Shown piece by piece: positions 1 to 57,028 of a stretch of 57,028 nucleotides of DNA; the stretch's first letter is position 1; every line of letters begins with the position of its first letter. This DNA comes from an uncultured Pseudomonadota bacterium. GTDB taxonomy: Bacteria; Pseudomonadota; Gammaproteobacteria; Methylococcales; Methylomonadaceae. Position numbers and translations under genes: made by a program. The stretch lies in contig CAIQDI010000015.1 in NCBI GenBank assembly GCA_903870545.1, positions 1 to 57,028 of the forward strand. Direction: 5' to 3'. The notes beneath the pieces were generated by a model that was not told the DNA's origin, did not search any database, and worked only from the letters and a program-made list of their open reading frames with translations.

Positions 1-1
1 C

Positions 2-526
2 TGGCTCATTACCATGATTAACGAATTATTGGATTTAAGCCGAATTGAAGAACGCGCCGGCGCGGATTTTGTGATTGAATCGTGTCCGTTAGCGGATTTA
101 ATTCAACAAACGATTGCGGATTTTGCAATTCCAGAAGGACGCGATGCGATTATTTATGTGCCATTTGAATCTGAAATTAGTTTGAATGTAGATAAAAATA
201 AATTCAAACAAGCGTTGTTGAACATTATCGATAATGCTTACAAATACTCGCCCAATGGCGGCGCGGTTTCTATCAATGTGAATTACGATGCCGTGCCACA
301 TTTTGTTGAAATTGAAACAAAAGATTGTGGTTTAGGATTAACCGACGACGAAATTGCTCACGTTTTCGAGCGTTTTTTCCGTGTCGATAAAAGCGGCAAC
401 GTGCCGGGTGTGGGGCTAGGATTATCACTGTCAAAAGAAATCATTAACTTATTCAACGGCAAGATTTACATTACCAGTGTTCCAAACCAAGGCAGTTCGG
501 TTTTTGTGCGTTTTAATTTGGATTAA
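2..526 (+). CDS. sensor histidine kinase, C-terminal part (5' end outside window)
   Basis: This is the dimerisation/catalytic end of a membrane or soluble two-component histidine kinase that would autophosphorylate and pass phosphate to a response regulator. The frame is open to the first base of the window, so the ATG at 14 is internal. MINELLDLSRIE, just after the window edge, is typical of the second HisKA helix. The HATPase domain follows: N-box around NIIDNAYKYSPNGG, G1 box DCGLGL, F-box FERFFR and G2 box GVGLGLSLS. All ATP-binding boxes are intact. The sensor domain and the phospho-accepting His lie upstream and are not visible, so the signal is unknown. The gene ends directly against a convergent minus-strand gene with no gap. 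Confidence 0.9.
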   Translation, partial: WLITMINELLDLSRIEERAGADFVIESCPLADLIQQTIADFAIPEGRDAIIYVPFESEISLNVDKNKFKQALLNIIDNAYKYSPNGGAVSINVNYDAVPHFVEIETKDCGLGLTDDEIAHVFERFFRVDKSGNVPGVGLGLSLSKEIINLFNGKIYITSVPNQGSSVFVRFNLD

Positions 527-1417
527 CTAAAACTTCAAACCCGTCCGCAAAATGGCGTAATCGCCGGCGATATGATTATTCACGTCGTATTCATGCAGCC
601 ATTTTGCGGAGAATGAAATATCACGGTCGCCCATTTTGACAGTGTAAGTCACCACCGGGCCGATGCTGCTGTATTCACCATTGATGGCATCGGCTGGAAC
701 GCCTGTTCCTGAATCTGCTGTGACTTGGCGATAATACGACCCCGTTACGCCAATGCCTAGAGACGGTAAAACGTAATAACCTGCTGAATAATCGACATGA
801 ACTTCGTCGCCCGTTCGATACTTTGTGGCGTTGTTTTCGGTATTGACCATATAACCAAACATCATTGAAAAATCATATTTGCCATCATCAGGATTCCAGG
901 TTACGCCAAAATTATTATCGAACGTCCAAGTGTTGCGTCCCGCATTTAAAAAACGATCTTTATCATACGCGCCCGTTGGAACGACAATTCCTTCAAATGC
1001 GACAAAAGACAATTCTTGCCATTGCCACGCTAAGGAAATCGGTACGCCGTACATATCACCCGCGCCACCCCGTTCCATTTCACGTTTGATTCCGTCATTT
1101 TTCGTCGTATAAGTGCTGCGTAACACATAAGGAAAAAATCCCGCCGAATACGTTCCGCCCAAAATCTTAGTTTCGCTGACGTGCATCACGCCCGGTAATT
1201 CAAATACTAAAGTGCTTTCGTCGGTTTTATTTTCTGCCCAATTGTAACCAAAAAAATTACTTAAATACGTCCCCGAAGCCGATGTTGTTGCCATACCAAA
1301 ATCACCGTAAAAACCCGGTAAATATTGACTACTTCCATATTCGGCGGCATTAGCAGTGATTGAACTTGCGAGACTCGCGACGACGGTGGCGCGTAATAAA
1401 AAGAAGGTTATTTTCAT
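527..1417 (-). CDS. outer-membrane channel-like protein (SphA / phenol MetA-degradation family)
   Basis: A 296-residue protein with a signal peptide (hydrophobic stretch, probable cleavage after ITANA). The rest has the alternating aromatic/polar pattern of a beta-barrel and ends in an aromatic residue (TGLKF), as outer-membrane proteins usually do. N-terminal features such as the early YLPGFYGDFG stretch, and the overall size, match the SphA/MetA-pathway transporter family (PF13557), whose members are often found near aromatic-compound degradation genes. The substrate is not known and no degradation genes are nearby. It stands alone between the convergent kinase and the ATP-grasp gene on the same strand. 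The family call rests on recalled sequence character, not on a search. Confidence 0.65.
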   Translation of the reverse strand: MKITFFLLRATVVASLASSITANAAEYGSSQYLPGFYGDFGMATTSASGTYLSNFFGYNWAENKTDESTLVFELPGVMHVSETKILGGTYSAGFFPYVLRSTYTTKNDGIKREMERGGAGDMYGVPISLAWQWQELSFVAFEGIVVPTGAYDKDRFLNAGRNTWTFDNNFGVTWNPDDGKYDFSMMFGYMVNTENNATKYRTGDEVHVDYSAGYYVLPSLGIGVTGSYYRQVTADSGTGVPADAINGEYSSIGPVVTYTVKMGDRDISFSAKWLHEYDVNNHIAGDYAILRTGLKF

Positions 1418-1452
1418 GTGAAATTTTGGGTAAGTGGTGAATTTGGATTCGC

Positions 1453-2349
1453 TTAAACGTGGATTTCAACGTTAAGCGTGTTCGGATATGATTTTAACTT
1501 TTGTACGTCGCATTGCAATAATTCCAACACACATTCCGCGACATTTAAACCCAACGCTTTTTCAATGCCAACAAACGAAGTGGTTAAACGCGGATTGATT
1601 TCTAACACAAAACAAGCATTTTCGGTTTCGATTAAATCAATGCCTGCATAACCAAATAAATCGGGAAACGCTTGAGCAATTTCAGAAACGAGTTTTTGAT
1701 AACGTCCGTCGTCGAGTTTGCAATTAACTTTTATATTTTGCAAAACGTATTGTTGATCGATCACCTCGAAAATTTGCACATTCACACACACTAATCGGGC
1801 AAAACCGTTTTTGAATAAACAGGATAAACTGGTTTTTTCGCCGTGTAAATGCGGTTGAATAATGTAGTTTTTGTCGAGCGCGGGCAGATTATTCCACTCT
1901 TTTGGCGACGTAAGCAAAAACGTATTTTCTGCGCCCACACCGTCAATCGGTTTAATAAGCCATTCTTTTGTTTGGTCATAATTGAACACAGAATTAAAAA
2001 TTTCAGTCGGAACAGTTTGAATTTGCGCCGCGTTTAGAATCTGAAACGTGCTGAATTTATTGGCGGTGAGCGCAACGGCTTTTGCTGGCGACGTGAGCAA
2101 TTGTTTGTTTTGGTGTTCAACATAACGACAAAAACGCTCTAAAATTCCGTCGCATTCCGGCGCAATCAGCCAAATGGCATCGACGGTTTTTAGTTGGTTT
2201 TGAAAGTCATTTTTTGTCGCAACAATCACTTCAACGGGCAATTTCGCAAAGTTAGAAAGCAACGCATCAAGTATCATTTGACCTTCACGCGCCAAACTTT
2301 CTGATGCTTCGCCACTTGCCGTAATGTATTCAAAAATTAAGACTTTCAT
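1453..2349 (-). CDS. ATP-grasp ligase, MfnD/OrfY-like
   Basis: About 298 residues starting MKVLIFEYITASGE. This start is chosen because its ATG overlaps the recC stop codon as ATGA, giving translational coupling; a longer frame upstream runs inside recC. The FEYIT opening, the central ATP-grasp lysine region (WLIKPIDGVGAENT) and the metal-binding end (VLEINPRLTTSFVG) place it in the ATP-grasp carboxylate-amine ligases. The start resembles the tyramine-glutamate ligase MfnD and the OrfY-type proteins of methylotroph C1-transfer gene sets, which act in methanofuran-type cofactor assembly. That assignment is inference; a different peptide-like bond-forming ligase is possible. If correct, it argues for a methylotrophic host. 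Confidence 0.6.
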   Translation of the reverse strand: MKVLIFEYITASGEASESLAREGQMILDALLSNFAKLPVEVIVATKNDFQNQLKTVDAIWLIAPECDGILERFCRYVEHQNKQLLTSPAKAVALTANKFSTFQILNAAQIQTVPTEIFNSVFNYDQTKEWLIKPIDGVGAENTFLLTSPKEWNNLPALDKNYIIQPHLHGEKTSLSCLFKNGFARLVCVNVQIFEVIDQQYVLQNIKVNCKLDDGRYQKLVSEIAQAFPDLFGYAGIDLIETENACFVLEINPRLTTSFVGIEKALGLNVAECVLELLQCDVQKLKSYPNTLNVEIHV

Positions 2350-5300
2350 TCGCTGATTAACGCCGTCCAGATAGGCGAAAATTTCAAACATTGTTGCTCA
2401 AAATCGTCATTCAAAATGCGCTCAAAATCCGTTTCATCAAAAAAACGTCGTAATTCTGGTTCATAATCTTTTCCTAAATCGTAAATTAAATTATCTTTGG
2501 CGGCTTTCAATTTGTCTTTTTTACCTTTCAAATAGGCAAATGTCGCTTCGGTAAAAAAGGCTTCTGGATGTTGTAAACCATTTTGATAAATAGCCAATAA
2601 ATCCGTCAGGAATTCATCGTTCGCGAGTTCGGGCGCAAAAATCAATTCGTTCAATTTTGGTTCTTTCGCGTCATGACTAAACAAATGCGTGGATTGCGGC
2701 GAAACTTGATTGATAATTAAATGATGCAACAATGCGCCCATAAAATCTTTACCTTTCAAGCTGGTATAACGATAAAACAAACCGCCATTTTCGTGGCAAT
2801 TCGACAATTTTCCCACTAATCGACACTCATCAAGATGCAAATCAATGACTACGTCTTCGATGCGTTCGCCGATATTTTTCGCGTTAATTTTTTGAGCAAA
2901 TTCAGAAATAGCGGTGTTTTGTCGGTCAAATTCCAAATTGCCTAAAATGCCTGACAGCCACAAACCTTGCGCTTTTAAACGATTTACCGAAACCGATTCA
3001 CCTTGCAAATGCTTTTGCAACCATTCGTGCTGAACTTTATATTTGTCCAATTTATCAATTTGAAACGGTTCACGTTCTTCAATCACGCTGTCCAATGTTT
3101 TCAGTTTCACGCCGAGTTGGCGACGCAAAAAATGGCGTTGTGGATGACGAAAAAAAGAAAACAAATCGCTTAATTCAATCACCGGCTCCCGTTCAGAATT
3201 TAACGTCCCCGTCCACCAAGAAGTGGGCGCGAATTTATTCGCGTTTAACGCTTGCGCGGTGTAAAAATCGCGATGCGAATAACTGACTAAATTTAAATTT
3301 GAACCGTCAAAATAACGGCGACTAAAGCCGTGTAACGGATGAAAAATAGTCAAATTATCGAGCGCGTACGATTCACGCAACACATCCAATAATTCGCTAA
3401 CAATTACGGACGGCGGGATTTTATCGTTGTGATTCAACGATTGCCCGAGATACGTCAAAATCAATTGGTGGCGCGTCGATAATAAAATTTCCAAAAACTG
3501 ATAACGGTCGTCATTCCGTCGTGAGCGGTCGCCTTTTCGGAAATGTTGCGCGATTAAATCAAAGGTTGGTGGACGGTCAATTTTCGGAAATTCGCCCTCA
3601 TTCATACCGAGCAACGCAATGATTTTGAACGGAATCGAACGCATCGGCAGCATCGAACAAAACGTTAATTGTCCACGCAAAAAACCATTCGACGATTTCC
3701 GCTCAGAAACGCGACTGTCTAACCAACTAATAATCACTTGTAGTGCGACGGTGGCATCCGCTAAATGGTTGAGTTGGTCGGGCAATTCGTCGAGCAATTC
3801 GTTGACTTGTTGACGTTCGACACCGTCGGCATTGCTCAATAAAATTTCGGCGTAATCGTAAAGACAAGTGCGCCACGCATTCAACGGTTGCGCGGTTTTG
3901 AACGTGTCGCTGGCGGTAAAAAGTAGCTGTAAAAAATCATTCAACCCGCCTAACGCCAACGCGGTCGAGCCTTCAATATCGGGATATGGCAAAATATCTT
4001 GCACAAAATCGCTGTCATCGCCCACCGCGTAACCCATAAATAAACGATTCAACATCGCTTGCCATGTGTTCGCGTCTAAATTGGGCAAATCTAATTCGGC
4101 TTTATGGTCGCCCGATTTTCCCCAGCGAACTTGCGTATCTTTCACCCAATGGCGAATCAATTCTAAATCAGTTTCGGACAAATCAAAACGCGGATGTACC
4201 AACGGTTGCGCCAATAAATCCAACACACTTTGCCAGCCAAAACGACTTTGCGATAAATGTAAAAATCGAATGAAAATATCCAGCGCGTGATTACTCAAAC
4301 GTAAACTTCGGTCGGCAATGGTGTGGTGAATATCGTCGAAAACGGCAGAAATAAACGGTTCATAATCTTGAATATCGGGCGACATGACAACGATGTCGCG
4401 CAATTCTAAATTTTTGTCATTTTCCAGCGCGTGAATGAGCTGATTTTTCAACACTTCCACTTCGCGCATTCGAGAATGGCAGGCGTGAACTTGAATCGAA
4501 TTATCAGGTTTTAATTCATATTCTCCCGCCTCGTTATTTAATAAATCATTTTGTAAGTGCTGCAAATTGGTCACGTCATCCGCGCGTTCAAACGACTCCA
4601 AATCTAAATCTATGTCTAAATTTTGTTCCAATAATAACGCTTGAAACTCCCGCCCTTGTTGACCTAGCGAGGACAATAACGGATGGGAATCGTATTGTTC
4701 TTCGGGCGTTTGTTTTAAACGTTTTCGCTTGCTGGGAATATCTGCCCAATAATCTTGCGAGGGATTCAGTAAAAATAAATGCAATTGACAATGTTTTGAC
4801 AAACCGTGCAGAAACGCCAAAAACAACGGCGGCATGGTGTTAATCCCAAACACAATCACGCGCTCTGGTAATTTGTCCGCATAAAAATTCGCGTCTGCAT
4901 TCAACAAGTTATCAATCACTTTTTGCCACAACGCGCCCCGATGTTGTGTGCCGATTTCGGCGGTAATGTTGCGCCACAACGCTTTTTGCCAGCGTTCAGC
5001 TGCTGTGTCGTACAGTAATTTATTGGCTTGCCACGCCGTCAATAAATCCGGGCGCATCATTTGATATTGATCGAATAATTGCGCTAATTCTTGCGCGAGT
5101 TGGTAACGTTTTAACTCTGGACTTTCGCCCGCTAAATACTGTTTCAACGGCAAAAAATCGTCGTCATTCAATTCGCGCAACACGTTTTCAATGCGCCACG
5201 TCATTTTGTGGCGGTCAAATGCCGCATCGGTCAAGCGACTGTCCAAACGTTGCGCGACGGTGCTAAAAAATTTCGTCGGAAACAAAAATTCGTAATTCGC

Positions 5301-5471
5301 CCACACTTTAAACGTTTGTGCCAATTGTTGTGACAACCAACGCTCCATGCCCTGGCTTTGAATTAAAAAAACTTCTTTGCTAAATGGTGAATCTAGCGGC
5401 AATGTTTCAATGACCACGCTTAATTGTGTCGCTAAATTTTCGGTTTTATTGGAACTGTGAAGAATAAACAT
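2346..5471 (-). CDS. recC: exodeoxyribonuclease V gamma subunit RecC
   Basis: 1041 residues, slightly shorter than E. coli RecC (1122). RecC is the subunit of RecBCD that splits the DNA strands and recognises Chi during double-strand-break repair. The early QSQGMERWLSQQLA block is the family hallmark; further conserved helicase-like segments (VVMSPDIQDYEPFI, IIALLGMNEGEFPK) follow in the expected order. The start MFILHSSNKTENL matches the usual RecC beginning. recB and recD are not in the window. The gene is followed by a coupled ATP-grasp gene (ATGA overlap). A 21-bp REP-like unit lies in frame inside it at 3223-3243 (residues NANKFAPTS) without breaking the frame. Confidence 0.93.
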   Translation of the reverse strand: MFILHSSNKTENLATQLSVVIETLPLDSPFSKEVFLIQSQGMERWLSQQLAQTFKVWANYEFLFPTKFFSTVAQRLDSRLTDAAFDRHKMTWRIENVLRELNDDDFLPLKQYLAGESPELKRYQLAQELAQLFDQYQMMRPDLLTAWQANKLLYDTAAERWQKALWRNITAEIGTQHRGALWQKVIDNLLNADANFYADKLPERVIVFGINTMPPLFLAFLHGLSKHCQLHLFLLNPSQDYWADIPSKRKRLKQTPEEQYDSHPLLSSLGQQGREFQALLLEQNLDIDLDLESFERADDVTNLQHLQNDLLNNEAGEYELKPDNSIQVHACHSRMREVEVLKNQLIHALENDKNLELRDIVVMSPDIQDYEPFISAVFDDIHHTIADRSLRLSNHALDIFIRFLHLSQSRFGWQSVLDLLAQPLVHPRFDLSETDLELIRHWVKDTQVRWGKSGDHKAELDLPNLDANTWQAMLNRLFMGYAVGDDSDFVQDILPYPDIEGSTALALGGLNDFLQLLFTASDTFKTAQPLNAWRTCLYDYAEILLSNADGVERQQVNELLDELPDQLNHLADATVALQVIISWLDSRVSERKSSNGFLRGQLTFCSMLPMRSIPFKIIALLGMNEGEFPKIDRPPTFDLIAQHFRKGDRSRRNDDRYQFLEILLSTRHQLILTYLGQSLNHNDKIPPSVIVSELLDVLRESYALDNLTIFHPLHGFSRRYFDGSNLNLVSYSHRDFYTAQALNANKFAPTSWWTGTLNSEREPVIELSDLFSFFRHPQRHFLRRQLGVKLKTLDSVIEEREPFQIDKLDKYKVQHEWLQKHLQGESVSVNRLKAQGLWLSGILGNLEFDRQNTAISEFAQKINAKNIGERIEDVVIDLHLDECRLVGKLSNCHENGGLFYRYTSLKGKDFMGALLHHLIINQVSPQSTHLFSHDAKEPKLNELIFAPELANDEFLTDLLAIYQNGLQHPEAFFTEATFAYLKGKKDKLKAAKDNLIYDLGKDYEPELRRFFDETDFERILNDDFEQQCLKFSPIWTALISE
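3223..3243. repeat. REP-like palindromic unit inside recC
   Basis: These 21 bases are identical to positions 33236-33256, one arm of a perfect inverted repeat in an intergenic region. The core GCGCGAATTTATTCGCG is itself nearly palindromic. A 21-base match by chance is very unlikely in this window. Here the unit is translated as part of RecC and keeps the frame. Confidence 0.7.
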
Positions 5472-5856
5472 GAGTGATTTAACGTAAAAGTAGAAAAAGT
5501 TGAATTTGACGAAATAAACCTGTCAAACGATTGGCATTTTTGGCGGCATTTTTAGCTATTTCATTGTTATTTTTATACTTTTTAAAAGTTGGCGTTTATT
5601 GTGCTTTTATTTTAGTAACTGATTTTACGCAGTAATTTTAGCGCGTAATTTGTTTTTCCGAGAGGCGAATTACACGCTAAACGATGCTGCGTACTGTCAG
5701 AATAATTTTGCCTAAAACAGACAGCAAATGAACAGTATAAAAAATATCGCCTTGAACTTGCCGAAAATTATTTTCAGACATTTTGACAGCATTGAGATAC
5801 GACTGCGCTTGTTTTATTTAGAGGCACTTATTTTGAATAACTTTTAGGAGTCAATA
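5472..5856. other. intergenic region upstream of flagellin 1
   Basis: 385 bases with no ORF. It must hold the promoters for recC (leftward) and flagellin 1 (rightward). An imperfect inverted repeat is visible: GCGCGTAATT at 5641-5650 with AATTACACGC at 5668-5677. No clean sigma-28 promoter was found; the nearest GCCGATAA-like box (GCCGAAAA, 5760-5767) lacks a proper -35. A ribosome-binding site AGGAG at 5846-5850 fixes the flagellin start. Confidence 0.5.
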
Positions 5857-7455
5857 ATGGCACTCGTAATCAATACAAATTTAGGTTCAATTAACGGGCA
5901 GCGCAACCTAAATGGAACGGCATCCGCTCAATCAACTGCCATGCAAAGGTTATCGTCTGGCATTCGTGTTAATTCGGCAAAAGATGATGCCGCAGGATTA
6001 GCAATTGCAGATCGTATGACGACGCAAATTCGCGGTATGACCGTGGCGACTCGAAATGCTAACGATGGTATTTCATTAACGCAAACGGCTGAAGGCGCGT
6101 TGGGTTCTTTAACCGATACATTACAACGTATGCGTGATTTAGCGGTGCAATCATCCAGCGACGCAGGCGTTTCTGATACCGATCGCGCCAAAATGCAAAC
6201 AGAATTCAAGGCATTAAACGAAGAATTATTGCGCGTGGTGGGCAACAGTGAATTTAACGGTAAAAAAATTCTCAACGGGGATTTAGCCGGTGGTTTGAAC
6301 ATTCAAGTGGGTGCGACAACCGACACCAGTAGTCGTATTAGTGTGGCAGTTTCTAATATGGCGACGTTATTAACACCGGTCACAAAGGCAACTTTATACC
6401 CTAAAAGTGAAGCGGTGGATTCTACGTTGTCATCAACTGTTGCTAATGCCGCGACATTTGCATCAACCGATGTTCAACTGAAAGAAGCTAATAATGCCGC
6501 AAAACTAGCTAACACAGCCATTGTCGCGGCAAAATTAGCGGCAGCGGAACCGAATGACATTGCGTTAGCAAAATTAGCGTCGGTCGCCAATGTAGCGGCA
6601 GCCACCGCCATTTCTAGTTCATCGACAAATATCTTAGCAACCAGCACCACAAATAAAGGTTTGGGCATTATTTCGGATGCGTTTTTGAATGTGGTTACTA
6701 CGGCGAACAGCGCGAATGTTGCCGCTGCGGGTGCAATTGCGACAGCAGATGCCACGATGCAAGCGTTATCGGTAACAGATTCAAGTCAAGCTGCTTCATT
6801 ATTGACGACGGCAACGCAATTGGCCGCATCCGCAGCAGGTGATATTGATTCAGCGGGACGAAATGTTTTAGCGTCAACCATGAACGCGCTCACAGGAGAC
6901 ACCATTGCGACAGCTGATTCTAATGCGACGATACCGCCGGCGGATAGCGCATTTAACGCCGCTGTAGCGCGATCACAAAAAGGCTCTTTTGGCGCGGATA
7001 GAGTGGCACAAAAATCTTTAGCTGCCGCCGATATTGCCCGAGTGATTGCGGCAGCATCGTATGTTGACGACCCGACTAAAACACAATCTGCCAACGAGAC
7101 CGATAAATTTTCTTTCGTTAATAACAATCGGATGGTGACTGAAACCGTCATGGCAAATAATGGCGTGGCGACGGATTATGCCTTGTCGTCCATTGATTCT
7201 ATTGACGCAGCAATTGCGTCGATTGACACGGAACGTTCAAATTTAGGGTCAACCCAAAATCGTTTTACGACGACAATTTCGAATTTGCAAAACGGAGTTG
7301 AAAACCAATCAGCGGCACGATCACGCATTATAGATGCTGATTTTGCTCAAGAAACCGCGAATTTAAGTCGCGCTCAAATCTTGCAACAAGCGGGTACGGC
7401 GATGCTCGCGCAAGCGAATCAAACGGGGCAAACGGTCATGACATTGTTGAGGTAA
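5857..7455 (+). CDS. fliC: flagellin 1 with large alanine-rich central domain
   Basis: 532 residues starting MALVINTNLGSINGQRNL, seven bases after an AGGAG site. The N-terminal D0/D1 region (about residues 1-170, with LSSGIRVNSAKDDAAGLAIA) and the C-terminal D1/D0 region (about 445-532, ending AQANQTGQTVMTLLR) are canonical, so it should be exported and polymerise into the filament. Between them lies about 270 residues very rich in Ala, Ser and Thr, probably helical and surface-exposed, instead of a usual compact D2/D3. No cysteine is present. The product closely parallels flagellin 2 next door (tandem duplication); the ends are nearly identical and the centres more divergent. The symbol refers to the family, not to a proven orthologue. 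Confidence 0.95.
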   Translation: MALVINTNLGSINGQRNLNGTASAQSTAMQRLSSGIRVNSAKDDAAGLAIADRMTTQIRGMTVATRNANDGISLTQTAEGALGSLTDTLQRMRDLAVQSSSDAGVSDTDRAKMQTEFKALNEELLRVVGNSEFNGKKILNGDLAGGLNIQVGATTDTSSRISVAVSNMATLLTPVTKATLYPKSEAVDSTLSSTVANAATFASTDVQLKEANNAAKLANTAIVAAKLAAAEPNDIALAKLASVANVAAATAISSSSTNILATSTTNKGLGIISDAFLNVVTTANSANVAAAGAIATADATMQALSVTDSSQAASLLTTATQLAASAAGDIDSAGRNVLASTMNALTGDTIATADSNATIPPADSAFNAAVARSQKGSFGADRVAQKSLAAADIARVIAAASYVDDPTKTQSANETDKFSFVNNNRMVTETVMANNGVATDYALSSIDSIDAAIASIDTERSNLGSTQNRFTTTISNLQNGVENQSAARSRIIDADFAQETANLSRAQILQQAGTAMLAQANQTGQTVMTLLR

Positions 7456-7572
7456 TCGTCAACGACTTCGCTGCGTGAATGGAAAGAATGGCGCATTGCT
7501 TGTTTTTATTTAGAGATAAGAAATGCGGGAACAAACTTTTTATGAATAAGTGAAAATTGGTAAATAAAAAAT

Positions 7573-7599
7573 TAAAGTAACGAAAAAAGGAGCCGATAA
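7573..7599 (+). promoter_or_regulatory. sigma-28 (FliA) promoter for flagellin 2
   Basis: TAAAGTAA at 7573-7580, an 11-base spacer, then GCCGATAA at 7592-7599. This matches the FliA consensus (TAAAGTTT, N11, GCCGATAA) almost perfectly, on the coding strand about 120 bases before the flagellin 2 start. It implies late-class flagellar expression of flagellin 2 and probably of the genes behind it. Confidence 0.85.
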
Positions 7600-7716
7600 C
7601 CCACGCGAGTTTCGAATGTTACAAACTTTTTTGCGATACAAAAAAACTTTTCTTAGTCGTTTTAATTTAAATCACTTTTGGGCAATTTCGCTTCAAAAGG
7701 CTTTTGGAGATATATC

Positions 7717-9330
7717 ATGGCACTCGTAATCAACACTAACCTTGGCTCAATCAACGGTCAACGTAATTTAAATAGTTCAGGCAACGCACTTTCTATTGCA
7801 ATGAACCGTTTGTCATCTGGCGTTCGTGTTAACAACGCGAAAGACGATGCGGCAGGTTTGGCCATCGCAGACAGAATGACTTCACAAGTTCGCGGCATGA
7901 CAGTTGCTGTCAGAAACGCTAACGATGGTATTTCATTGACGCAAACTGCTGAGGGCGCATTAGGCTCTTTAACTGACACATTGCAACGCATGCGTGACTT
8001 GGCCGTTCAGTCATCAAGTAATGCTGGCGTGTCTGCTACAGATCGCGCCAAAATGGACACTGAATTCAAAGCATTAAACGACGAGTTAATTCGTGTGGTG
8101 CAAAACAGCGAATTCAACGGCAAAAAAATCTTAAACGGTGATTTAGCAGGTGGCTTGAACATTCAAGTTGGCGCAACGACTGATACTAACAGTCGTATCA
8201 GTGTGAACGTTTCAAATATGGGTACTTTGTTGACTCCTGTTACCAAAGCCACATTGAGTCCTGCTCTTCAACCAGTTGATTCAACGCTAGCTTCTACCGT
8301 CGCGAATAGTTCAAACACGGCATCATTGGATCCTACTTTGAAGGCTGCAAATGATGCTGCAAAATTGGCTAACGCGGCTGTTGTGGCAGCAAAAGCAGCG
8401 GCAGCAACACCTACTGATTTGGCGTTAGCAAAAGCGGCTTCTACGGCAAACGTTGCAGCGGCAGCCGCTGTAGCAGCGTCATCAGCCGTTACGCTCGCAA
8501 GTAGCACAACAAACAAAGGGTTGGATCTTGTTTCCCAAGCGTTTTTAGATGGTGTCACAGCCGCCTCGTTAGCCAATACATCAGCAACCACCGCTATCGG
8601 TTTAGGTGATGTGACGATGCAAGCTGCATCAGTGACTGATTCAAGTCAAGCCGCCTCTTTACTGACAACAGCTACACAATTAGCCGCCGCCGCAGCAGTA
8701 GATATAACCGCTTCGGGTCAAAATGTGTATGTCACCACGCTGAACACATTAACGGGTGATACGTTAGGTACAAAAGCAACCGCAGCAGATGCTAGCAATC
8801 AGTTGACCACTCTTAACACTTTAAACGATGCCGTGAACAGAGCGCAAAAAACGGGCAATGCTTTTGGAGCGGATAGAGAAGCACAAAAAACATTGGCGGG
8901 TTTACAAATTGCAAAAGCTATCGCTGGCGCATCGTATGTTAACAATCCATTAGCGACTGCTACGGCAAACGAAACAGACAAAGCGTCTTTCGTGAGTGCG
9001 AACAAATTGGTAAACTCCATTTCAACAGCAGCTGATGCTGTTGCGGCAGACTATGCGTTATCTGCGGTAAACTATATCGATGCGGCTATTGCTTCAATCG
9101 ATACAGAACGTTCAAACTTGGGTTCAACTCAAAACCGTTTCACCACAACGATTTCAAATTTGCAAAACGGTATTGAAAACCAATCTGCTGCTAAATCACG
9201 CATCATGGATACTGATTTTGCTCAAGAAACTGCAAACTTGAGCCGCGCTCAAATCTTGCAACAAGCTGGAACAGCGATGTTGGCGCAAGCAAATCAGTCT
9301 GGTCAAAGCGTAATGACTTTGTTGAGATAA
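7717..9330 (+). CDS. fliC: flagellin 2 with large alanine-rich central domain
   Basis: 537 residues from MALVINTNLGS; the start follows GGAGA at 7706-7710, while an upstream in-frame start would add 13 unrelated residues. The D0/D1 ends are canonical (LSSGVRVNNAKDDAAGLAIA near the start; QETANLSRAQILQQAG near the end). The centre (about 190-440) is Ala-rich with runs such as AKLANAAVVAAKAAAATP. It is paralogous to flagellin 1 over its whole length. Expression is explained by the sigma-28 promoter at 7573-7599. It is probably the main late flagellin, with flagellin 1 made from a different promoter. Confidence 0.95.
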   Translation: MALVINTNLGSINGQRNLNSSGNALSIAMNRLSSGVRVNNAKDDAAGLAIADRMTSQVRGMTVAVRNANDGISLTQTAEGALGSLTDTLQRMRDLAVQSSSNAGVSATDRAKMDTEFKALNDELIRVVQNSEFNGKKILNGDLAGGLNIQVGATTDTNSRISVNVSNMGTLLTPVTKATLSPALQPVDSTLASTVANSSNTASLDPTLKAANDAAKLANAAVVAAKAAAATPTDLALAKAASTANVAAAAAVAASSAVTLASSTTNKGLDLVSQAFLDGVTAASLANTSATTAIGLGDVTMQAASVTDSSQAASLLTTATQLAAAAAVDITASGQNVYVTTLNTLTGDTLGTKATAADASNQLTTLNTLNDAVNRAQKTGNAFGADREAQKTLAGLQIAKAIAGASYVNNPLATATANETDKASFVSANKLVNSISTAADAVAADYALSAVNYIDAAIASIDTERSNLGSTQNRFTTTISNLQNGIENQSAAKSRIMDTDFAQETANLSRAQILQQAGTAMLAQANQSGQSVMTLLR

Positions 9331-9466
9331 GGTTCTATACTCACGGCAAACCGGTCGGAGCAAGGATTATTGGCTTTCACTGGTAAGTTCTCTGTAATGT
9401 TCCTAATCAAAATCTGCGTGTGAGTTTCAAATGAGATTCTCACGCAAGATTAAAAACGAGGGTGTC

Positions 9467-9865
9467 ATGAATAATGTAAGTATAACGCCTACGCCACCTG
9501 TCCAAGTTCTAAGAAGTCCATCAGTTCAGTTTGTAGATGTGTCGAGTAAAGCGGTTCCAGTCACTGAAAATGTCGCAGAATCGTTAGTAACAGAAATCAA
9601 TGCGTCAAAAAGTAAAACTGAACAGCCTTTGAGTGTTGATACTGTAAAGGCGGCGGTAGTTGCAGGAAATACGCTACTTGAAAGTGTGAATCACAATTTG
9701 CAATTTCAGATTGATGATGCAACCAAACAGGTGGTGATTAAAATTGTCGATAGCAAAACAGGCGAGCTAGTTCGTCAAATTCCAACCGTTGAAATGCTCG
9801 ATTTTATTCGACACATGAAAGAGTTGGAAGGAAAGTCCGGATCGATTTTGAGCGGGCAAGCGTAA
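9467..9865 (+). CDS. flaG: flagellar protein FlaG
   Basis: 132 residues starting MNNVSITPTPPV, placed after a GAGGG site at 9457-9461; the longer upstream frame lacks a good site. The C-terminal half carries the FlaG signature: FQIDDATKQVVIKIVDSK, then GELVRQIPTVEMLDF. FlaG is thought to influence filament length and sits between flagellin and fliD in many polar-flagellated gammaproteobacteria, exactly as here. The N-terminal third is low-complexity, as usual for the family. A GCGTGTGAG/CTCACGC inverted repeat lies just before it around 9416-9443. Confidence 0.9.
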   Translation: MNNVSITPTPPVQVLRSPSVQFVDVSSKAVPVTENVAESLVTEINASKSKTEQPLSVDTVKAAVVAGNTLLESVNHNLQFQIDDATKQVVIKIVDSKTGELVRQIPTVEMLDFIRHMKELEGKSGSILSGQA

Positions 9866-9895
9866 ATTTAATTTTTTTGAGTGAGGAAGCGAGTC

Positions 9896-12217
9896 ATGGC
9901 TATAACAACTACATTAGGTGTCGGCAGTGGCATTGATATTACCGGCACAGTAAGTCAATTAACGGCTGCCGAAGGTAAACCCCAACTTGATGCTATTGCA
10001 GCTAAAACAACGGTCTCGCAAACTAAACTCAGCGGATTAGGCACTTTAAAAAGTGCCTTGTCAGCGTTTCAAAATGCGGTTAAAGCACTTGATAAAAGTA
10101 GTGCGTTTGAATCACAGGTCATTACATCAAGCGATGAAAAAGTTCTAAAAGTATCCGTTGCACCTGGAACAACGGCGGCATCACATATAGTTAAAGTAAA
10201 TACATTAGCCTCAGCACAAAAATCAGTTTCTACTACAGAATTTAAAAGTACAGATGTTGCTAAAGAAGGTGTGCTTATATTCAATGATAATACGGGCGCA
10301 CCCAAATTCTCAGTTATTATTACAGCTGGCACGAATGACACACTGGCTGGCGTTCGTGATGCGATTAACAGCGCAAAAGGAAATAATAGCGTGGTGGCCA
10401 GTATCGTAAATGTCGATTCAAAAACCACACCTGGCACAACGGTTTCCAAATTAGTATTAACCTCCAAAACAGCAGGCGTGGCGAATGCCTTTAGCGTGGA
10501 TGCGTCACTGGGCGATGCACGTTTTAATTTAAATACGTTAGAAACACCTGCCAATTTCAGCACAACAACAGCCACCGACACAAATGTCACTATCGATGCA
10601 CAGCCTGTTTCGGCTACGGCTCAACGCAGTGTAGCAAGCAAAGAATTTTCGGCGGCGGATGTTGTTGCACCCGGTTTACTTTCATTTAAAAATGCAGCGG
10701 GTATTGAACTGTTTGCAGTGACTATTAAACAAGGCACTAATGATAAATTGTTTGCGACCATGGACGCGATTAACAATGCAACAGGAAATACAAGCATTAC
10801 CGCGAGTGTTATTAACGTTGACTCCAAGATCAATCCCGGTACAACTATTTCTAAATTAGTTTTTACGGCGAAACAACCCGGCAACGATAATAAATTTACG
10901 ATTGATGCGTCTCAAGGCGACACCCAGTTTACCCTAGATTCTTCACCGCCTAACGCACAAAAATCAGTGGCGGCTGTAGAATTTTCAGCCACTGACAAGG
11001 TTGCTGCGGGGACAATTAGCTTTAAAGATGCGTCTGGTGTCGCTAAATTTTCAGTGACGATTGCCGCCGATACTCAAACAACGTTGCAAGCCGATGGTTC
11101 GCCGCTAGCTATCGATGAAAGTGGAAATCCAATTCTGGTTGATGTGAACGGAAATGCCATTCCCACTACTACGCTGACGACAAAAGGTAATGACACGCTA
11201 GAAAATTTACGCGACGCAATCAATTTTAATCCTGAAAATAAGCTAGTGGTCGCAGATATTGTCACGACTAAAACAGACGCAATAACCGTTGATACAGGTG
11301 AAGTGGACGCAACAGGGAAACCCATTGTCACCATTACACCAGCCAAAACAATGTCAAAATTAGTATTAACAGCGTTGGCAGCCGGTGTAAATAACGGCTT
11401 TAAAGTTGATGCAAGTACCGGTGACACTCGATTTACACTCGATTCAGCAGTAGAAGCCGCCGCGTCTAATTTTACTTCAACAACGACTACCGCGACGTTT
11501 GATACAACGGAGGCGACTAACGCCAATGATGGCGGGCAGTCTGTGACGCGCACATCCAATTCAATTAGTGATGCAATTCCCGGCGTGACGTTAACATTGT
11601 TAACGACAGGCACTTCGACGATTGACAGTCATTCAGATTCTGCGTCTATTGTTAGTCCAATCAGTGGTTTTGTTGATGCGTATAATAAATTAAACGATTC
11701 ACTCAAACAATTAACGAATTATGTTTCGCCTGGCAGTTCGAGTAATGGTGCATTGTTAGGTGATGCAACTGTTCAAAATATTATTTCTCAGGTTAAACAA
11801 ACTATAAATAGCACGGTCAGCTCGGCGACAGGTGATTATAACTCTTTGAATCAATTGGGTATTTCATTTGATAAGAAAGGGGTAATGTCACTAGATAGTA
11901 CCAAACTGAATACGGCTGTAGCTGGAAATCTTACGTCTGTAGCCAACGTATTTACTTCTACCAGCGGTGTGGCGACACAGTTAAATACTAAAATTACCCA
12001 ATATTTAGACACGAAAGGTGCGCTTAGTGTACAGCAAGACACGCTGAATAAAACGCTAACGGATTTAACGACGCAAACGACGGCAGTCAATACACGATTA
12101 GCCGCTACGCAAAAAAGTTTACAGGCTCAGTTTGTTGCAATGGATGCCGCTGTGGCACAGTTTAAAAATACCGGGACTTATTTGACCCAAGCACTTACAC
12201 CGAAAACAACTAATTAA
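9896..12217 (+). CDS. fliD: flagellar hook-associated protein 2 (filament cap) FliD, repeat-expanded
   Basis: 773 residues, against roughly 470 in E. coli or Pseudomonas. The start MAITTTLGVGSGIDI follows GAGGAAG at 9883-9889; the upstream GTG would add only five residues. The N-terminal cap region (GSGIDITGTVSQL, residues 10-22) and the C-terminal coiled region (about 590-773) are standard for FliD, which forms the distal cap that folds flagellin at the filament tip. The excess length comes from three internal repeats at about 107-212, 243-350 and 354-517, each with an opening Q(K/R)SV...EF, a GTNDTL/AIN middle and a closing DAS.GD..F.L. These look like Flagellin_IN-type modules (PF07196). 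fliS and a fliT-like gene follow closely. Confidence 0.92.
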   Translation: MAITTTLGVGSGIDITGTVSQLTAAEGKPQLDAIAAKTTVSQTKLSGLGTLKSALSAFQNAVKALDKSSAFESQVITSSDEKVLKVSVAPGTTAASHIVKVNTLASAQKSVSTTEFKSTDVAKEGVLIFNDNTGAPKFSVIITAGTNDTLAGVRDAINSAKGNNSVVASIVNVDSKTTPGTTVSKLVLTSKTAGVANAFSVDASLGDARFNLNTLETPANFSTTTATDTNVTIDAQPVSATAQRSVASKEFSAADVVAPGLLSFKNAAGIELFAVTIKQGTNDKLFATMDAINNATGNTSITASVINVDSKINPGTTISKLVFTAKQPGNDNKFTIDASQGDTQFTLDSSPPNAQKSVAAVEFSATDKVAAGTISFKDASGVAKFSVTIAADTQTTLQADGSPLAIDESGNPILVDVNGNAIPTTTLTTKGNDTLENLRDAINFNPENKLVVADIVTTKTDAITVDTGEVDATGKPIVTITPAKTMSKLVLTALAAGVNNGFKVDASTGDTRFTLDSAVEAAASNFTSTTTTATFDTTEATNANDGGQSVTRTSNSISDAIPGVTLTLLTTGTSTIDSHSDSASIVSPISGFVDAYNKLNDSLKQLTNYVSPGSSSNGALLGDATVQNIISQVKQTINSTVSSATGDYNSLNQLGISFDKKGVMSLDSTKLNTAVAGNLTSVANVFTSTSGVATQLNTKITQYLDTKGALSVQQDTLNKTLTDLTTQTTAVNTRLAATQKSLQAQFVAMDAAVAQFKNTGTYLTQALTPKTTN
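10214..11446 (+). repeat. three tandem coding repeats in fliD
   Basis: Repeat 1 is at 10214-10531, repeat 2 at 10622-10945 and repeat 3 at 10955-11446. They are recognisable at protein level by the shared order Q(K/R)SV, F(S/K)..D, SFK/IF, SVTI, NDTL, AIN and SKLV.TA, ending DAS.GDTRFTLD. Repeat 3 carries an extra insert of about 50 residues. DNA identity is only moderate, so the duplication is not recent. Confidence 0.75.
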
Positions 12218-12230
12218 TTGAGAATGAATC

Positions 12231-12632
12231 ATGGCAGCAGTAATGAGTAACAGAAAATATGCAAATCAGTATGCCTCAGTGCATACGGAAAGTATTGTGG
12301 ACGAAGCCACGCCTCATGCGTTGATTCAAATGTTGATGAGTGGGTTTTTGATGCAGGTTAACGCAGCGAAAGGCGGTATTGCACGAGAAAATTTTGAAGA
12401 AAAAAGTACCCATATTTCTCGCGCAATTTCCATTGTCGGCGGCTTGATTGATGGCATTGATTTAGAACGCGGTGGTGTTATTGCTGAAAATCTAACTCGA
12501 CTTTACGAATATATCAACACGAAATTATTTCAAGCCAGTGCCGAAAATAGCATTGAGATTTTGGATGAAGTGGGCGATTTAATGAGTTCGGTGAAAGAAG
12601 CGTGGGACGCAATTCCCGCAGAGCATCGATAA
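12231..12632 (+). CDS. fliS: flagellin export chaperone FliS
   Basis: 133 residues. FliS binds the C-terminal D0 of flagellin in the cytoplasm and prevents early polymerisation. Family features are the N-terminal YANQYASVHTESIV-like stretch followed by ATPHALIQMLMSGFL, and the end helix around EAWDAIPAEHR. It begins 13 bases after the fliD stop with GAG at 12220-12222 as a weak site. Its position behind fliD is the usual one. Confidence 0.92.
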   Translation: MAAVMSNRKYANQYASVHTESIVDEATPHALIQMLMSGFLMQVNAAKGGIARENFEEKSTHISRAISIVGGLIDGIDLERGGVIAENLTRLYEYINTKLFQASAENSIEILDEVGDLMSSVKEAWDAIPAEHR

Positions 12633-12643
12633 GGTCTGAATCA

Positions 12644-12946
12644 ATGTTGTTGCAAGAATTAAATGCTTTTTCACTACGCATTACCCAAGCCATTGAACTC
12701 GGCGATTGGCAACAACTTACGAGTGTTTTGACAGAGCGTCAATCAAGATTAGAGTTGCTGTTAAGTTCGTCTTTGTCTGACGAAGATCAACGCACGATTC
12801 GAGGGGTTTTGGAGTCTGTTCAAGCGATGGATAGGCTTTTTATTGATGCAGTTCAGTCTAAAAAAACTGAACTGCTCAAACAATTTCAATCAGTCGCGCA
12901 AGGTCAAAAAGTGATTCGCGCTTACGGTCATTACGCCGAAAATTAA
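12644..12946 (+). CDS. fliT: FliT-like flagellar chaperone
   Basis: 100 residues, all predicted helix. The start MLLQELNAFSLRIT at 12644 is chosen because AAGG at 12631-12634 precedes it and because it begins 11 bases after fliS; the longer frame overlaps fliS. Size, helical character and place behind fliS fit FliT, which chaperones FliD and can restrain FlhDC in enterics. Sequence conservation in this family is low, so the assignment leans on context. The stop codon overlaps the tolC stop of the opposite strand inside a palindrome. Confidence 0.65.
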   Translation: MLLQELNAFSLRITQAIELGDWQQLTSVLTERQSRLELLLSSSLSDEDQRTIRGVLESVQAMDRLFIDAVQSKKTELLKQFQSVAQGQKVIRAYGHYAEN

Positions 12947-12960
12947 ACCGACGGTTTAAT
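12942..12960. terminator. palindrome over two convergent stop codons
   Basis: ATTAAACCG and CGGTTTAAT flank a single A, a perfect 9-bp stem. It contains both the fliT-like stop (plus strand) and the tolC stop (minus strand), and is followed on the plus strand by CTTCGTTTT. It may act as a compact bidirectional terminator; the tiny loop makes this uncertain. Confidence 0.45.
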
Positions 12961-14337
12961 CTTCGTTTTATCTTCTTTCTTTTCAATAATCGGTGCGGCT
13001 GGAACAAACGCTTTAGGCTGCAACCAGGTGTTCACTTCCTGAATATTCTGTTCCGTAATCATTCCCACCGACCGCATGAAACGAGCGCGATGCTTAATAT
13101 AGGCATATTTCGCTTGTGATAATTCCCGTTTCGCTTTGTATTCTTCTTGTTGCGCGTTCAAAATATCCGTCACGGTTCCAACGCCCAATTTAAAACCGCT
13201 GTCTGTCGCTTCACTTGATTTTGCTGCCGATGCGACGGCTTTACGCGATGCCGCAATTCGGCGCACGCTGGCGTTTGAACTCAAAAAGGAATCGCTCGTT
13301 TCTTTAATCAACGCGCGAACTTTGGCTTCATTTTCATTTTTGGCTAATTCCAAACGGTGTTCTGATTCAAACAAACGGTGAATGCTCGAACCGCCATCAA
13401 ATATCGGTACAGAAACGTTAATCGCCGCAACTTGTGTGCTGACGCTACCATTTTTAGATATTTGTGAACTTTGATAGCCCGTATTAGTGTCGTAATAATT
13501 CAACTGCAAATCGACAACCGGCATAAATTTCGATTTTTGTACTATCACACCCGTTTGTGCGGCTTCAATCGCTTTCAATTGTGCCGCTAAACTTGGATTT
13601 TCACTTTTTGCAACTTCTAACCATTGTTCTAATTGACCATCTAACGGTTTGTAATCCACGTTATCTTTAAGTTTGTATAATTCTGAAAAAGGCGTATTCG
13701 TCAATTCTTTCAAGCTTTCTTTTGCCGTCACCACAATCGTTTCCGCTTCAATTTCCGAGGCTTTAAGTTGATCTAGGCGGGCTTCAATCGTGTAAACATC
13801 AGTAATTTTGACCAACTGTTTAGCAAATTGTTTTTGTGTTTGTTCCAAACGTTTCGCCATTGCATTTTTTTCAGTTTGATAAAAATACAATTGATCTTCC
13901 GCTTCCAAAACCCCAAAATATTTTTCAACTACTTTGTGCATTAAAGCGTGTTGCGCTTCGATATTTTCGGCACCGGATTGTTCTTCAACGGTGTTTGCCC
14001 GTCGCCAATTCCAAAACTTCCCAAAATCAAATAAGGATTGATTCAACGAAACATAGTAGCGAGTTCCCATATATTTACTATTTTCTGGTTTTGCCGCAGG
14101 ATTCGTAGAATCGTTTCCTGACCAGTTCGCGCTACCGCTAATTTGCGGCAACATTTCACTTAACGCTGAACCCGTTTGCTCTTTGGTAATCGCCATGCTG
14201 ATTGCCGCTGCTTTCGATTCAGGATCCGCTTCTAACGCTTGTTGATAAATCGTCATTAAATCTTCAGCAAAAACGTTGGGAGCTTGCGCCAAAATCATAC
14301 AGGCGACTAAATGTTTTAATTTATTCAATTTCTTCAC
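12943..14337 (-). CDS. TolC-family outer-membrane efflux/secretion channel
   Basis: 464 residues with a signal peptide (probable cleavage after NVFA). It has the long helical, Gln/Glu/Ala-rich character and internal duplication of TolC-type trimeric channels, with family motifs such as IYQQALEADPESKAA near the N-terminus and LGVGTVTDILNAQQEEY near residue 390. The short C-terminal tail is Lys- and Pro-rich. It is the last gene of a three-gene operon (ABC exporter, adaptor, channel) with two bases between it and the adaptor, so it most likely forms the outer-membrane part of that type I secretion system. Confidence 0.9.
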   Translation of the reverse strand: MKKLNKLKHLVACMILAQAPNVFAEDLMTIYQQALEADPESKAAAISMAITKEQTGSALSEMLPQISGSANWSGNDSTNPAAKPENSKYMGTRYYVSLNQSLFDFGKFWNWRRANTVEEQSGAENIEAQHALMHKVVEKYFGVLEAEDQLYFYQTEKNAMAKRLEQTQKQFAKQLVKITDVYTIEARLDQLKASEIEAETIVVTAKESLKELTNTPFSELYKLKDNVDYKPLDGQLEQWLEVAKSENPSLAAQLKAIEAAQTGVIVQKSKFMPVVDLQLNYYDTNTGYQSSQISKNGSVSTQVAAINVSVPIFDGGSSIHRLFESEHRLELAKNENEAKVRALIKETSDSFLSSNASVRRIAASRKAVASAAKSSEATDSGFKLGVGTVTDILNAQQEEYKAKRELSQAKYAYIKHRARFMRSVGMITEQNIQEVNTWLQPKAFVPAAPIIEKKEDKTKIKPSV

Positions 14338-14339
14338 AG

Positions 14340-15683
14340 TTAATCCTCAATCATCGCTTTTGCCCAAGCGTTACTAATCGGTTGCAACAAGTATTCAAAC
14401 ACGGTGCGTTCGCCTGTGTTAATCAATACATCTGCGGGCATACCGGGTAATAATTCCATATTTCCCAATTTGACGTAGCTTTCAGGCGTAAGTTCAATTT
14501 TTGCACTGTAATACGGTTGTCCCGTGCGTTCATCAGTAATTTTATCGGCTGACAGCCCGATTAACTTGCCGACTGTTTTTGGCACAAGAGCTTGTTTAAA
14601 CGCACTGAAACGCACTTCCGCCACCAAACCAACGTGAACACGGTCAATATCCATCGGCGAAACTCGCGCTTCAACCACTAATTCTTCACCTTGCGGCACG
14701 ATGTCTAAAATCGGTCTTCCCGGTGTAATCACACCACCAACGGTATAAATTGACACGCCCATAACACGACCTGCCGCCGGTGATTTAATTTGAATTCGGC
14801 TCACTTTATCGTTGGTCGCCGTCATGCGCTGGTTGATGTCATACAACTGCGCTTGAACTTCGCCCAATTTATCCGCAACTTCTTCTTGGAATTGCTTTTG
14901 AATTTGTAAAATTTGCAAACGAGTTTCCCCGATTTGCATTTCACTGCTGGCAATTTCAGAACTTAACGATGCAATTTCACCCGTCGTCGCGGCTAAATTA
15001 CGTTCCATGTCGCGCAAACGCTGTTTATCGGCAAACCCCTCGGCGAGTAATTCGCGTAAATCTTTCGCTTCGTCAGCGTAAGAGCGGTGCAGTTCTTGTT
15101 TACTGGTTTTTTGACCTTGCAAACCTTGAATGCGTGAATTTAATTGGCTTATCCGTTGATTTAAAACCGAAACTTCACCATCATGCGCGTTTTTACGAGC
15201 GTTGAAAATTTGGTTTTCACCTTGTCGCGCTTCAATCACTCGCGCATCGTTCAAATTTTGTACTTCTTTCGGATAACTAACTTGACCAGCGCGATCCCGT
15301 TCGGCATTCAAACGAGCGACTTGTGCCGCAAGCGTGATTTGTTGTCCGCGTAAAATTTCTAATTGCGCTTTGATTTCCGTGCCATCTAAAATCAGCAATA
15401 AGTCGCCTTCTTTGACGATGTCACCGTCTTTCGCAATCAATTCTTTCACAATGCCGCCGTCTAAATGCTGGACGGTTTTACTGTGCGATTTGACCGTTAC
15501 AAAACCTGGAGCTGCGGCGGAACTGCTGATTGGAGCCAAATAACTCCACGCGCCTAAAATGCCAACGGTGCTAATTACAACTGCAATACCAAGGGTACGA
15601 ATGGGCATATCGTTTGTAACGAGCGAAACGTCGGCTTCTTTTTTTAATTTATCAGGATGAATTTTTGCTGTTTCTACTTTCAT
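14340..15683 (-). CDS. type I secretion membrane-fusion protein (HlyD/PrtE family)
   Basis: 447 residues. There is one N-terminal membrane segment (about 30-50, IRTLGIAVVISTVGILGAW), then a periplasmic part: a biotinyl-lipoyl half (SHSKTVQHLDGGIVKELIAKDGD), a long alpha-helical hairpin (about 110-290), the second lipoyl half (IKSPAAGRVMGVSIYTVGG) and a beta-barrel end. This is the adaptor that bridges the inner-membrane ABC exporter and TolC. The architecture and sequence are of the PrtE/AprE protease-exporter branch. The gene sits 12 bases after the exporter gene and 2 bases before tolC. Confidence 0.93.
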   Translation of the reverse strand: MKVETAKIHPDKLKKEADVSLVTNDMPIRTLGIAVVISTVGILGAWSYLAPISSSAAAPGFVTVKSHSKTVQHLDGGIVKELIAKDGDIVKEGDLLLILDGTEIKAQLEILRGQQITLAAQVARLNAERDRAGQVSYPKEVQNLNDARVIEARQGENQIFNARKNAHDGEVSVLNQRISQLNSRIQGLQGQKTSKQELHRSYADEAKDLRELLAEGFADKQRLRDMERNLAATTGEIASLSSEIASSEMQIGETRLQILQIQKQFQEEVADKLGEVQAQLYDINQRMTATNDKVSRIQIKSPAAGRVMGVSIYTVGGVITPGRPILDIVPQGEELVVEARVSPMDIDRVHVGLVAEVRFSAFKQALVPKTVGKLIGLSADKITDERTGQPYYSAKIELTPESYVKLGNMELLPGMPADVLINTGERTVFEYLLQPISNAWAKAMIED

Positions 15684-15695
15684 AATTTTGCCGCC

Positions 15696-17417
15696 TTAGT
15701 TGGCAAGCGTAGCAGACTGCGCCGCTTGAGCTTGAGCTTGCTGTTGTTGCAAATGCGCGATTACCTGATCTTTCGGGCCATAAACCGATACTAAACCATC
15801 GTTTAAAATGAGTAATTTATCGACGTTCGCTAACACATTGTTTCGGTGTGTAATGATAATGACGGTGGCTTGATTTTGTTTTAAACGTTGAATTGCATTC
15901 CCTAACGCCGCTTCGCCGATTTCGTCCAAATTTGAATTTGGTTCATCTAAGACGATAATGCGCGGTTCGCCATATAACGCACGCGCCAAACCAACACGTT
16001 GACGTTGTCCACCTGATAAATTACCGCCACTCGCGCCAATCATGGTGTCGTAGCCTTCGGGTAAATGTAAAATCAAATCGTGAACGTCTGCCATTTTCGC
16101 TGCATGAACCACTTTTTCAGGATCAATGTCACCAAAACGGGCAATGTTTTCGCTGATGGTTCCTTCAAACAATTCAATGTCTTGCGGCAAATAACCAATG
16201 TGTGGCCCTAATTCGTCACGATTCCAAGTAAATACATCCGCGCCATCTAAACGAATTTTGCCTTGATTACAGGGCCAAATTCCTAATAATGCACGAGCAA
16301 ATGTCGATTTACCGGCACCGCTGGGCCCGATGACACCAATCACGTCACCTTTTGCAATGTTGAGTGTGATGCCTTTCAATACGGCAGTTTTTGCACCTGG
16401 TGGCGCGACAACCGCAGATTCAAATTGAAAACTGCCTTCGGGAGTGGGTAAGGACATGCGTTCAGCATCGGCAGGAATTTGACGCAATAAATCGTTCAAA
16501 CGTGAATATTGTCCGCGTGCGCTGATAAATCCTTTCCATGAACCGATTACAATATCGATAGGTGCGAGTGCGCGACCTAATAACACCGAACCACCAATCA
16601 TCAAACCAGACGTAATTTCGTTTTCAATAACCAAATATGCGCCGACGGCAAGAATTAACGATTGTGATGAAAGACGAATCAATTTTGACGTGGCACTGAT
16701 TAAACCGGCGCGTGAACTGGCGGTGGCTTGTAAAACTAAAACTTGATTGGTACCTTTTAACCACCGTTTTTGAATGTTAGTCAACATGCCCATCGATTCG
16801 ATAACTTCGGCGTTGCGGAGATTTTTATTGACCAAACCACGTCCTGCCATCGCCAAATTATTGGCTTCACCAAGCATTTTGCTAGTCGCTTTTTCTTGCA
16901 CGATGGCGACGATAATGAGCAAAACGGCTGTAAATACTGCCATCCAGCCGTACATTGAATGGAAGACAAACATCAATGCGATATAAATCGGCAACCAAGG
17001 TGCGTCGAAAAAAGCAAACAAACCATTGCCTGTCATGAATTGACGTAGCGCAGTTAAATCATCGAGCGGTTGCGACGAAGCGCGTTGTCCACCGGTGTAA
17101 AGAGCTTGTTTATAAGCCACTTTGAATAAACGTTCATTAAGTAACGTTTCTAAACGGGTACTTACACGCACCAAAATTTGCGAGCGCACCCATTCCAGTG
17201 TACCCATCGTGACAAACAACACCATCATAATCAGCGTCAGCATTATCAAAGTCGAATGATTACCGGTTGGTACGACGCGATCGTACAATTGCAACATATA
17301 AATAGTTGGCACGAGTTGCAAAATGTTAATCACTAAACTGAAACCAGCGGCGGAAATAAACGCGCCTTTGCATAATTTTAGTGCTTCTTCTAAGTCAGAC
17401 TTGTTGAGTGTTTTCAT
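15696..17417 (-). CDS. type I secretion ABC transporter (PrtD/AprD family)
   Basis: 573 residues from the ATG at 17417; a TTG nine bases upstream would add three residues and no clear ribosome-binding site decides between them. The N-terminal half has six membrane segments. The ABC domain carries Walker A (GPSGAGKS), signature (LSGGQRQR), Walker B (IIVLDEPNSNLD) and the H-loop (IIITHR). There is no C39 peptidase or peptidase-like N-domain, which fits the PrtD type that exports proteases and adhesins with an uncleaved C-terminal signal. It leads the operon with the adaptor and channel, and divergently faces a leaderless secreted protease. Confidence 0.93.
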   Translation of the reverse strand: MKTLNKSDLEEALKLCKGAFISAAGFSLVINILQLVPTIYMLQLYDRVVPTGNHSTLIMLTLIMMVLFVTMGTLEWVRSQILVRVSTRLETLLNERLFKVAYKQALYTGGQRASSQPLDDLTALRQFMTGNGLFAFFDAPWLPIYIALMFVFHSMYGWMAVFTAVLLIIVAIVQEKATSKMLGEANNLAMAGRGLVNKNLRNAEVIESMGMLTNIQKRWLKGTNQVLVLQATASSRAGLISATSKLIRLSSQSLILAVGAYLVIENEITSGLMIGGSVLLGRALAPIDIVIGSWKGFISARGQYSRLNDLLRQIPADAERMSLPTPEGSFQFESAVVAPPGAKTAVLKGITLNIAKGDVIGVIGPSGAGKSTFARALLGIWPCNQGKIRLDGADVFTWNRDELGPHIGYLPQDIELFEGTISENIARFGDIDPEKVVHAAKMADVHDLILHLPEGYDTMIGASGGNLSGGQRQRVGLARALYGEPRIIVLDEPNSNLDEIGEAALGNAIQRLKQNQATVIIITHRNNVLANVDKLLILNDGLVSVYGPKDQVIAHLQQQQAQAQAAQSATLAN

Positions 17418-17438
17418 ATTGTACAAAGTTAGAATTTA

Positions 17439-17502
17439 CTTATAAAAGGGGGCATTATGGCATATTTTATAAGCACATTCTATAAACGGCGTGCTTATAA
17501 AA
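17439..17502. promoter_or_regulatory. CTTATAAAA inverted repeats between exporter operon and protease gene
   Basis: A perfect 12-bp inverted repeat, TTTTATAAGCAC (17465-17476) and GTGCTTATAAAA (17491-17502), with a 14-base loop, plus a third copy of the core CTTATAAAA at 17439-17447. The cluster lies in the divergent region immediately before the exporter start. The symmetry suggests an operator for a dimeric regulator acting on the exporter, the protease or both; the bound protein is unknown. Confidence 0.55.
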
Positions 17503-17756
17503 GAAGCCTGTTATTACCGATAATGGTGTATATCACGTTTAAAACAAGGGCATTATTTGGAAAATTAAAATAAATGACTTTCTGATTTCTCACTTAAAAT
17601 AATAATCAAAGTGGTCATCTGGTTTTATTTAACCAGTCATGTACTTTGCCAAAACATCGCAATATAATTTTCACAAGCAATCACCGCGCCATTTTTCGTG
17701 ATAAAGCTAAATTTCACTCTTTGCAACCTTGTTTTTCAACGAACTATTTTTACAAA

Positions 17757-18875
17757 ATGCTGACTAAAATTTATTCTAATGATGCGCTGTACACGCAAGT
17801 TTTTAAAGTCACGATTCAAAATGGCGAGAGTCACAGTTACGGTTCGGGCGTTTTGCTCGCAGGTGGTCAATATATTTTAACCGCTGCCCATTTGTTTTCT
17901 GGCAATCCAGTGTTGGCGAATGTGCATATTATTAACGCGGCAGGTCAAACGATTAGAGGTGCGGCGGAAATTTATTCGCATCCCAATTGGGAAAATAATC
18001 CCACCAGCTACAATAATGATTTAGCGATCATTAAACTCGCCCAACCGCTCGCGCCAACTATGGGTTACGAAATTTATCGTGCGAACGCCGAAGTCGGACA
18101 AACTTTTATTCGCGCAGGTTATTCGGGAAGTGACGTGGTAGCGGGTAAAAATACTTACGACGCATTCACCGATATTATTAACACGTCATTCGGCAGTCAT
18201 ATCGAAGCGGGTTCGCAATTACTTTACGATTACGATGACGGTTCGGCACAACATGATGCGATTGGACAATTGTTTAATTTGCCAAATTTAGGATTGGGCA
18301 GCGAAGAAACAATGTCGCAAAATGGCATGTCGGGCGGCGGAACGTTTATCGATGGCAAAATTGCCGGCATTGGCAGTTTTATTTTTCGTTCCAATGTGTC
18401 GGACGTGAATAGCGTGACGGATTCATCGGTGGGTGAACTAGGTTCGGATACGCGCGTTTCGACGCACGCCGATTGGATTGATTATGTGACGCAAGGAAAT
18501 TCCGTGTATAACGCGCCAATGTTGGCTTCAGAAGTGATGAAAAATGTGCCAGAGCCGAATTACGGGTCGGTGGTCAATTATTTCCTCGCGGCATTCAGCG
18601 AACCGTTGACGCAAGCGATTTCGTTTAATTTTCGTACGGTAAACGGCACCGCGTTGTCGGGTCAAGATTATGTGGCGACACAAGGGCAAATCACGTTACA
18701 AATTGGACAAAATCACGTTGCCATTCCCGTCACTATTTTGGGTGACAAAATCGCTGAAGTCGATGAAACTTTTTCGTTGGAAGTGAGTAATCCCATCGGG
18801 TTTAGTTTGCCCAATAACGCGCTTGTTTTAACGGCGACGCATACCATTATCGACAACGACAGACTTTTATTTTGA
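17757..18875 (+). CDS. secreted trypsin-like (S1) serine protease with C-terminal Calx-beta domain
   Basis: 372 residues from MLTKIYSNDALYTQ; a TTG 111 bases upstream would add an unlike leader. No strong ribosome-binding site is seen at either. The S1 triad is readable: H45 in LTAAHLF, D88 in NNDLAIIKL and S192 in NGMSGGGTF. A Calx-beta domain follows (about 255-368, with GQDYVATQGQITL, DETFSLEVSNP and a final IIDND). There is no Sec signal peptide, although the protein is clearly extracellular in type. It faces the type I exporter operon, so it is probably that system's cargo, with the signal in the C-terminal Calx-beta/LLF end. A cytoplasmic location cannot be ruled out. Confidence 0.82.
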   Translation: MLTKIYSNDALYTQVFKVTIQNGESHSYGSGVLLAGGQYILTAAHLFSGNPVLANVHIINAAGQTIRGAAEIYSHPNWENNPTSYNNDLAIIKLAQPLAPTMGYEIYRANAEVGQTFIRAGYSGSDVVAGKNTYDAFTDIINTSFGSHIEAGSQLLYDYDDGSAQHDAIGQLFNLPNLGLGSEETMSQNGMSGGGTFIDGKIAGIGSFIFRSNVSDVNSVTDSSVGELGSDTRVSTHADWIDYVTQGNSVYNAPMLASEVMKNVPEPNYGSVVNYFLAAFSEPLTQAISFNFRTVNGTALSGQDYVATQGQITLQIGQNHVAIPVTILGDKIAEVDETFSLEVSNPIGFSLPNNALVLTATHTIIDNDRLLF

Positions 18876-18896
18876 GCGTTTGCAACGATGGAATTA

Positions 18897-19424
18897 TTAG
18901 CCTTTTTCAATAAACGTCAGCGTCCGTTCGGGCAAAATATCCTTCGTTTCCCCTTCCAAATACAGCCGTGCATCTTCGTGAACCGTTGACATAAAACGAA
19001 TTAACTGAATTTCACGACGCATTTTTTGTTCAAATTCGGTGGTTTCCCACATTTCATTTAGCAGATATTTGGCGTGATGATGAATCGTAAACGCCACCGC
19101 TTCGGGCAAATGCGTATAACTGCTTTGAATCGAGTGTTTAAGCTGGTCGAGCGAGGCGAGATACTGCTTATAATCTTTCACGTCTTGCTTACATTTTGTT
19201 TTAAACATCAATAATTCGGCATCGTGCTGAGTTTGTAAAAGCGTCAATTCGTGTTTTAACTGCTGCCCGCGCTTTTTTAATTCGGCAATCATTTTTTTTT
19301 CGGCTAAAACTTGGGCAAGTTTCAACGCCGCTTGCTGTTCTTGATTATCGCGTTTCCACGTTAAATTTTCAGTTTTAAGCGATTGAATAGTGGTGACGAT
19401 ATTTAAAAGCCAATTTTTCAACAT
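18897..19424 (-). CDS. coiled-coil protein of unknown function
   Basis: 175 residues, not recognised. It has a short hydrophobic start (LKNWLLNIVTTI), then a long charged coiled coil (about 20-105, rich in Lys, Glu, Gln and Leu), then a mixed end with HEDARLYLEGETKDILPERT. It is the last gene of a compact operon with a membrane protein (3 bases upstream) and slyX. Being paired with another coiled-coil protein suggests the two could interact. Confidence 0.6.
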   Translation of the reverse strand: MLKNWLLNIVTTIQSLKTENLTWKRDNQEQQAALKLAQVLAEKKMIAELKKRGQQLKHELTLLQTQHDAELLMFKTKCKQDVKDYKQYLASLDQLKHSIQSSYTHLPEAVAFTIHHHAKYLLNEMWETTEFEQKMRREIQLIRFMSTVHEDARLYLEGETKDILPERTLTFIEKG

Positions 19425-19427
19425 AAT

Positions 19428-19958
19428 TTAGTTACGATTCAATTTTGAAATTTTATGGTGCAATTTTACCAGAGCCTGTTCATTGTGTTGCGCGAGATAA
19501 CGTCGGTTTTCCTGTTGCCATTGCAAAAAATCCGCTTTAGAAATTCGGGCTTTCATTTGCTTTAAATCTCGTTCAATGGCTTCGGAAAGCGCGTTAATCT
19601 GCGCTTGATTGTTTATTTCAAGAATCTGTTTGCGTTGCTGCTCTTTGAAATAGGTTAATTGTAATCGCTGAAAATAAAATAAACGATGTCGGTTTTTGTG
19701 TTGATTTTCGATAAATAAAATGCGACGTTGTCCACGTTGTTCTGCTGAAAAATAACGCTGCAAAATGAGCCACCACTTTTTAAGAGAAAAAATTAAACCT
19801 GTCAAAATCAACAGCATAAAACCCGCTAACAATGCAAATGCTGAAGCGTACATCATGAATGTGGAAATCACTAAAAATGTAAAAATCAACAGCATTTTCG
19901 CCAAAAAAAACAATGGCAAACACAACAATATCATCCAAAATGCGATACGAATCAGCAT
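19428..19958 (-). CDS. membrane protein with cytoplasmic coiled-coil tail, unknown
   Basis: 176 residues. The first about 65 residues form two or three membrane segments (very hydrophobic, starting IAFWMILLCLPLFFLA). The remaining two thirds are basic and helical (EQRGQRRILF, KAEQQR-like composition, LQWQQENRRYLAQHNEQA), likely cytoplasmic coiled coil. Not recognised as a known family. It lies 6 bases after slyX and 3 bases before the coiled-coil gene, so the three are probably co-transcribed. Confidence 0.6.
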   Translation of the reverse strand: MLIRIAFWMILLCLPLFFLAKMLLIFTFLVISTFMMYASAFALLAGFMLLILTGLIFSLKKWWLILQRYFSAEQRGQRRILFIENQHKNRHRLFYFQRLQLTYFKEQQRKQILEINNQAQINALSEAIERDLKQMKARISKADFLQWQQENRRYLAQHNEQALVKLHHKISKLNRN

Positions 19959-19964
19959 CGAACT

Positions 19965-20171
19965 TTAATAATGGGGCGGCAATTCATACTGTGGCGACGC
20001 ATCTTCAGGTATTTTTGAAGACAAATTATCAACCCGTTCGTGCATGGCGTTGTACACCCGTTCGAGGCGATCTATTTGTTGCTGTTGTTTCGCGATAATA
20101 TCGTTCAATGTTTGCAATAAATCATCCTGATACGCCATTTTAATTTCTAATTCAATGACTCTATTTTCCAT
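19965..20171 (-). CDS. slyX: SlyX family protein
   Basis: 68 residues: a coiled coil with the SlyX pattern (NRVIELEIKMAYQDDLLQ, then NDIIAKQQQQIDRLE) and a Pro-rich end with the PPHY tail typical of the family (normal length about 70). Function is unknown in all species. It heads the small operon with the two genes downstream. The upstream DNA holds the toxin-antitoxin stack, whose last fragment overlaps the slyX start codon, so slyX may now be read from that operon's transcript. Confidence 0.85.
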   Translation of the reverse strand: MENRVIELEIKMAYQDDLLQTLNDIIAKQQQQIDRLERVYNAMHERVDNLSSKIPEDASPQYELPPHY

Positions 20172-20280
20172 CGTGGCACATCCTGTTTGGCTGGGCTAAA
20201 ACGAAATCGACCACCTTTTGCTGCTCTTGTTCGGGCAACATTAAAAATTGAGAATTGATTTCTGGAGCGGATAAATTCAT
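20161..20280 (-). pseudogene. truncated antitoxin-like ORF (third copy)
   Basis: A 39-residue frame starting MNLSAPEINSQFLML, whose ATG overlaps the vapC stop (ATGA). Its first about 30 residues match the 106-residue ORF at 20965-21285 closely, and the DNA match is about 90 percent over roughly 95 bases. After LAQ it runs into unrelated codons and stops inside the slyX start. It is best read as the 5' remnant of a third antitoxin gene cut off at the boundary with the slyX operon. Confidence 0.65.
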
Positions 20281-20705
20281 TTTTCTAATTCCTGCTCCAA
20301 CAAATTGGTAAAAGGCTGGTGATTTTTCCAGCGGTAAGTATGAAAATCGCGTTTGTCAGTAGATAAAATGCGCCCATGTCCTAATTCTTCCGCTAATAAC
20401 ACCAGCGACGCATCCGCTAAATCCATTGGTAAATCGGCGTATTGGGTCATGAATTTTGCTATGCGTGGCAAATGCGATTCGCTGATGGGAAATAAACTAA
20501 ATAAACCCGCCCGTTGCCCATTTAAAAAAGAAACAGATTTAAGTGGATGACAGCGTTTTTGCAATAAATAACAAACTTCTGTCACAACAGGCAACGTGGT
20601 AATTAACGGTTCGTTAATCGTCAGTGCATAAGCGCGAACTTTTTGATGATGCGTATCTCGTGGATTAAATAACGCCACCCAAAAACCTGTATCGGCAATA
20701 ATCAT
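20277..20705 (-). CDS. VapC-like PIN-domain toxin
   Basis: 142 residues. The PIN fold is recognisable: the first acidic residue in MIIADTGFWVALFN (D5), an acidic position in VVTEVCYLLQ, LADASLVLLAEE, and the terminal pair in STDKRDFHTY. PIN toxins are Mg-dependent RNases that cut tRNA or rRNA until bound by an antitoxin. It overlaps its upstream partner by ATGA. The last 22 residues (from FHTYRWKNHQPF) reappear fused to the neighbouring antitoxin ORF at 20965-21285. Confidence 0.82.
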   Translation of the reverse strand: MIIADTGFWVALFNPRDTHHQKVRAYALTINEPLITTLPVVTEVCYLLQKRCHPLKSVSFLNGQRAGLFSLFPISESHLPRIAKFMTQYADLPMDLADASLVLLAEELGHGRILSTDKRDFHTYRWKNHQPFTNLLEQELEK

Positions 20706-20968
20706 TCATTGCCCCACAAATGCTCTTTATAATTTTCTGATAAATTTTCATCACCACCTTCCATGCAACCTAAAAGCTCAACTCTTTCTAAAATCGCCAA
20801 AATTTTCTCACCTTCAGTTTGTTGAGTTGCTGGATTTTCTAAAAAACGTTTAGCTTGCCGACGCGCGGATTTGGCTTTTAAAAATTCAATAAAATCAAAA
20901 ACCTCTTGTTGCTCTTGTTCTGGCAACGTAAAAAGCTCGGCGGTGATTTCTTGAGCGGATAAATTCAT
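20702..20968 (-). CDS. antitoxin-like protein (DUF2281 type), partner of VapC
   Basis: 88 residues starting MNLSAQEITAELFTLPEQEQQEV, followed by FDFIEFLKAKSARRQ. The 'LPEQEQQEVFDFIEFLK' motif is typical of DUF2281/VapB-like antitoxins encoded in front of PIN toxins, where the first helix region handles DNA or dimer contacts and the C-terminus binds the toxin. It overlaps vapC by ATGA, so translation is coupled, with the antitoxin first as expected. Confidence 0.72.
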   Translation of the reverse strand: MNLSAQEITAELFTLPEQEQQEVFDFIEFLKAKSARRQAKRFLENPATQQTEGEKILAILERVELLGCMEGGDENLSENYKEHLWGNE

Positions 20969-21285
20969 TTTGTTAATTCCTGTTCCAGCAAATTGGTAAA
21001 AGGTTGATGATTTTTCCAGCGGTAAGTATGAAAATCAATTTTGTCTTTGTAGGTTGTTGAAAGTTGCTCGTCTGTTTCGATACAACCAATTAAACCCGCT
21101 TGTTCAAAGGCTTTGTAAATCGGTGAAACATCTTGTGTTTCTAACAAAGCCGTTTCGTTAATCGGTTTTAAGCGTTTTCTAACGTATTTTGTTTGCTGTG
21201 CTAAAACGAAATCGATCACTTTTTGCTGCTCTTGTTCGGGCAACATTAAAAATTGAGAATTGATTTCTTGGGCAGATAAATTCAT
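20965..21285 (-). CDS. antitoxin-toxin tail chimera
   Basis: 106 residues. The N-terminal half (MNLSAQEINSQFLMLPEQEQ...) is a DUF2281-like antitoxin, paralogous to the gene downstream. The last about 24 residues (DFHTYRWKNHQPFTNLLEQEL) are those of VapC. The DNA is about 90 percent identical to the 3' end of vapC over roughly 75 bases. The simplest reading is a tandem antitoxin-vapC pair from which most of the toxin gene was deleted, joining antitoxin and toxin tail in frame. It is probably not a functional toxin. ATGA overlaps on both sides keep the operon coupled. Confidence 0.7.
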   Translation of the reverse strand: MNLSAQEINSQFLMLPEQEQQKVIDFVLAQQTKYVRKRLKPINETALLETQDVSPIYKAFEQAGLIGCIETDEQLSTTYKDKIDFHTYRWKNHQPFTNLLEQELTK

Positions 21286-21479
21286 TTTGTTAATTCCTGT
21301 TGTGCGTATTTTTTCAAGGCTTCATTCATCAAGGTTTGATAATTTCCGCCCACCATTTCAGCACGCGATTTAAAAATGTTTAATGTGTCTTTATCGACGC
21401 GAATAGTAATGCGGGCTTTCGTTGTTTCAGCAAGCGGTCTGCCGACGCGCTTTAATTGCCCTGTTTCTTTAATGTTCAT
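21282..21479 (-). CDS. small ribbon-helix-helix protein, BrnA/CopG-like antitoxin
   Basis: 65 residues: basic start (LKRVGRPLAETTKARITIRV) then DKDTLNIFKSRAEMVGGNYQ and TLMNEALKKYAQ. This matches the BrnA-type (DUF4415) or CopG ribbon-helix-helix antitoxins, which bind DNA as dimers. No BrnT toxin is next to it. Its last codons (QELTK) match the tail shared by the chimera and VapC, suggesting another junction scar. It overlaps both neighbours by ATGA. Confidence 0.65.
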   Translation of the reverse strand: MNIKETGQLKRVGRPLAETTKARITIRVDKDTLNIFKSRAEMVGGNYQTLMNEALKKYAQQELTK

Positions 21480-21874
21480 GTTACGACTTCTCTTTTTGCT
21501 TCAATCAATTCGATAATCCGTTTTAACAACGCAATTTCTTTGTCTTTTTCAGAGTTTAGAAGTTGGGATTTTTCAAATTCGCTTTTGATTTGTAAATAAT
21601 CTATCGATTGGTGAACGTTGTGCCAATTATGTTGATTATTTTGAACTCCCACTTCTGCAAAATTATTAACGATATTCGTTTTTCTATCAAAAAGGTCAGC
21701 AACATCAATTTCAAAAACCTCAGAAATTTCCTCTAATCGAGATAAATTCACGTCTGTGTCCCCACGTTCAATAGAACCGTAAGCATTTACCGATATTTCT
21801 AATTTATTTGCTAGCTCTTCCTGTGACCAGCCTTTTTCTTGACGTAATCGTTTAATTTTTTCGCAAACTTTCAT
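21476..21874 (-). CDS. XRE-family transcriptional regulator with coiled-coil tail
   Basis: 132 residues. Residues about 3-62 form an HTH_3 domain (IKRLRQEKGWSQEELANKL, then AYGSIERGDTDVNLSRLEEI). The middle is Asn/His-rich and the end (about 95-132) is a coiled coil (LLNSEKDKEIALLKRIIELI). It is paralogous to the regulator at 25965-26363. It heads the toxin-antitoxin stack and faces a small secreted protein across a short divergent region containing a shared 17-bp element and an 18-bp imperfect palindrome, so autoregulation is likely. Confidence 0.82.
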   Translation of the reverse strand: MKVCEKIKRLRQEKGWSQEELANKLEISVNAYGSIERGDTDVNLSRLEEISEVFEIDVADLFDRKTNIVNNFAEVGVQNNQHNWHNVHQSIDYLQIKSEFEKSQLLNSEKDKEIALLKRIIELIEAKREVVT

Positions 21875-21907
21875 AAAAACAAGTCCAGTGGTTGAAATAA
21901 CAAGTTG

Positions 21908-21967
21908 GGCTTGATTGTAGCAGGATTGGTGAGAATTTAGAATTTGGCGAACCTTAAACTTTAGGTT
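21908..21967 (-). promoter_or_regulatory. promoter and operator region of XRE locus 1
   Basis: GGCTTGATTGTAGCAGG at 21908-21924 is identical to 26399-26415 before the second XRE gene. Read on the minus strand it gives TGCTACAAT, an extended -10 box. An 18-bp imperfect palindrome, AACCTTAAACTTTAGGTT, lies at 21950-21967 between this and the divergent gene, placed as an operator would be. Confidence 0.6.
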
Positions 21968-21991
21968 TTGCTATTCCACTGGAGAAATTGT

Positions 21992-22267
21992 ATGAAAAAA
22001 GTAATTGTTCCATTTTTATTTGCCTTATTGCTTGGCGTTTCAAGTGCGAATGCTGGTGATACAACAGCTAAACAAAGTAATGCTGGCAGAGCAAATTTAA
22101 CATCTGTTTTGGGAAGTTATGAAAAAAGCGATGTTTTATTTCTGGCAGGTGGAACAGGTTGGGACATAATAAACGCAATAGCAAAATGCAGCAGAATGTG
22201 TGCAGCAAAATATCCAGGCGACGCGATTATGATGAGTCGCTGTGAAAAACTTTGCAACGCCAGTTAG
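21992..22267 (+). CDS. small secreted protein with twin CX3C motifs
   Basis: 91 residues from MKKVIVPFLFALLLGVSS, with GGAG at 21981-21984 fixing the start. The signal peptide probably ends at ANA. The mature part of about 70 residues ends in two CX3C motifs (CSRMC and CEKLC) separated by 15 residues, the spacing of a disulfide-stapled helical hairpin. No family recognised. It is divergent from the XRE regulator and followed by a cysteine-containing small gene in the same direction. Confidence 0.7.
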   Translation: MKKVIVPFLFALLLGVSSANAGDTTAKQSNAGRANLTSVLGSYEKSDVLFLAGGTGWDIINAIAKCSRMCAAKYPGDAIMMSRCEKLCNAS

Positions 22268-22276
22268 GAATTTAAA

Positions 22277-22510
22277 ATGGCTTTATGCAGATGTCAGATT
22301 TGTGGTGTTAAAAAAAGCAGAAGTAAAAAAAATTATGTGACGACTGTTGACCCGATTGGTTATCCAAATGCTGCTGTAATTTGTGGAATTGCTAAATGCA
22401 CGAATCCTGCAAAAGTTTGGTTAGATGACAACGATTTAATTGATTATCAAAATGGTCTTAGATTATTCGGTAAAACTGTAACTAGCATGGTAAAAATAGG
22501 TGTTGTTTAA
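22277..22510 (+). CDS. small cysteine-containing protein, unknown
   Basis: 77 residues, no signal peptide. The N-terminus (MALCRCQICGVKKSRSKKNY) has three closely spaced cysteines, followed later by C36 and C41 (VICGIAKC), which could form a zinc site. It sits 9 bases after the secreted CX3C gene with AGGA in front and is probably co-transcribed. Not recognised. Confidence 0.6.
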   Translation: MALCRCQICGVKKSRSKKNYVTTVDPIGYPNAAVICGIAKCTNPAKVWLDDNDLIDYQNGLRLFGKTVTSMVKIGVV

Positions 22511-22521
22511 ATAACACCTAT
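22496..22521. repeat. perfect hairpin with the stop codon in its loop
   Basis: ATAGGTGTT (22496-22504) and AACACCTAT (22513-22521) form a perfect 9-bp stem; the loop GTTTAAAT holds the stop codon of the 77-residue ORF. No T-run follows, so it is not a classic terminator by itself; a terminator lies just behind it. Confidence 0.5.
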
Positions 22522-22529
22522 GTTTCAAA

Positions 22530-22567
22530 AAAAGCCCCGACTTGCATCACAGCAAAGCGGGGCTTTT
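22530..22567. terminator. bidirectional rho-independent terminator
   Basis: AAAAGCCCCG (22530-22539) pairs perfectly with CGGGGCTTTT (22558-22567). It lies between two convergent genes, with A and T runs suiting both strands. Confidence 0.85.
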
Positions 22568-22568
22568 C

Positions 22569-22874
22569 TTATTCCAACACCACATAATTCTTCAAAATTT
22601 CCTCATGAAAAGAAACGGGCAATCTCGCCCAATCGCGTGCTTCAACCAAAATTGGAATGTTTGAATCGTTGAGAGCTTGCAAAAAATCTTCTAGCGCATC
22701 AATTGGAATTTGACTTAAATCTGTCGAACGCAACACAAGATTTAAATCGCTAGCTTCGTGCGCTTCACCTTTAACCCGCGAACCATAAGCCCACGCGGTG
22801 ACATTTGGCAAATAATCCGCCAGCAATTTCAGCAAACGTTGTTTGTCTTTGTCGCGTAAATAAAGTTCACTCAT
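22569..22874 (-). CDS. MNT-type nucleotidyltransferase-domain protein, catalytic residue altered
   Basis: 101 residues of the minimal nucleotidyltransferase fold: AWAYGSRVKGEAHEASDLNLVL. In active MNT/MntA proteins the motif is GS...D-x-D; here it reads D-L-N, so the second catalytic acid is Asn. MNT proteins usually pair with HEPN toxins and neutralise them by nucleotide transfer, but no HEPN gene is adjacent. It lies 2 bases behind pgpA on the same strand. It may be an inactive or orphan member. Confidence 0.72.
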   Translation of the reverse strand: MSELYLRDKDKQRLLKLLADYLPNVTAWAYGSRVKGEAHEASDLNLVLRSTDLSQIPIDALEDFLQALNDSNIPILVEARDWARLPVSFHEEILKNYVVLE

Positions 22875-22876
22875 AA

Positions 22877-23389
22877 CTAAAAAATAATCCCCATCGATTT
22901 ACAAACCAGCAATAATCCACCCGCTGCCACCCCCGCCAACACATCATCGAGCATAATTCCAAACCCACCGTGAACGTGTTTATCGACCCATTTAATCGGA
23001 AACGGTTTCAAAATATCGAAAAATCGAAACAACACAAAACCCAAAATTACCGCTTGCCAACTGAACGGCACAAACCACATCGTAATCAAATAACCGGCGA
23101 TTTCGTCCCACACGATGCCATTAAAATCATGTTCGCCGAGCAAATTTGCCGCATCATCACAAATTTTAATGCCGACCCACGACACGATAATCATCAACAC
23201 GCTATAAAACCAAAACGGCGTTTGCGCGAATAACAAATAAACGGGAATCGCCGCCAAAGTGCCGCACGTTCCAGGAGCTTTTTTAACTAAACCCGAACCA
23301 AAACCAAACGCTAAAAACAAAATCGGATGCGTCAGAATCGTTTTGCGAGTGAGTTTATTATTGCCGTAATGTTCAAGAAAAATGTTCAT
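22877..23389 (-). CDS. pgpA: phosphatidylglycerophosphatase A
   Basis: 170 residues starting MNIFLEHYGNN (ATG at 23389; the longer frame begins with TTG). It dephosphorylates phosphatidylglycerol phosphate to phosphatidylglycerol at the inner membrane. Family signatures are FGFGSGLVKKAPGTCGTLAA, the DEIAGYLITMWFVP segment and the final MLDDVLAGV, with several membrane helices. It overlaps thiL by 17 bases, the usual thiL-pgpA arrangement. Confidence 0.93.
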   Translation of the reverse strand: MNIFLEHYGNNKLTRKTILTHPILFLAFGFGSGLVKKAPGTCGTLAAIPVYLLFAQTPFWFYSVLMIIVSWVGIKICDDAANLLGEHDFNGIVWDEIAGYLITMWFVPFSWQAVILGFVLFRFFDILKPFPIKWVDKHVHGGFGIMLDDVLAGVAAGGLLLVCKSMGIIF

Positions 23390-24305
23390 AACCTGTCGCC
23401 GTGAATGTTTCAATATGACCGGATTTTTTTAAACGAAAACCCGCTTCTTTTTCGATGATGCCAATCGCCGTGCAGTTTTCAGGGACACGATGCACCGCGT
23501 GTGGTGGCACGGTAAAACACAATTCATAATCGTCGCCAGAAATTAGCGGCATGAATTCGTCGCCCGTGTTTTCAATGTACATTTTCACGTCATTGGAAAA
23601 CGGCAATTTATCGAAATCGACACACGCGCCCACGCTGCTTTGTTTCAAAATATGCCCTAAATCGCCAACCAAACCGTCCGAAATATCAATGCACGCGCTC
23701 GCAATTCCGCGCAATGCTAAACCAATTTCAATGCGCGGCATCGGTTCATGAAAACGAATTAACGCATTTTCAGATTGGCATTCGTAACCTTGTTTAATTT
23801 TTAGCCCTAAACCCGCTTCGCCCAATAATCCGCTCATGTAAATTAAATCGCCGACTTGTGCGGTGGAACGTTTTATTGCTTGCCCTTTCGGCACTAAACC
23901 CATCGCTTGCACGGTCAACGTCAATGAGCCTTTCGTGGTATCGCCGCCAATTAAATCGACGTGGTAACGTTGCGCGAGTGTTAAAAATCCTGCCGAAAAT
24001 TCGCTTAACCACACTTCATCGACACACGGCAACGTCAACGCAAGCGTGACCGCCAACGGTTTTGCGCCCATCGCTGCCAAATCGCTCAAATTCACAGCCA
24101 GCAATTTATGTCCCACAGACGCTGGATTCGCGTCGGCGAAAAAATGCACATTTTCGACCATCGTGTCGGTCGTGATTGCCAATTCATAACCGCTCGGAAT
24201 CGACAACAACGCACAATCGTCGCCAATTCCTAAACGAGTTTCTGGATTTTTCAACGCAGTTTTTTTGAAAAACTGGTCGATTAACGAAAATTCAGAAAGC
24301 ATCAT
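23373..24305 (-). CDS. thiL: thiamine-monophosphate kinase
   Basis: 310 residues from the first of two adjacent ATGs (24305/24302). It makes thiamine diphosphate from thiamine monophosphate and ATP. Signatures are SEFSLIDQFF at the start, RLGIGDDCALL, TTDTMVENVHFF, GHKLLAVNLSDLAAMGA and CIDISDGLVGDLGHIL. It begins 7 bases after guaA and overlaps pgpA. Confidence 0.95.
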   Translation of the reverse strand: MMLSEFSLIDQFFKKTALKNPETRLGIGDDCALLSIPSGYELAITTDTMVENVHFFADANPASVGHKLLAVNLSDLAAMGAKPLAVTLALTLPCVDEVWLSEFSAGFLTLAQRYHVDLIGGDTTKGSLTLTVQAMGLVPKGQAIKRSTAQVGDLIYMSGLLGEAGLGLKIKQGYECQSENALIRFHEPMPRIEIGLALRGIASACIDISDGLVGDLGHILKQSSVGACVDFDKLPFSNDVKMYIENTGDEFMPLISGDDYELCFTVPPHAVHRVPENCTAIGIIEKEAGFRLKKSGHIETFTATGYEHFS

Positions 24306-24312
24306 GTGCCGA

Positions 24313-25887
24313 TTATTCCCATTCAATCGTGGCGGGTGGTTTGCCAGAAATATCGTAAGTCACGCGCGAAATACCAGCGACTTCGTTAATAATGCGGCGT
24401 GAAATTAAATCCAAAAATTCATACGGCAAATGCGCCCAGCGTGCGGTCATGAAATCAATCGTTTCCACCGCACGAATCGCAATCACATAATCGTAACGTC
24501 GCCCGTCGCCCATTACGCCGACCGATTTCACCGGTAAAAACACCGCGAACGCTTGGCTGACTTTGTCGTACAAATCATTTTTATAAAGTTCTTCGATAAA
24601 AATCGCATCGGCTTGGCGCAATAAATCGGCAAATTCTTTTTTCACTTCGCCTAAAATCCGCACACCCAAACCAGGCCCAGGAAATGGATGACGATAAACC
24701 ATGTCCGCTGGCAAACCGAGTTCCACGCCTAATTTGCGTACTTCGTCTTTGAACAACTCACGCAATGGTTCGACCAATTTCAAGGTCATATTTTCAGGCA
24801 AACCGCCGACGTTATGGTGCGATTTAATCAAATGCGCTTTGCCGCTTTTCGCGCCCGCCGATTCAATTACGTCGGGATAAATCGTGCCTTGCGCGAGCCA
24901 TTTTGCGTTTTCGAGTTTTGACGCTTCGTCGTCGAAAATTTCAATGAACAAATTGCCGATGATTTTACGTTTTTTCTCAGGGTCATTTACACCCGCTAAC
25001 GCCGTTAAATAACGTTCTTCGGCATTCACGCGAATCACTTTCACGCCTAAATGTTGCGCGAAAATTGCCATGACTTGGTCGCCTTCGTTCAAGCGCAATA
25101 AACCCGTATCGACAAACACGCAGGTCAATTGTGTGCCAATCGCTTTGTGCAATAATGCCGCGACAACCGACGAATCTACGCCGCCCGATAATCCTAAAAT
25201 CACGTCATCGGTGCCGACTTTTTCGCGCACGGCTTTGATGCTGTCTTCGATGATATTGTTGGAATTCCACAACGCTTGGCAGCCGCAAATTTCCAAAACA
25301 AACCTCGACAAAATGCGTCCGCCTTGTTTCGTGTGCGTGACTTCGGGATGAAATTGTAGCGCGTAAAAATTTTTGTCTTCGTTCGCCATTCCCGCAATCG
25401 GTGCGCCTTCGGAACTGGCGATAAGTTTGAAACCTTCGGGCAAATCTACCACGCGGTCGCCGTGGCTCATCCACACGTCAAGCAAGCCAAAACCTTCCGC
25501 CGAAAGATGGTCTTCGATGCCGTTCAATAATTTGGAATGTCCACGCGCTCGAATTTGTGCGTAACCAAATTCGCGGTGGTCGGACGTTTCGACTTTGCCG
25601 CCGAGTTGTTCGGTCATGGTTTGCATGCCGTAGCAAATGCCCAAAACGGGTACGCCTAATTCAAAAACACTTTGCGGCGCACGCGGCGTGTTGCCTTCGG
25701 TGACGCTTTCGGGGCCGCCCGATAAAATGATGCCGTTGGGTGCGAAGGCTTGGATTTCTGCGTCCGTGCATTCGCACGAATAAATTTCGCAATACACACC
25801 GATTTCACGAATGCGGCGAGCGATTAACTGCGTGTATTGTGAGCCGAAATCGAGAATTAAAATTTTGTCTGAATGAATGTTTGTCAT
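24313..25887 (-). CDS. guaA: GMP synthase (glutamine-hydrolysing)
   Basis: 524 residues, normal length. Converts XMP to GMP. The class I amidotransferase domain comes first (nucleophile C85 in GICYGMQ, then the LQFHPEVTH catalytic His), followed by the ATP pyrophosphatase P-loop (LSGGVDSSV, about 235) and the C-terminal dimerisation domain ending PPATIEWE. guaB is not next to it; thiL and pgpA follow on the same strand. Confidence 0.97.
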
Positions 25888-25964
25888 GAGGTTTTAAAGT
25901 GAATGGTAAAAAGGCTTTGAATTTTAGCGAAAACGACTGCGTAATAATAGGCGCGGGGCGTATT

Positions 25965-26363
25965 TTACGTTGATGGACGTGGATTTAATGCTTTCATCAA
26001 TTCGATAATTTCTTTGAGATGAGCGATTTCTGAACGTTGCGCTTCAATAATTATCTGAGATTTTTCGAGGTCGTGTTTAAAATTGGCAGATGCGCTTGAA
26101 GTGTGGGTAATAATGCCAACGTTATAAACGTGATTTTCACCGCCAGTTAAACAAACAACATTCCGTTCGCCAAAACTCATCAATTCCATAAAATCCATTT
26201 CAAATACTTCGGCGATTTGTTCAATTCGGGACATTAACGCATCGGTTCCGCCACGTTCAATGTTGGCGTAACCGTTAATCGATAAGCCCAATTTTTCTGC
26301 CATTTCTTCCTGCGAAAGTGATTTTGCTTGCCGCATAAATTTAATTTTGTCGCAAATTCTCAT
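25965..26363 (-). CDS. XRE-family transcriptional regulator (paralogue of 21476-21874)
   Basis: 132 residues from the ATG at 26363 (a TTG precedes it). It has an HTH_3 domain (IKFMRQAKSLSQEEMAEKL, then GYANIERGGTDALMSRIEQI), a variable middle, and a C-terminal coiled coil (QRSEIAHLKEIIELMKAL). The layout and length are the same as XRE locus 1. It stands alone on its strand between guaA and a divergent small secreted protein. The shared 17-bp promoter element and a nearby perfect palindrome suggest self-control. Confidence 0.8.
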   Translation of the reverse strand: MRICDKIKFMRQAKSLSQEEMAEKLGLSINGYANIERGGTDALMSRIEQIAEVFEMDFMELMSFGERNVVCLTGGENHVYNVGIITHTSSASANFKHDLEKSQIIIEAQRSEIAHLKEIIELMKALNPRPST

Positions 26364-26398
26364 CAAATACCCACTCAGACTATGGAAAACACCAGTTT

Positions 26399-26449
26399 GG
26401 CTTGATTGTAGCAGGTTGAAGGCGGATTTATAATTTCAGGCATGAAATT
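26399..26449 (-). promoter_or_regulatory. promoter and operator region of XRE locus 2
   Basis: 26399-26415 is the second exact copy of GGCTTGATTGTAGCAGG (minus-strand TGCTACAAT extended -10). A perfect palindrome, AATTTCA-GGCA-TGAAATT, lies at 26432-26449. The promoter is conserved between the two loci while the palindrome differs, as expected for paralogous regulators with diverged operators. Confidence 0.6.
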
Positions 26450-26478
26450 TTAATGTACAAAACTAAGGTTTGAATGAA

Positions 26479-26910
26479 ATGTCTAAAGTAAAAACGTTAA
26501 TTTTTGTTGGTGCATTGGCGATGAGTTTTATTGCATCAGCAGCAAACACAAATACTCAAAAGCCAAAAACGATGGTTATGTCTTTTGAAATAGATAAATA
26601 CAAAAGAGATGGAAAAGAATGGGACAACATTCCATTGGCATCAAATCCACCTCCAGATGTTTATGGAAAGGTTACGCTCCCAAATGACCGCACTGAAGAT
26701 ATTCCATTACACGAAGATTCTTATCAACTCAAAATTGTCATTCAAGATGTGGAATTAAAAGTTGGCGATCTTGTTCATGTTGAACTTTTTGACAGGGATA
26801 GAGGTAGACAAGACGACGTTATTGCAACTGGTGATATTCTCTACACTGGTGAAAGAGAAACAAAAGAAAATCTGGGTAAAGCTACCGTTAAAGTAACCTT
26901 TTTAGAGTAA
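26479..26910 (+). CDS. small secreted protein, possibly C2-like fold
   Basis: 143 residues from MSKVKTLIFVGALAMSF (AAGG at 26465-26468). The signal peptide ends near ASA. The mature part of about 120 residues has a beta-rich pattern with acidic loops (VHVELFDRDRGRQDDVIATG), which resembles the calcium-binding loop order of C2 domains; this is only a resemblance. It is divergent from XRE regulator 2 and 4 bases ahead of a DedA gene, so probably in the same transcript. Confidence 0.6.
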   Translation: MSKVKTLIFVGALAMSFIASAANTNTQKPKTMVMSFEIDKYKRDGKEWDNIPLASNPPPDVYGKVTLPNDRTEDIPLHEDSYQLKIVIQDVELKVGDLVHVELFDRDRGRQDDVIATGDILYTGERETKENLGKATVKVTFLE

Positions 26911-26914
26911 TTCC

Positions 26915-27544
26915 ATGCTTAACTTTTTTTTACATTTAGATGTGGAATTAGCCAACTTGATTGCAAATTATGGCACCTGGATTTATTTGATATTGTTCGC
27001 TGTCATATTTGTTGAAACAGGTTTAGTTGTTATGCCGCTTTTACCTGGTGATTCTTTATTGTTTGCGGCAGGAACTTTTGCGGCTGTTGGCACGTTAGAC
27101 CTTTATTCTTTATTGGGATTGCTTTTTATAGCCGCTGTTTTAGGGGATTCATGCAATTACGCTGTTGGCAGATATACAGGACTGAAAGCATTATCTTGGA
27201 ACTGGCGGGGGAGAGTTTTAGTCAATCCCACTCATGTTGAAAGAACTCAATCGTTCTTTGCTAAATACGGTTCAAAAGCTGTTGTACTCGCTCGATTTGT
27301 TCCCATTGTAAGAACTTTTGCACCATTTATGGCAGGCGTTGGACGCATGACCTACCGTGAATTTATCACTTATAACGTCGTTGGTGGTTTTGTATGGATA
27401 TTGAGTTTAACTTTGCTCGGTTTTTTTGTGGGTCAAATACCTTTGATCAAAGATAATTTTGAGAAAGTAATTCTCGGTATCGTCGCGTTATCAATGTTTC
27501 CGATTATTATCGAATTGATTACATCAAAACGTAAGGTAATTTAA
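26915..27544 (+). CDS. DedA family membrane protein
   Basis: 209 residues with the DedA/SNARE-associated domain: ETGLVVMPLLPGDSLLFAAG and the later FGRFVPIVR-like ARFVPIVRTFAPFMAG segment, with several membrane helices. DedA proteins are undecaprenyl phosphate or phosphatidylethanolamine flippases and affect envelope stress and peptide resistance. It follows the small secreted gene directly and precedes a run of tiny membrane genes. Confidence 0.9.
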   Translation: MLNFFLHLDVELANLIANYGTWIYLILFAVIFVETGLVVMPLLPGDSLLFAAGTFAAVGTLDLYSLLGLLFIAAVLGDSCNYAVGRYTGLKALSWNWRGRVLVNPTHVERTQSFFAKYGSKAVVLARFVPIVRTFAPFMAGVGRMTYREFITYNVVGGFVWILSLTLLGFFVGQIPLIKDNFEKVILGIVALSMFPIIIELITSKRKVI

Positions 27545-27583
27545 TTGTGGTTTTGTGTTTTTTGAAAAGTCTTGGAGTTGTTT

Positions 27584-27799
27584 ATGTCTTACCGTAAAAA
27601 AGCAGTTACTGTTTTTATTGCCATGCTTTTAATTTTTTCTCTTAACGAAGAAGCCTCAGCTGGTTGGTTTACATCTGCAGCTGAAACAGCCGCTAAAGTA
27701 GCTTATAAAGGTGGCAAAGCATACGCGAAAGATAAAATAAAAGGTGTTTTTGCCCCGAGCGATGATAAGAACAATTCCGCAAATAAAAAGAAAAAATAA
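27584..27799 (+). CDS. small secreted basic protein, unknown
   Basis: 71 residues from MSYRKKAVTVFIAML, with GGAG at 27574-27577. The signal peptide ends near ASA. The mature part of about 45 residues is small and Ala/Lys-rich (ETAAKVAYKGGKAYAKDKIK) and ends in a lysine run. It could be an amphipathic helix. Not recognised. Confidence 0.6.
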   Translation: MSYRKKAVTVFIAMLLIFSLNEEASAGWFTSAAETAAKVAYKGGKAYAKDKIKGVFAPSDDKNNSANKKKK

Positions 27800-27833
27800 C
27801 CGTAGTTGATTCCATTCCATTGCGAGTCAGTCA

Positions 27834-28004
27834 ATGATTTTATTATTTTGTGTAGCGTGGTGCATTTCTGCTGCTTGGTTCTATTCTGGATTGAATACGG
27901 AATACGCTGATGAAGGATTTGAACCAAATAAAGTTTCAAATTTGGTGGAAAGTTTCCTAATGTCTGCTACTTTGGTTCTGGTTCTGTCCGCGTGGATTTG
28001 GTGA
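27834..28004 (+). CDS. 56-residue double-pass membrane protein, unknown
   Basis: Starts MILLFCVAWCISAAWFYSG and ends SATLVLVLSAWIW: two membrane segments separated by an acidic loop (NTEYADEGFEPNKVS). It lies 34 bases behind the basic secreted gene and ends 8 bases before the next one. No family recognised; support is the clean membrane topology and its tight fit in the run of small genes. Confidence 0.5.
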   Translation: MILLFCVAWCISAAWFYSGLNTEYADEGFEPNKVSNLVESFLMSATLVLVLSAWIW

Positions 28005-28012
28005 GTAAGGTT

Positions 28013-28225
28013 ATGTTTAAAATCAGGTTTAATATGTTGGGGTTAGTTTGTTGGATGACTCTTGTTGGGGCGTTAATCGGGGACTATGTGGGATATATTT
28101 TTGACAGTGAAGGTAATTCGTTAGTCTGGATTTTTGCCGCCTCTGGCTTTATAGCTACAGTTCTCGATTGGTCAAATACAAAACGCAAACTAGACGAATA
28201 CAACCGCAAACTAGACGAAAAATAA
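28013..28225 (+). CDS. small membrane protein with charged tail, unknown
   Basis: 70 residues from MFKIRFNMLGLVCW. Two membrane segments (about 8-28 and 40-58) and a basic/acidic tail with a short repeat (KRKLDEYNRKLDEK). AAGG sits only 2-3 bases before the ATG, so the start is not firm. Confidence 0.5.
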   Translation: MFKIRFNMLGLVCWMTLVGALIGDYVGYIFDSEGNSLVWIFAASGFIATVLDWSNTKRKLDEYNRKLDEK

Positions 28226-28282
28226 ATTAGATTAACCGTCAATTTGTATCCTGTTTTTAATTTTTACGATTTAGGTTTAACG

Positions 28283-28522
28283 ATGTTTGAATTTATACTT
28301 TTTTGTGTTGGTTGTTATTTTTTATTTGGCTGGGTATCTTCTGGGACTGAAAAAGAAAAAAAAGACATGGCAGAAGGTGCTAAGGTTGCAGGAAAAGTGG
28401 CAGGCTTCGGACTAATGGCATTAGTCACTAGCGGCGTATTCTGGGCTTGGATAGGCGGATTGGCGTTGGCTGGTCTTGGCACCTTAGCATTGAGTATTTT
28501 AACAGCAGTAGTTGGCGGCTAA
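28283..28522 (+). CDS. small membrane protein, unknown
   Basis: 79 residues from MFEFILFCVGCYFLFGW; AGG at 28273-28275 supports the ATG. One membrane segment, a Lys/Glu/Gly linker (EKEKKDMAEGAKVAG), then a Gly/Ala/Leu-rich membrane segment. It ends 2 bases before the zinc-ribbon gene, so the two are coupled. Confidence 0.5.
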   Translation: MFEFILFCVGCYFLFGWVSSGTEKEKKDMAEGAKVAGKVAGFGLMALVTSGVFWAWIGGLALAGLGTLALSILTAVVGG

Positions 28523-28524
28523 AA

Positions 28525-28731
28525 ATGTCCATAAAATGCCCAGCCTGCCAACAAAACGTGACCACCGTTTTCAAATGCAATTTTTGTGGTGATATGCGTT
28601 GCAATGCCACGTTTTCAAACGGAAACAAAGGCGCGTGCGGAACACAAAAAAGCCCGTTTGGCAAAGCACAAGCGGCTTCAGAAGGAAAAACCTGCTACGT
28701 TTGTCAAAAAGGAAAATACAAAAAAGCATGA
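28525..28731 (+). CDS. small zinc-ribbon protein, unknown
   Basis: 68 residues starting MSIKCPACQQNVTT. Four cysteine groups are visible: CPAC, CNFCG, the CNATF/ACG pair and a final CYVCQKG. The layout suggests two zinc sites. It overlaps the next gene by ATGA, and translation follows closely from the membrane gene before it. No family could be named. Confidence 0.6.
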   Translation: MSIKCPACQQNVTTVFKCNFCGDMRCNATFSNGNKGACGTQKSPFGKAQAASEGKTCYVCQKGKYKKA

Positions 28732-29129
28732 AGAAATTTAAAAGTCCTTGGTTCTACTGGCATACGGAGCATAAGTTTATCGCGCTGTTAAGTATGCTAG
28801 TTAGCACGGTGATTCTTTGGATTTTTCTTGTGGTTGGTGCTGGATTTTCTATTTGGGGCATTATTATTGCGGTACTGCTTGATGCGGTGGGTTTGTGGGT
28901 AGCGTTAATTTATATGGTTGCGTTGCGAGATTATATTGGCGACATTGATAATTCCATTCACAACATTCCGTTAATCAATAATTTTGATTTTATTTCGAGC
29001 CTTTATCTTCAAGATAAGGCAGATAATTTAGTGATAACCAATTTCGTTATTCCGTTAATTGTCGGCTTTGTTGTGAGCAGAATTTCAAGTTACGTTGTTG
29101 CAAAAATGGGTGGATACAAATTTGCATAA
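28728..29129 (+). CDS. three-pass membrane protein, unknown
   Basis: 133 residues from MKKFKSPWFYWHTE (ATGA overlap fixes the start). Membrane segments are at about 13-35, 38-62 and near the C-terminus (NFVIPLIVGFVVSRISSYVV). It is the last gene of the run, followed by a strong terminator. Not recognised. Confidence 0.55.
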   Translation: MKKFKSPWFYWHTEHKFIALLSMLVSTVILWIFLVVGAGFSIWGIIIAVLLDAVGLWVALIYMVALRDYIGDIDNSIHNIPLINNFDFISSLYLQDKADNLVITNFVIPLIVGFVVSRISSYVVAKMGGYKFA

Positions 29130-29148
29130 AAATGAAATTTTCAGAATC

Positions 29149-29187
29149 AAAAAAGCCGCGTTGATGCAATATCAACGCGGCTTTTTT
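29149..29187 (+). terminator. strong rho-independent terminator
   Basis: A perfect 17-bp stem: AAAAAAGCCGCGTTGAT (29149-29165), loop GCAAT, ATCAACGCGGCTTTTTT (29171-29187). It closes the small membrane-gene run and also suits the minus strand. Confidence 0.9.
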
Positions 29188-29204
29188 GTATTCCGGCATA
29201 ATTT

Positions 29205-29416
29205 TCAAATAATCATTGTCGCCACACGCATTCTTTAATCGAATCTAAACGCGCTTCGTGGGCTTGCAATTCTTCTTCGTTGCAACGCAAAACCGCTATG
29301 TTGGATTCGGTGGCACAGCTTTCACTCATCAACGAAAACTGTCCACATGGCGCGTTGTGAATAATTAACTCGCTGCCTTGAATGTAATCAATAAAGGCAT
29401 TGGCAATTGAATCAAA
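29205..29416 (-). pseudogene. dnaQ: internally deleted dnaQ remnant
   Basis: On the minus strand this is about 90 percent identical to parts of dnaQ at 49035-49745. It joins three dnaQ pieces: from TTTGATTC (49260) to about 49328, then about 49562-49611, then 49660 to the stop and 8 bases beyond. The two deletions (about 233 and 51 bases) leave one open frame (FDSIANAF... to ...CVWRQ). There is no start codon and an in-frame TAA lies just upstream. The exonuclease core is gone. It lies in the gap between the terminator and fimV. Confidence 0.85.
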
Positions 29417-29452
29417 TAGATTTTAGCTGGGAATTTCGCACGATCCGTTAAA

Positions 29453-31675
29453 TCATTTTTCCGGCGTGATTTTTTTTAACAAAACAGGTTCCGTTTTTAG
29501 TTTCATATCATCAGCTTCAAATGCGAGTGTTTCAGTTTCCAACAATTCACTTATTTCAAACACGCCAAAATCTAACGATGATTCTTGGGTGGATTTTTCA
29601 AATTCCAATATCTCAGTTTCTAATGATTCGCTCATTTCAAACAAGTGGAAATCTAATCTCGGTTCTTCGGTAGATTTTTCAAATTCCAGCATGTCAACTT
29701 CAAACGATTCGCCCATTTCAAACATATCGAAATCTAAAGTCGGTTCTTTAATCGGTGTTTCAAATATACCAAAATCTAATTCTGGTTCTTCTTTTGTTAA
29801 GGTCAATCCGTCATTAAATTCAAACTCCGTCGTTTCATTTTTTAACGGCTCACCAAAAATAAACTCTTCCAATTCTGAGGTTGGCTTTTCAAATTCAACA
29901 GCGGATTCAAAAACATAATTATCCACTTTGTTTAACGCTTCATTTCCGAATAATTCATCAGGCATGATGTTTTCATCATCTAAACTATCTAAATCATCAA
30001 AATCCATCGAACTAAAATCAAAGCCTCCGTCAAATTGTGCAACTGAATTTTTGTTGTCGAGCGTGCTTTTAAAGGGTGTAGAAGCCAATGAATCCGACAT
30101 CGTGGACGGTACAAAAAATAGGGATTCGGGATAAAAATCTACCGCAAGATCAGAAACAGGTATCCAAAATTCAGGTAACTCATTTCTACCCAATTTAATT
30201 AACGTCAACATAAAATCTTTGAATTTGGCTTTGTTGTCTTGTGAAATGTAAATTTTTAATAATCGCAGCGCGTAATCGTGCGCGTCAGGATGTTCGATAA
30301 ATTCGTCGTGTAGTAATTTTTCCGCCTGTTCATAATTACCGTAAGCCAAATAAACATCGGCTTTGGACAATACATCATTGGTGTTTCGAGCGTCGGAATT
30401 AGTATTCGCCATGTCATTAAATTGGGCTCCGAAAAGCTCTTCAAATTCCGCGTCATGCATATCCAAATCCTCGTTGCCGAGTTGCATGCTAAATGAATCG
30501 CTCTGCGTTTTCTCATTATCCATTTCTGTTTGATTGCCATCATTTTTTTCTCCTTTTGATTCAGCGATAGGAGCATTTTTTGTGACAACCGTTTTAGACT
30601 TTTTACGCAAATGCAACCAAGCCATTAAGCCAAGCAACGATAAACCGGTTCCGCCTGCAATGTAATAATACAATTCCGCAGAAATGCCGAAATAATTTCC
30701 TGCCAACGGTTTCACTGGATTCACCGCCACGGCAACGGGAACTTTTTTGGGCGGGGTAATAACGGGCAAAGTCGCGGGTGGTAATATTGAAATCGGTTGC
30801 GATACGCTTTCTGCTGTCGGTGTCGTGAGAATGAGTGGCGAAATGGGCGGGATTGGTGTTGTTGGAGAGGTTGCCGGTGCCGGTGGTAATACAGGTGGTG
30901 CTATTACTGGAGAGGTCGCCACAGGATTGACGGCATTTTCTGATTCTGATAATTTTAAGGTGGCGATTTGTGCGTCTTTTTCAGCAATTATTTTTTGCAT
31001 TGCGGATAATTTTTGTTCAAATTCCACCATTTTTTGCTGCGTAATGGTAGATTCAACTGCCGCAACGGGAGTGGATTTTGCCGGTGTTTCTTTCGGTGTG
31101 TCGCCAGCAAGTGGATTGGACACAATCGCTGATTTTCCTTGAGTGTGAATAGGTTTAATTGCCGAAGGACGTGCAACACGCTTTGTTTTCACCGGTGCCG
31201 AGATAAAACGCAGCGGCAATTCAAACTCTGTTGGCGCGGAGGCTTGCGGCGTTTTAACTGCTTGATACGCTTCCGGCGGATCAACCAATACCGTAAATTC
31301 ACGATACAAAGTGCCTTTCACACTCTTAATTTCAAGTAAAAAATCTAAAAAAGGCTCTTTTAAAACATCTGTTGAGTTCAGCTCAATCAATGTTTTGCCA
31401 TCCTTAATAACCGTTCCAAATTTAATTTTGGATAAAAATACTGTCCACGGAATGCCCAATTCATCAAATTTAGCATTGGGAGCCAAGCCAACTTTAAAAT
31501 CGTTAGCTTGCTCTCCTTCCGATAAAATCAAGGCTATTTCAGCTTTTAAACTTTGATTCAGCGCAGATTGTAATTTCATTTCACCAATTCCCAACGCATA
31601 ACTAGGCGCAGAACTGGACAAAAAAGAGGTAGCAACTAAAGCTGCAGTCAAATAACGCACTTTACTTTTTTTCAT
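29453..31675 (-). CDS. fimV: FimV-like protein with acidic C-terminal repeats
   Basis: 740 residues. Signal peptide, then the FimV N-terminal signature (YALGIGEMKLQSALNQSLKA, 'LGIGEM..QS.L.QPL' type), a Pro-rich linker, one membrane segment (about 328-352, ELYYYIAGGTGLSLLGLMAW), and an acidic cytoplasmic part with a TPR-like stretch (ADVYLAYGNYEQAEKLLHDE). FimV organises the cell pole for type IV pili and flagella. The C-terminus carries about three copies of a 29-residue acidic repeat (LDFDMFEMGESFEVDMLEFEK type). The usual FimV C-terminal domain was not recognised. Confidence 0.82.
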   Translation of the reverse strand: MKKSKVRYLTAALVATSFLSSSAPSYALGIGEMKLQSALNQSLKAEIALILSEGEQANDFKVGLAPNAKFDELGIPWTVFLSKIKFGTVIKDGKTLIELNSTDVLKEPFLDFLLEIKSVKGTLYREFTVLVDPPEAYQAVKTPQASAPTEFELPLRFISAPVKTKRVARPSAIKPIHTQGKSAIVSNPLAGDTPKETPAKSTPVAAVESTITQQKMVEFEQKLSAMQKIIAEKDAQIATLKLSESENAVNPVATSPVIAPPVLPPAPATSPTTPIPPISPLILTTPTAESVSQPISILPPATLPVITPPKKVPVAVAVNPVKPLAGNYFGISAELYYYIAGGTGLSLLGLMAWLHLRKKSKTVVTKNAPIAESKGEKNDGNQTEMDNEKTQSDSFSMQLGNEDLDMHDAEFEELFGAQFNDMANTNSDARNTNDVLSKADVYLAYGNYEQAEKLLHDEFIEHPDAHDYALRLLKIYISQDNKAKFKDFMLTLIKLGRNELPEFWIPVSDLAVDFYPESLFFVPSTMSDSLASTPFKSTLDNKNSVAQFDGGFDFSSMDFDDLDSLDDENIMPDELFGNEALNKVDNYVFESAVEFEKPTSELEEFIFGEPLKNETTEFEFNDGLTLTKEEPELDFGIFETPIKEPTLDFDMFEMGESFEVDMLEFEKSTEEPRLDFHLFEMSESLETEILEFEKSTQESSLDFGVFEISELLETETLAFEADDMKLKTEPVLLKKITPEK

Positions 31676-31827
31676 AATCAGATTTAAACATGTTTACCGT
31701 GGATGAAATCGGGTTGATAAACCCAGTAATAATGTTTAACTTTAGCAATATAAAGTCCAATAAACAATAAAAATAATTATTTCAATGTGTTAGATAATAA
31801 ACATCAATGATTTAACAACAAAACTGA

Positions 31828-33216
31828 TTAGTTTTTGACTAATCGAACTACGCCCGTGTCTTCCAGGTAGGTGTAATAGCTGGAACCGTAATAAAAATGC
31901 ACCACCCAACCAAAAAACGCATCCGCTGCGTAAGACGATGACGACCAAACTTGATCGTTAGGCGTAGCGGGAAAAATGGTCGAATCAATCGCTAATTTAG
32001 GTTGCGTCGCATCGACTAAACTGGCTAATTCTTTGATGTTTGGCAATCGCCACGCTTTACCCGATAAGCGTGCTTGACTGGCGGCACGCTCCAAACTTTC
32101 TTGTAACATTCCGCCAAATGGTTCGCCCGCACACGTTGCGCCATTCCACGTCATGCCTTCGACACATCGTCGCCAAATTAACCCCGTTTGCGTGTCCAGC
32201 ACTTCTTGTTTGTCATCTGAAATTACATAGTTTTTTGCCGTCACTTTTTGCGCGAAACTCACTAAACGAATCGCGGCACTGGTATTTTTGTCTTGTTCAA
32301 ACACTCGCCCATCGTTGAAATAAATCGCCCAAATATCGGTAACATTTTTCGCATAAGACGTGGCAGACCAATAAAGTTGGTTGGTTGAATTCGGAAAAAA
32401 ATTCATGTCAATGCTGGGATTTGGCAATGGCACGCTGTAATCGATAATGCCTTGCAGCTCTTGAATTTCGGGCAATCGCCAATTTGTCATGCCACATAAC
32501 TTTTTCGTGTTCGTGGATTGAATAAATGGTTCCGTTTCAGCATAACGATAATTGAAATTCGCATTTTCAGCGGTTTTCACTTCCCATAATAAACCGGTTA
32601 CGTTGTCTTTCACGCACGACCAAACGGGCGCATTCAGAGATAATTTTTCGCCCGTCGCGCTAATTTTGCTAAAACTAAAACCCGCGTGACCGTCTTGGTC
32701 GTCATTGTTTAAGAAATCGCGCCCGAATTCAGCATCTTGACGCGGATAACTGGCAATTTGGCAACTGTCCACATTGAACGCGCCATCGGTGCAAAATGTA
32801 ATTCCCGTGTCGTTCAATTTGGCTTGCGTCGATTTATCGACACAAATTTTGTTTTTCATCACGTTTGGTAATTCACACCCGTTTTGAACATTGATATTCA
32901 CCAAATCAATGGCGGTGGCGTTTTGATTGTCGGTCACGGTTAATTTAAACACTAACGTTTCAACTTTTTTTGAACTGACAAACGACGGTGCGGCAGATTT
33001 TGGATTTTGTAAAACGACTTTTCCGCCTTTGGTTTGTAGCCATTGATAAATTTTGATGGTGCCGTCACGGTCGAAACTTTGCGCGGCGGAAAGTGTCACA
33101 CGAGTTGAAAGGCTAACATTTTGATCTGTGCCAGCGTTGGCAATGGGTTTTTGATTGGTTTGTGCGTGAACGCTGAATACAGCTAGCCATCCTGCTAAAA
33201 TTAACGTTTTATTCAT
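31828..33216 (-). CDS. secreted protein with PKD-like and two DUF1566 domains
   Basis: 462 residues from MNKTLILAGWLAVFSVHA; the upstream frame would read through a REP-like repeat. The signal peptide ends at VHA. A PKD-like domain (about 22-110, NAGTDQNVSLSTRVTL ... VTDNQNATAIDLVNI) is followed by two DUF1566/Lcl_C repeats marked by TGLLWE, WRLPEIQEL, YWSATSYA and TGLIWRR, WRLPNIKEL, VWSSSSYA. Such proteins are surface or periplasmic with unknown roles. It lies behind the octahaem cytochrome gene, which also has a PKD domain. Confidence 0.75.
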   Translation of the reverse strand: MNKTLILAGWLAVFSVHAQTNQKPIANAGTDQNVSLSTRVTLSAAQSFDRDGTIKIYQWLQTKGGKVVLQNPKSAAPSFVSSKKVETLVFKLTVTDNQNATAIDLVNINVQNGCELPNVMKNKICVDKSTQAKLNDTGITFCTDGAFNVDSCQIASYPRQDAEFGRDFLNNDDQDGHAGFSFSKISATGEKLSLNAPVWSCVKDNVTGLLWEVKTAENANFNYRYAETEPFIQSTNTKKLCGMTNWRLPEIQELQGIIDYSVPLPNPSIDMNFFPNSTNQLYWSATSYAKNVTDIWAIYFNDGRVFEQDKNTSAAIRLVSFAQKVTAKNYVISDDKQEVLDTQTGLIWRRCVEGMTWNGATCAGEPFGGMLQESLERAASQARLSGKAWRLPNIKELASLVDATQPKLAIDSTIFPATPNDQVWSSSSYAADAFFGWVVHFYYGSSYYTYLEDTGVVRLVKN

Positions 33217-33235
33217 AATTTGGATATTCCGTTTT

Positions 33236-33297
33236 GTGGGCGCGAATTTATTCGCGCAGTGGTTGAAACAGAAAAGCGCGAATAAATTCGCGCCCAC
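33236..33297. repeat. REP-like inverted repeat
   Basis: Two 22-bp arms (33236-33257 and 33276-33297) are perfect inverted copies with an 18-base loop. Each arm is itself nearly palindromic around GAATTTATTC. The first 21 bases also occur inside recC at 3223-3243. Confidence 0.8.
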
Positions 33298-33363
33298 CTT
33301 TTCGTTTTTTTGTAAAAAAGGGACGCTTTGAAACGCCCCTTTCTGACAATTTACGACAGCGGT

Positions 33364-36300
33364 TTAATGTCCCATTCCTCCCATCGTCATTCCCCCTGCG
33401 GCAGGAGCTACTTTAATCGTAAAGGTTTCAGGTTGTGGTGGCGCGTGTTCTTGCGCGTTACCTGTAGGTGAATTCATGAAACTTTTTTCGATTTTATGGC
33501 ATAAATCGCAACCAATAATTTGACCTTTCACGACTTTAATCGTTTTGCCCGTTGAATCGGTTAAATCACGCGCCACTAAGGTTTTCGATAAACGAGTTCC
33601 TAAATGGTCTTTACCATGACAAGCCGCACATTGATCTTCGCCATCGGGACCAGGTTTTTGGGCAAAGTCATTATGCCAACCACCATTGAATTTACCATTA
33701 GCATCTTTAGCGGTATTTTTTGCCGCGCCTGCCGCATCGTAATACCATGATTTATCACCGACAGGGTGCATGCCGTGTGGTCCTGCGAGGAATGCTTTTG
33801 GCGAGCTTGAATCCACAGGCGTTCCGTCACGCACACCTTGACCAACCCCTAAACCACTTGTGCCGCCATCCGTTGCGACTAAGCCCGTTTTGAAATCGTC
33901 TTTGATGTGACAAACCGAACATTCTGCAATGTTGCCGTCATAACCTTGCAACTGTTTAGACGTTTGGTTGTCGTTGGCATTCGGATCTTGGTTTGGCCAA
34001 ATCGAATGTGAACCACCGTGACAGGTTGAACACGTTAATTCTCCGTTTGATCCCGTTCCGTGAACATCGGCACTTTTACGATATAACGTTTGTGAAACTG
34101 GTGCGCCAACGTATTTCGATGCCGAAGGATACGTCGTTATCGTTGGATATTTCCCTGTAACAGGGTCAATCGGTTTCGTTTTATCTTCCGTAATAGTCGG
34201 CGTTTTCGTTTTATCAGGCGCGGTGACTTGTTCAGGACGCGATTCTTTGTTCGGCATTACTGCAAAACGCGCGTTGATGGGGTCGCTACTAAATCCCGTT
34301 TTATCGCCCGCTTTCCACGCTTGACGCATAACGCCCGCACTGAAGTTTTCACCTTTGCCATCTTTGCCAAGATTACCATCGCCAACATGACACGAACCAC
34401 AATTCGGTTCATCTAACCACGGTCTACGGAAGTTAATCGAATCACCCGTAAATGCACCGCCGCCCGTTAAATTGGCGTTGTAATCTTTATTCGGATACAC
34501 GTTACCGACCGCCAACATATCACCGTGGCAACTGTCGCATTTCAAACCAGCCGTGTGATGAATATCGCGGTAACTTTTTTCAGTCGAACCCGTGTGACAT
34601 TTGTTACAACTGTCTTCGTCTGCTACTTTTGCATCGGATTTAACCAACGGTTCGCCATTTTTATCCGCTGGGAATAAATCAGGTCGCCAATTGTTTTTTG
34701 CCGCTTCATAAGTAGGAACCGTTTTAACGGTTAATTCGCCCGTTGTTTTATCCGCTGTCAACGGCACGCCATTATCATCGTTATGTTGAGAATCCCAACC
34801 GCGACCGCCTAACATTTTAGGATGTCCGCGTTCGTCACGAATCAAATCACCTTTTTTATGTGCCAAACCATCTGCACTGACCGCCGCGCTTACGTCTGCT
34901 TTATAAACTTGCATTTTGCCGTGGAAAGCGTGGAAGGCTTTGGAATAATCCGAACGATTGGTTTGGAATGAACGCGCCACAATGCCTACGTCCGCTTTGA
35001 GCGCACTTTGATGATGTCCCGAACAGAAATACATCGGTTGGGCGCGAGATTTACCTTTGTCGTCGGCATACGAATCAGCCACTTGCGTTGAATAACTCGC
35101 TGGCCATGTTTTACCCGTTGCAGGAGTTGGCCCGTAATACACCATGTAATCGTGCATGATTAACGTGTTAAATACCGCCGCTTTTTCTTGTTCAACCCAC
35201 GAATTACCGCCTTCTTCTTCTGGCTCACGGAAATTCAAACGTACTTGTAATTTCCAACCGTCTGCATTCGCAGGTTTTGTGGAACTGGTTTCGCTGGTAG
35301 GTTTGCCAGCTGCATCGACTTTTACCCAACGCGATTCTTTCACCCGATCCGTTCGCAAATTGTTTTGATCGCGAGGAATATAAATCACACTTTTGGGGTC
35401 GTTCACGCCTTTTGCCAAGTTGGTAAAATCAGGATTATCGGCAATTTTATCGTCGAATTTATTATGAATCGCGGGCGGCCAAGGTTTGGTTGCATCCGCA
35501 CCTGGATCAAAACTGCCTGCGCCCGTTGCCGCTCCTGGTTTACCATTCACCGTTAATTCATCAACCGAAACTGGCATCCGCCAAACATCTTCATCGCCTG
35601 CAATTTTGCCTTGAGCATGACATTCACGGCAACGGGTTTCAGACGCGGTGGTATAAACGGTGTCGGTTTTAGCGATGACTTTATCGCCAATTTTCGCTTC
35701 GACACGCATTAACGGATAAGGATTGGTGCGCCCTTGATCGTCAATATCGCTGACGGGAATAAATTGCGCCACAAACGCTTGTTGTTGCGAGTTGTAATTA
35801 AATTTTTGTGGATCGTTTTTCACATACGGATTTTTAATCCCTGGCATTTGGCGCATGTTTTGCGAATTATCTACATAACCGCGCACACCTTGATCGGGTA
35901 AAGCGGGCGCAAAGAATGGCGTAAAACGGTTTTGACCATCAGCGAATGCTGCGCCTACTTCATCAACGCCCGTTTCTTTAGCATAAGGTTGATGAATTCT
36001 GTCCCATTGTTCGGTTTTACGAATCTTCGCTTGGCGGTAATCTTGCCCGTCGATAAAAACGTTTTTCAATGGTTTGCCCGTGGCTACGTCCAATTTACTC
36101 GCGACGGTATCGTAATTGGTGCCGACTTGGTTTTTGTCGAATAAATTTTGACTGGTGGAGTTAATCGAATCTTTACCAGCGGGATCTTTCACGTTTGACG
36201 CTGCCGAATAAACGACACTGACATCTGTGTCTTCAATCAGCGGCGGTTTATGTGCTTTTTTCTGTAAAACCTGCGCGTTTAATGAGTTGTACGGAATCAT

Positions 36301-37131
36301 CACGTTGTACGGCAAATTCACCTGACTGCCGCCTTGCATTCCCATTTCTTCAAATGGCAACACGACATACGCGCCCTCGTCGTTAGTGACTTTGCCTGCT
36401 TTGTCTTTTGGCAATGCTTCGCCCAGTGTTGGCGGCGCGTGTTCAGGTACTTTGCCATTGGGATTCGTGCCTTTCGGTGGAATCACCGACACCATCACAT
36501 CATCCAAACATTGCACGCCATTGTTGGTGACTTTCAATATCACCCGATATTTACCGACAGAGGGGAAAGGATGATTAAAAGTCTGTTGTGCCACATCGTC
36601 GGAACCGTCACTAATTGACCAAACATAATCGCCTTTTACTTTTGTACTTTCAAAAGAAAGCGAACTTCCAGCAAAAATTTCGGTATCGCTGGCGGGTTTG
36701 GTAATCGCACACGCTGGCACCGCCGCCGTTGTCGCGCACGATGTATCAGCACCAACGACGGGAACTAATAATTGCGTTTGTGAATTATTTTTTGGACTGG
36801 TCACTTCAACACGCACCAAACACGGAATGGAGGTTGCGCTCAGTAATTTCATGCTGAATGTGTTGGTGGTGTCGGTGTTCACGGTGTACAACACAATGTG
36901 ATTGGCTGCGTCGAACACGGACACTTTTGCGCCTACGCCAACCGTAACAGCGGTTTTACCCGTCACGATCACTTTACCGCTCATCGTGTCATATTTTGCC
37001 GTCGCTGTGACGGGTGCGACAGCGGCTTGAGTCAATGGCGGAATCATTGCCATCGCCGTCACAATCGGCGCAAGCGCAATCAAACCGAGTCTGCGCTTTT
37101 GCCGATGTGGCGGCATTTGTTTATCGAGCAT
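33364..37131 (-). CDS. octahaem surface c-type cytochrome with PKD domain
   Basis: 1255 residues with a strong AGGAGG site in front. A basic start and hydrophobic signal (LGLIALAPIVTAMAMIPPL), then an N-terminal beta domain, a PKD-like domain (about 140-240), a large central part without haem sites, and eight CXXCH motifs at about residues 501, 842, 865, 911, 1034, 1071, 1168 and 1208. The first is isolated; the other seven cluster in the last third. A CSGHH stretch near 720 is not a haem site. It ends in a Gly/Met-rich tail. The layout fits a periplasmic or surface electron carrier. The exact family is not recognised. Confidence 0.85.
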   Translation of the reverse strand: MLDKQMPPHRQKRRLGLIALAPIVTAMAMIPPLTQAAVAPVTATAKYDTMSGKVIVTGKTAVTVGVGAKVSVFDAANHIVLYTVNTDTTNTFSMKLLSATSIPCLVRVEVTSPKNNSQTQLLVPVVGADTSCATTAAVPACAITKPASDTEIFAGSSLSFESTKVKGDYVWSISDGSDDVAQQTFNHPFPSVGKYRVILKVTNNGVQCLDDVMVSVIPPKGTNPNGKVPEHAPPTLGEALPKDKAGKVTNDEGAYVVLPFEEMGMQGGSQVNLPYNVMIPYNSLNAQVLQKKAHKPPLIEDTDVSVVYSAASNVKDPAGKDSINSTSQNLFDKNQVGTNYDTVASKLDVATGKPLKNVFIDGQDYRQAKIRKTEQWDRIHQPYAKETGVDEVGAAFADGQNRFTPFFAPALPDQGVRGYVDNSQNMRQMPGIKNPYVKNDPQKFNYNSQQQAFVAQFIPVSDIDDQGRTNPYPLMRVEAKIGDKVIAKTDTVYTTASETRCRECHAQGKIAGDEDVWRMPVSVDELTVNGKPGAATGAGSFDPGADATKPWPPAIHNKFDDKIADNPDFTNLAKGVNDPKSVIYIPRDQNNLRTDRVKESRWVKVDAAGKPTSETSSTKPANADGWKLQVRLNFREPEEEGGNSWVEQEKAAVFNTLIMHDYMVYYGPTPATGKTWPASYSTQVADSYADDKGKSRAQPMYFCSGHHQSALKADVGIVARSFQTNRSDYSKAFHAFHGKMQVYKADVSAAVSADGLAHKKGDLIRDERGHPKMLGGRGWDSQHNDDNGVPLTADKTTGELTVKTVPTYEAAKNNWRPDLFPADKNGEPLVKSDAKVADEDSCNKCHTGSTEKSYRDIHHTAGLKCDSCHGDMLAVGNVYPNKDYNANLTGGGAFTGDSINFRRPWLDEPNCGSCHVGDGNLGKDGKGENFSAGVMRQAWKAGDKTGFSSDPINARFAVMPNKESRPEQVTAPDKTKTPTITEDKTKPIDPVTGKYPTITTYPSASKYVGAPVSQTLYRKSADVHGTGSNGELTCSTCHGGSHSIWPNQDPNANDNQTSKQLQGYDGNIAECSVCHIKDDFKTGLVATDGGTSGLGVGQGVRDGTPVDSSSPKAFLAGPHGMHPVGDKSWYYDAAGAAKNTAKDANGKFNGGWHNDFAQKPGPDGEDQCAACHGKDHLGTRLSKTLVARDLTDSTGKTIKVVKGQIIGCDLCHKIEKSFMNSPTGNAQEHAPPQPETFTIKVAPAAGGMTMGGMGH

Positions 37132-37386
37132 AAATCCTCCTAAAATTTAAAAAAGTTTTGTGTAACAACGTGACTAAAAAAACTAGCAACCTCGTCTAAC
37201 CGGCAATAATTATGCCTTTCAAAATTAACTTTTAAATTCAAGGCATTGGCGCAATTTTTCTTAAATATAAATAGATTTTTTAAGGCATATCGCACAATTT
37301 TTTGGAACAGTAGGTAATTTGCCACATAAAAAAAGGGAATCTAAAAATATAGACTCCCTTTTTTAAAACGTCAGTTACACAAAAAG
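37132..37386. other. intergenic region between cytochrome gene and curli operon
   Basis: 255 bases without a gene. It holds the AGGAGG of the cytochrome gene at its left edge and the curli terminator at its right. No obvious promoter was resolved. Confidence 0.5.
37328..37364 (-). terminator. terminator of the curli operon
   Basis: AAAAAAAGGGAATCTA and TAGACTCCCTTTTTT form a stem with one mismatch and a short AT loop, flanked by A/T runs, directly behind the csgG stop on the minus strand. Confidence 0.8.
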
Positions 37387-38334
37387 CTATTTTTCTGAAA
37401 TAGCGTTGAAATTATTTAGTTTTTTAGGCGTTACATTGATAATGCGTCCTTCAGCATCGAATTCGGCAACCATTTGAGAATCGCGTTGTTTCAAATAATC
37501 TTCAACCAATGGCTTGACCAGTTTTTTATTTTTTAAACTCCATGTGTTACTAATGAATCCTTCAATAATCATTCCATAAACACACGCTTCTATCGATTCC
37601 ATGACGGCCATTTGTGGCGGTTCATTACTTGAAACGCCCGATTCGATTTGCAACAATCGTTTGAACGCAATATAGCGAAATAATCCCGAATCCAATTCTA
37701 ATGAAAGAATGGTTTTTTTCGCATCGACTTGGGTTAGAATGCCGCCATTTTTCACTGATACCGCGCGTAACATACTGGTTACGGTGTCACGTCTAAATTC
37801 ACTCGATCCGCCAACGCCCAAATAATAACCACCCATTCCACCTGTTAATAAGTTGCTTTCATAAGAAATAATACCGCCTTCCAATAAAATGGGTGCGTAA
37901 ATTAAGGGCGGCAGGCTCGGAATTTGAGATTCATTTTTTTTATCGCCAGCGTACATTTCGCGCGTTTGCTGAATAATTTTGCGTTCATTCATCAAATCGG
38001 TCAGTCCTTCTCTTTCGACAACGGTGAACCATTTTCCATTTCCCGCTTCCATCAAAGCACGAGTTAGCATCGATGTTGCGCCTTGTGTCACCGCCGTAGA
38101 ATACTGCATCAACGTATCGCTACCTTTATATTGCCCTGTTTGATCCCTAAATTTATAAACTGCGACGATAATGGGCTGTGGTGGCGGCGGCAATGAACGC
38201 AATAAATCAGACATTCCTGAATGATAATCTGTGCTAGCTTTGTCGGAACTAATTGGTTTAAAAGCACCCGAACAAGAAATTAAAAATACGGTTGCCAATA
38301 AACTGTTCAGTAATTTGAAAATTAAGTGATTCAT
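37387..38334 (-). CDS. csgG: curli secretion channel CsgG
   Basis: 315 residues (E. coli 277). A lipoprotein signal with lipobox ISC at about 19-21, then the CsgG core (IIVAVYKFRDQTGQYK, ALMEAGNGKWFTVVEREGL, APILLEGGIISYESN). It forms the nonameric outer-membrane channel that exports curlin. Extra length is mainly C-terminal. It overlaps csgF by ATGA and ends the operon before a terminator. Confidence 0.95.
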   Translation of the reverse strand: MNHLIFKLLNSLLATVFLISCSGAFKPISSDKASTDYHSGMSDLLRSLPPPPQPIIVAVYKFRDQTGQYKGSDTLMQYSTAVTQGATSMLTRALMEAGNGKWFTVVEREGLTDLMNERKIIQQTREMYAGDKKNESQIPSLPPLIYAPILLEGGIISYESNLLTGGMGGYYLGVGGSSEFRRDTVTSMLRAVSVKNGGILTQVDAKKTILSLELDSGLFRYIAFKRLLQIESGVSSNEPPQMAVMESIEACVYGMIIEGFISNTWSLKNKKLVKPLVEDYLKQRDSQMVAEFDAEGRIINVTPKKLNNFNAISEK

Positions 38335-38774
38335 GGCTTTGTTACCGTACTTGGAACAACTAACGTTGTACTAGTGAGACCGTCTGTAATCGAAATGCTG
38401 AGATTGCCATCGGTTGCTGTATCGCCCACTTTGACTGAAAAATCACTTTGACCATCGTTATTTAAATCAAAATTAAGATCCGTTCCCAATTTGACATTGC
38501 CGTTCGTATCGAATAATCCGTCGGTGGTTGAGGTAGCAAGATGGTTTAAAATAGCGCGTTGTAAATTATCTTTAAATGTTTCAATTTGCGTTTTAGCTGT
38601 TGTCACTACAACAGGTGCTTTAAAACTATTTAGAGCATCGGCTTGATTCATTAAAAAAGTTCCATTTCCGACATTGCCACCAAAATTGGGATTGGTGAAA
38701 TGAAACACTAGTTCTGTTGCCATCACTGCTCCAGACAACAACAATAATTGGCACGCAATCAATAAACGTATCAT
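38331..38774 (-). CDS. csgF: curli assembly factor CsgF
   Basis: 147 residues from MIRLLIACQLLLLSG (GAGG site; the TTG upstream is rejected). The signal ends at VMA, then the CsgF hallmark FHFTNPNFGGN. CsgF plugs into CsgG at the surface and couples nucleation to secretion. Its signal-peptide coding segment was copied into the chimeric curlin gene upstream (39496-39852). Confidence 0.93.
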   Translation of the reverse strand: MIRLLIACQLLLLSGAVMATELVFHFTNPNFGGNVGNGTFLMNQADALNSFKAPVVVTTAKTQIETFKDNLQRAILNHLATSTTDGLFDTNGNVKLGTDLNFDLNNDGQSDFSVKVGDTATDGNLSISITDGLTSTTLVVPSTVTKP

Positions 38775-38782
38775 AAAAAACC

Positions 38783-39130
38783 TCAATAAATGTCTTTGTG
38801 TTGTTGCAAATACGATTTCAATGTGTCACGCGCGGCTTGCGCTTTTTCTTCTATTCCACTGGCACGAATTCCTACACGATCTTGAAATACAGTGTTTTCA
38901 TTCACGTCTATCCAAATCACATTACCCGCGAAAGGATCAAAACGTTCATGAACGGTAATCGTGCCGATTTGTTTAGAAGCGTCCCAATCATTTACGAATT
39001 CTTCGTAAAATAAATGTCCCACACGCGACAACGTTTCATCGATGACCAACCCGCCAATTTCAAAATTGGGTTCAATCGCAACAGCGACGGGTGCAATCAA
39101 ACATAAAGCAATAACCGTGCAAAGTTTCAT
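38783..39130 (-). CDS. csgE: curli assembly factor CsgE
   Basis: 115 residues. Signal ends near VAVA; the CsgE body follows (GLVIDETLSRVGHLFYEEF, NVIWIDVNENTVFQD). CsgE caps the periplasmic side of CsgG and delivers curlin. ATGA overlap with the curlin gene before it. A decayed second copy lies at 39855-40206. Confidence 0.92.
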   Translation of the reverse strand: MKLCTVIALCLIAPVAVAIEPNFEIGGLVIDETLSRVGHLFYEEFVNDWDASKQIGTITVHERFDPFAGNVIWIDVNENTVFQDRVGIRASGIEEKAQAARDTLKSYLQQHKDIY

Positions 39131-39456
39131 CGGTTTTTTTGACGTATCACAACATTATTAGAATTTCCGGTTTGCGAGACGCTGCTTTCATTACATTCAC
39201 CGGTTTGACTGATGCTGGCGTGATTATCTTGTCCCGTTTGTTTTAACGTCAGCGTGTTGTCGTTGCCATTTTGCTCGACAACTTTTTCATTATTTTGACC
39301 GTGTTGTTCAATAAATTGACGGTTGCCCTGATTATCTTTTTGTATTGTTGTCATTTGAGTTTTTGACGGCAAACAAGCCGCGTGTGAAATGGAAAGTGTA
39401 AATCCACTTAAAATAATTGAGGTGAATAAAATATAAAAAAATTGATGACGAGCCAT
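39127..39456 (-). CDS. csgB: curlin repeat protein, CsgB/CsgA-like
   Basis: 109 residues. A signal peptide precedes about four curlin-type repeats of 17-22 residues with spaced Gln/Asn/Ser (VEQNGNDNTLTLKQTGQDN, ISQTGECNESSVSQTGNSNN). Curlin repeats stack as beta-loop-beta in the amyloid fibre. Nucleator (CsgB) is favoured by the short length and basic end (RQKNR), but major subunit is possible. A pseudogene copy lies at 40203-40425. Confidence 0.8.
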   Translation of the reverse strand: MARHQFFYILFTSIILSGFTLSISHAACLPSKTQMTTIQKDNQGNRQFIEQHGQNNEKVVEQNGNDNTLTLKQTGQDNHASISQTGECNESSVSQTGNSNNVVIRQKNR

Positions 39457-39495
39457 TGAATTCGATAATCTTTAGTTGATTTAACGTTAAAAAAT

Positions 39496-39852
39496 TTATT
39501 GCGACACGGTGGAAATGTTGTTGGAACCAATTTGTCTAATAACAACAGAACCACTATCGCCGGTCACGGTTGCCTCATTGAAATTGCCTCTTTGATAAAC
39601 ACTAAATGAATTGGTATCAGCGGTGCTATTCACAACATTTTGATTGCCTATATTGCCGTTGACAATGTCGTTATCCGAACTAGTTGCAGTAATAGTGGCA
39701 ATTTTATTCGAATCAATTTGAGAAAGGGTGACGCTATTGTCAGTGTTATTGATTTGAGCGATTACAGAAATATCTTCGACCGTGCGACTACTATTAGCCA
39801 TGACCGTTCCAGACAAAAAGCATAGTTGACATGTAATCAATAAACGAATCAT
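39496..39852 (-). CDS. chimeric curlin: csgF signal peptide joined to curlin body
   Basis: 118 residues. Residues 1-20 (MIRLLITCQLCFLSGTVMA) match the CsgF signal peptide almost exactly, with the same upstream bases as csgF. From about residue 21 (NSSRTVEDIS) it matches the curlin at 40461-40841. The join falls at the ATGGC(A/T)A stretch present in both parents. It is still a plausible secreted curlin with repeats such as IDSNKIATI, SFSVYQRGNFNEATV and VVIRQIGSNNISTVSQ. It is the product of a tandem duplication. Confidence 0.85.
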   Translation of the reverse strand: MIRLLITCQLCFLSGTVMANSSRTVEDISVIAQINNTDNSVTLSQIDSNKIATITATSSDNDIVNGNIGNQNVVNSTADTNSFSVYQRGNFNEATVTGDSGSVVIRQIGSNNISTVSQ

Positions 39853-39854
39853 AA

Positions 39855-40206
39855 ATAAACCTAAAATAAATGTCTTTGTGTTGCTGTAAATACGATTTCA
39901 ATGCGTTAGGCGTGGCTTGCGCTTTTTCTTCTATTGCACTGACACGAATTCCCACACGATTTTGAAATACGGTATTTTCATTCGCGTCTATCCAAATCAC
40001 ATTGCCTGCGAAAAAACCAAAACGTTCATGAATCGTAATCGTGTCGACTTGTTTAATTGTATTCCAATCGTTGACGAAAATGAATGTCCCACACGCGACA
40101 GCTTTTCATCGATAACCAACCCAACCCGCCAATTTCAAAATTTAGGTTCAATCGCAAGAGCGACGGGTGCAATCAAACATAAAGCAATAATCGTGCAAAG
40201 TTTCAT
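39855..40206 (-). pseudogene. csgE: decayed csgE copy
   Basis: The ATG at 40206 and most of the sequence match csgE closely, but several small indels break the frame: about 14 bases missing near 40080, a short duplication around 40120 (AACCC) and changes near 40140. The 3' half (MIWIDANENTVFQNRVGIR on) stays readable but lost its stop and runs on into the chimeric curlin start region. Confidence 0.85.
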
Positions 40207-40425
40207 CGGTTTTTTTGACGTATCACAACATTATTAGAATTTCCGGTTTGCGAGACGCTGCTTTCATGACATTCACCGGTTTGACTGATGCTGGCGTGAT
40301 TATTTTGACCGTGTTGTTCAATAAATTGACGATTGCCCTGATTATCTTTTGAAGTCGTTGTGATTGGGGTTTTTGACGGCAAACAAGTTGCGTGTGAAAT
40401 GGAAAGTGTAAATCCACTTAAAATA
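40203..40425 (-). pseudogene. csgB: decayed csgB copy
   Basis: Matches the csgB at 39127-39456, but exactly 66 bases (22 codons, one curlin repeat unit) are missing between GATTAT-type direct repeats, and the 5' signal region with the start codon is deleted, with an in-frame TAA upstream. It keeps the ATGA overlap with the csgE pseudogene. Confidence 0.82.
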
Positions 40426-40460
40426 TTCGATAATTTTTAGTTGATTTAACGTTAAAAAAT

Positions 40461-40841
40461 TTATTGCGACACGGTGGAAATGTTGTTGAAGCCAATTTGC
40501 CTAATAACAACTGAACCACTATAGCCCGTCACGGTCGCCTCATTCATATCGCCTCTTTGATAGATGCTAAATGAATTGGTATCTGTGCTATTCACCGTAT
40601 TTTCATTACCTATTTGAGAAATGGTAGTTTTATTGCCGTTAACAGTGTCAACATCGTTTTTCGAGCCAATTTGAGTAATAGTGGCAATTTTATTCGAATC
40701 GATTTGAGAAAGGGTGACATCATTGTCAGTGTTATTGATTTGAGTAATCTCGGAAATATCTTCGACAATGTAACTACTAGAAGTTGCCATTATCGTCATC
40801 AAAAAAGGTAAATACCATATAATTGAATTACGGGTTTTCAT
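40461..40841 (-). CDS. curlin repeat protein (undamaged upstream copy)
   Basis: 126 residues. A short signal-like N-terminus (NSIIWYLPFLMTIMA) is followed by curlin repeats (EITQINNTDNDVTLSQI, ATITQIGSKNDVDTV, TISQIGNENTVNS, SFSIYQRGDMNEATV). It is the first gene of the curli operon and the donor of the body of the chimeric curlin. Its ATGGCAAC at codon position about 18 is the microhomology used in the duplication. Confidence 0.8.
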   Translation of the reverse strand: MKTRNSIIWYLPFLMTIMATSSSYIVEDISEITQINNTDNDVTLSQIDSNKIATITQIGSKNDVDTVNGNKTTISQIGNENTVNSTDTNSFSIYQRGDMNEATVTGYSGSVVIRQIGFNNISTVSQ

Positions 40842-40940
40842 GAGCTGTGCTGTCCTTGCGTATCATGACGCAATTAAAAATAATATTATTGTTTATGACT
40901 TTATTATGGTATTACATTTGATAAAAAAAGTGCATTAAAA

Positions 40941-40979
40941 AGCTCAACAATCGCACAAAAAATAAGCGATTGTTGAGCT
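40941..40979. repeat. perfect hairpin upstream of the curli operon
   Basis: AGCTCAACAATCGC (40941-40954) and GCGATTGTTGAGCT (40966-40979), a perfect 14-bp stem with an A-rich 11-base loop. On the minus strand it is followed by TTTTTAATG, so it could act as a terminator or a leader hairpin for curli transcription. Confidence 0.6.
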
Positions 40980-41033
40980 GATATGCTTACACCAACTCGT
41001 TATTGGATAATAGGTTTACTCAGATTGAGCAAG

Positions 41034-41066
41034 TATGTGCAACTATGTGCAACTTTGTGCTACAAT
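41034..41066 (+). promoter_or_regulatory. 10-bp direct repeats and extended -10 before tRNA-Pro
   Basis: TATGTGCAAC at 41034-41043 and 41044-41053, then TTTGTGCTAC at 41054-41063: three tandem 10-mers, one helical turn each. The last runs into TGCTACAAT (41058-41066), a good extended -10 box 12 bases before the tRNA. Confidence 0.6.
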
Positions 41067-41077
41067 TTGAAAATCGT

Positions 41078-41154
<77 letters not shown>

Positions 41155-41162
41155 ATAAATTC

Positions 41163-41197
41163 AAGCCCTATGGCAGTTTTCGCTAATAGGGCTTTTT
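41163..41197 (+). terminator. terminator of tRNA-Pro
   Basis: AAGCCCTAT (41163-41171) pairs with ATAGGGCTT (41186-41194), followed by TTTT. Confidence 0.85.
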
Positions 41198-41236
41198 TGT
41201 GGGCAATACCTTCACCAAAAATCAGGTAAGACTGGG

Positions 41237-41509
41237 ATGAATGCGTCCAATCAAGAATTGAATGCAGCAATCATTGACCAGATTAAGCGTGATTATCGCC
41301 TCGACGATATAACGACTAACAAAGATTTAGATGCTCGAATTAAAGAAATCGAATTGCAAATTGAGCTGGTAAGAGCCGATTTGCAACGTGATATATCCGA
41401 CGCAAAAGCAGAATTATCACGCACCATATTAACCGTCGGCGTGGGCGTTGGATTGCTTCAATTGATTTCTATTTTTATGTTGTTTATGCGAATGACTGGT
41501 AAGATTTAA
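41237..41509 (+). CDS. small coiled-coil protein with C-terminal membrane anchor
   Basis: 90 residues: a coiled coil (about 25-63, DARIKEIELQIELVRADLQ) followed by one membrane segment (LTVGVGVGLLQLISIFMLF). The design is like the DUF1640-type proteins and like the gene at 54467-54919. A function is not known. It lies 37 bases before the acyltransferase start. Confidence 0.6.
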   Translation: MNASNQELNAAIIDQIKRDYRLDDITTNKDLDARIKEIELQIELVRADLQRDISDAKAELSRTILTVGVGVGLLQLISIFMLFMRMTGKI

Positions 41510-41546
41510 GCTGTTGTCGCGATTTTTAAATTACCCCCAAAAAAAT

Positions 41547-43550
41547 ATGTCCGATACGCCACACAATCCCAATTTTTCTTATCGCCCCGATATTGACGGA
41601 CTTCGCGCTGTTGCAATTCTTTTGGTCATCATTTTTCATGCTTTCCCAAAATTTGTACGCGGCGGATTTATTGGAGTTGACATATTTTTTGTCATTTCGG
41701 GCTATTTGATTACCAGCATTATTCTTAAACAGCAAAGCCAAAATAATTTTAGCTTGCTCGACTTTTACAGCCGCCGAATTAAACGTATTTTTCCGTCGTT
41801 GATTGTCGTACTGACATTTGCGTTGGTGGCGGGTTGGTATATTTTGCTCGAAAATGAATATGAACTTTTAGGCAAACACATCGCCGCTGGTTCGATTTAT
41901 ATTTCAAATTTCGTGTTACAAAGTGAATCGGGTTATTTCGATATTGATTCAGAACTCAAACCGCTGTTGCATCTTTGGTCACTAGCAATTGAAGAACAAT
42001 TTTATTTAGCGTTTCCGTTGCTGTTGATTTTGGGCGGACGTTTTCGCATCAATCTGTTGGTGATTATTGCTACCTGTTTGGGCATTTCGTTTTTGTGCAA
42101 CGTGATTCAAATCGACGACAAACCGACCGAAGTTTTCTTTTTTCTGACTTCACGCGCGTGGGAATTGTTGATTGGCAGTTTGATTGCCTATTTAAGCATT
42201 TATTCAATTGGTAAAAAACAAGCCGAGCGATTTTCAAATTGGCTGGCGTGGTTTGGCGTTTTATTGATTTTTACTGGGTGGATTTTTTTAGACAGCAAAA
42301 CAATTCTGTTTCCGTCGTGGTGGGCGTTGATGCCAACGATTGGCGCGGCGAGTTTGATTTTTGCAGGTGAAACGGCGTGGTTTAATCGTAAAATTTTAGC
42401 GAGTAAAATTGCCGTTTTTATTGGGTTGATTAGTTATCCGCTGTATTTGTGGCATTGGGTTTTATTGAGTTTTGCGCGAATTACGGAGATTGAAAAGTTA
42501 AGTGCGTTATTAAGACTTTTGATTTTAGTGATTAGTTTTGTTTTGGCGTTTTTGACGTATCAATTTGTTGAAAAAAACGTACGTTTTCAAAAATCAAAAT
42601 TTATCAGTTTAGGATTGTTGGCGGTCTTGCTGTTAATCGGTTCAGCTGGCTATATTGTCCAACAATACAAAGGCTATTCTGGTCGCTACACATTTACACA
42701 AGATTGGGTGGAAGGTGAATTAGGTAACGATTTATTTGCCAACAATGGTTTGGTGTTTGAAAAAAAATGCGTCGATAAATACGGTAAAGTGCCTTATAAA
42801 AATTTCTCGAAAAATGAATTTTGTCTTGTGCAAAATGCCCAATCGCCACCAACCGCATTATTGCTGGGCGATAGTCACGCAAACCATCTGTACTCTTGGC
42901 TGATTCGAGATACAAAATTAACAGGTGGTAATTTACTCAACCGTGGTTTGGGGGGTTGCTTCCCTTTTTTCGACAATCCCATCTATCCAAACGAAACCTG
43001 TTTGCCACTTATCAATGAATTGTTAGAAATGGCAATCGTCACGTCGTCTATCGAAACGGTAATTTTGGCAAGCCGTGCCGTCACAAAAATCAACGAAAAA
43101 ACCTTTATGCCTAAAAAACCGCCGTTGGATTTTTCAAGTTTAAAAGAAACTAATAATCCGTATTTTGTTTTTCAAAACGGAATGCGAAAAACCTTACAAC
43201 GTTTAACGCAAGCGAATAAGAAAATTGTCTTTATTCTCGATATTCCAGAATTAGAATTTGAACCGATTGTGTGTACAAAACGCCCTTGGCGACTTAGCGG
43301 CGAAGAAGCAAAATCCCCCTGCGCTGTACCGCGCTCATTGGTAGATTCTCGCCGAAAAAAATATCTTGAAATTGTTACATCTGTGTTGCGTGATTTTCCA
43401 AATGTGAAAGTGCTGGATCCCGTATCCGCGTTATGCGACGAAGCATATTGCTGGGCTATCAAAGCAAATAAACTACTTTATCGAGACAATAATCATTTGA
43501 ATGAAGTTGGAGCGGTTTATTTAAGTGAGCATTTATCTTTGACAAATTAG
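41547..43550 (+). CDS. acyltransferase-3 / SGNH-domain O-acetylase (OafA type)
   Basis: 667 residues from MSDTPHNPNFSYRPDID; a TTG 33 bases upstream is less likely, and no strong ribosome-binding site decides. About ten membrane helices form the Acyl_transf_3 domain (YRPDIDGLRAVAILLVIIFH, IGVDIFFVISGYLIT). A periplasmic SGNH hydrolase domain follows (GDSHANHL nucleophile block, and DNNHLN with the catalytic Asp/His). Such proteins O-acetylate LPS O-antigen or other surface glycans. It converges with and overlaps a heptosyltransferase gene by 18 bases. Confidence 0.9.
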   Translation: MSDTPHNPNFSYRPDIDGLRAVAILLVIIFHAFPKFVRGGFIGVDIFFVISGYLITSIILKQQSQNNFSLLDFYSRRIKRIFPSLIVVLTFALVAGWYILLENEYELLGKHIAAGSIYISNFVLQSESGYFDIDSELKPLLHLWSLAIEEQFYLAFPLLLILGGRFRINLLVIIATCLGISFLCNVIQIDDKPTEVFFFLTSRAWELLIGSLIAYLSIYSIGKKQAERFSNWLAWFGVLLIFTGWIFLDSKTILFPSWWALMPTIGAASLIFAGETAWFNRKILASKIAVFIGLISYPLYLWHWVLLSFARITEIEKLSALLRLLILVISFVLAFLTYQFVEKNVRFQKSKFISLGLLAVLLLIGSAGYIVQQYKGYSGRYTFTQDWVEGELGNDLFANNGLVFEKKCVDKYGKVPYKNFSKNEFCLVQNAQSPPTALLLGDSHANHLYSWLIRDTKLTGGNLLNRGLGGCFPFFDNPIYPNETCLPLINELLEMAIVTSSIETVILASRAVTKINEKTFMPKKPPLDFSSLKETNNPYFVFQNGMRKTLQRLTQANKKIVFILDIPELEFEPIVCTKRPWRLSGEEAKSPCAVPRSLVDSRRKKYLEIVTSVLRDFPNVKVLDPVSALCDEAYCWAIKANKLLYRDNNHLNEVGAVYLSEHLSLTN

Positions 43551-44537
43551 TTCTAATGCTTGTTTAATTTCCGAAGGTTGAATTGCCTGAGTACACGCAC
43601 AGTGTGTTTTTGCCGGTCTGCAATCATTACATTTTTTATTTAATACAAAAAATTGTGCTTTTTTGCCAATGGGTTGCCAACGCATTGGGTCAATCGGACG
43701 CATAGGCGGATAAATACCGAATGAATTTTTTTGCAATGCCGCTGCAACATGTACGGGGCCTGTCCCCGAAGCTAGCAGGCCATCACAGGCAGCAATAAAA
43801 GAAATAAATTCGGGAAGTGTTAATAAACCAATTAAATTTGTAATTTTATGCCCAACTTTATCAACTAACGGTTGTAAAAATTCTTTTTCAGCATCTGTTC
43901 CCGATACAAAAATTTGAAATCTATTTAAATCAAGTAGTTCAATCAAAGCGATAAAGTGATTCAAATCCCATTCTCTACCGTTACCGCGTGATTTCGGATG
44001 CAAAATTAACTTGAACTTATCAGCTTGCAATAAATCTGCAAATTTTTTTGGCAATTCAGAAATTTTTGTCAGTGAAAATAAATCTGTGATTTCTGAGAGT
44101 GAATAATCCGTTTTTATCCCAAAAGGTTTAAGCAGTTTTAAGTTTAGTTGAGCTTCATGCAACGGCGAATTTTTGCGGCTTAATCTAACAAATTTATTAC
44201 ACATCACCCAATGATAAAGTCTGTTAATCGTTCCAATACGAAGTGAAATCCCCAACTCTTTCGCTCGTTTGGCGATATTTTTACGCGGCAAAACATGAAT
44301 AATACACTGTGGTTTTTGACCTGCTAACGTAATCTCATTTGTTAAAAAATCTTCGACATCAATAAAAAAATCAACAGCACTACAGGCTTCGATAATAGAT
44401 TGCGTATATTTTGTTCCCATAAAACCGATAATCATGTCAGGAAACTTTTGTTTTAAAACTGTCGCTAGAGGCAAAGACAAAACAACGTCACCAATACTGT
44501 CGGTGCGACTAATAATTACATTAGAAGGAATTTTCAT
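43533..44537 (-). CDS. glycosyltransferase family 9 (heptosyltransferase-like)
   Basis: 334 residues. Starts SRTDSIGDVVLSLPLATVL, typical of ADP-heptose transferases of the LPS core. The nucleotide-sugar block LLASGTGPVHVAAAL and the C-terminal Cys cluster (KKCNDCRPAKTHCACTQAI) are also typical. It is the last gene of a four-gene minus-strand cluster with two GT2 enzymes and a methyltransferase. Confidence 0.88.
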   Translation of the reverse strand: MKIPSNVIISRTDSIGDVVLSLPLATVLKQKFPDMIIGFMGTKYTQSIIEACSAVDFFIDVEDFLTNEITLAGQKPQCIIHVLPRKNIAKRAKELGISLRIGTINRLYHWVMCNKFVRLSRKNSPLHEAQLNLKLLKPFGIKTDYSLSEITDLFSLTKISELPKKFADLLQADKFKLILHPKSRGNGREWDLNHFIALIELLDLNRFQIFVSGTDAEKEFLQPLVDKVGHKITNLIGLLTLPEFISFIAACDGLLASGTGPVHVAAALQKNSFGIYPPMRPIDPMRWQPIGKKAQFFVLNKKCNDCRPAKTHCACTQAIQPSEIKQALELICQR

Positions 44538-44540
44538 AAA

Positions 44541-45473
44541 TTAAATGGTTTTGAAAAAAAATTTAACGCAATGCAGACAGCGTTTGAGTTGAGGATACTG
44601 ATATTTTTTGTGGCGTAAAATTTTATCGCGGTGTTGAAAAAACAAACGCATTCTCAAAAAATTATAGCGTAATGCGTAACTTTCGTGACCTTTGCGTAAT
44701 TGTCTAATCACTTCTTTTTCAGGTAAAACATCTGGGCATTTTTCATACAAGGCTGTTAAACGTTGATACGCATTTTCTAAACGTTCTTGTTTTGTTTTTT
44801 GATGTATATTTTTCTTTCTATCTTTTTTATGTAACGCATTGGTTAAATTCGCGTCATGCCGACGATATTGCACTAAAACTTCATCGACAAATTTCACTTT
44901 GCTTGAAAAAGTTGCTACAAAACCAAGCCAATTATCGTGTGAGAAAAGCGTGGGAAATGGCATTGCTGCGAATACAACTTCTTTTTTGATTAACATTGCA
45001 TGACCTAATGCAGAAATTCCCGCCTCAATGTACATTAGTGGACTGTCAAAATCAGTGAGTGTTTTGGTGTCGCTCATTTTTTTGTTTAATGTCTGTCCTG
45101 CACCATCTATAAATTCAGAATCACAATATGCAATTGCGTCATCACCGATGTGATTAACTAAAACGTCTATTTTTGTTGGCAACCAAACATCGTCCTGATC
45201 ACACGGCGCAATATAATCGCCTTTTGCTAACGAAAATCCTTTTTCAAAATTTTTGACATAACCAAGATTTTGCTCGTTTTTAATAACGCTAACGTTTTTA
45301 TGATTTGTTGCGTATTCATTCAAAATGTTCAACGTATTATCTGTAGAACCGTCATCAACAACAATAATTTCAATTGGTTGATACGTTTGAGCAATGATGC
45401 TGTCTAATTGCGCTTTTAAAAATCGTTCACCGTTGTAAGTGGTAACAACAATTGACACTAATTTTGTATTCAT
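44541..45473 (-). CDS. glycosyltransferase family 2
   Basis: 310 residues of GT-A fold: VSIVVTTYNGERFLKAQLDS, then the DDGSTD nucleotide-binding motif and the CDQDDVWLP metal site, with a basic C-terminal region. It is a tandem paralogue of the next gene (ATGA overlap). Probably adds sugars to LPS or O-antigen; the substrate is unknown. Confidence 0.88.
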   Translation of the reverse strand: MNTKLVSIVVTTYNGERFLKAQLDSIIAQTYQPIEIIVVDDGSTDNTLNILNEYATNHKNVSVIKNEQNLGYVKNFEKGFSLAKGDYIAPCDQDDVWLPTKIDVLVNHIGDDAIAYCDSEFIDGAGQTLNKKMSDTKTLTDFDSPLMYIEAGISALGHAMLIKKEVVFAAMPFPTLFSHDNWLGFVATFSSKVKFVDEVLVQYRRHDANLTNALHKKDRKKNIHQKTKQERLENAYQRLTALYEKCPDVLPEKEVIRQLRKGHESYALRYNFLRMRLFFQHRDKILRHKKYQYPQLKRCLHCVKFFFKTI

Positions 45474-46393
45474 ATTATTTTAAAAAATACTTTTAAACAG
45501 TAGAGTTTACGGCGCAGTTCACTATGTTTTTTGTATAGTAAAATTTTATTGCGGTGTTGAAAAAACAGCTTCATTCTCAAAAAATTATTACTAAAAGCGT
45601 AGGATTCATAACTTTTACAAAGTTGAGCCAAAATTTCTTTTTCAGGCAAATGATTTGGACATTTTTCATACAGCGTCTGTAAGCGTTCTTGCGCTTTTTC
45701 AAGTTTTTGTTGTTTGGTTTCTTTAATTTTTTTCTTTTTATGAACTGTACTAAAAACGTTGCTGTCATGACGGCGATAATGAACTAGTATCCGATTGACT
45801 AGTTTAACTTTGCCGCTAAAAGTAGCGACAAAACCCAACCAATTATCATGTGAAAATAAAACAGGAAAAGGCATTGCATTCATTGCGATGTCTTTTTTTA
45901 TCAACATGGCATGACCTGGGGCAGATGCGCCAATAACGTACATTAGCGGATTATCAAAATCGCTAAAATTTGTTCTATCTGCTAACGAATCCCCTGTTAA
46001 ATTATCTTCACTATCAATAAAAACGGAGTTGCAATAAGCAATTTCACAATCTGTCATGTTGTCGAGTAAAATGTCGATTTTTTCTGATAACCAAATATCG
46101 TCTTGATCGCACGGCGCAATGTAATCACCGTTCGCGAGTAAAAAACCTTTTTCAAAATTTTTGACATAGCCCAAGTTACAATTGTTTTTAACAACGGTAA
46201 AATTGTCATGTTGTGCGGCATATTCGTTGAGAATGTTTAATGTTTCATCTGTAGAACAATCATCGACGGCAATGATTTCAAAATTTTTGTAAGTTTGATT
46301 CAAAAGACTATCGATTTGTTTAGCTAAAAATTTTTCACCGTTATAGGTTGCAATAACAATGGAAATTAAAGGGTTTTCTGATGTTATTTTCAT
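45470..46393 (-). CDS. glycosyltransferase family 2 (tandem paralogue)
   Basis: 307 residues. The same GT-A layout (ISIVIATYNGEKFLAKQIDS, DDCSTD, CDQDDIWLS) as the gene downstream, with identity highest over the nucleotide-binding and metal sites; the acceptor-binding middle is more different, so the two may have different acceptors. ATGA overlaps on both sides. Confidence 0.88.
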   Translation of the reverse strand: MKITSENPLISIVIATYNGEKFLAKQIDSLLNQTYKNFEIIAVDDCSTDETLNILNEYAAQHDNFTVVKNNCNLGYVKNFEKGFLLANGDYIAPCDQDDIWLSEKIDILLDNMTDCEIAYCNSVFIDSEDNLTGDSLADRTNFSDFDNPLMYVIGASAPGHAMLIKKDIAMNAMPFPVLFSHDNWLGFVATFSGKVKLVNRILVHYRRHDSNVFSTVHKKKKIKETKQQKLEKAQERLQTLYEKCPNHLPEKEILAQLCKSYESYAFSNNFLRMKLFFQHRNKILLYKKHSELRRKLYCLKVFFKII

Positions 46394-46986
46394 TTTTTAG
46401 CTTGTAGTTCCCAAAGTAAATGACTCAAACGACTTGGATTGATGATTCTTTTTTCTAGGTTATACCATTTTTTTGCGCGGTTATTTTCAGCAGTCAAAGC
46501 TGTTTTTGGAACAACAAATTCAACCCGTTTTTTTTCAAAACGTCCATGAAATCCATACATTTCACCCATTGGCGCGTCCCCGCAAAAATAAGAGTGCGTT
46601 TCTTTAGTGATGATATTAACGTGTGTAGGGTCTTGAAATGCGGCTGCTGACGGATAAGCTGGTGTTAGCGCGTAAAAAATACCATTTGGTTTTAATACTC
46701 GCCAAATTTCATTCATCAATTCGATAAAAGGCAATCTCGTTTTCTTCGTATCCACTGACAATAACTGTCTGGGAATATGTTCTATAAAGTCAAAAGCACT
46801 AACACAGTCAAAATAATTATCTTCAAATGGAATTGGCTCTAGTGCTAAATTAGCTTCAGCATAAGTAATGCCATCAATAACTTGAGGTGTTAAATCAATC
46901 CCATACAATTTCTCGTATTTATAGGGATTACGAGGGCGATTATTACAACCTAAATCAAGTGATTTTCTATTTGTTATTTCTGTCAC
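46390..46986 (-). CDS. class I SAM-dependent methyltransferase
   Basis: 198 residues. Motif I is KSLDLGCNNRPR, followed by the VSAFDFIEHIP and RVLKPNGIFYALTPAYPS blocks of small-molecule or sugar methyltransferases. It heads the glycosyltransferase cluster, so methylation of a surface sugar is likely. Confidence 0.82.
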   Translation of the reverse strand: MTEITNRKSLDLGCNNRPRNPYKYEKLYGIDLTPQVIDGITYAEANLALEPIPFEDNYFDCVSAFDFIEHIPRQLLSVDTKKTRLPFIELMNEIWRVLKPNGIFYALTPAYPSAAAFQDPTHVNIITKETHSYFCGDAPMGEMYGFHGRFEKKRVEFVVPKTALTAENNRAKKWYNLEKRIINPSRLSHLLWELQAKK

Positions 46987-47049
46987 ACGTTTCCTCCAGT
47001 AAGTTAAATCGGGTACACAATCATAGCGTTTTTAGTTCAATGTGACTAG

Positions 47050-47292
47050 AATTCACACCACCTTGATGCACACTTGATGCTTTTTGGTTCGCGGGGCAAT
47101 GATAACGCGAAAGGCGGTGACATTGATTTATATGTTGAAACACAAGATTCTGAGGCGACTTTAGACAAAAAAATTAAACTTTTAACGGCGTTAAATCTCG
47201 CGCTGGGCGAACAAAAAATTGCCCCGTCGTTAATAATTTCACCAAAAAAAGACATTTATACTATAGCAAGAAAAACTGGGATAAAACTCTAA
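47050..47292 (+). pseudogene. N-terminally truncated MNT nucleotidyltransferase
   Basis: The frame opens after a stop at 47047-47049 and reads HLMLFGSRGNDNAKGGDIDLYVE, so the GS...D-x-D active site (GSR, DID) is complete, unlike the MNT gene at 22569. The helix normally before GS is missing. The rest (LGEQKIAPSLIISPKKDIYTIAR) fits the domain. It may be translated from the TTG/ATG at 47074, or be a relic. No HEPN partner is seen. msbA starts 3 bases behind it. Confidence 0.55.
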
Positions 47293-47295
47293 GTC

Positions 47296-49035
47296 ATGCA
47301 AAAAACCAATTTAGAAATCTACAAACGTCTCGTCACTTACGTTAAACCACATCGAAAATTCTTTTTCATCAGCATTATTGGTTTTTTGGTGTATTCGGCA
47401 ACGCAACCGTTGTTTGCGAAAATGATTCAAGAAATCATTGACACCTTGCAAGCCAAATCCCACGAAAAACTGTATTACTTGCCGTTGTTATTTAGCGGTC
47501 TGATTATCGTGCGCGGCATTGGCGCATATTTCGGCAATTACTTTTTAGCCAAAGTGTCGTCGAACGTCATTCACACGTTGCGCTGTGAAATTTTCGAGAA
47601 ATACACGCAACTTCCAACCGCGCATTTTGATTCCAACAACAGCGGTTACATGATTTCGCGCATCACGCACAACGTGAATCAAGTCGCGCAAGCCACGACC
47701 GATGCTGTCCGAAAAGTGGTACAAGAAGGTTTAACCGCAGTCGGCTTGTTGAGTTATTTGTTTTATATCGATTGGCGGTTGTCGCTGATTTTTCTGGTAA
47801 TTACGCCGATTATTGCGTGGCTGGTGCGTTACGTCAGCAAACGCCTTCGGATGCTCAGTAAAAAAATTCAAGAATCCATCGGCGATATGACGCATATCAC
47901 GTCTGAATTGGTGAATGGACATCGCGTGGTGCGTAGTTATGGTGGCGAAAATTATGAACGTCAACGCTTCATCGACAGCAGTGAACACAATCGTCGGCAA
48001 TCGTTGAAACTTATCAGCACTTCGGCGATTCACAATCAATTGATGCAGCTAATTATTGCGATTGCGTTGGCGGTGTTGATGTATGCCGCGCTGTTTTTTA
48101 TGGAACAATCGAGCGTTGGTTCATTTGTCGGTTATTTAACGGCGGCGTTTTTATTGCCACGTCCAATCCGCCAACTCAGCGACGCAAACAGCGATATTCA
48201 ACGCGGAATTGTTGCCGCCGAATCGTTGTTTGAAGTGTTAGACGAACAATCTGAAATTGACGACGGCGTTTATAACGTGGCACGTTGTCACGGTGATTTA
48301 GAATTTAAAAACGTCACATTTTGTTATGACGGCATGGAAGAACCTGCGTTAACCGACATTAGTTTCACCGCCAAAGCAGGCGAAACCATTGCATTAGTCG
48401 GCGCGTCAGGTGGCGGTAAAAGTACGTTGGTAAATTTAGTGTCGCGTTTTTATCGTTACGAACAAGGCGAAATTTTGCTCGATGGCGTGAACATTAACGC
48501 TTACCAATTGGGTAATTTGCGTCACCAAATCGCGCTAGTGAATCAACAAGTGACGTTATTTAACGATACGATTGCGAACAACATCGCGTACGGTGGTTTG
48601 GCGGGCGCAAGTCGTAAAGCGATTACGCAAGCCGCAACCGATGCTTACGCAATTGAGTTTATCAATAAATTCGACAAAGGTTTGGATACTGAAATCGGCG
48701 AAAATGGCGTGAAACTTTCGGGTGGACAACGTCAACGTTTGGCGTTAGCGCGAGCATTATTGAAAGACGCGCCGTTGTTGATTTTGGATGAAGCAACTTC
48801 AGCGTTAGACACCGAATCGGAACGTTATATTCAAGCGGCATTGCAAAAAGTGATGGGCAATCGCACCACGTTGGTGATCGCGCATCGCTTATCGACCATT
48901 GAAAATGCTGACAAAATTTTGGTAATTGATGCGGGGCGGATTGTTGAAGAAGGCACGCATCGTGAATTATTAGCAAAAAATGGTGCGTACACTCGTTTGC
49001 ACGCCATTCAATTTACAGACCACGAAGAAAAATAA
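47296..49035 (+). CDS. msbA: lipid A / phospholipid ABC exporter MsbA
   Basis: 579 residues, normal length. Six-helix transmembrane domain (about 15-320) and an ABC domain with Walker A GASGGGKS (about 370), signature LSGGQRQR, Walker B LLILDEATSALD and H-loop IAHRLST. MsbA flips lipid A core across the inner membrane. It fits the LPS context to its left and runs by one-base overlap (TAATG) into dnaQ. Confidence 0.92.
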   Translation: MQKTNLEIYKRLVTYVKPHRKFFFISIIGFLVYSATQPLFAKMIQEIIDTLQAKSHEKLYYLPLLFSGLIIVRGIGAYFGNYFLAKVSSNVIHTLRCEIFEKYTQLPTAHFDSNNSGYMISRITHNVNQVAQATTDAVRKVVQEGLTAVGLLSYLFYIDWRLSLIFLVITPIIAWLVRYVSKRLRMLSKKIQESIGDMTHITSELVNGHRVVRSYGGENYERQRFIDSSEHNRRQSLKLISTSAIHNQLMQLIIAIALAVLMYAALFFMEQSSVGSFVGYLTAAFLLPRPIRQLSDANSDIQRGIVAAESLFEVLDEQSEIDDGVYNVARCHGDLEFKNVTFCYDGMEEPALTDISFTAKAGETIALVGASGGGKSTLVNLVSRFYRYEQGEILLDGVNINAYQLGNLRHQIALVNQQVTLFNDTIANNIAYGGLAGASRKAITQAATDAYAIEFINKFDKGLDTEIGENGVKLSGGQRQRLALARALLKDAPLLILDEATSALDTESERYIQAALQKVMGNRTTLVIAHRLSTIENADKILVIDAGRIVEEGTHRELLAKNGAYTRLHAIQFTDHEEK

Positions 49036-49745
49036 TGGAACACACACACGCAAGTCGCTTAATCGTACTCGACACTGAAACGACTGGTTTAAGCACCAAA
49101 GACGGCAACCGAATTGTAGAAATCGGTTGTGTAGAATTGATTGACCGTCGTTTGACGGGCAATAATTTCCACGTTTATCTCAATCCGGAACGCGATAGCG
49201 AACCAGGCGCATTGAATATTCACGGTTTAACGACCGAATTTTTATCGACCAAACCCAAGTTTGATTCAATTGCGAATGCCTTTATCGATTACATTCAAGG
49301 CAGCGAGTTAATTATTCACAACGCGCCATTCGACGTGGGTTTTTTGAATTATGAATTGGCGCGTTTGCCAAATGGGCGGACGATTGAAACGTATAGCACC
49401 GTTTTTGATACGCTTACCGATGCAAAAAAACGTCATCCCGCGCAACGCAATAATTTGGACGCGCTGTGCAAACGTTATGGCGTGGATAATTCAAATCGTG
49501 AATTACATGGCGCGTTGTTGGACGCGCAAATTCTCGCCGAAGTGTTTTTGATGATGACCGGCGGACAGTTTTCGTTGATGAATGAAAGCCGTGCCGCCGA
49601 ATCCAACGTAGAAGTTTCAACTAAAATCATCGTCCGAATGTTAGCCAATCGTCCGGCGTTAGCGGTTTTGCGTTGCGACGAAGAAGAATTACACGCCCAC
49701 GAAGCGCGTTTAGATTCGATTAAACAATGCGTGTGGCGGCAATGA
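49035..49745 (+). CDS. dnaQ: DNA polymerase III epsilon subunit (proofreading exonuclease)
   Basis: 236 residues. DEDDh exonuclease motifs are Exo I LDTETTG, Exo II HNAPFDVGF and Exo III HGALLDAQ; the C-terminal part is the alpha-binding tail. It is the parent of the deleted copy at 29205-29416. It overlaps msbA by one base. Confidence 0.93.
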   Translation: MEHTHASRLIVLDTETTGLSTKDGNRIVEIGCVELIDRRLTGNNFHVYLNPERDSEPGALNIHGLTTEFLSTKPKFDSIANAFIDYIQGSELIIHNAPFDVGFLNYELARLPNGRTIETYSTVFDTLTDAKKRHPAQRNNLDALCKRYGVDNSNRELHGALLDAQILAEVFLMMTGGQFSLMNESRAAESNVEVSTKIIVRMLANRPALAVLRCDEEELHAHEARLDSIKQCVWRQ

Positions 49746-50036
49746 TTATTTGATTTATACCCACATAAAAAAGCCAGAATCTAGAAAACAGAATGGGGTT
49801 CTAAATCTGTTAAAAAAGGGGACACAGTAGGTCGATTATACTTGTCACAATAGTCCTAACGGGATTAAATTGCATTTTCACGCTATGTTTTAACCCTCGT
49901 AGCGTGGATTTAATTATTTATACTCAATGCTATTAAAATGTTTGTTTAGTGGTGGGGCGGATTTCACATTTAAACACAGCCTTATAAATTAAAGGCTGTG
50001 TTACGATTCAAACCTACAAGTGCTACGGACTTAAAA
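49746..50036. other. intergenic region between dnaQ and the RTX gene
   Basis: 291 bases, no gene. CACGCTA/TAGCGTG (49879-49885, 49900-49906) is a small inverted repeat. The terminator-like hairpin at 49973-50002 is listed separately. Confidence 0.5.
49973..50002 (-). terminator. terminator-like hairpin behind the RTX gene
   Basis: AACACAGCCTT (49973-49983) and AAGGCTGTGTT (49992-50002): perfect 11-bp stem, 8-base loop, 35 bases behind the RTX gene stop on the minus strand; the T-run is short (TTTAAATG). Confidence 0.6.
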
Positions 50037-53000
50037 TTACAAAACTATTGAAGCAGAAGTTAATGTCAAAACACCAGTCATTGCTATTTCAAAATCTGCT
50101 ACGCCATCACCGTTTGTATCGCCAGACAATATAGCCTGAGTAGTTGAGCTTGTTGCGGGAACAAAGCACAACTGCCCTGGAACTTTAGTGAATGAAGCGA
50201 CTATTGTTGCTGTAAAAGCGTCATTACCACTTACTTTCGTGTTTGCATCGATTGCACTCAAGTCTACTTTGTCGCCACCGGCTACAAAATCCTTAATAAC
50301 GTCACGCCCAGTCCCAACTGAACTATCAGATAATACGTTAAATTTGAATAAATCAGATCCAGCACCACCAGATAAACTATCGGTGCCAAGTCCGCCGATT
50401 AAAGTATCGTTGCCACTACCACCTTCAAGTTGATTTTTACCAGAATTTCCAGTGATAACATTATTAGCATCATTGCCGACAGCATCAAGTGCATTTGTGC
50501 CTGTTAATGTTAAATTTTCAACATTACTACTCTTAAGTTCATAAGTGATAGAAGATTGAACGGTGTCGGTCCCTTGATTTGATGATTCGGTAACAACATC
50601 TTTTGATTTATCAACAATGTATAAATCATCACCAATGCCGCCGATCATCGTATCAGCACCCAGTCCACCGTCTATAGTGTCGTTGCCAGCACCACTACTA
50701 ATAGAATCATTAGCAGACGTTCCTGTTATGGAATCATTGCCCGCTGTGCCATTGATGGTGGTATTAGTTGGCGGAGTAACTATGACTGTGTCAATACCAG
50801 TAATTTTAAAAATGACCGAATCAGATGTTGTGGCTAACCCATCTGAAATACCATAACCAATCGTTACATTAGAAACTTGCCCAGCTGTTAATGATGTGTA
50901 AGCCGAATTAGTTGGATCAAATGAAAAACTTTTTGTTGTTGCGTTATAAGTCACACCAGCTGGTAAAGTTGTTGGTACGTTAACAACCGAAAGTGTAGCG
51001 TTATGATCAACATCATTTGCATTTGAAAGAGCAGCCAAAGAAACAACCGCATCGCCTTCAATAACGGAAGCACTCAAAGCGGCTGATACAGTGGGAGCAT
51101 CATTGACACCAACAACATTAAACGTTGCTGACGTGGGAACAACAAAAGTATCGTCAGTTACGCTATAACCAACGGTTACAGCGAATTTTTCACCTTTTTC
51201 AAGAGCTTGAAATGCACTATTTGCAGGATTTAATGAAAAATTATGAGTATTTGAATCATAAGTGATTCCCGCAGGCAATGTTGCAACATTTAGAATTGAT
51301 AAAATGCTGTTTTTATCTTCATCACTAGCATTTTTTAAGGCATCAATTGAAGTAACAACGCCATCTTCTGTCGCACTAGCCACAGAAATACCTGTTATTA
51401 CGGGTGCTTCATTCACATCATTAACGAGAAGTGTGTAAGGATTACTTAATGTAACACCAAGAGCATCATCAGACACATCAACATTGACATCGTATTGATT
51501 TTTAACTTCATAATTCAGAACGGTGCCTGTTTTTAAATACAAAGCGTTATTAACAATTTCAAATTTAGCGGCATCGGCACCGGTTAAGCCAACAACATTA
51601 GTGCCTTGACCATCATCTACAATTGTAATATCTGCAACTTTTAACGCGGGTGCGATACTTGTGTTTTCATCCGCTGACACTGTTGTATTTTCTAACGTGA
51701 CGGTCGGGGCTTGATTAGGCGAATTTATGACAAACATTTGCGTTGCAGAAATAGACGCGCTTTGAGGGTCAACGACATCGTATGTGAACTCAACAGGTCC
51801 GGTATAATCAGGCGTTAGACCTATTGTAATTGTCATCCCATCATTCGCAATAACCGTTCCTACCGCTGGATTTAAATTAACATTATTAACATTTAACGCC
51901 TCTAAATCAGGGTCAGAAAAACCACTGAGTAAATCTGAAACTTGAATGTAATAATCCTGGTTCACCAAACCACTTTGCAAGACAACATCGGTACTGCCTA
52001 TTGGAGCCTGATTGATATGAACGCTAAAATCACTAATGCTTTGAGAAATAAGACCATTACCAGTTAGGCTACCTTGTGCTTGCGCCCATTGGCTGTCAAT
52101 ATCGGCAATGTTTTTTGCATCTTCGCTAATGTTTTTATTACGATCCACAATTTCATGTGTTGCGGCATTGGTCGAATTTAAACCCAGAATATTTGCAATC
52201 GTTGCTTCATCTTTTAAATTTAGCGGTGTCCCGTTTTCATACGAATTCAAAATGGCTTCGGTTAAACCTATGCCATTTTCATCTCCACCCAGGGAAGTCG
52301 TCATCCCTACTTCAACTGCAATTTTTTCCACTGCAAGTGCAAGTTTTAGCTCTGTAGCTGTGAAAGCGGTTGGATTGTTCAAAACAAACAATGAATCGTA
52401 GTGTTGTAAATTAACACTTGAAGCGATGCCCAAAACATTTTTGACAATGATATTTGCTTCAGTAGGTTGAACGCCTAAATCAATTGCATTTTGAACTAAC
52501 GTTGTGAGTGGATTGACAACACTCGCACCAATCGGTGCTGTCATGTTGAGCAAGGAAATGGAGAAATCGCCGTTATTCGCCGCGATAATACTTTTTGGAT
52601 TACTTAAAAGTGTTTCTGAATTACCTTTGTTATCAACGTAAGTGGCAATGGCGGTGATATTTGAACCAATATCTGCATCAGAAATAACGTAAGTGTTACT
52701 AACTGCATCGGGGATATTCTGACCGTTTGATTGCCAAATACAACTAACAGAGCCGTTGATACCATCAACATCAGACACATTCACAGTTAATGTTTGTCCT
52801 GTCATTGCAATTCCAGTCATGAAAATCATGCCTGGTGTGTTGCTAGGTGGTGTTGGTACAGTGCTAGCTGTTAACAATGAAAGATTTCCATTTGCTAACT
52901 CAAACGTTCCGTCCTTGAATTTGATATTTTCAACATTTTGTAACGTATCAATCCCATCAGCTAAATTACTAATTGTTTCTAAGCCCGTAACGGAATCATA

Positions 53001-54014
53001 CGAAAATTGGTAATCTGATTTTGAACCAGCATAAACAGCAGTGTCAATTCCATCACCACCATCAATACTGTCATCCCCCGCATCACCTTTAATTTCATCG
53101 TTACCTGTACCCGCATAGACAGTGTCATTACCAGCACCCGCTACCACAATATCGTCCCCCGCACCCGCGTAAGCAATATCGTCCCCAGCTTGTAAATCTA
53201 AGTATTCGTCTTTAACCGAACCCGTTACAGTGTCATTGCCTACGGTGCTTGTATCTGGTTGTGTGGCGACAACTCCTGAACCTGGTGTTGTACCCGCTGA
53301 TAAATTGGCGATAAGAATACCAGTGTCTAAAACGTGATCACCTGTATCGGCAATACCAATTTTGATGTGGTTCGTTATACCTGCGTTAATGGGTGCAACA
53401 ATTTTTAGCACCTGGCTCACACCATCATACTCAATGGGCAACACATTATTGGCATTGTCTTGAAAATAACCCGCTGCAAGATTTTGACTAAGAACACTTA
53501 ACGGGTTGTAAGCGTTATGATTAAACAGCGCGTAATTCACACCGTTAACAATAACAACCGCTGAATCAACAAACGCATCAACCCATTCTGGGTACTCATC
53601 AGACCCCATCACTAAATCGAACGTTACCGACGTAGCATTTTGATCTGAGACAGTAAAATCAAATGCAAGAGTTGTCGCATCGTAAGATTGCGTTTGAAAA
53701 ACGGTATTAACAACTGCGTTTATATCGGCATCGCCATTATCATAATTGATAGCAATACCCGTGATTGAATCGTAAACAGTATTGTCTTGCCCAAAGCTGG
53801 TTGATGTATTGATTGTCCCTGGTGTCGTGCCAGAAGTAAGTAATAAACCCGCGCCAATACCAAGTGGTAAAAGAGAGCCGTCGTAAAGATTAACGGCATC
53901 CGAAGCAGACGCATTAAGTGCGATATTGCTAACTGAAATGCCAGAATTGGGTGCTAAAAGTGCATTTGTTAAGGCAGATGTTGCACCTGAAAAAACTGTA
54001 AATGGAGTAGTCAT
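50037..54014 (-). CDS. large RTX adhesin (choice-of-anchor L, cadherin-like, RTX repeats)
   Basis: 1325 residues, no Sec signal peptide. A choice-of-anchor L domain (about 1-250, with GSDEYPEWVDAFVDS), a first RTX block (about 265-325, GAGDDIVVAGAGNDTVYAG), immunoglobulin-like and cadherin-like repeats, and a second RTX block (about 1086-1250, GNDSITGTSANDSISSGAGN) leading into a serralysin-type C-terminal region (RDVIKDFVAGGDKVDLSAID). The very end is hydrophobic (LTSASIVL), as in type I secretion signals. RTX nonapeptides bind calcium outside the cell. The PrtD-type exporter at 12943-17417 is the likely route. Confidence 0.92.
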   Translation of the reverse strand: MTTPFTVFSGATSALTNALLAPNSGISVSNIALNASASDAVNLYDGSLLPLGIGAGLLLTSGTTPGTINTSTSFGQDNTVYDSITGIAINYDNGDADINAVVNTVFQTQSYDATTLAFDFTVSDQNATSVTFDLVMGSDEYPEWVDAFVDSAVVIVNGVNYALFNHNAYNPLSVLSQNLAAGYFQDNANNVLPIEYDGVSQVLKIVAPINAGITNHIKIGIADTGDHVLDTGILIANLSAGTTPGSGVVATQPDTSTVGNDTVTGSVKDEYLDLQAGDDIAYAGAGDDIVVAGAGNDTVYAGTGNDEIKGDAGDDSIDGGDGIDTAVYAGSKSDYQFSYDSVTGLETISNLADGIDTLQNVENIKFKDGTFELANGNLSLLTASTVPTPPSNTPGMIFMTGIAMTGQTLTVNVSDVDGINGSVSCIWQSNGQNIPDAVSNTYVISDADIGSNITAIATYVDNKGNSETLLSNPKSIIAANNGDFSISLLNMTAPIGASVVNPLTTLVQNAIDLGVQPTEANIIVKNVLGIASSVNLQHYDSLFVLNNPTAFTATELKLALAVEKIAVEVGMTTSLGGDENGIGLTEAILNSYENGTPLNLKDEATIANILGLNSTNAATHEIVDRNKNISEDAKNIADIDSQWAQAQGSLTGNGLISQSISDFSVHINQAPIGSTDVVLQSGLVNQDYYIQVSDLLSGFSDPDLEALNVNNVNLNPAVGTVIANDGMTITIGLTPDYTGPVEFTYDVVDPQSASISATQMFVINSPNQAPTVTLENTTVSADENTSIAPALKVADITIVDDGQGTNVVGLTGADAAKFEIVNNALYLKTGTVLNYEVKNQYDVNVDVSDDALGVTLSNPYTLLVNDVNEAPVITGISVASATEDGVVTSIDALKNASDEDKNSILSILNVATLPAGITYDSNTHNFSLNPANSAFQALEKGEKFAVTVGYSVTDDTFVVPTSATFNVVGVNDAPTVSAALSASVIEGDAVVSLAALSNANDVDHNATLSVVNVPTTLPAGVTYNATTKSFSFDPTNSAYTSLTAGQVSNVTIGYGISDGLATTSDSVIFKITGIDTVIVTPPTNTTINGTAGNDSITGTSANDSISSGAGNDTIDGGLGADTMIGGIGDDLYIVDKSKDVVTESSNQGTDTVQSSITYELKSSNVENLTLTGTNALDAVGNDANNVITGNSGKNQLEGGSGNDTLIGGLGTDSLSGGAGSDLFKFNVLSDSSVGTGRDVIKDFVAGGDKVDLSAIDANTKVSGNDAFTATIVASFTKVPGQLCFVPATSSTTQAILSGDTNGDGVADFEIAMTGVLTLTSASIVL

Positions 54015-54073
54015 GATGTTTTCCTCTGTGTTTTAAAATCAAAAAGTAAATTCTTTTAAAATTGAACTCGAAC

Positions 54074-54229
54074 TTAGGATGCAGGAATTGCATTAACTTG
54101 TTCAAATTCTGGAAGGTGAAACGATGAGCCAATGCTAAATTGCTCGTTTTTATGGGCGTGAATTAGCGGTGCTACCAATTGCAGCAACACTAAAAAAACC
54201 ACAAAACTAAAGCGAATAAAGAAAGACAT
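54074..54229 (-). CDS. 51-residue ORF with signal peptide, unknown
   Basis: Starts MSFFIRFSFVVFLVLLQLVA with a hydrophobic signal (end near LIHA), followed by about 25 residues (HKNEQFSIGSSFHLPEFEQV). It may be a truncated relative of a longer family. It lies 59 bases before the RTX start and directly behind another tiny ORF. Support is position and signal only. Confidence 0.4.
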   Translation of the reverse strand: MSFFIRFSFVVFLVLLQLVAPLIHAHKNEQFSIGSSFHLPEFEQVNAIPAS

Positions 54230-54237
54230 AATGGAAT

Positions 54238-54324
54238 TCAAATACGACGAAGTAAAAATTGATTGGAGTTTAGTTTATTTTTGAAAAATATCAACTTTTT
54301 CTCTTTCAATTTTTTGCCTGTCAT
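54238..54324 (-). CDS. 28-residue basic ORF, possible leader peptide
   Basis: MTGKKLKEKKLIFFKNKLN and on; strongly basic. A GGAG site sits 8 bases before the ATG, and it lies behind the repeated promoter unit at 54357-54376. It may be a leader peptide for the RTX transcript or a chance ORF. Confidence 0.3.
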   Translation of the reverse strand: MTGKKLKEKKLIFFKNKLNSNQFLLRRI

Positions 54325-54356
54325 TTTCAAATTCTCCAAAATTAAAAACCACCCAC

Positions 54357-54376
54357 AAATCATAACACAACAAAAA
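54357..54376 (-). promoter_or_regulatory. repeated promoter unit, copy 1
   Basis: Minus-strand TTGTTGTGTTATGATTT carries the extended -10 TGTTATGAT. This copy stands before the 28- and 51-residue ORFs and the RTX gene. The other copies are at 54955, 55590, 56133 and 56829. Confidence 0.55.
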
Positions 54377-54407
54377 CCCCCGCCTTTCTTTCGTCCGGCG
54401 CGGCTTT
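54377..54407 (-). terminator. terminator-like hairpin behind the 150-residue gene
   Basis: CCCCGCC (54378-54384) pairs with GGCGCGG (54397-54403), with one mismatch. It stands where the better hairpins do behind the other small operons. Confidence 0.4.
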
Positions 54408-54466
54408 CATTTTACAACCACATCAAGCAAAGCAGGTTAAAACATCAACCGCTTCTCATCACAAAA

Positions 54467-54919
54467 TCAATGCGGTAAATGCGTCAAAAACCATTCGAGC
54501 AAACGAATACTCATAATTATCGAACCAATCGCCCCAATAATCCAAAGCGTTTGCTTGTGAACCGTTTTGGCAAAATTCATTTCCATTTGTCTCATTTCAA
54601 CACGAGTTTTTTCAATCTCAAGTCGTGTTTTTTCAATTTCCTTTTGCAAATTCGCTTCAACCGTCTTGATTTCTAACTTCGTCGCTTGAATTTCCTTTTG
54701 CAAATTCGCTTCAACCGTCTTGATTTCTAACTTTGTCGCTTGAATTTCTTTTTGCAACCGCAATTCAGTTTCACTCAAATCTCGTTTCGTTGCGGTTTCT
54801 TTCAAATCGGGATAACGTTCTTCCAATTCACTAAAGGCTTCCACAATCGCTTTTGAACGGGCTTTATCGTCAGGTGCATCATTCAGTTTTTCATACAAAT
54901 GCAAAGCCACAACGCTCAT
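54467..54919 (-). CDS. coiled-coil DUF1640-like protein with C-terminal membrane helix
   Basis: 150 residues. An N-terminal helical part (VALHLYEKLNDAPDDKARSK), a long coiled coil with two exact 18-residue repeats (LQKEIQATKLEIKTVEAN) and a third partial one, then a membrane segment (LWIIGAIGSIIMSIRLLEWF). It resembles CCDC90/DUF1640 proteins, function unknown. The two repeats correspond to a 54-bp tandem DNA repeat. It follows promoter copy 2. Confidence 0.7.
   Translation of the reverse strand: MSVVALHLYEKLNDAPDDKARSKAIVEAFSELEERYPDLKETATKRDLSETELRLQKEIQATKLEIKTVEANLQKEIQATKLEIKTVEANLQKEIEKTRLEIEKTRVEMRQMEMNFAKTVHKQTLWIIGAIGSIIMSIRLLEWFLTHLPH
54635..54742. repeat. 54-bp tandem repeat inside the coiled-coil gene
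   Basis: 54635-54688 and 54689-54742 differ at one base. Being a multiple of three and of the heptad-like helical pattern, length change would lengthen or shorten the coiled coil without frameshift. Confidence 0.85.
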
Positions 54920-54954
54920 TTTTCATTTCTCCAATTGGTTTCAAATTCACCCGC

Positions 54955-54975
54955 AAATCATAACACAACAAAAAA
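54955..54975 (-). promoter_or_regulatory. repeated promoter unit, copy 2
   Basis: The same extended -10 (TGTTATGAT) as copy 1, 36 bases before the coiled-coil gene start. Confidence 0.6.
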
Positions 54976-55032
54976 GCCCCATCCGAAGACAGAGCTTTTT
55001 ATCAGGTCAACCGGATGAAACAACCACCCGCT

Positions 55033-55221
55033 TTTTGCTTTCCCCCCTTTGAAGGGGGGTAGGGGGGATGTTGCTTTAATCTCGCATTTCCCGCGCCAAT
55101 ACTTTCGACGTTTCTGAGACGTTTCTGAATAGGGCAACATCTGAATAGGGCAACATTTTTTCCGTCCTCCACGTTTAAAGCACATCCCCCCTGCCCCCCT
55201 TCAAAAGGGGGGAAAGCAAAA
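55033..55221. mobile_element. MITE-like element, copy 1
   Basis: About 189 bases with imperfect terminal inverted repeats of about 45 bases (TTTTGCTTTCCCCCC... and ...GGGGGGAAAGCAAAA); each end also contains a CCCCCC/GGGGGG palindrome. The centre has GACGTTTCTGAGACGTTTCTG. This copy has a 16-bp tandem duplication (CTGAATAGGGCAACAT twice, about 55125-55156). No ORF inside, no transposase nearby. Confidence 0.75.
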
Positions 55222-55254
55222 ACCCCCCGCCTTCCTTTCGTCCGGCGGGGTTTT
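55218..55254. terminator. terminator behind the 76/25-residue operon
   Basis: CCCCGCC (55225-55231) pairs with GGCGGGG (55244-55250), flanked by an A-run and TTTT. It lies just behind the microprotein stop and abuts the MITE-like element. Confidence 0.7.
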
Positions 55255-55264
55255 CAGTTTACAA

Positions 55265-55342
55265 CTAATGCACCTTCAAAACGGGATAAATTAACACCGC
55301 AGCAATCATTACAAATGCCAAAATCATAACCAATGTAGCCAT
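55265..55342 (-). CDS. 25-residue single-pass membrane microprotein
   Basis: MATLVMILAFVMIAAVLIYP and on: one membrane helix with a short basic end. Its ATG overlaps the stop of the preceding 76-residue membrane gene (TAATG), and GGAG lies 10 bases in front. The size and form recall KdpF-like small subunits, without evidence for that role. Confidence 0.5.
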   Translation of the reverse strand: MATLVMILAFVMIAAVLIYPVLKVH

Positions 55343-55572
55343 TACAAGTTCTCCAATTCACTCATTTTACGTTCCATTTTTCTACTGATGACGATACAAA
55401 CAACTACTAAAACGGGCAAAAGCAAACCCCCCATATAAAATACTTCATCAATGGTTTTGTCCAAATACAATTTAGCCATTCCTGCAATATCAGCCACCAT
55501 CACAGCAACTACAATTTTGAATAATTCTTTTAGCCAATCAATTCGTGCTTTCACTTCATCAATTTTCGCCAT
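55342..55572 (-). CDS. small two-pass membrane protein, unknown
   Basis: 76 residues from MAKIDEVKARIDWLKE with a GGAGG site in front. An amphipathic start, two membrane segments (about 18-36 and 46-66: VVAVMVADIAGMAKLYL and GGLLLPVLVVVCIVI), and a charged end (RKMERKMSELENL). Coupled to the 25-residue microprotein. Confidence 0.6.
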   Translation of the reverse strand: MAKIDEVKARIDWLKELFKIVVAVMVADIAGMAKLYLDKTIDEVFYMGGLLLPVLVVVCIVISRKMERKMSELENL

Positions 55573-55589
55573 TTCAAACCTCCCCACCT

Positions 55590-55610
55590 AAATCATACCA
55601 CAACAAAAAA
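55590..55610 (-). promoter_or_regulatory. repeated promoter unit, copy 3
   Basis: Variant with one base changed (AAATCATACCACAACAAAAAA on the plus strand), 18 bases before the 76-residue gene. Confidence 0.5.
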
Positions 55611-55641
55611 GCCACTTTTGCTCTACCGCCTTAGGCGGAAT

Positions 55642-55680
55642 CTTCCCCCCTTTTTGAAGGGGGGTTAGGGGGGCTTTGCT
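55642..55680. repeat. solo terminal repeat of the MITE-like element
   Basis: CTTCCCCCCTTTTTGAAGG then GGGGTTAGGGGGGCTTTGC: one end of the element only. A CCGCCTTAGGCGG palindrome lies just before it (55627-55639). Confidence 0.6.
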
Positions 55681-55686
55681 TGAATA

Positions 55687-55724
55687 AAAAAACCCCCACC
55701 TTCCTTTCGTCCGGCGGGGTTTTC
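55687..55724. terminator. terminator behind the 65/45-residue operon
   Basis: Same hairpin family as 55218-55254 (CCCC-ACC to GGCGGGG, TTTT), with an A-run on the left, about 50 bases behind the 45-residue gene. Confidence 0.6.
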
Positions 55725-55773
55725 AGTTTACAACAACCAAGCGAAGCGAGTTAAACAACCACCCACTTTACAA

Positions 55774-55911
55774 TTAACTGTGTGAAGGATGATGCGCTTC
55801 ATCCCAATGCGGTTGTGTTTTTTTCCAAGGTTTCAATGCTAACAACAACGCAATACCACCCCACAAAGCCACAAGCCCCATTCCCAATAACGCTGCAAAT
55901 TCAAAAGTCAT
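55774..55911 (-). CDS. 45-residue membrane microprotein with His-rich tail
   Basis: MTFEFAALLGMGLVALWGGI, then LLLALKPWKK, and a tail HWDEAHHPSHS with four histidines. One membrane helix. It begins 2 bases behind the 65-residue gene, so the two are co-translated. Confidence 0.5.
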   Translation of the reverse strand: MTFEFAALLGMGLVALWGGIALLLALKPWKKTQPHWDEAHHPSHS

Positions 55912-55913
55912 AT

Positions 55914-56111
55914 TTATTCCTCATCCTCAATAGACATCAATAAATGCGCTGTCGTTTGACAAACTATCCACCAAACAAATGCAGCTAATAAAACCGTTGG
56001 ACTATTGTTCGAGTAGCCCATAAAACCTAAACCCACACCGCCAAAATTTGATACTTTTTTCAATTCTTCGGCGATTGATTTTCTCACATCTTTGTTGAAT
56101 TTCAATTTCAA
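55914..56111 (-). CDS. 65-residue protein with C-terminal membrane helix, unknown
   Basis: Start TTG at 56111: GGGGGAG lies six bases before it and the leader matches that of hicB. A basic helical N-terminus (KLKFNKDVRKSIAEELKK), a glycine-rich turn and one membrane segment (VLLAAFVWWIVCQTTAHLL) with an acidic end. No family recognised. Confidence 0.5.
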   Translation of the reverse strand: MKLKFNKDVRKSIAEELKKVSNFGGVGLGFMGYSNNSPTVLLAAFVWWIVCQTTAHLLMSIEDEE

Positions 56112-56132
56112 AATTTTCTCCCCCAAAAAACC

Positions 56133-56152
56133 AAATCATAACACAACAAAAA
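56133..56152 (-). promoter_or_regulatory. repeated promoter unit, copy 4
   Basis: Same unit; here the surrounding leader and upstream hairpin are nearly identical to copy 5 over more than 200 bases. Confidence 0.6.
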
Positions 56153-56218
56153 ACCCCCACCTTCCTTTCGGAAAGCAGGGCTTTTTATCACGTCAAACGG
56201 ATGAAACCACCACCCGCT

Positions 56219-56391
56219 TTTTGCTTTCCCCCCTTTTGAAGGGGGGCAGGGGGGATGTTGCTTTAATCTCGCATTTCCTGCGCCAATACTTTCGACGTTT
56301 CTGAGACGTTTCTGAATAGGGCAACATCTTTTCCTCCTCCAAGTTTAAAGCACATCCCCCCTGCCCCCCTTCAAAAGGGGGGAAAGCAAAA
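56219..56391. mobile_element. MITE-like element, copy 2
   Basis: 173 bases, the cleanest copy: both terminal repeats complete, single central CTGAATAGGGCAACAT. It lies between the 65-residue gene promoter and the hicA terminator. Confidence 0.75.
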
Positions 56392-56430
56392 AAGCCACAC
56401 CTTCCTTTCGGAAAGCAGAGCTTTTTATCA
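56392..56430 (-). terminator. terminator behind hicA
   Basis: CTTTCCGAAAGGAAGG-type hairpin flanked by AAAAAG and TTTTTAT, six bases behind the hicA stop; it abuts the MITE-like element. Confidence 0.6.
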
Positions 56431-56435
56431 AAACA

Positions 56436-56609
56436 TCAAACACCCAGTTGTTTCATTATCATTTTAACCAACGTGTCTTGAATTTCAGCATGGCGAGGAA
56501 TCGGTGCTTTTTTACCATCTAAACTGACAAAAATATCATGTCGCCCACCATGCCGATACAAACTGCAACCCTTGGTAGCAAGTAATCGAATTAAATCGTT
56601 ACGTTTCAT
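56436..56609 (-). CDS. hicA: HicA-type mRNA interferase toxin
   Basis: 57 residues: MKRNDLIRLLATKGCSLYRH, then GGRHDIFVSLDGKKAPIPRH with the catalytic-type histidine region (GGRHDIF), ending in a helix. It belongs to the double-stranded RNA-binding-fold toxins that cleave mRNA. Its ATG overlaps the hicB stop (ATGA). Confidence 0.85.
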   Translation of the reverse strand: MKRNDLIRLLATKGCSLYRHGGRHDIFVSLDGKKAPIPRHAEIQDTLVKMIMKQLGV

Positions 56610-56806
56610 GCGGCAAGCTGTAACATTTTGGTTTTTGCATTCGCGGGCAAAGGCATTTCATCTTCGAGCAGCATCAAATAAACGTCTTTTATATTTTCTT
56701 CCAGCTCTTGCAACGTTTCCCCCTGACTAAAACAACTTGGCAATTCGCGTAATTTGCCCACATACCAATCGTTATCTAACCAGTATTCCAGTGTAAAACT
56801 AACCAT
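56606..56806 (-). CDS. hicB: HicB-type antitoxin
   Basis: 66 residues from MVSFTLEYWLDNDWYVG (GGGGAG at 56814-56819). Typical HicB start (VGKLRELPSCFSQGETLQEL and ENIKDVYLMLLEDE). The gene order is antitoxin before toxin. No C-terminal DNA-binding domain is present, so autoregulation would need another part. It follows promoter copy 5. Confidence 0.85.
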   Translation of the reverse strand: MVSFTLEYWLDNDWYVGKLRELPSCFSQGETLQELEENIKDVYLMLLEDEMPLPANAKTKMLQLAA

Positions 56807-56828
56807 AAAATTTTCTCCCCAAAAAACC

Positions 56829-56849
56829 AAATCATAACACAACAAAAAA
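56829..56849 (-). promoter_or_regulatory. repeated promoter unit, copy 5
   Basis: Same extended -10 unit, in front of hicBA. Confidence 0.6.
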
Positions 56850-56914
56850 CCCCCACCTTCCTTTCGGAAAGCAGGGCTTTTTATCACGTCAAACGGATGA
56901 AACAACCACCCGCT

Positions 56915-57028
56915 TTTTGCTTTCCCCCCTTTGAAGGGGGGCAGGGGGGATGTTGCTTTAATCTCGCATTTCCTGCGCCAATACTTTCGACGTTTCTGAG
57001 ACGTTTCTGAATAGGGCAACATCTTTTC
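56915..57028. mobile_element. MITE-like element, copy 3 (cut by window end)
   Basis: Left terminal repeat and centre present, nearly identical to copy 2; the right end lies outside the window. Confidence 0.7.

Follow-up and report, generated by a model that had tools for sequence, protein, structure and literature searches.

According to the available part of the account by Dueholm et al. (2012; PMC3521004), some genera of Gammaproteobacteria carry all csg genes except csgD in one single-direction operon of the csgBAEFG type, and other genera have several copies of csgA or csgB per genome. For the csgBAEFG-type operons, that part describes neither a duplicated csgB-csgE block nor an exchange of signal sequences, both of which we find in the locus analyzed here, and our search of the open-access literature returned nothing on point for such a case. 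The operons of Methylobacter marinus A45 and Crenothrix sp. D3 (L016 and L017) resemble this locus in comprising a curlin gene, csgA, csgB, csgE, csgF, and csgG, but have a single csgE and a single csgF and no chimeric gene. We regard the case as an instructive variation on the known curli system, not as a separate system.

The available parts of two reports on Escherichia coli (PMC6957492, PMC7304575) describe the N-terminal residues of CsgF as lining the CsgG channel. Residue matches in our own alignments indicate that the CsgF of our locus, and also a second fusion protein described below, keep the N-terminal NPNFGG stretch as in E. coli CsgF. The chimeric curlin, unlike E. coli CsgF, has the signal only and nothing of the mature protein.

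Layout of the operon

The window, i.e., the whole stretch of 57,028 nucleotides that was analyzed, corresponds to contig C15 in a draft genome that totals 2,681,207 bases on 39 contigs and comes from a bacterium related to methane oxidizers; M. marinus and Crenothrix sp. D3 are among its named relatives. All curli genes of the window lie on the minus strand. The order begins with curA (40461..40841), which encodes a short CsgA-type curlin of 126 aa that has an apparent signal peptide of its own (PF07012, 2.3e-9, 37.5 bits), and continues with a csgB pseudogene (40203..40426) that is missing its start region and 22 codons and still matches PF07012 over the remaining frame (2.8e-8). The csgE pseudogene that follows (39866..40206) contains a frameshift with an early stop, further changes of +5 and -10, and a lost stop codon; tblastn with the intact CsgE recovers it in two pieces with 77% identity. 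Downstream lie the chimeric curlin gene of 118 aa (39496..39852; PF07012, 1e-5), intact csgB (39127..39456, 109 aa; PF07012, 9.9e-14), intact csgE (38783..39130, 115 aa; PF10627, 4.2e-21), intact csgF (38331..38774; PF10614, 9.9e-24 in a scan that left out the first codon; CsgF in the PDB, 1.4e-11), and intact csgG (37387..38334, 315 aa; PF03783, 7.2e-50). The locus thus has the components expected of a curli (type VIII secretion) operon: the pore gene csgG, the accessory genes csgE and csgF, both above the Pfam cut-off, and subunits with curlin repeats (PF07012, above the cut-off in curA, the chimera, and csgB). Together with the alignment of the duplicated blocks, these assignments bear out the gene order that had been proposed from the sequence in an initial annotation: a curlin, two pseudogenes, a chimera, and then csgB-csgE-csgF-csgG.

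A gene for tRNA-Pro (GGG) lies on the plus strand at 41078-41154, just upstream of the operon; in the congeners G007 and G003, the tRNA-Pro side is occupied by other genes. A scan gave 13 promoter-like sites where 13.7 are expected, i.e., a chance-level number, and four terminators where 3.6 are expected. Two of the promoter-like sites, at 39890-39863 and 39876-39848, are located directly upstream of the chimera, the overall number being at chance.

A signal sequence exchanged at the apparent cleavage site

The chimera opens with a CsgF leader and signal (39852-39796) and continues as a curlin. To the left of the switch, it matches csgF at 46 of 60 bases and curA at only 16, whereas to the right it matches curA at 44 of 54 bases, after a three-base step, and csgF at 17 at best. 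The proposed CsgF-signal/curlin chimera is therefore real, and because this flanking similarity by itself reveals the switch, its reality does not depend on the short homology that had been placed at the junction. That homology, ATGGCAAC, does occur on the minus strand both in csgF (38723-38716) and in curA (40790-40783), at the apparent signal-peptide end in each case. At the switch, the chimera reads ATGGCTAA; only ATGGC is common to the chimera, csgF, and curA. It occupies 39797..39801, where the switch had been predicted, and is followed by TAA, so that five of the eight bases of ATGGCAAC are kept unbroken in the chimera.

The chance of at least 8 matching bases at a fixed junction is about 1.7e-4, and that of at least 5 about 6e-3. 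Altogether, csgF and curA have eight 8-mers in common, compared with a mean of 4.7 in single-base shuffles. Since both sites encode the end of a signal peptide, the match is under constraint, and the parental identity at ATGGCAAC may stem in part from requirements that all signal ends have in common. ATGGC encodes M-A at the apparent signal ends, which read VMA-T in CsgF, IMA-T in curA, and VMA-N in the chimera; these ends were read by eye from the translations, aided by alignment with E. coli CsgF. Likewise by eye, the N-terminus of the chimera shows a charged start, a hydrophobic stretch, and the M-A end. With the switch at the M-A signal end, no CsgF residue is expected in the mature chimera, and the predicted event is a swap of signals. 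In agreement with this, the alignment shows that csgF similarity ends at the signal end and that the CsgG-binding N-terminus of mature CsgF is not present in the chimera.

Of the two curlin genes, curA looks parental and the chimera derived, because curA starts with MKTR like the csgA gene on another contig, C31, and aligns over residues 30-126 with the C-terminal end of the CsgA encoded there.

Tandem duplication and uneven divergence of the two blocks

We aligned the upstream block A, from the body of curA to the signal of the chimera, with the downstream block B, from the body of the chimera to the signal of csgF. The blocks are alignable, with 850 of 967 ungapped columns identical and 117 differing, which supports the tandem duplication that had been postulated. 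Identity is uneven along the repeat, amounting to 83.5% in the curlin body, 97.1% in the curlin-csgB spacer, 94.5% in csgB, 88.5% in csgE, and 78% in the csgE-csgF gap with the signal. A tract of unusually high identity at 39034..39339 (minus strand) has 6 mismatches over 240 columns, a scan-statistic value that none of 200 permutations attained, and the longest stretch without any mismatch extends over 76 columns (p = 0.0044, 5000 permutations). At the other extreme, the signal pair, comprising 18 codons, has a dS of 0.95 compared with 0.14-0.32 in the other pairs of the window; its excess of synonymous changes gives Fisher p = 0.033 against csgE and p = 0.011 against the pooled rest. The uneven identity points to probable gene conversion in the central part of the repeat; alternatively, selection may have been uneven, or the signal part may have split earlier.

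The genome is a draft in 39 contigs and we have seen no second assembly of the species, which could make one think of an assembly artefact. Reads from a single locus that had been joined wrongly would give almost identical copies, whereas these two have 117 differences in 967 columns and carry separate indels, and we consider an artefact extremely improbable.

Of the 237 genomes of the family, 13 have CsgF, our genome included, as do 3 of the 18 genomes of the genus. We examined 15 other csgE-csgF loci, 13 of them from the 12 other CsgF-bearing genomes of the family and two (L019 and L021) from the scan of named genomes alone, and each was searched with its own CsgE and CsgF at E <0.05. The same search applied to the window as a positive control detects two pieces of the upstream csgE as well as the csgF signal within the chimera. 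In 14 of the 15 other loci it found no further copy of csgE or csgF, although L020 and L050 comprise less than 900 bases before csgE, so that more distant copies would be missed there; the fifteenth, L019, gave one weak csgF match (21% identity, E = 0.039) within its curlin genes. The unduplicated order expected among relatives is accordingly what we observe. Two of the relatives, G107 (L044 2968-1661) and G109 (L045 1932-658), have a large curlin gene between csgE and csgF.

A third copy with a different fusion

A further copy lies on contig C33 (L039, about 9568-8650, minus strand). In it, the decayed remains of a csgB tail and of csgE precede a 211-codon open frame (L039 9285-8650, C33:183649-184284) that represents a second, different CsgF-curlin fusion. 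This frame joins a CsgF signal, the NPNFGG N-terminus, and a large part of the CsgF body, interrupted by an internal gap, to csgA-type repeats in frame. Searched against solved structures, it matches CsgF chains over residues 7-44 (E = 0.002) and curlin (2e-9). In the 237 genomes, nine have matches to the fusion. Among the listed matches outside its own genome no second fusion of this type was seen, and those that were placed fall in csgF or curlin frames; one of them spans the fusion point (query 59-175) but sits in Crenothrix csgA.

On either side of the C33 curli remnant lies a copy of a direct repeat, about 85 bases long (L039 8441-8525 and 9663-9747), which corresponds to the 3' end of a neighboring gene of 441 aa that appears phosphoesterase-like by eye. 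G010 has one copy of this repeat, on a contig that extends only about 170 bases past the gene.

Order of events

To order the three copies, we calculated trees for csgE with the start of csgF, using distant outgroups and five overlapping, non-independent alignments, the fifth of which covers the 3' part only. C33 groups with the upstream block A with ultrafast bootstrap values of 95, 99, 100, and 99, and of 90 in the 3'-only alignment. A grouping of A with B is rejected by the AU test in four of the five alignments (p = 0.049, 0.017, 0.006, and 0.0096; 3'-only, 0.109). In the same order, the stricter SH test gives p = 0.081, 0.041, 0.029, and 0.042, and 0.104 for the 3'-only alignment, and fails to reject A+B in two of the five (0.081 and 3'-only). 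Among unpolarized states, C33 agrees with the intact copy alone at 29 sites and with the upstream copy alone at 13, as a fast-evolving upstream lineage would give; only a small number of sites could be polarized, and the shared-derived ones number two for A+C33, one for B+C33, and one for A+B.

The simplest course of events would be a single tandem duplication with its ends in curA and csgF at ATGGCAAC, which would have made the chimera directly and left C33 as an independent csgE-csgF copy. It needs the fewest steps and agrees with the homology extending from junction to junction and with the short homology at both ends; moreover, neither the 3'-only alignment nor, in two of the five runs, the SH test rejects it. 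Against it stand the four overlapping alignments that join C33 to the upstream block with AU p values below 0.05 for A+B, and we hold this course to be possible but rather doubtful. If C33 does group with block A, then, as C33 keeps the csgF body, block A should once have had a csgF body too; and having once held more of csgF than the signal, it would have acquired its present junction by a later deletion. A history in two steps, a larger duplication and then a deletion, is the reading towards which we lean, if only slightly, and these sequence comparisons favor it moderately over the single event. The initial annotation had held that one event explains the whole order: the tandem duplication stands, whereas its derivation from a single event is possible but not favored given the position of C33. 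The two-step order, like the gene conversion, is supported but not certain.

In the two-step history, a tandem duplication of the curli operon would initially have covered more of csgF. A deletion at short homology would then have joined the csgF signal sequence to the body of the neighboring curlin, yielding a curlin of 118 aa with CsgF leader and signal. Cleaved at the apparent signal-peptidase site, the mature protein would be a plain curlin with a curlin N-terminus; if translated, it would be exported through Sec and then CsgG, like curA, and incorporated into fibers. The upstream csgB and csgE, both now broken, would have become dispensable, and the middle of the repeat bears signs of what may be gene conversion.

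Decay of the upstream genes and state of the chimera

The upstream csgB has a 45-bp gap at its start region and lacks a further 66 bp, equal to 22 codons that, in one alignment, are present in the intact copy and in the csgB genes of all five relatives. The loss of 22 codons that the initial annotation had noted in csgB is thus confirmed. In the upstream csgE, a +1 change with an early stop is followed by +5 and -10. The initial annotation was correct in that the upstream csgB and csgE have decayed through such gaps and frameshifts, but not in calling them older, since both members of a tandem pair have the same age. The two csgE copies differ at 33 codons, 10 of which could not be assigned to a lineage; the upstream lineage has 13 nonsynonymous and 3 synonymous changes, compared with 2 and 5 on the intact one (Fisher p = 0.026). 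Five of six pairs compared have a dN/dS of 0.34-0.37, the pseudogene pairs and the curA-chimera pair (0.35) alike, and the short signal pair has 0.14, so that constraint persisted for a while after the duplication. As a test of whether the chimera is used, dN/dS was rejected, because the pseudogene pairs give the same value.

The 118-aa frame of the chimera is open, as had been reported, and it departs from curA by four net differences in length, each of them a multiple of three. With 25.8 bits, it passes the curated PF07012 cut-off of 20.7 bits for curlin repeats; it has lost residues of one repeat and scores below curA (25.8 compared with 37.5 bits). The AlphaFold2 model of the chimera, run with seven other curlins, reached a pLDDT of 46 and is uninformative about the beta-solenoid fold.

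Under either history, the chimera might be a functionless by-product, a frame not yet broken among decaying copies. The neighboring csgB and csgE are broken, the chimera itself has the lower PF07012 score and the lost residues, the main csgA is located elsewhere, on C31, and the C33 copy has decayed, all of which fits such a view. Conversely, the length differences of the chimera are multiples of three while those of the csgE pseudogene (+1, +5, -10) are not, and its dN/dS is 0.35, a value that the pseudogene pairs equal. We see the by-product as a serious possibility that falls somewhat short of being probable.

Genomic context

The main csgA gene, which encodes 298 aa counted from MKTR, lies with a further curlin gene on C31 (L040 9074-7596), apart from csgB-csgG. 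In the four congeners G010, G014, G011, and G005, which have no curli genes at this site, two genes of 883 and 1255 aa, both multihaem-cytochrome-like as read by eye, are divergent neighbors with about 320-330 bases between their starts; at the loci of four more congeners, G004, G001, G007, and G012, that contain the 1255-aa gene, the 883-aa gene was not seen within the available stretch. In our genome, the 1255-aa gene follows csgG on C15 (window 33364-37131), and the 883-aa gene adjoins the curlin and csgA genes on C31 (L040 9405-12056). On the simplest reading, the two genes once flanked a complete operon that was later split by rearrangement.

CsgE, CsgF, and CsgG of the window are 61, 52, and 70% identical to those of M. 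marinus and 55, 50, and 71% identical to those of Crenothrix. The corresponding values for the congener G013 are 39, 42, and 63%, and for G006 they are 37% for CsgE and 42% for CsgF, its broken csgG being left out. Horizontal transfer of the operon is possible, and the unrooted tree does not settle the matter.

Implications

That the joining of CsgF to curlin is recurrent in this genome and that the C33 product is, or recently was, a working pore-tethered curlin strikes us as quite unlikely. If true, the CsgG-binding N-terminus of this fusion would hold a fiber seed at the mouth of the channel, and one chain would do the work of both CsgF and the nucleator. The fusion also suggests a testable design, a fiber subunit anchored in its own pore.

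The chimera of the window offers a clear natural example of a signal-sequence exchange at about the cleavage site, with duplication and short homology as the probable route and a plain curlin as the predicted mature protein. The signal ends of genes within one operon may be favorable places for such swaps. The curli genes of this bacterium are scattered over three contigs, yet one complete csgB-csgE-csgF-csgG set survives.
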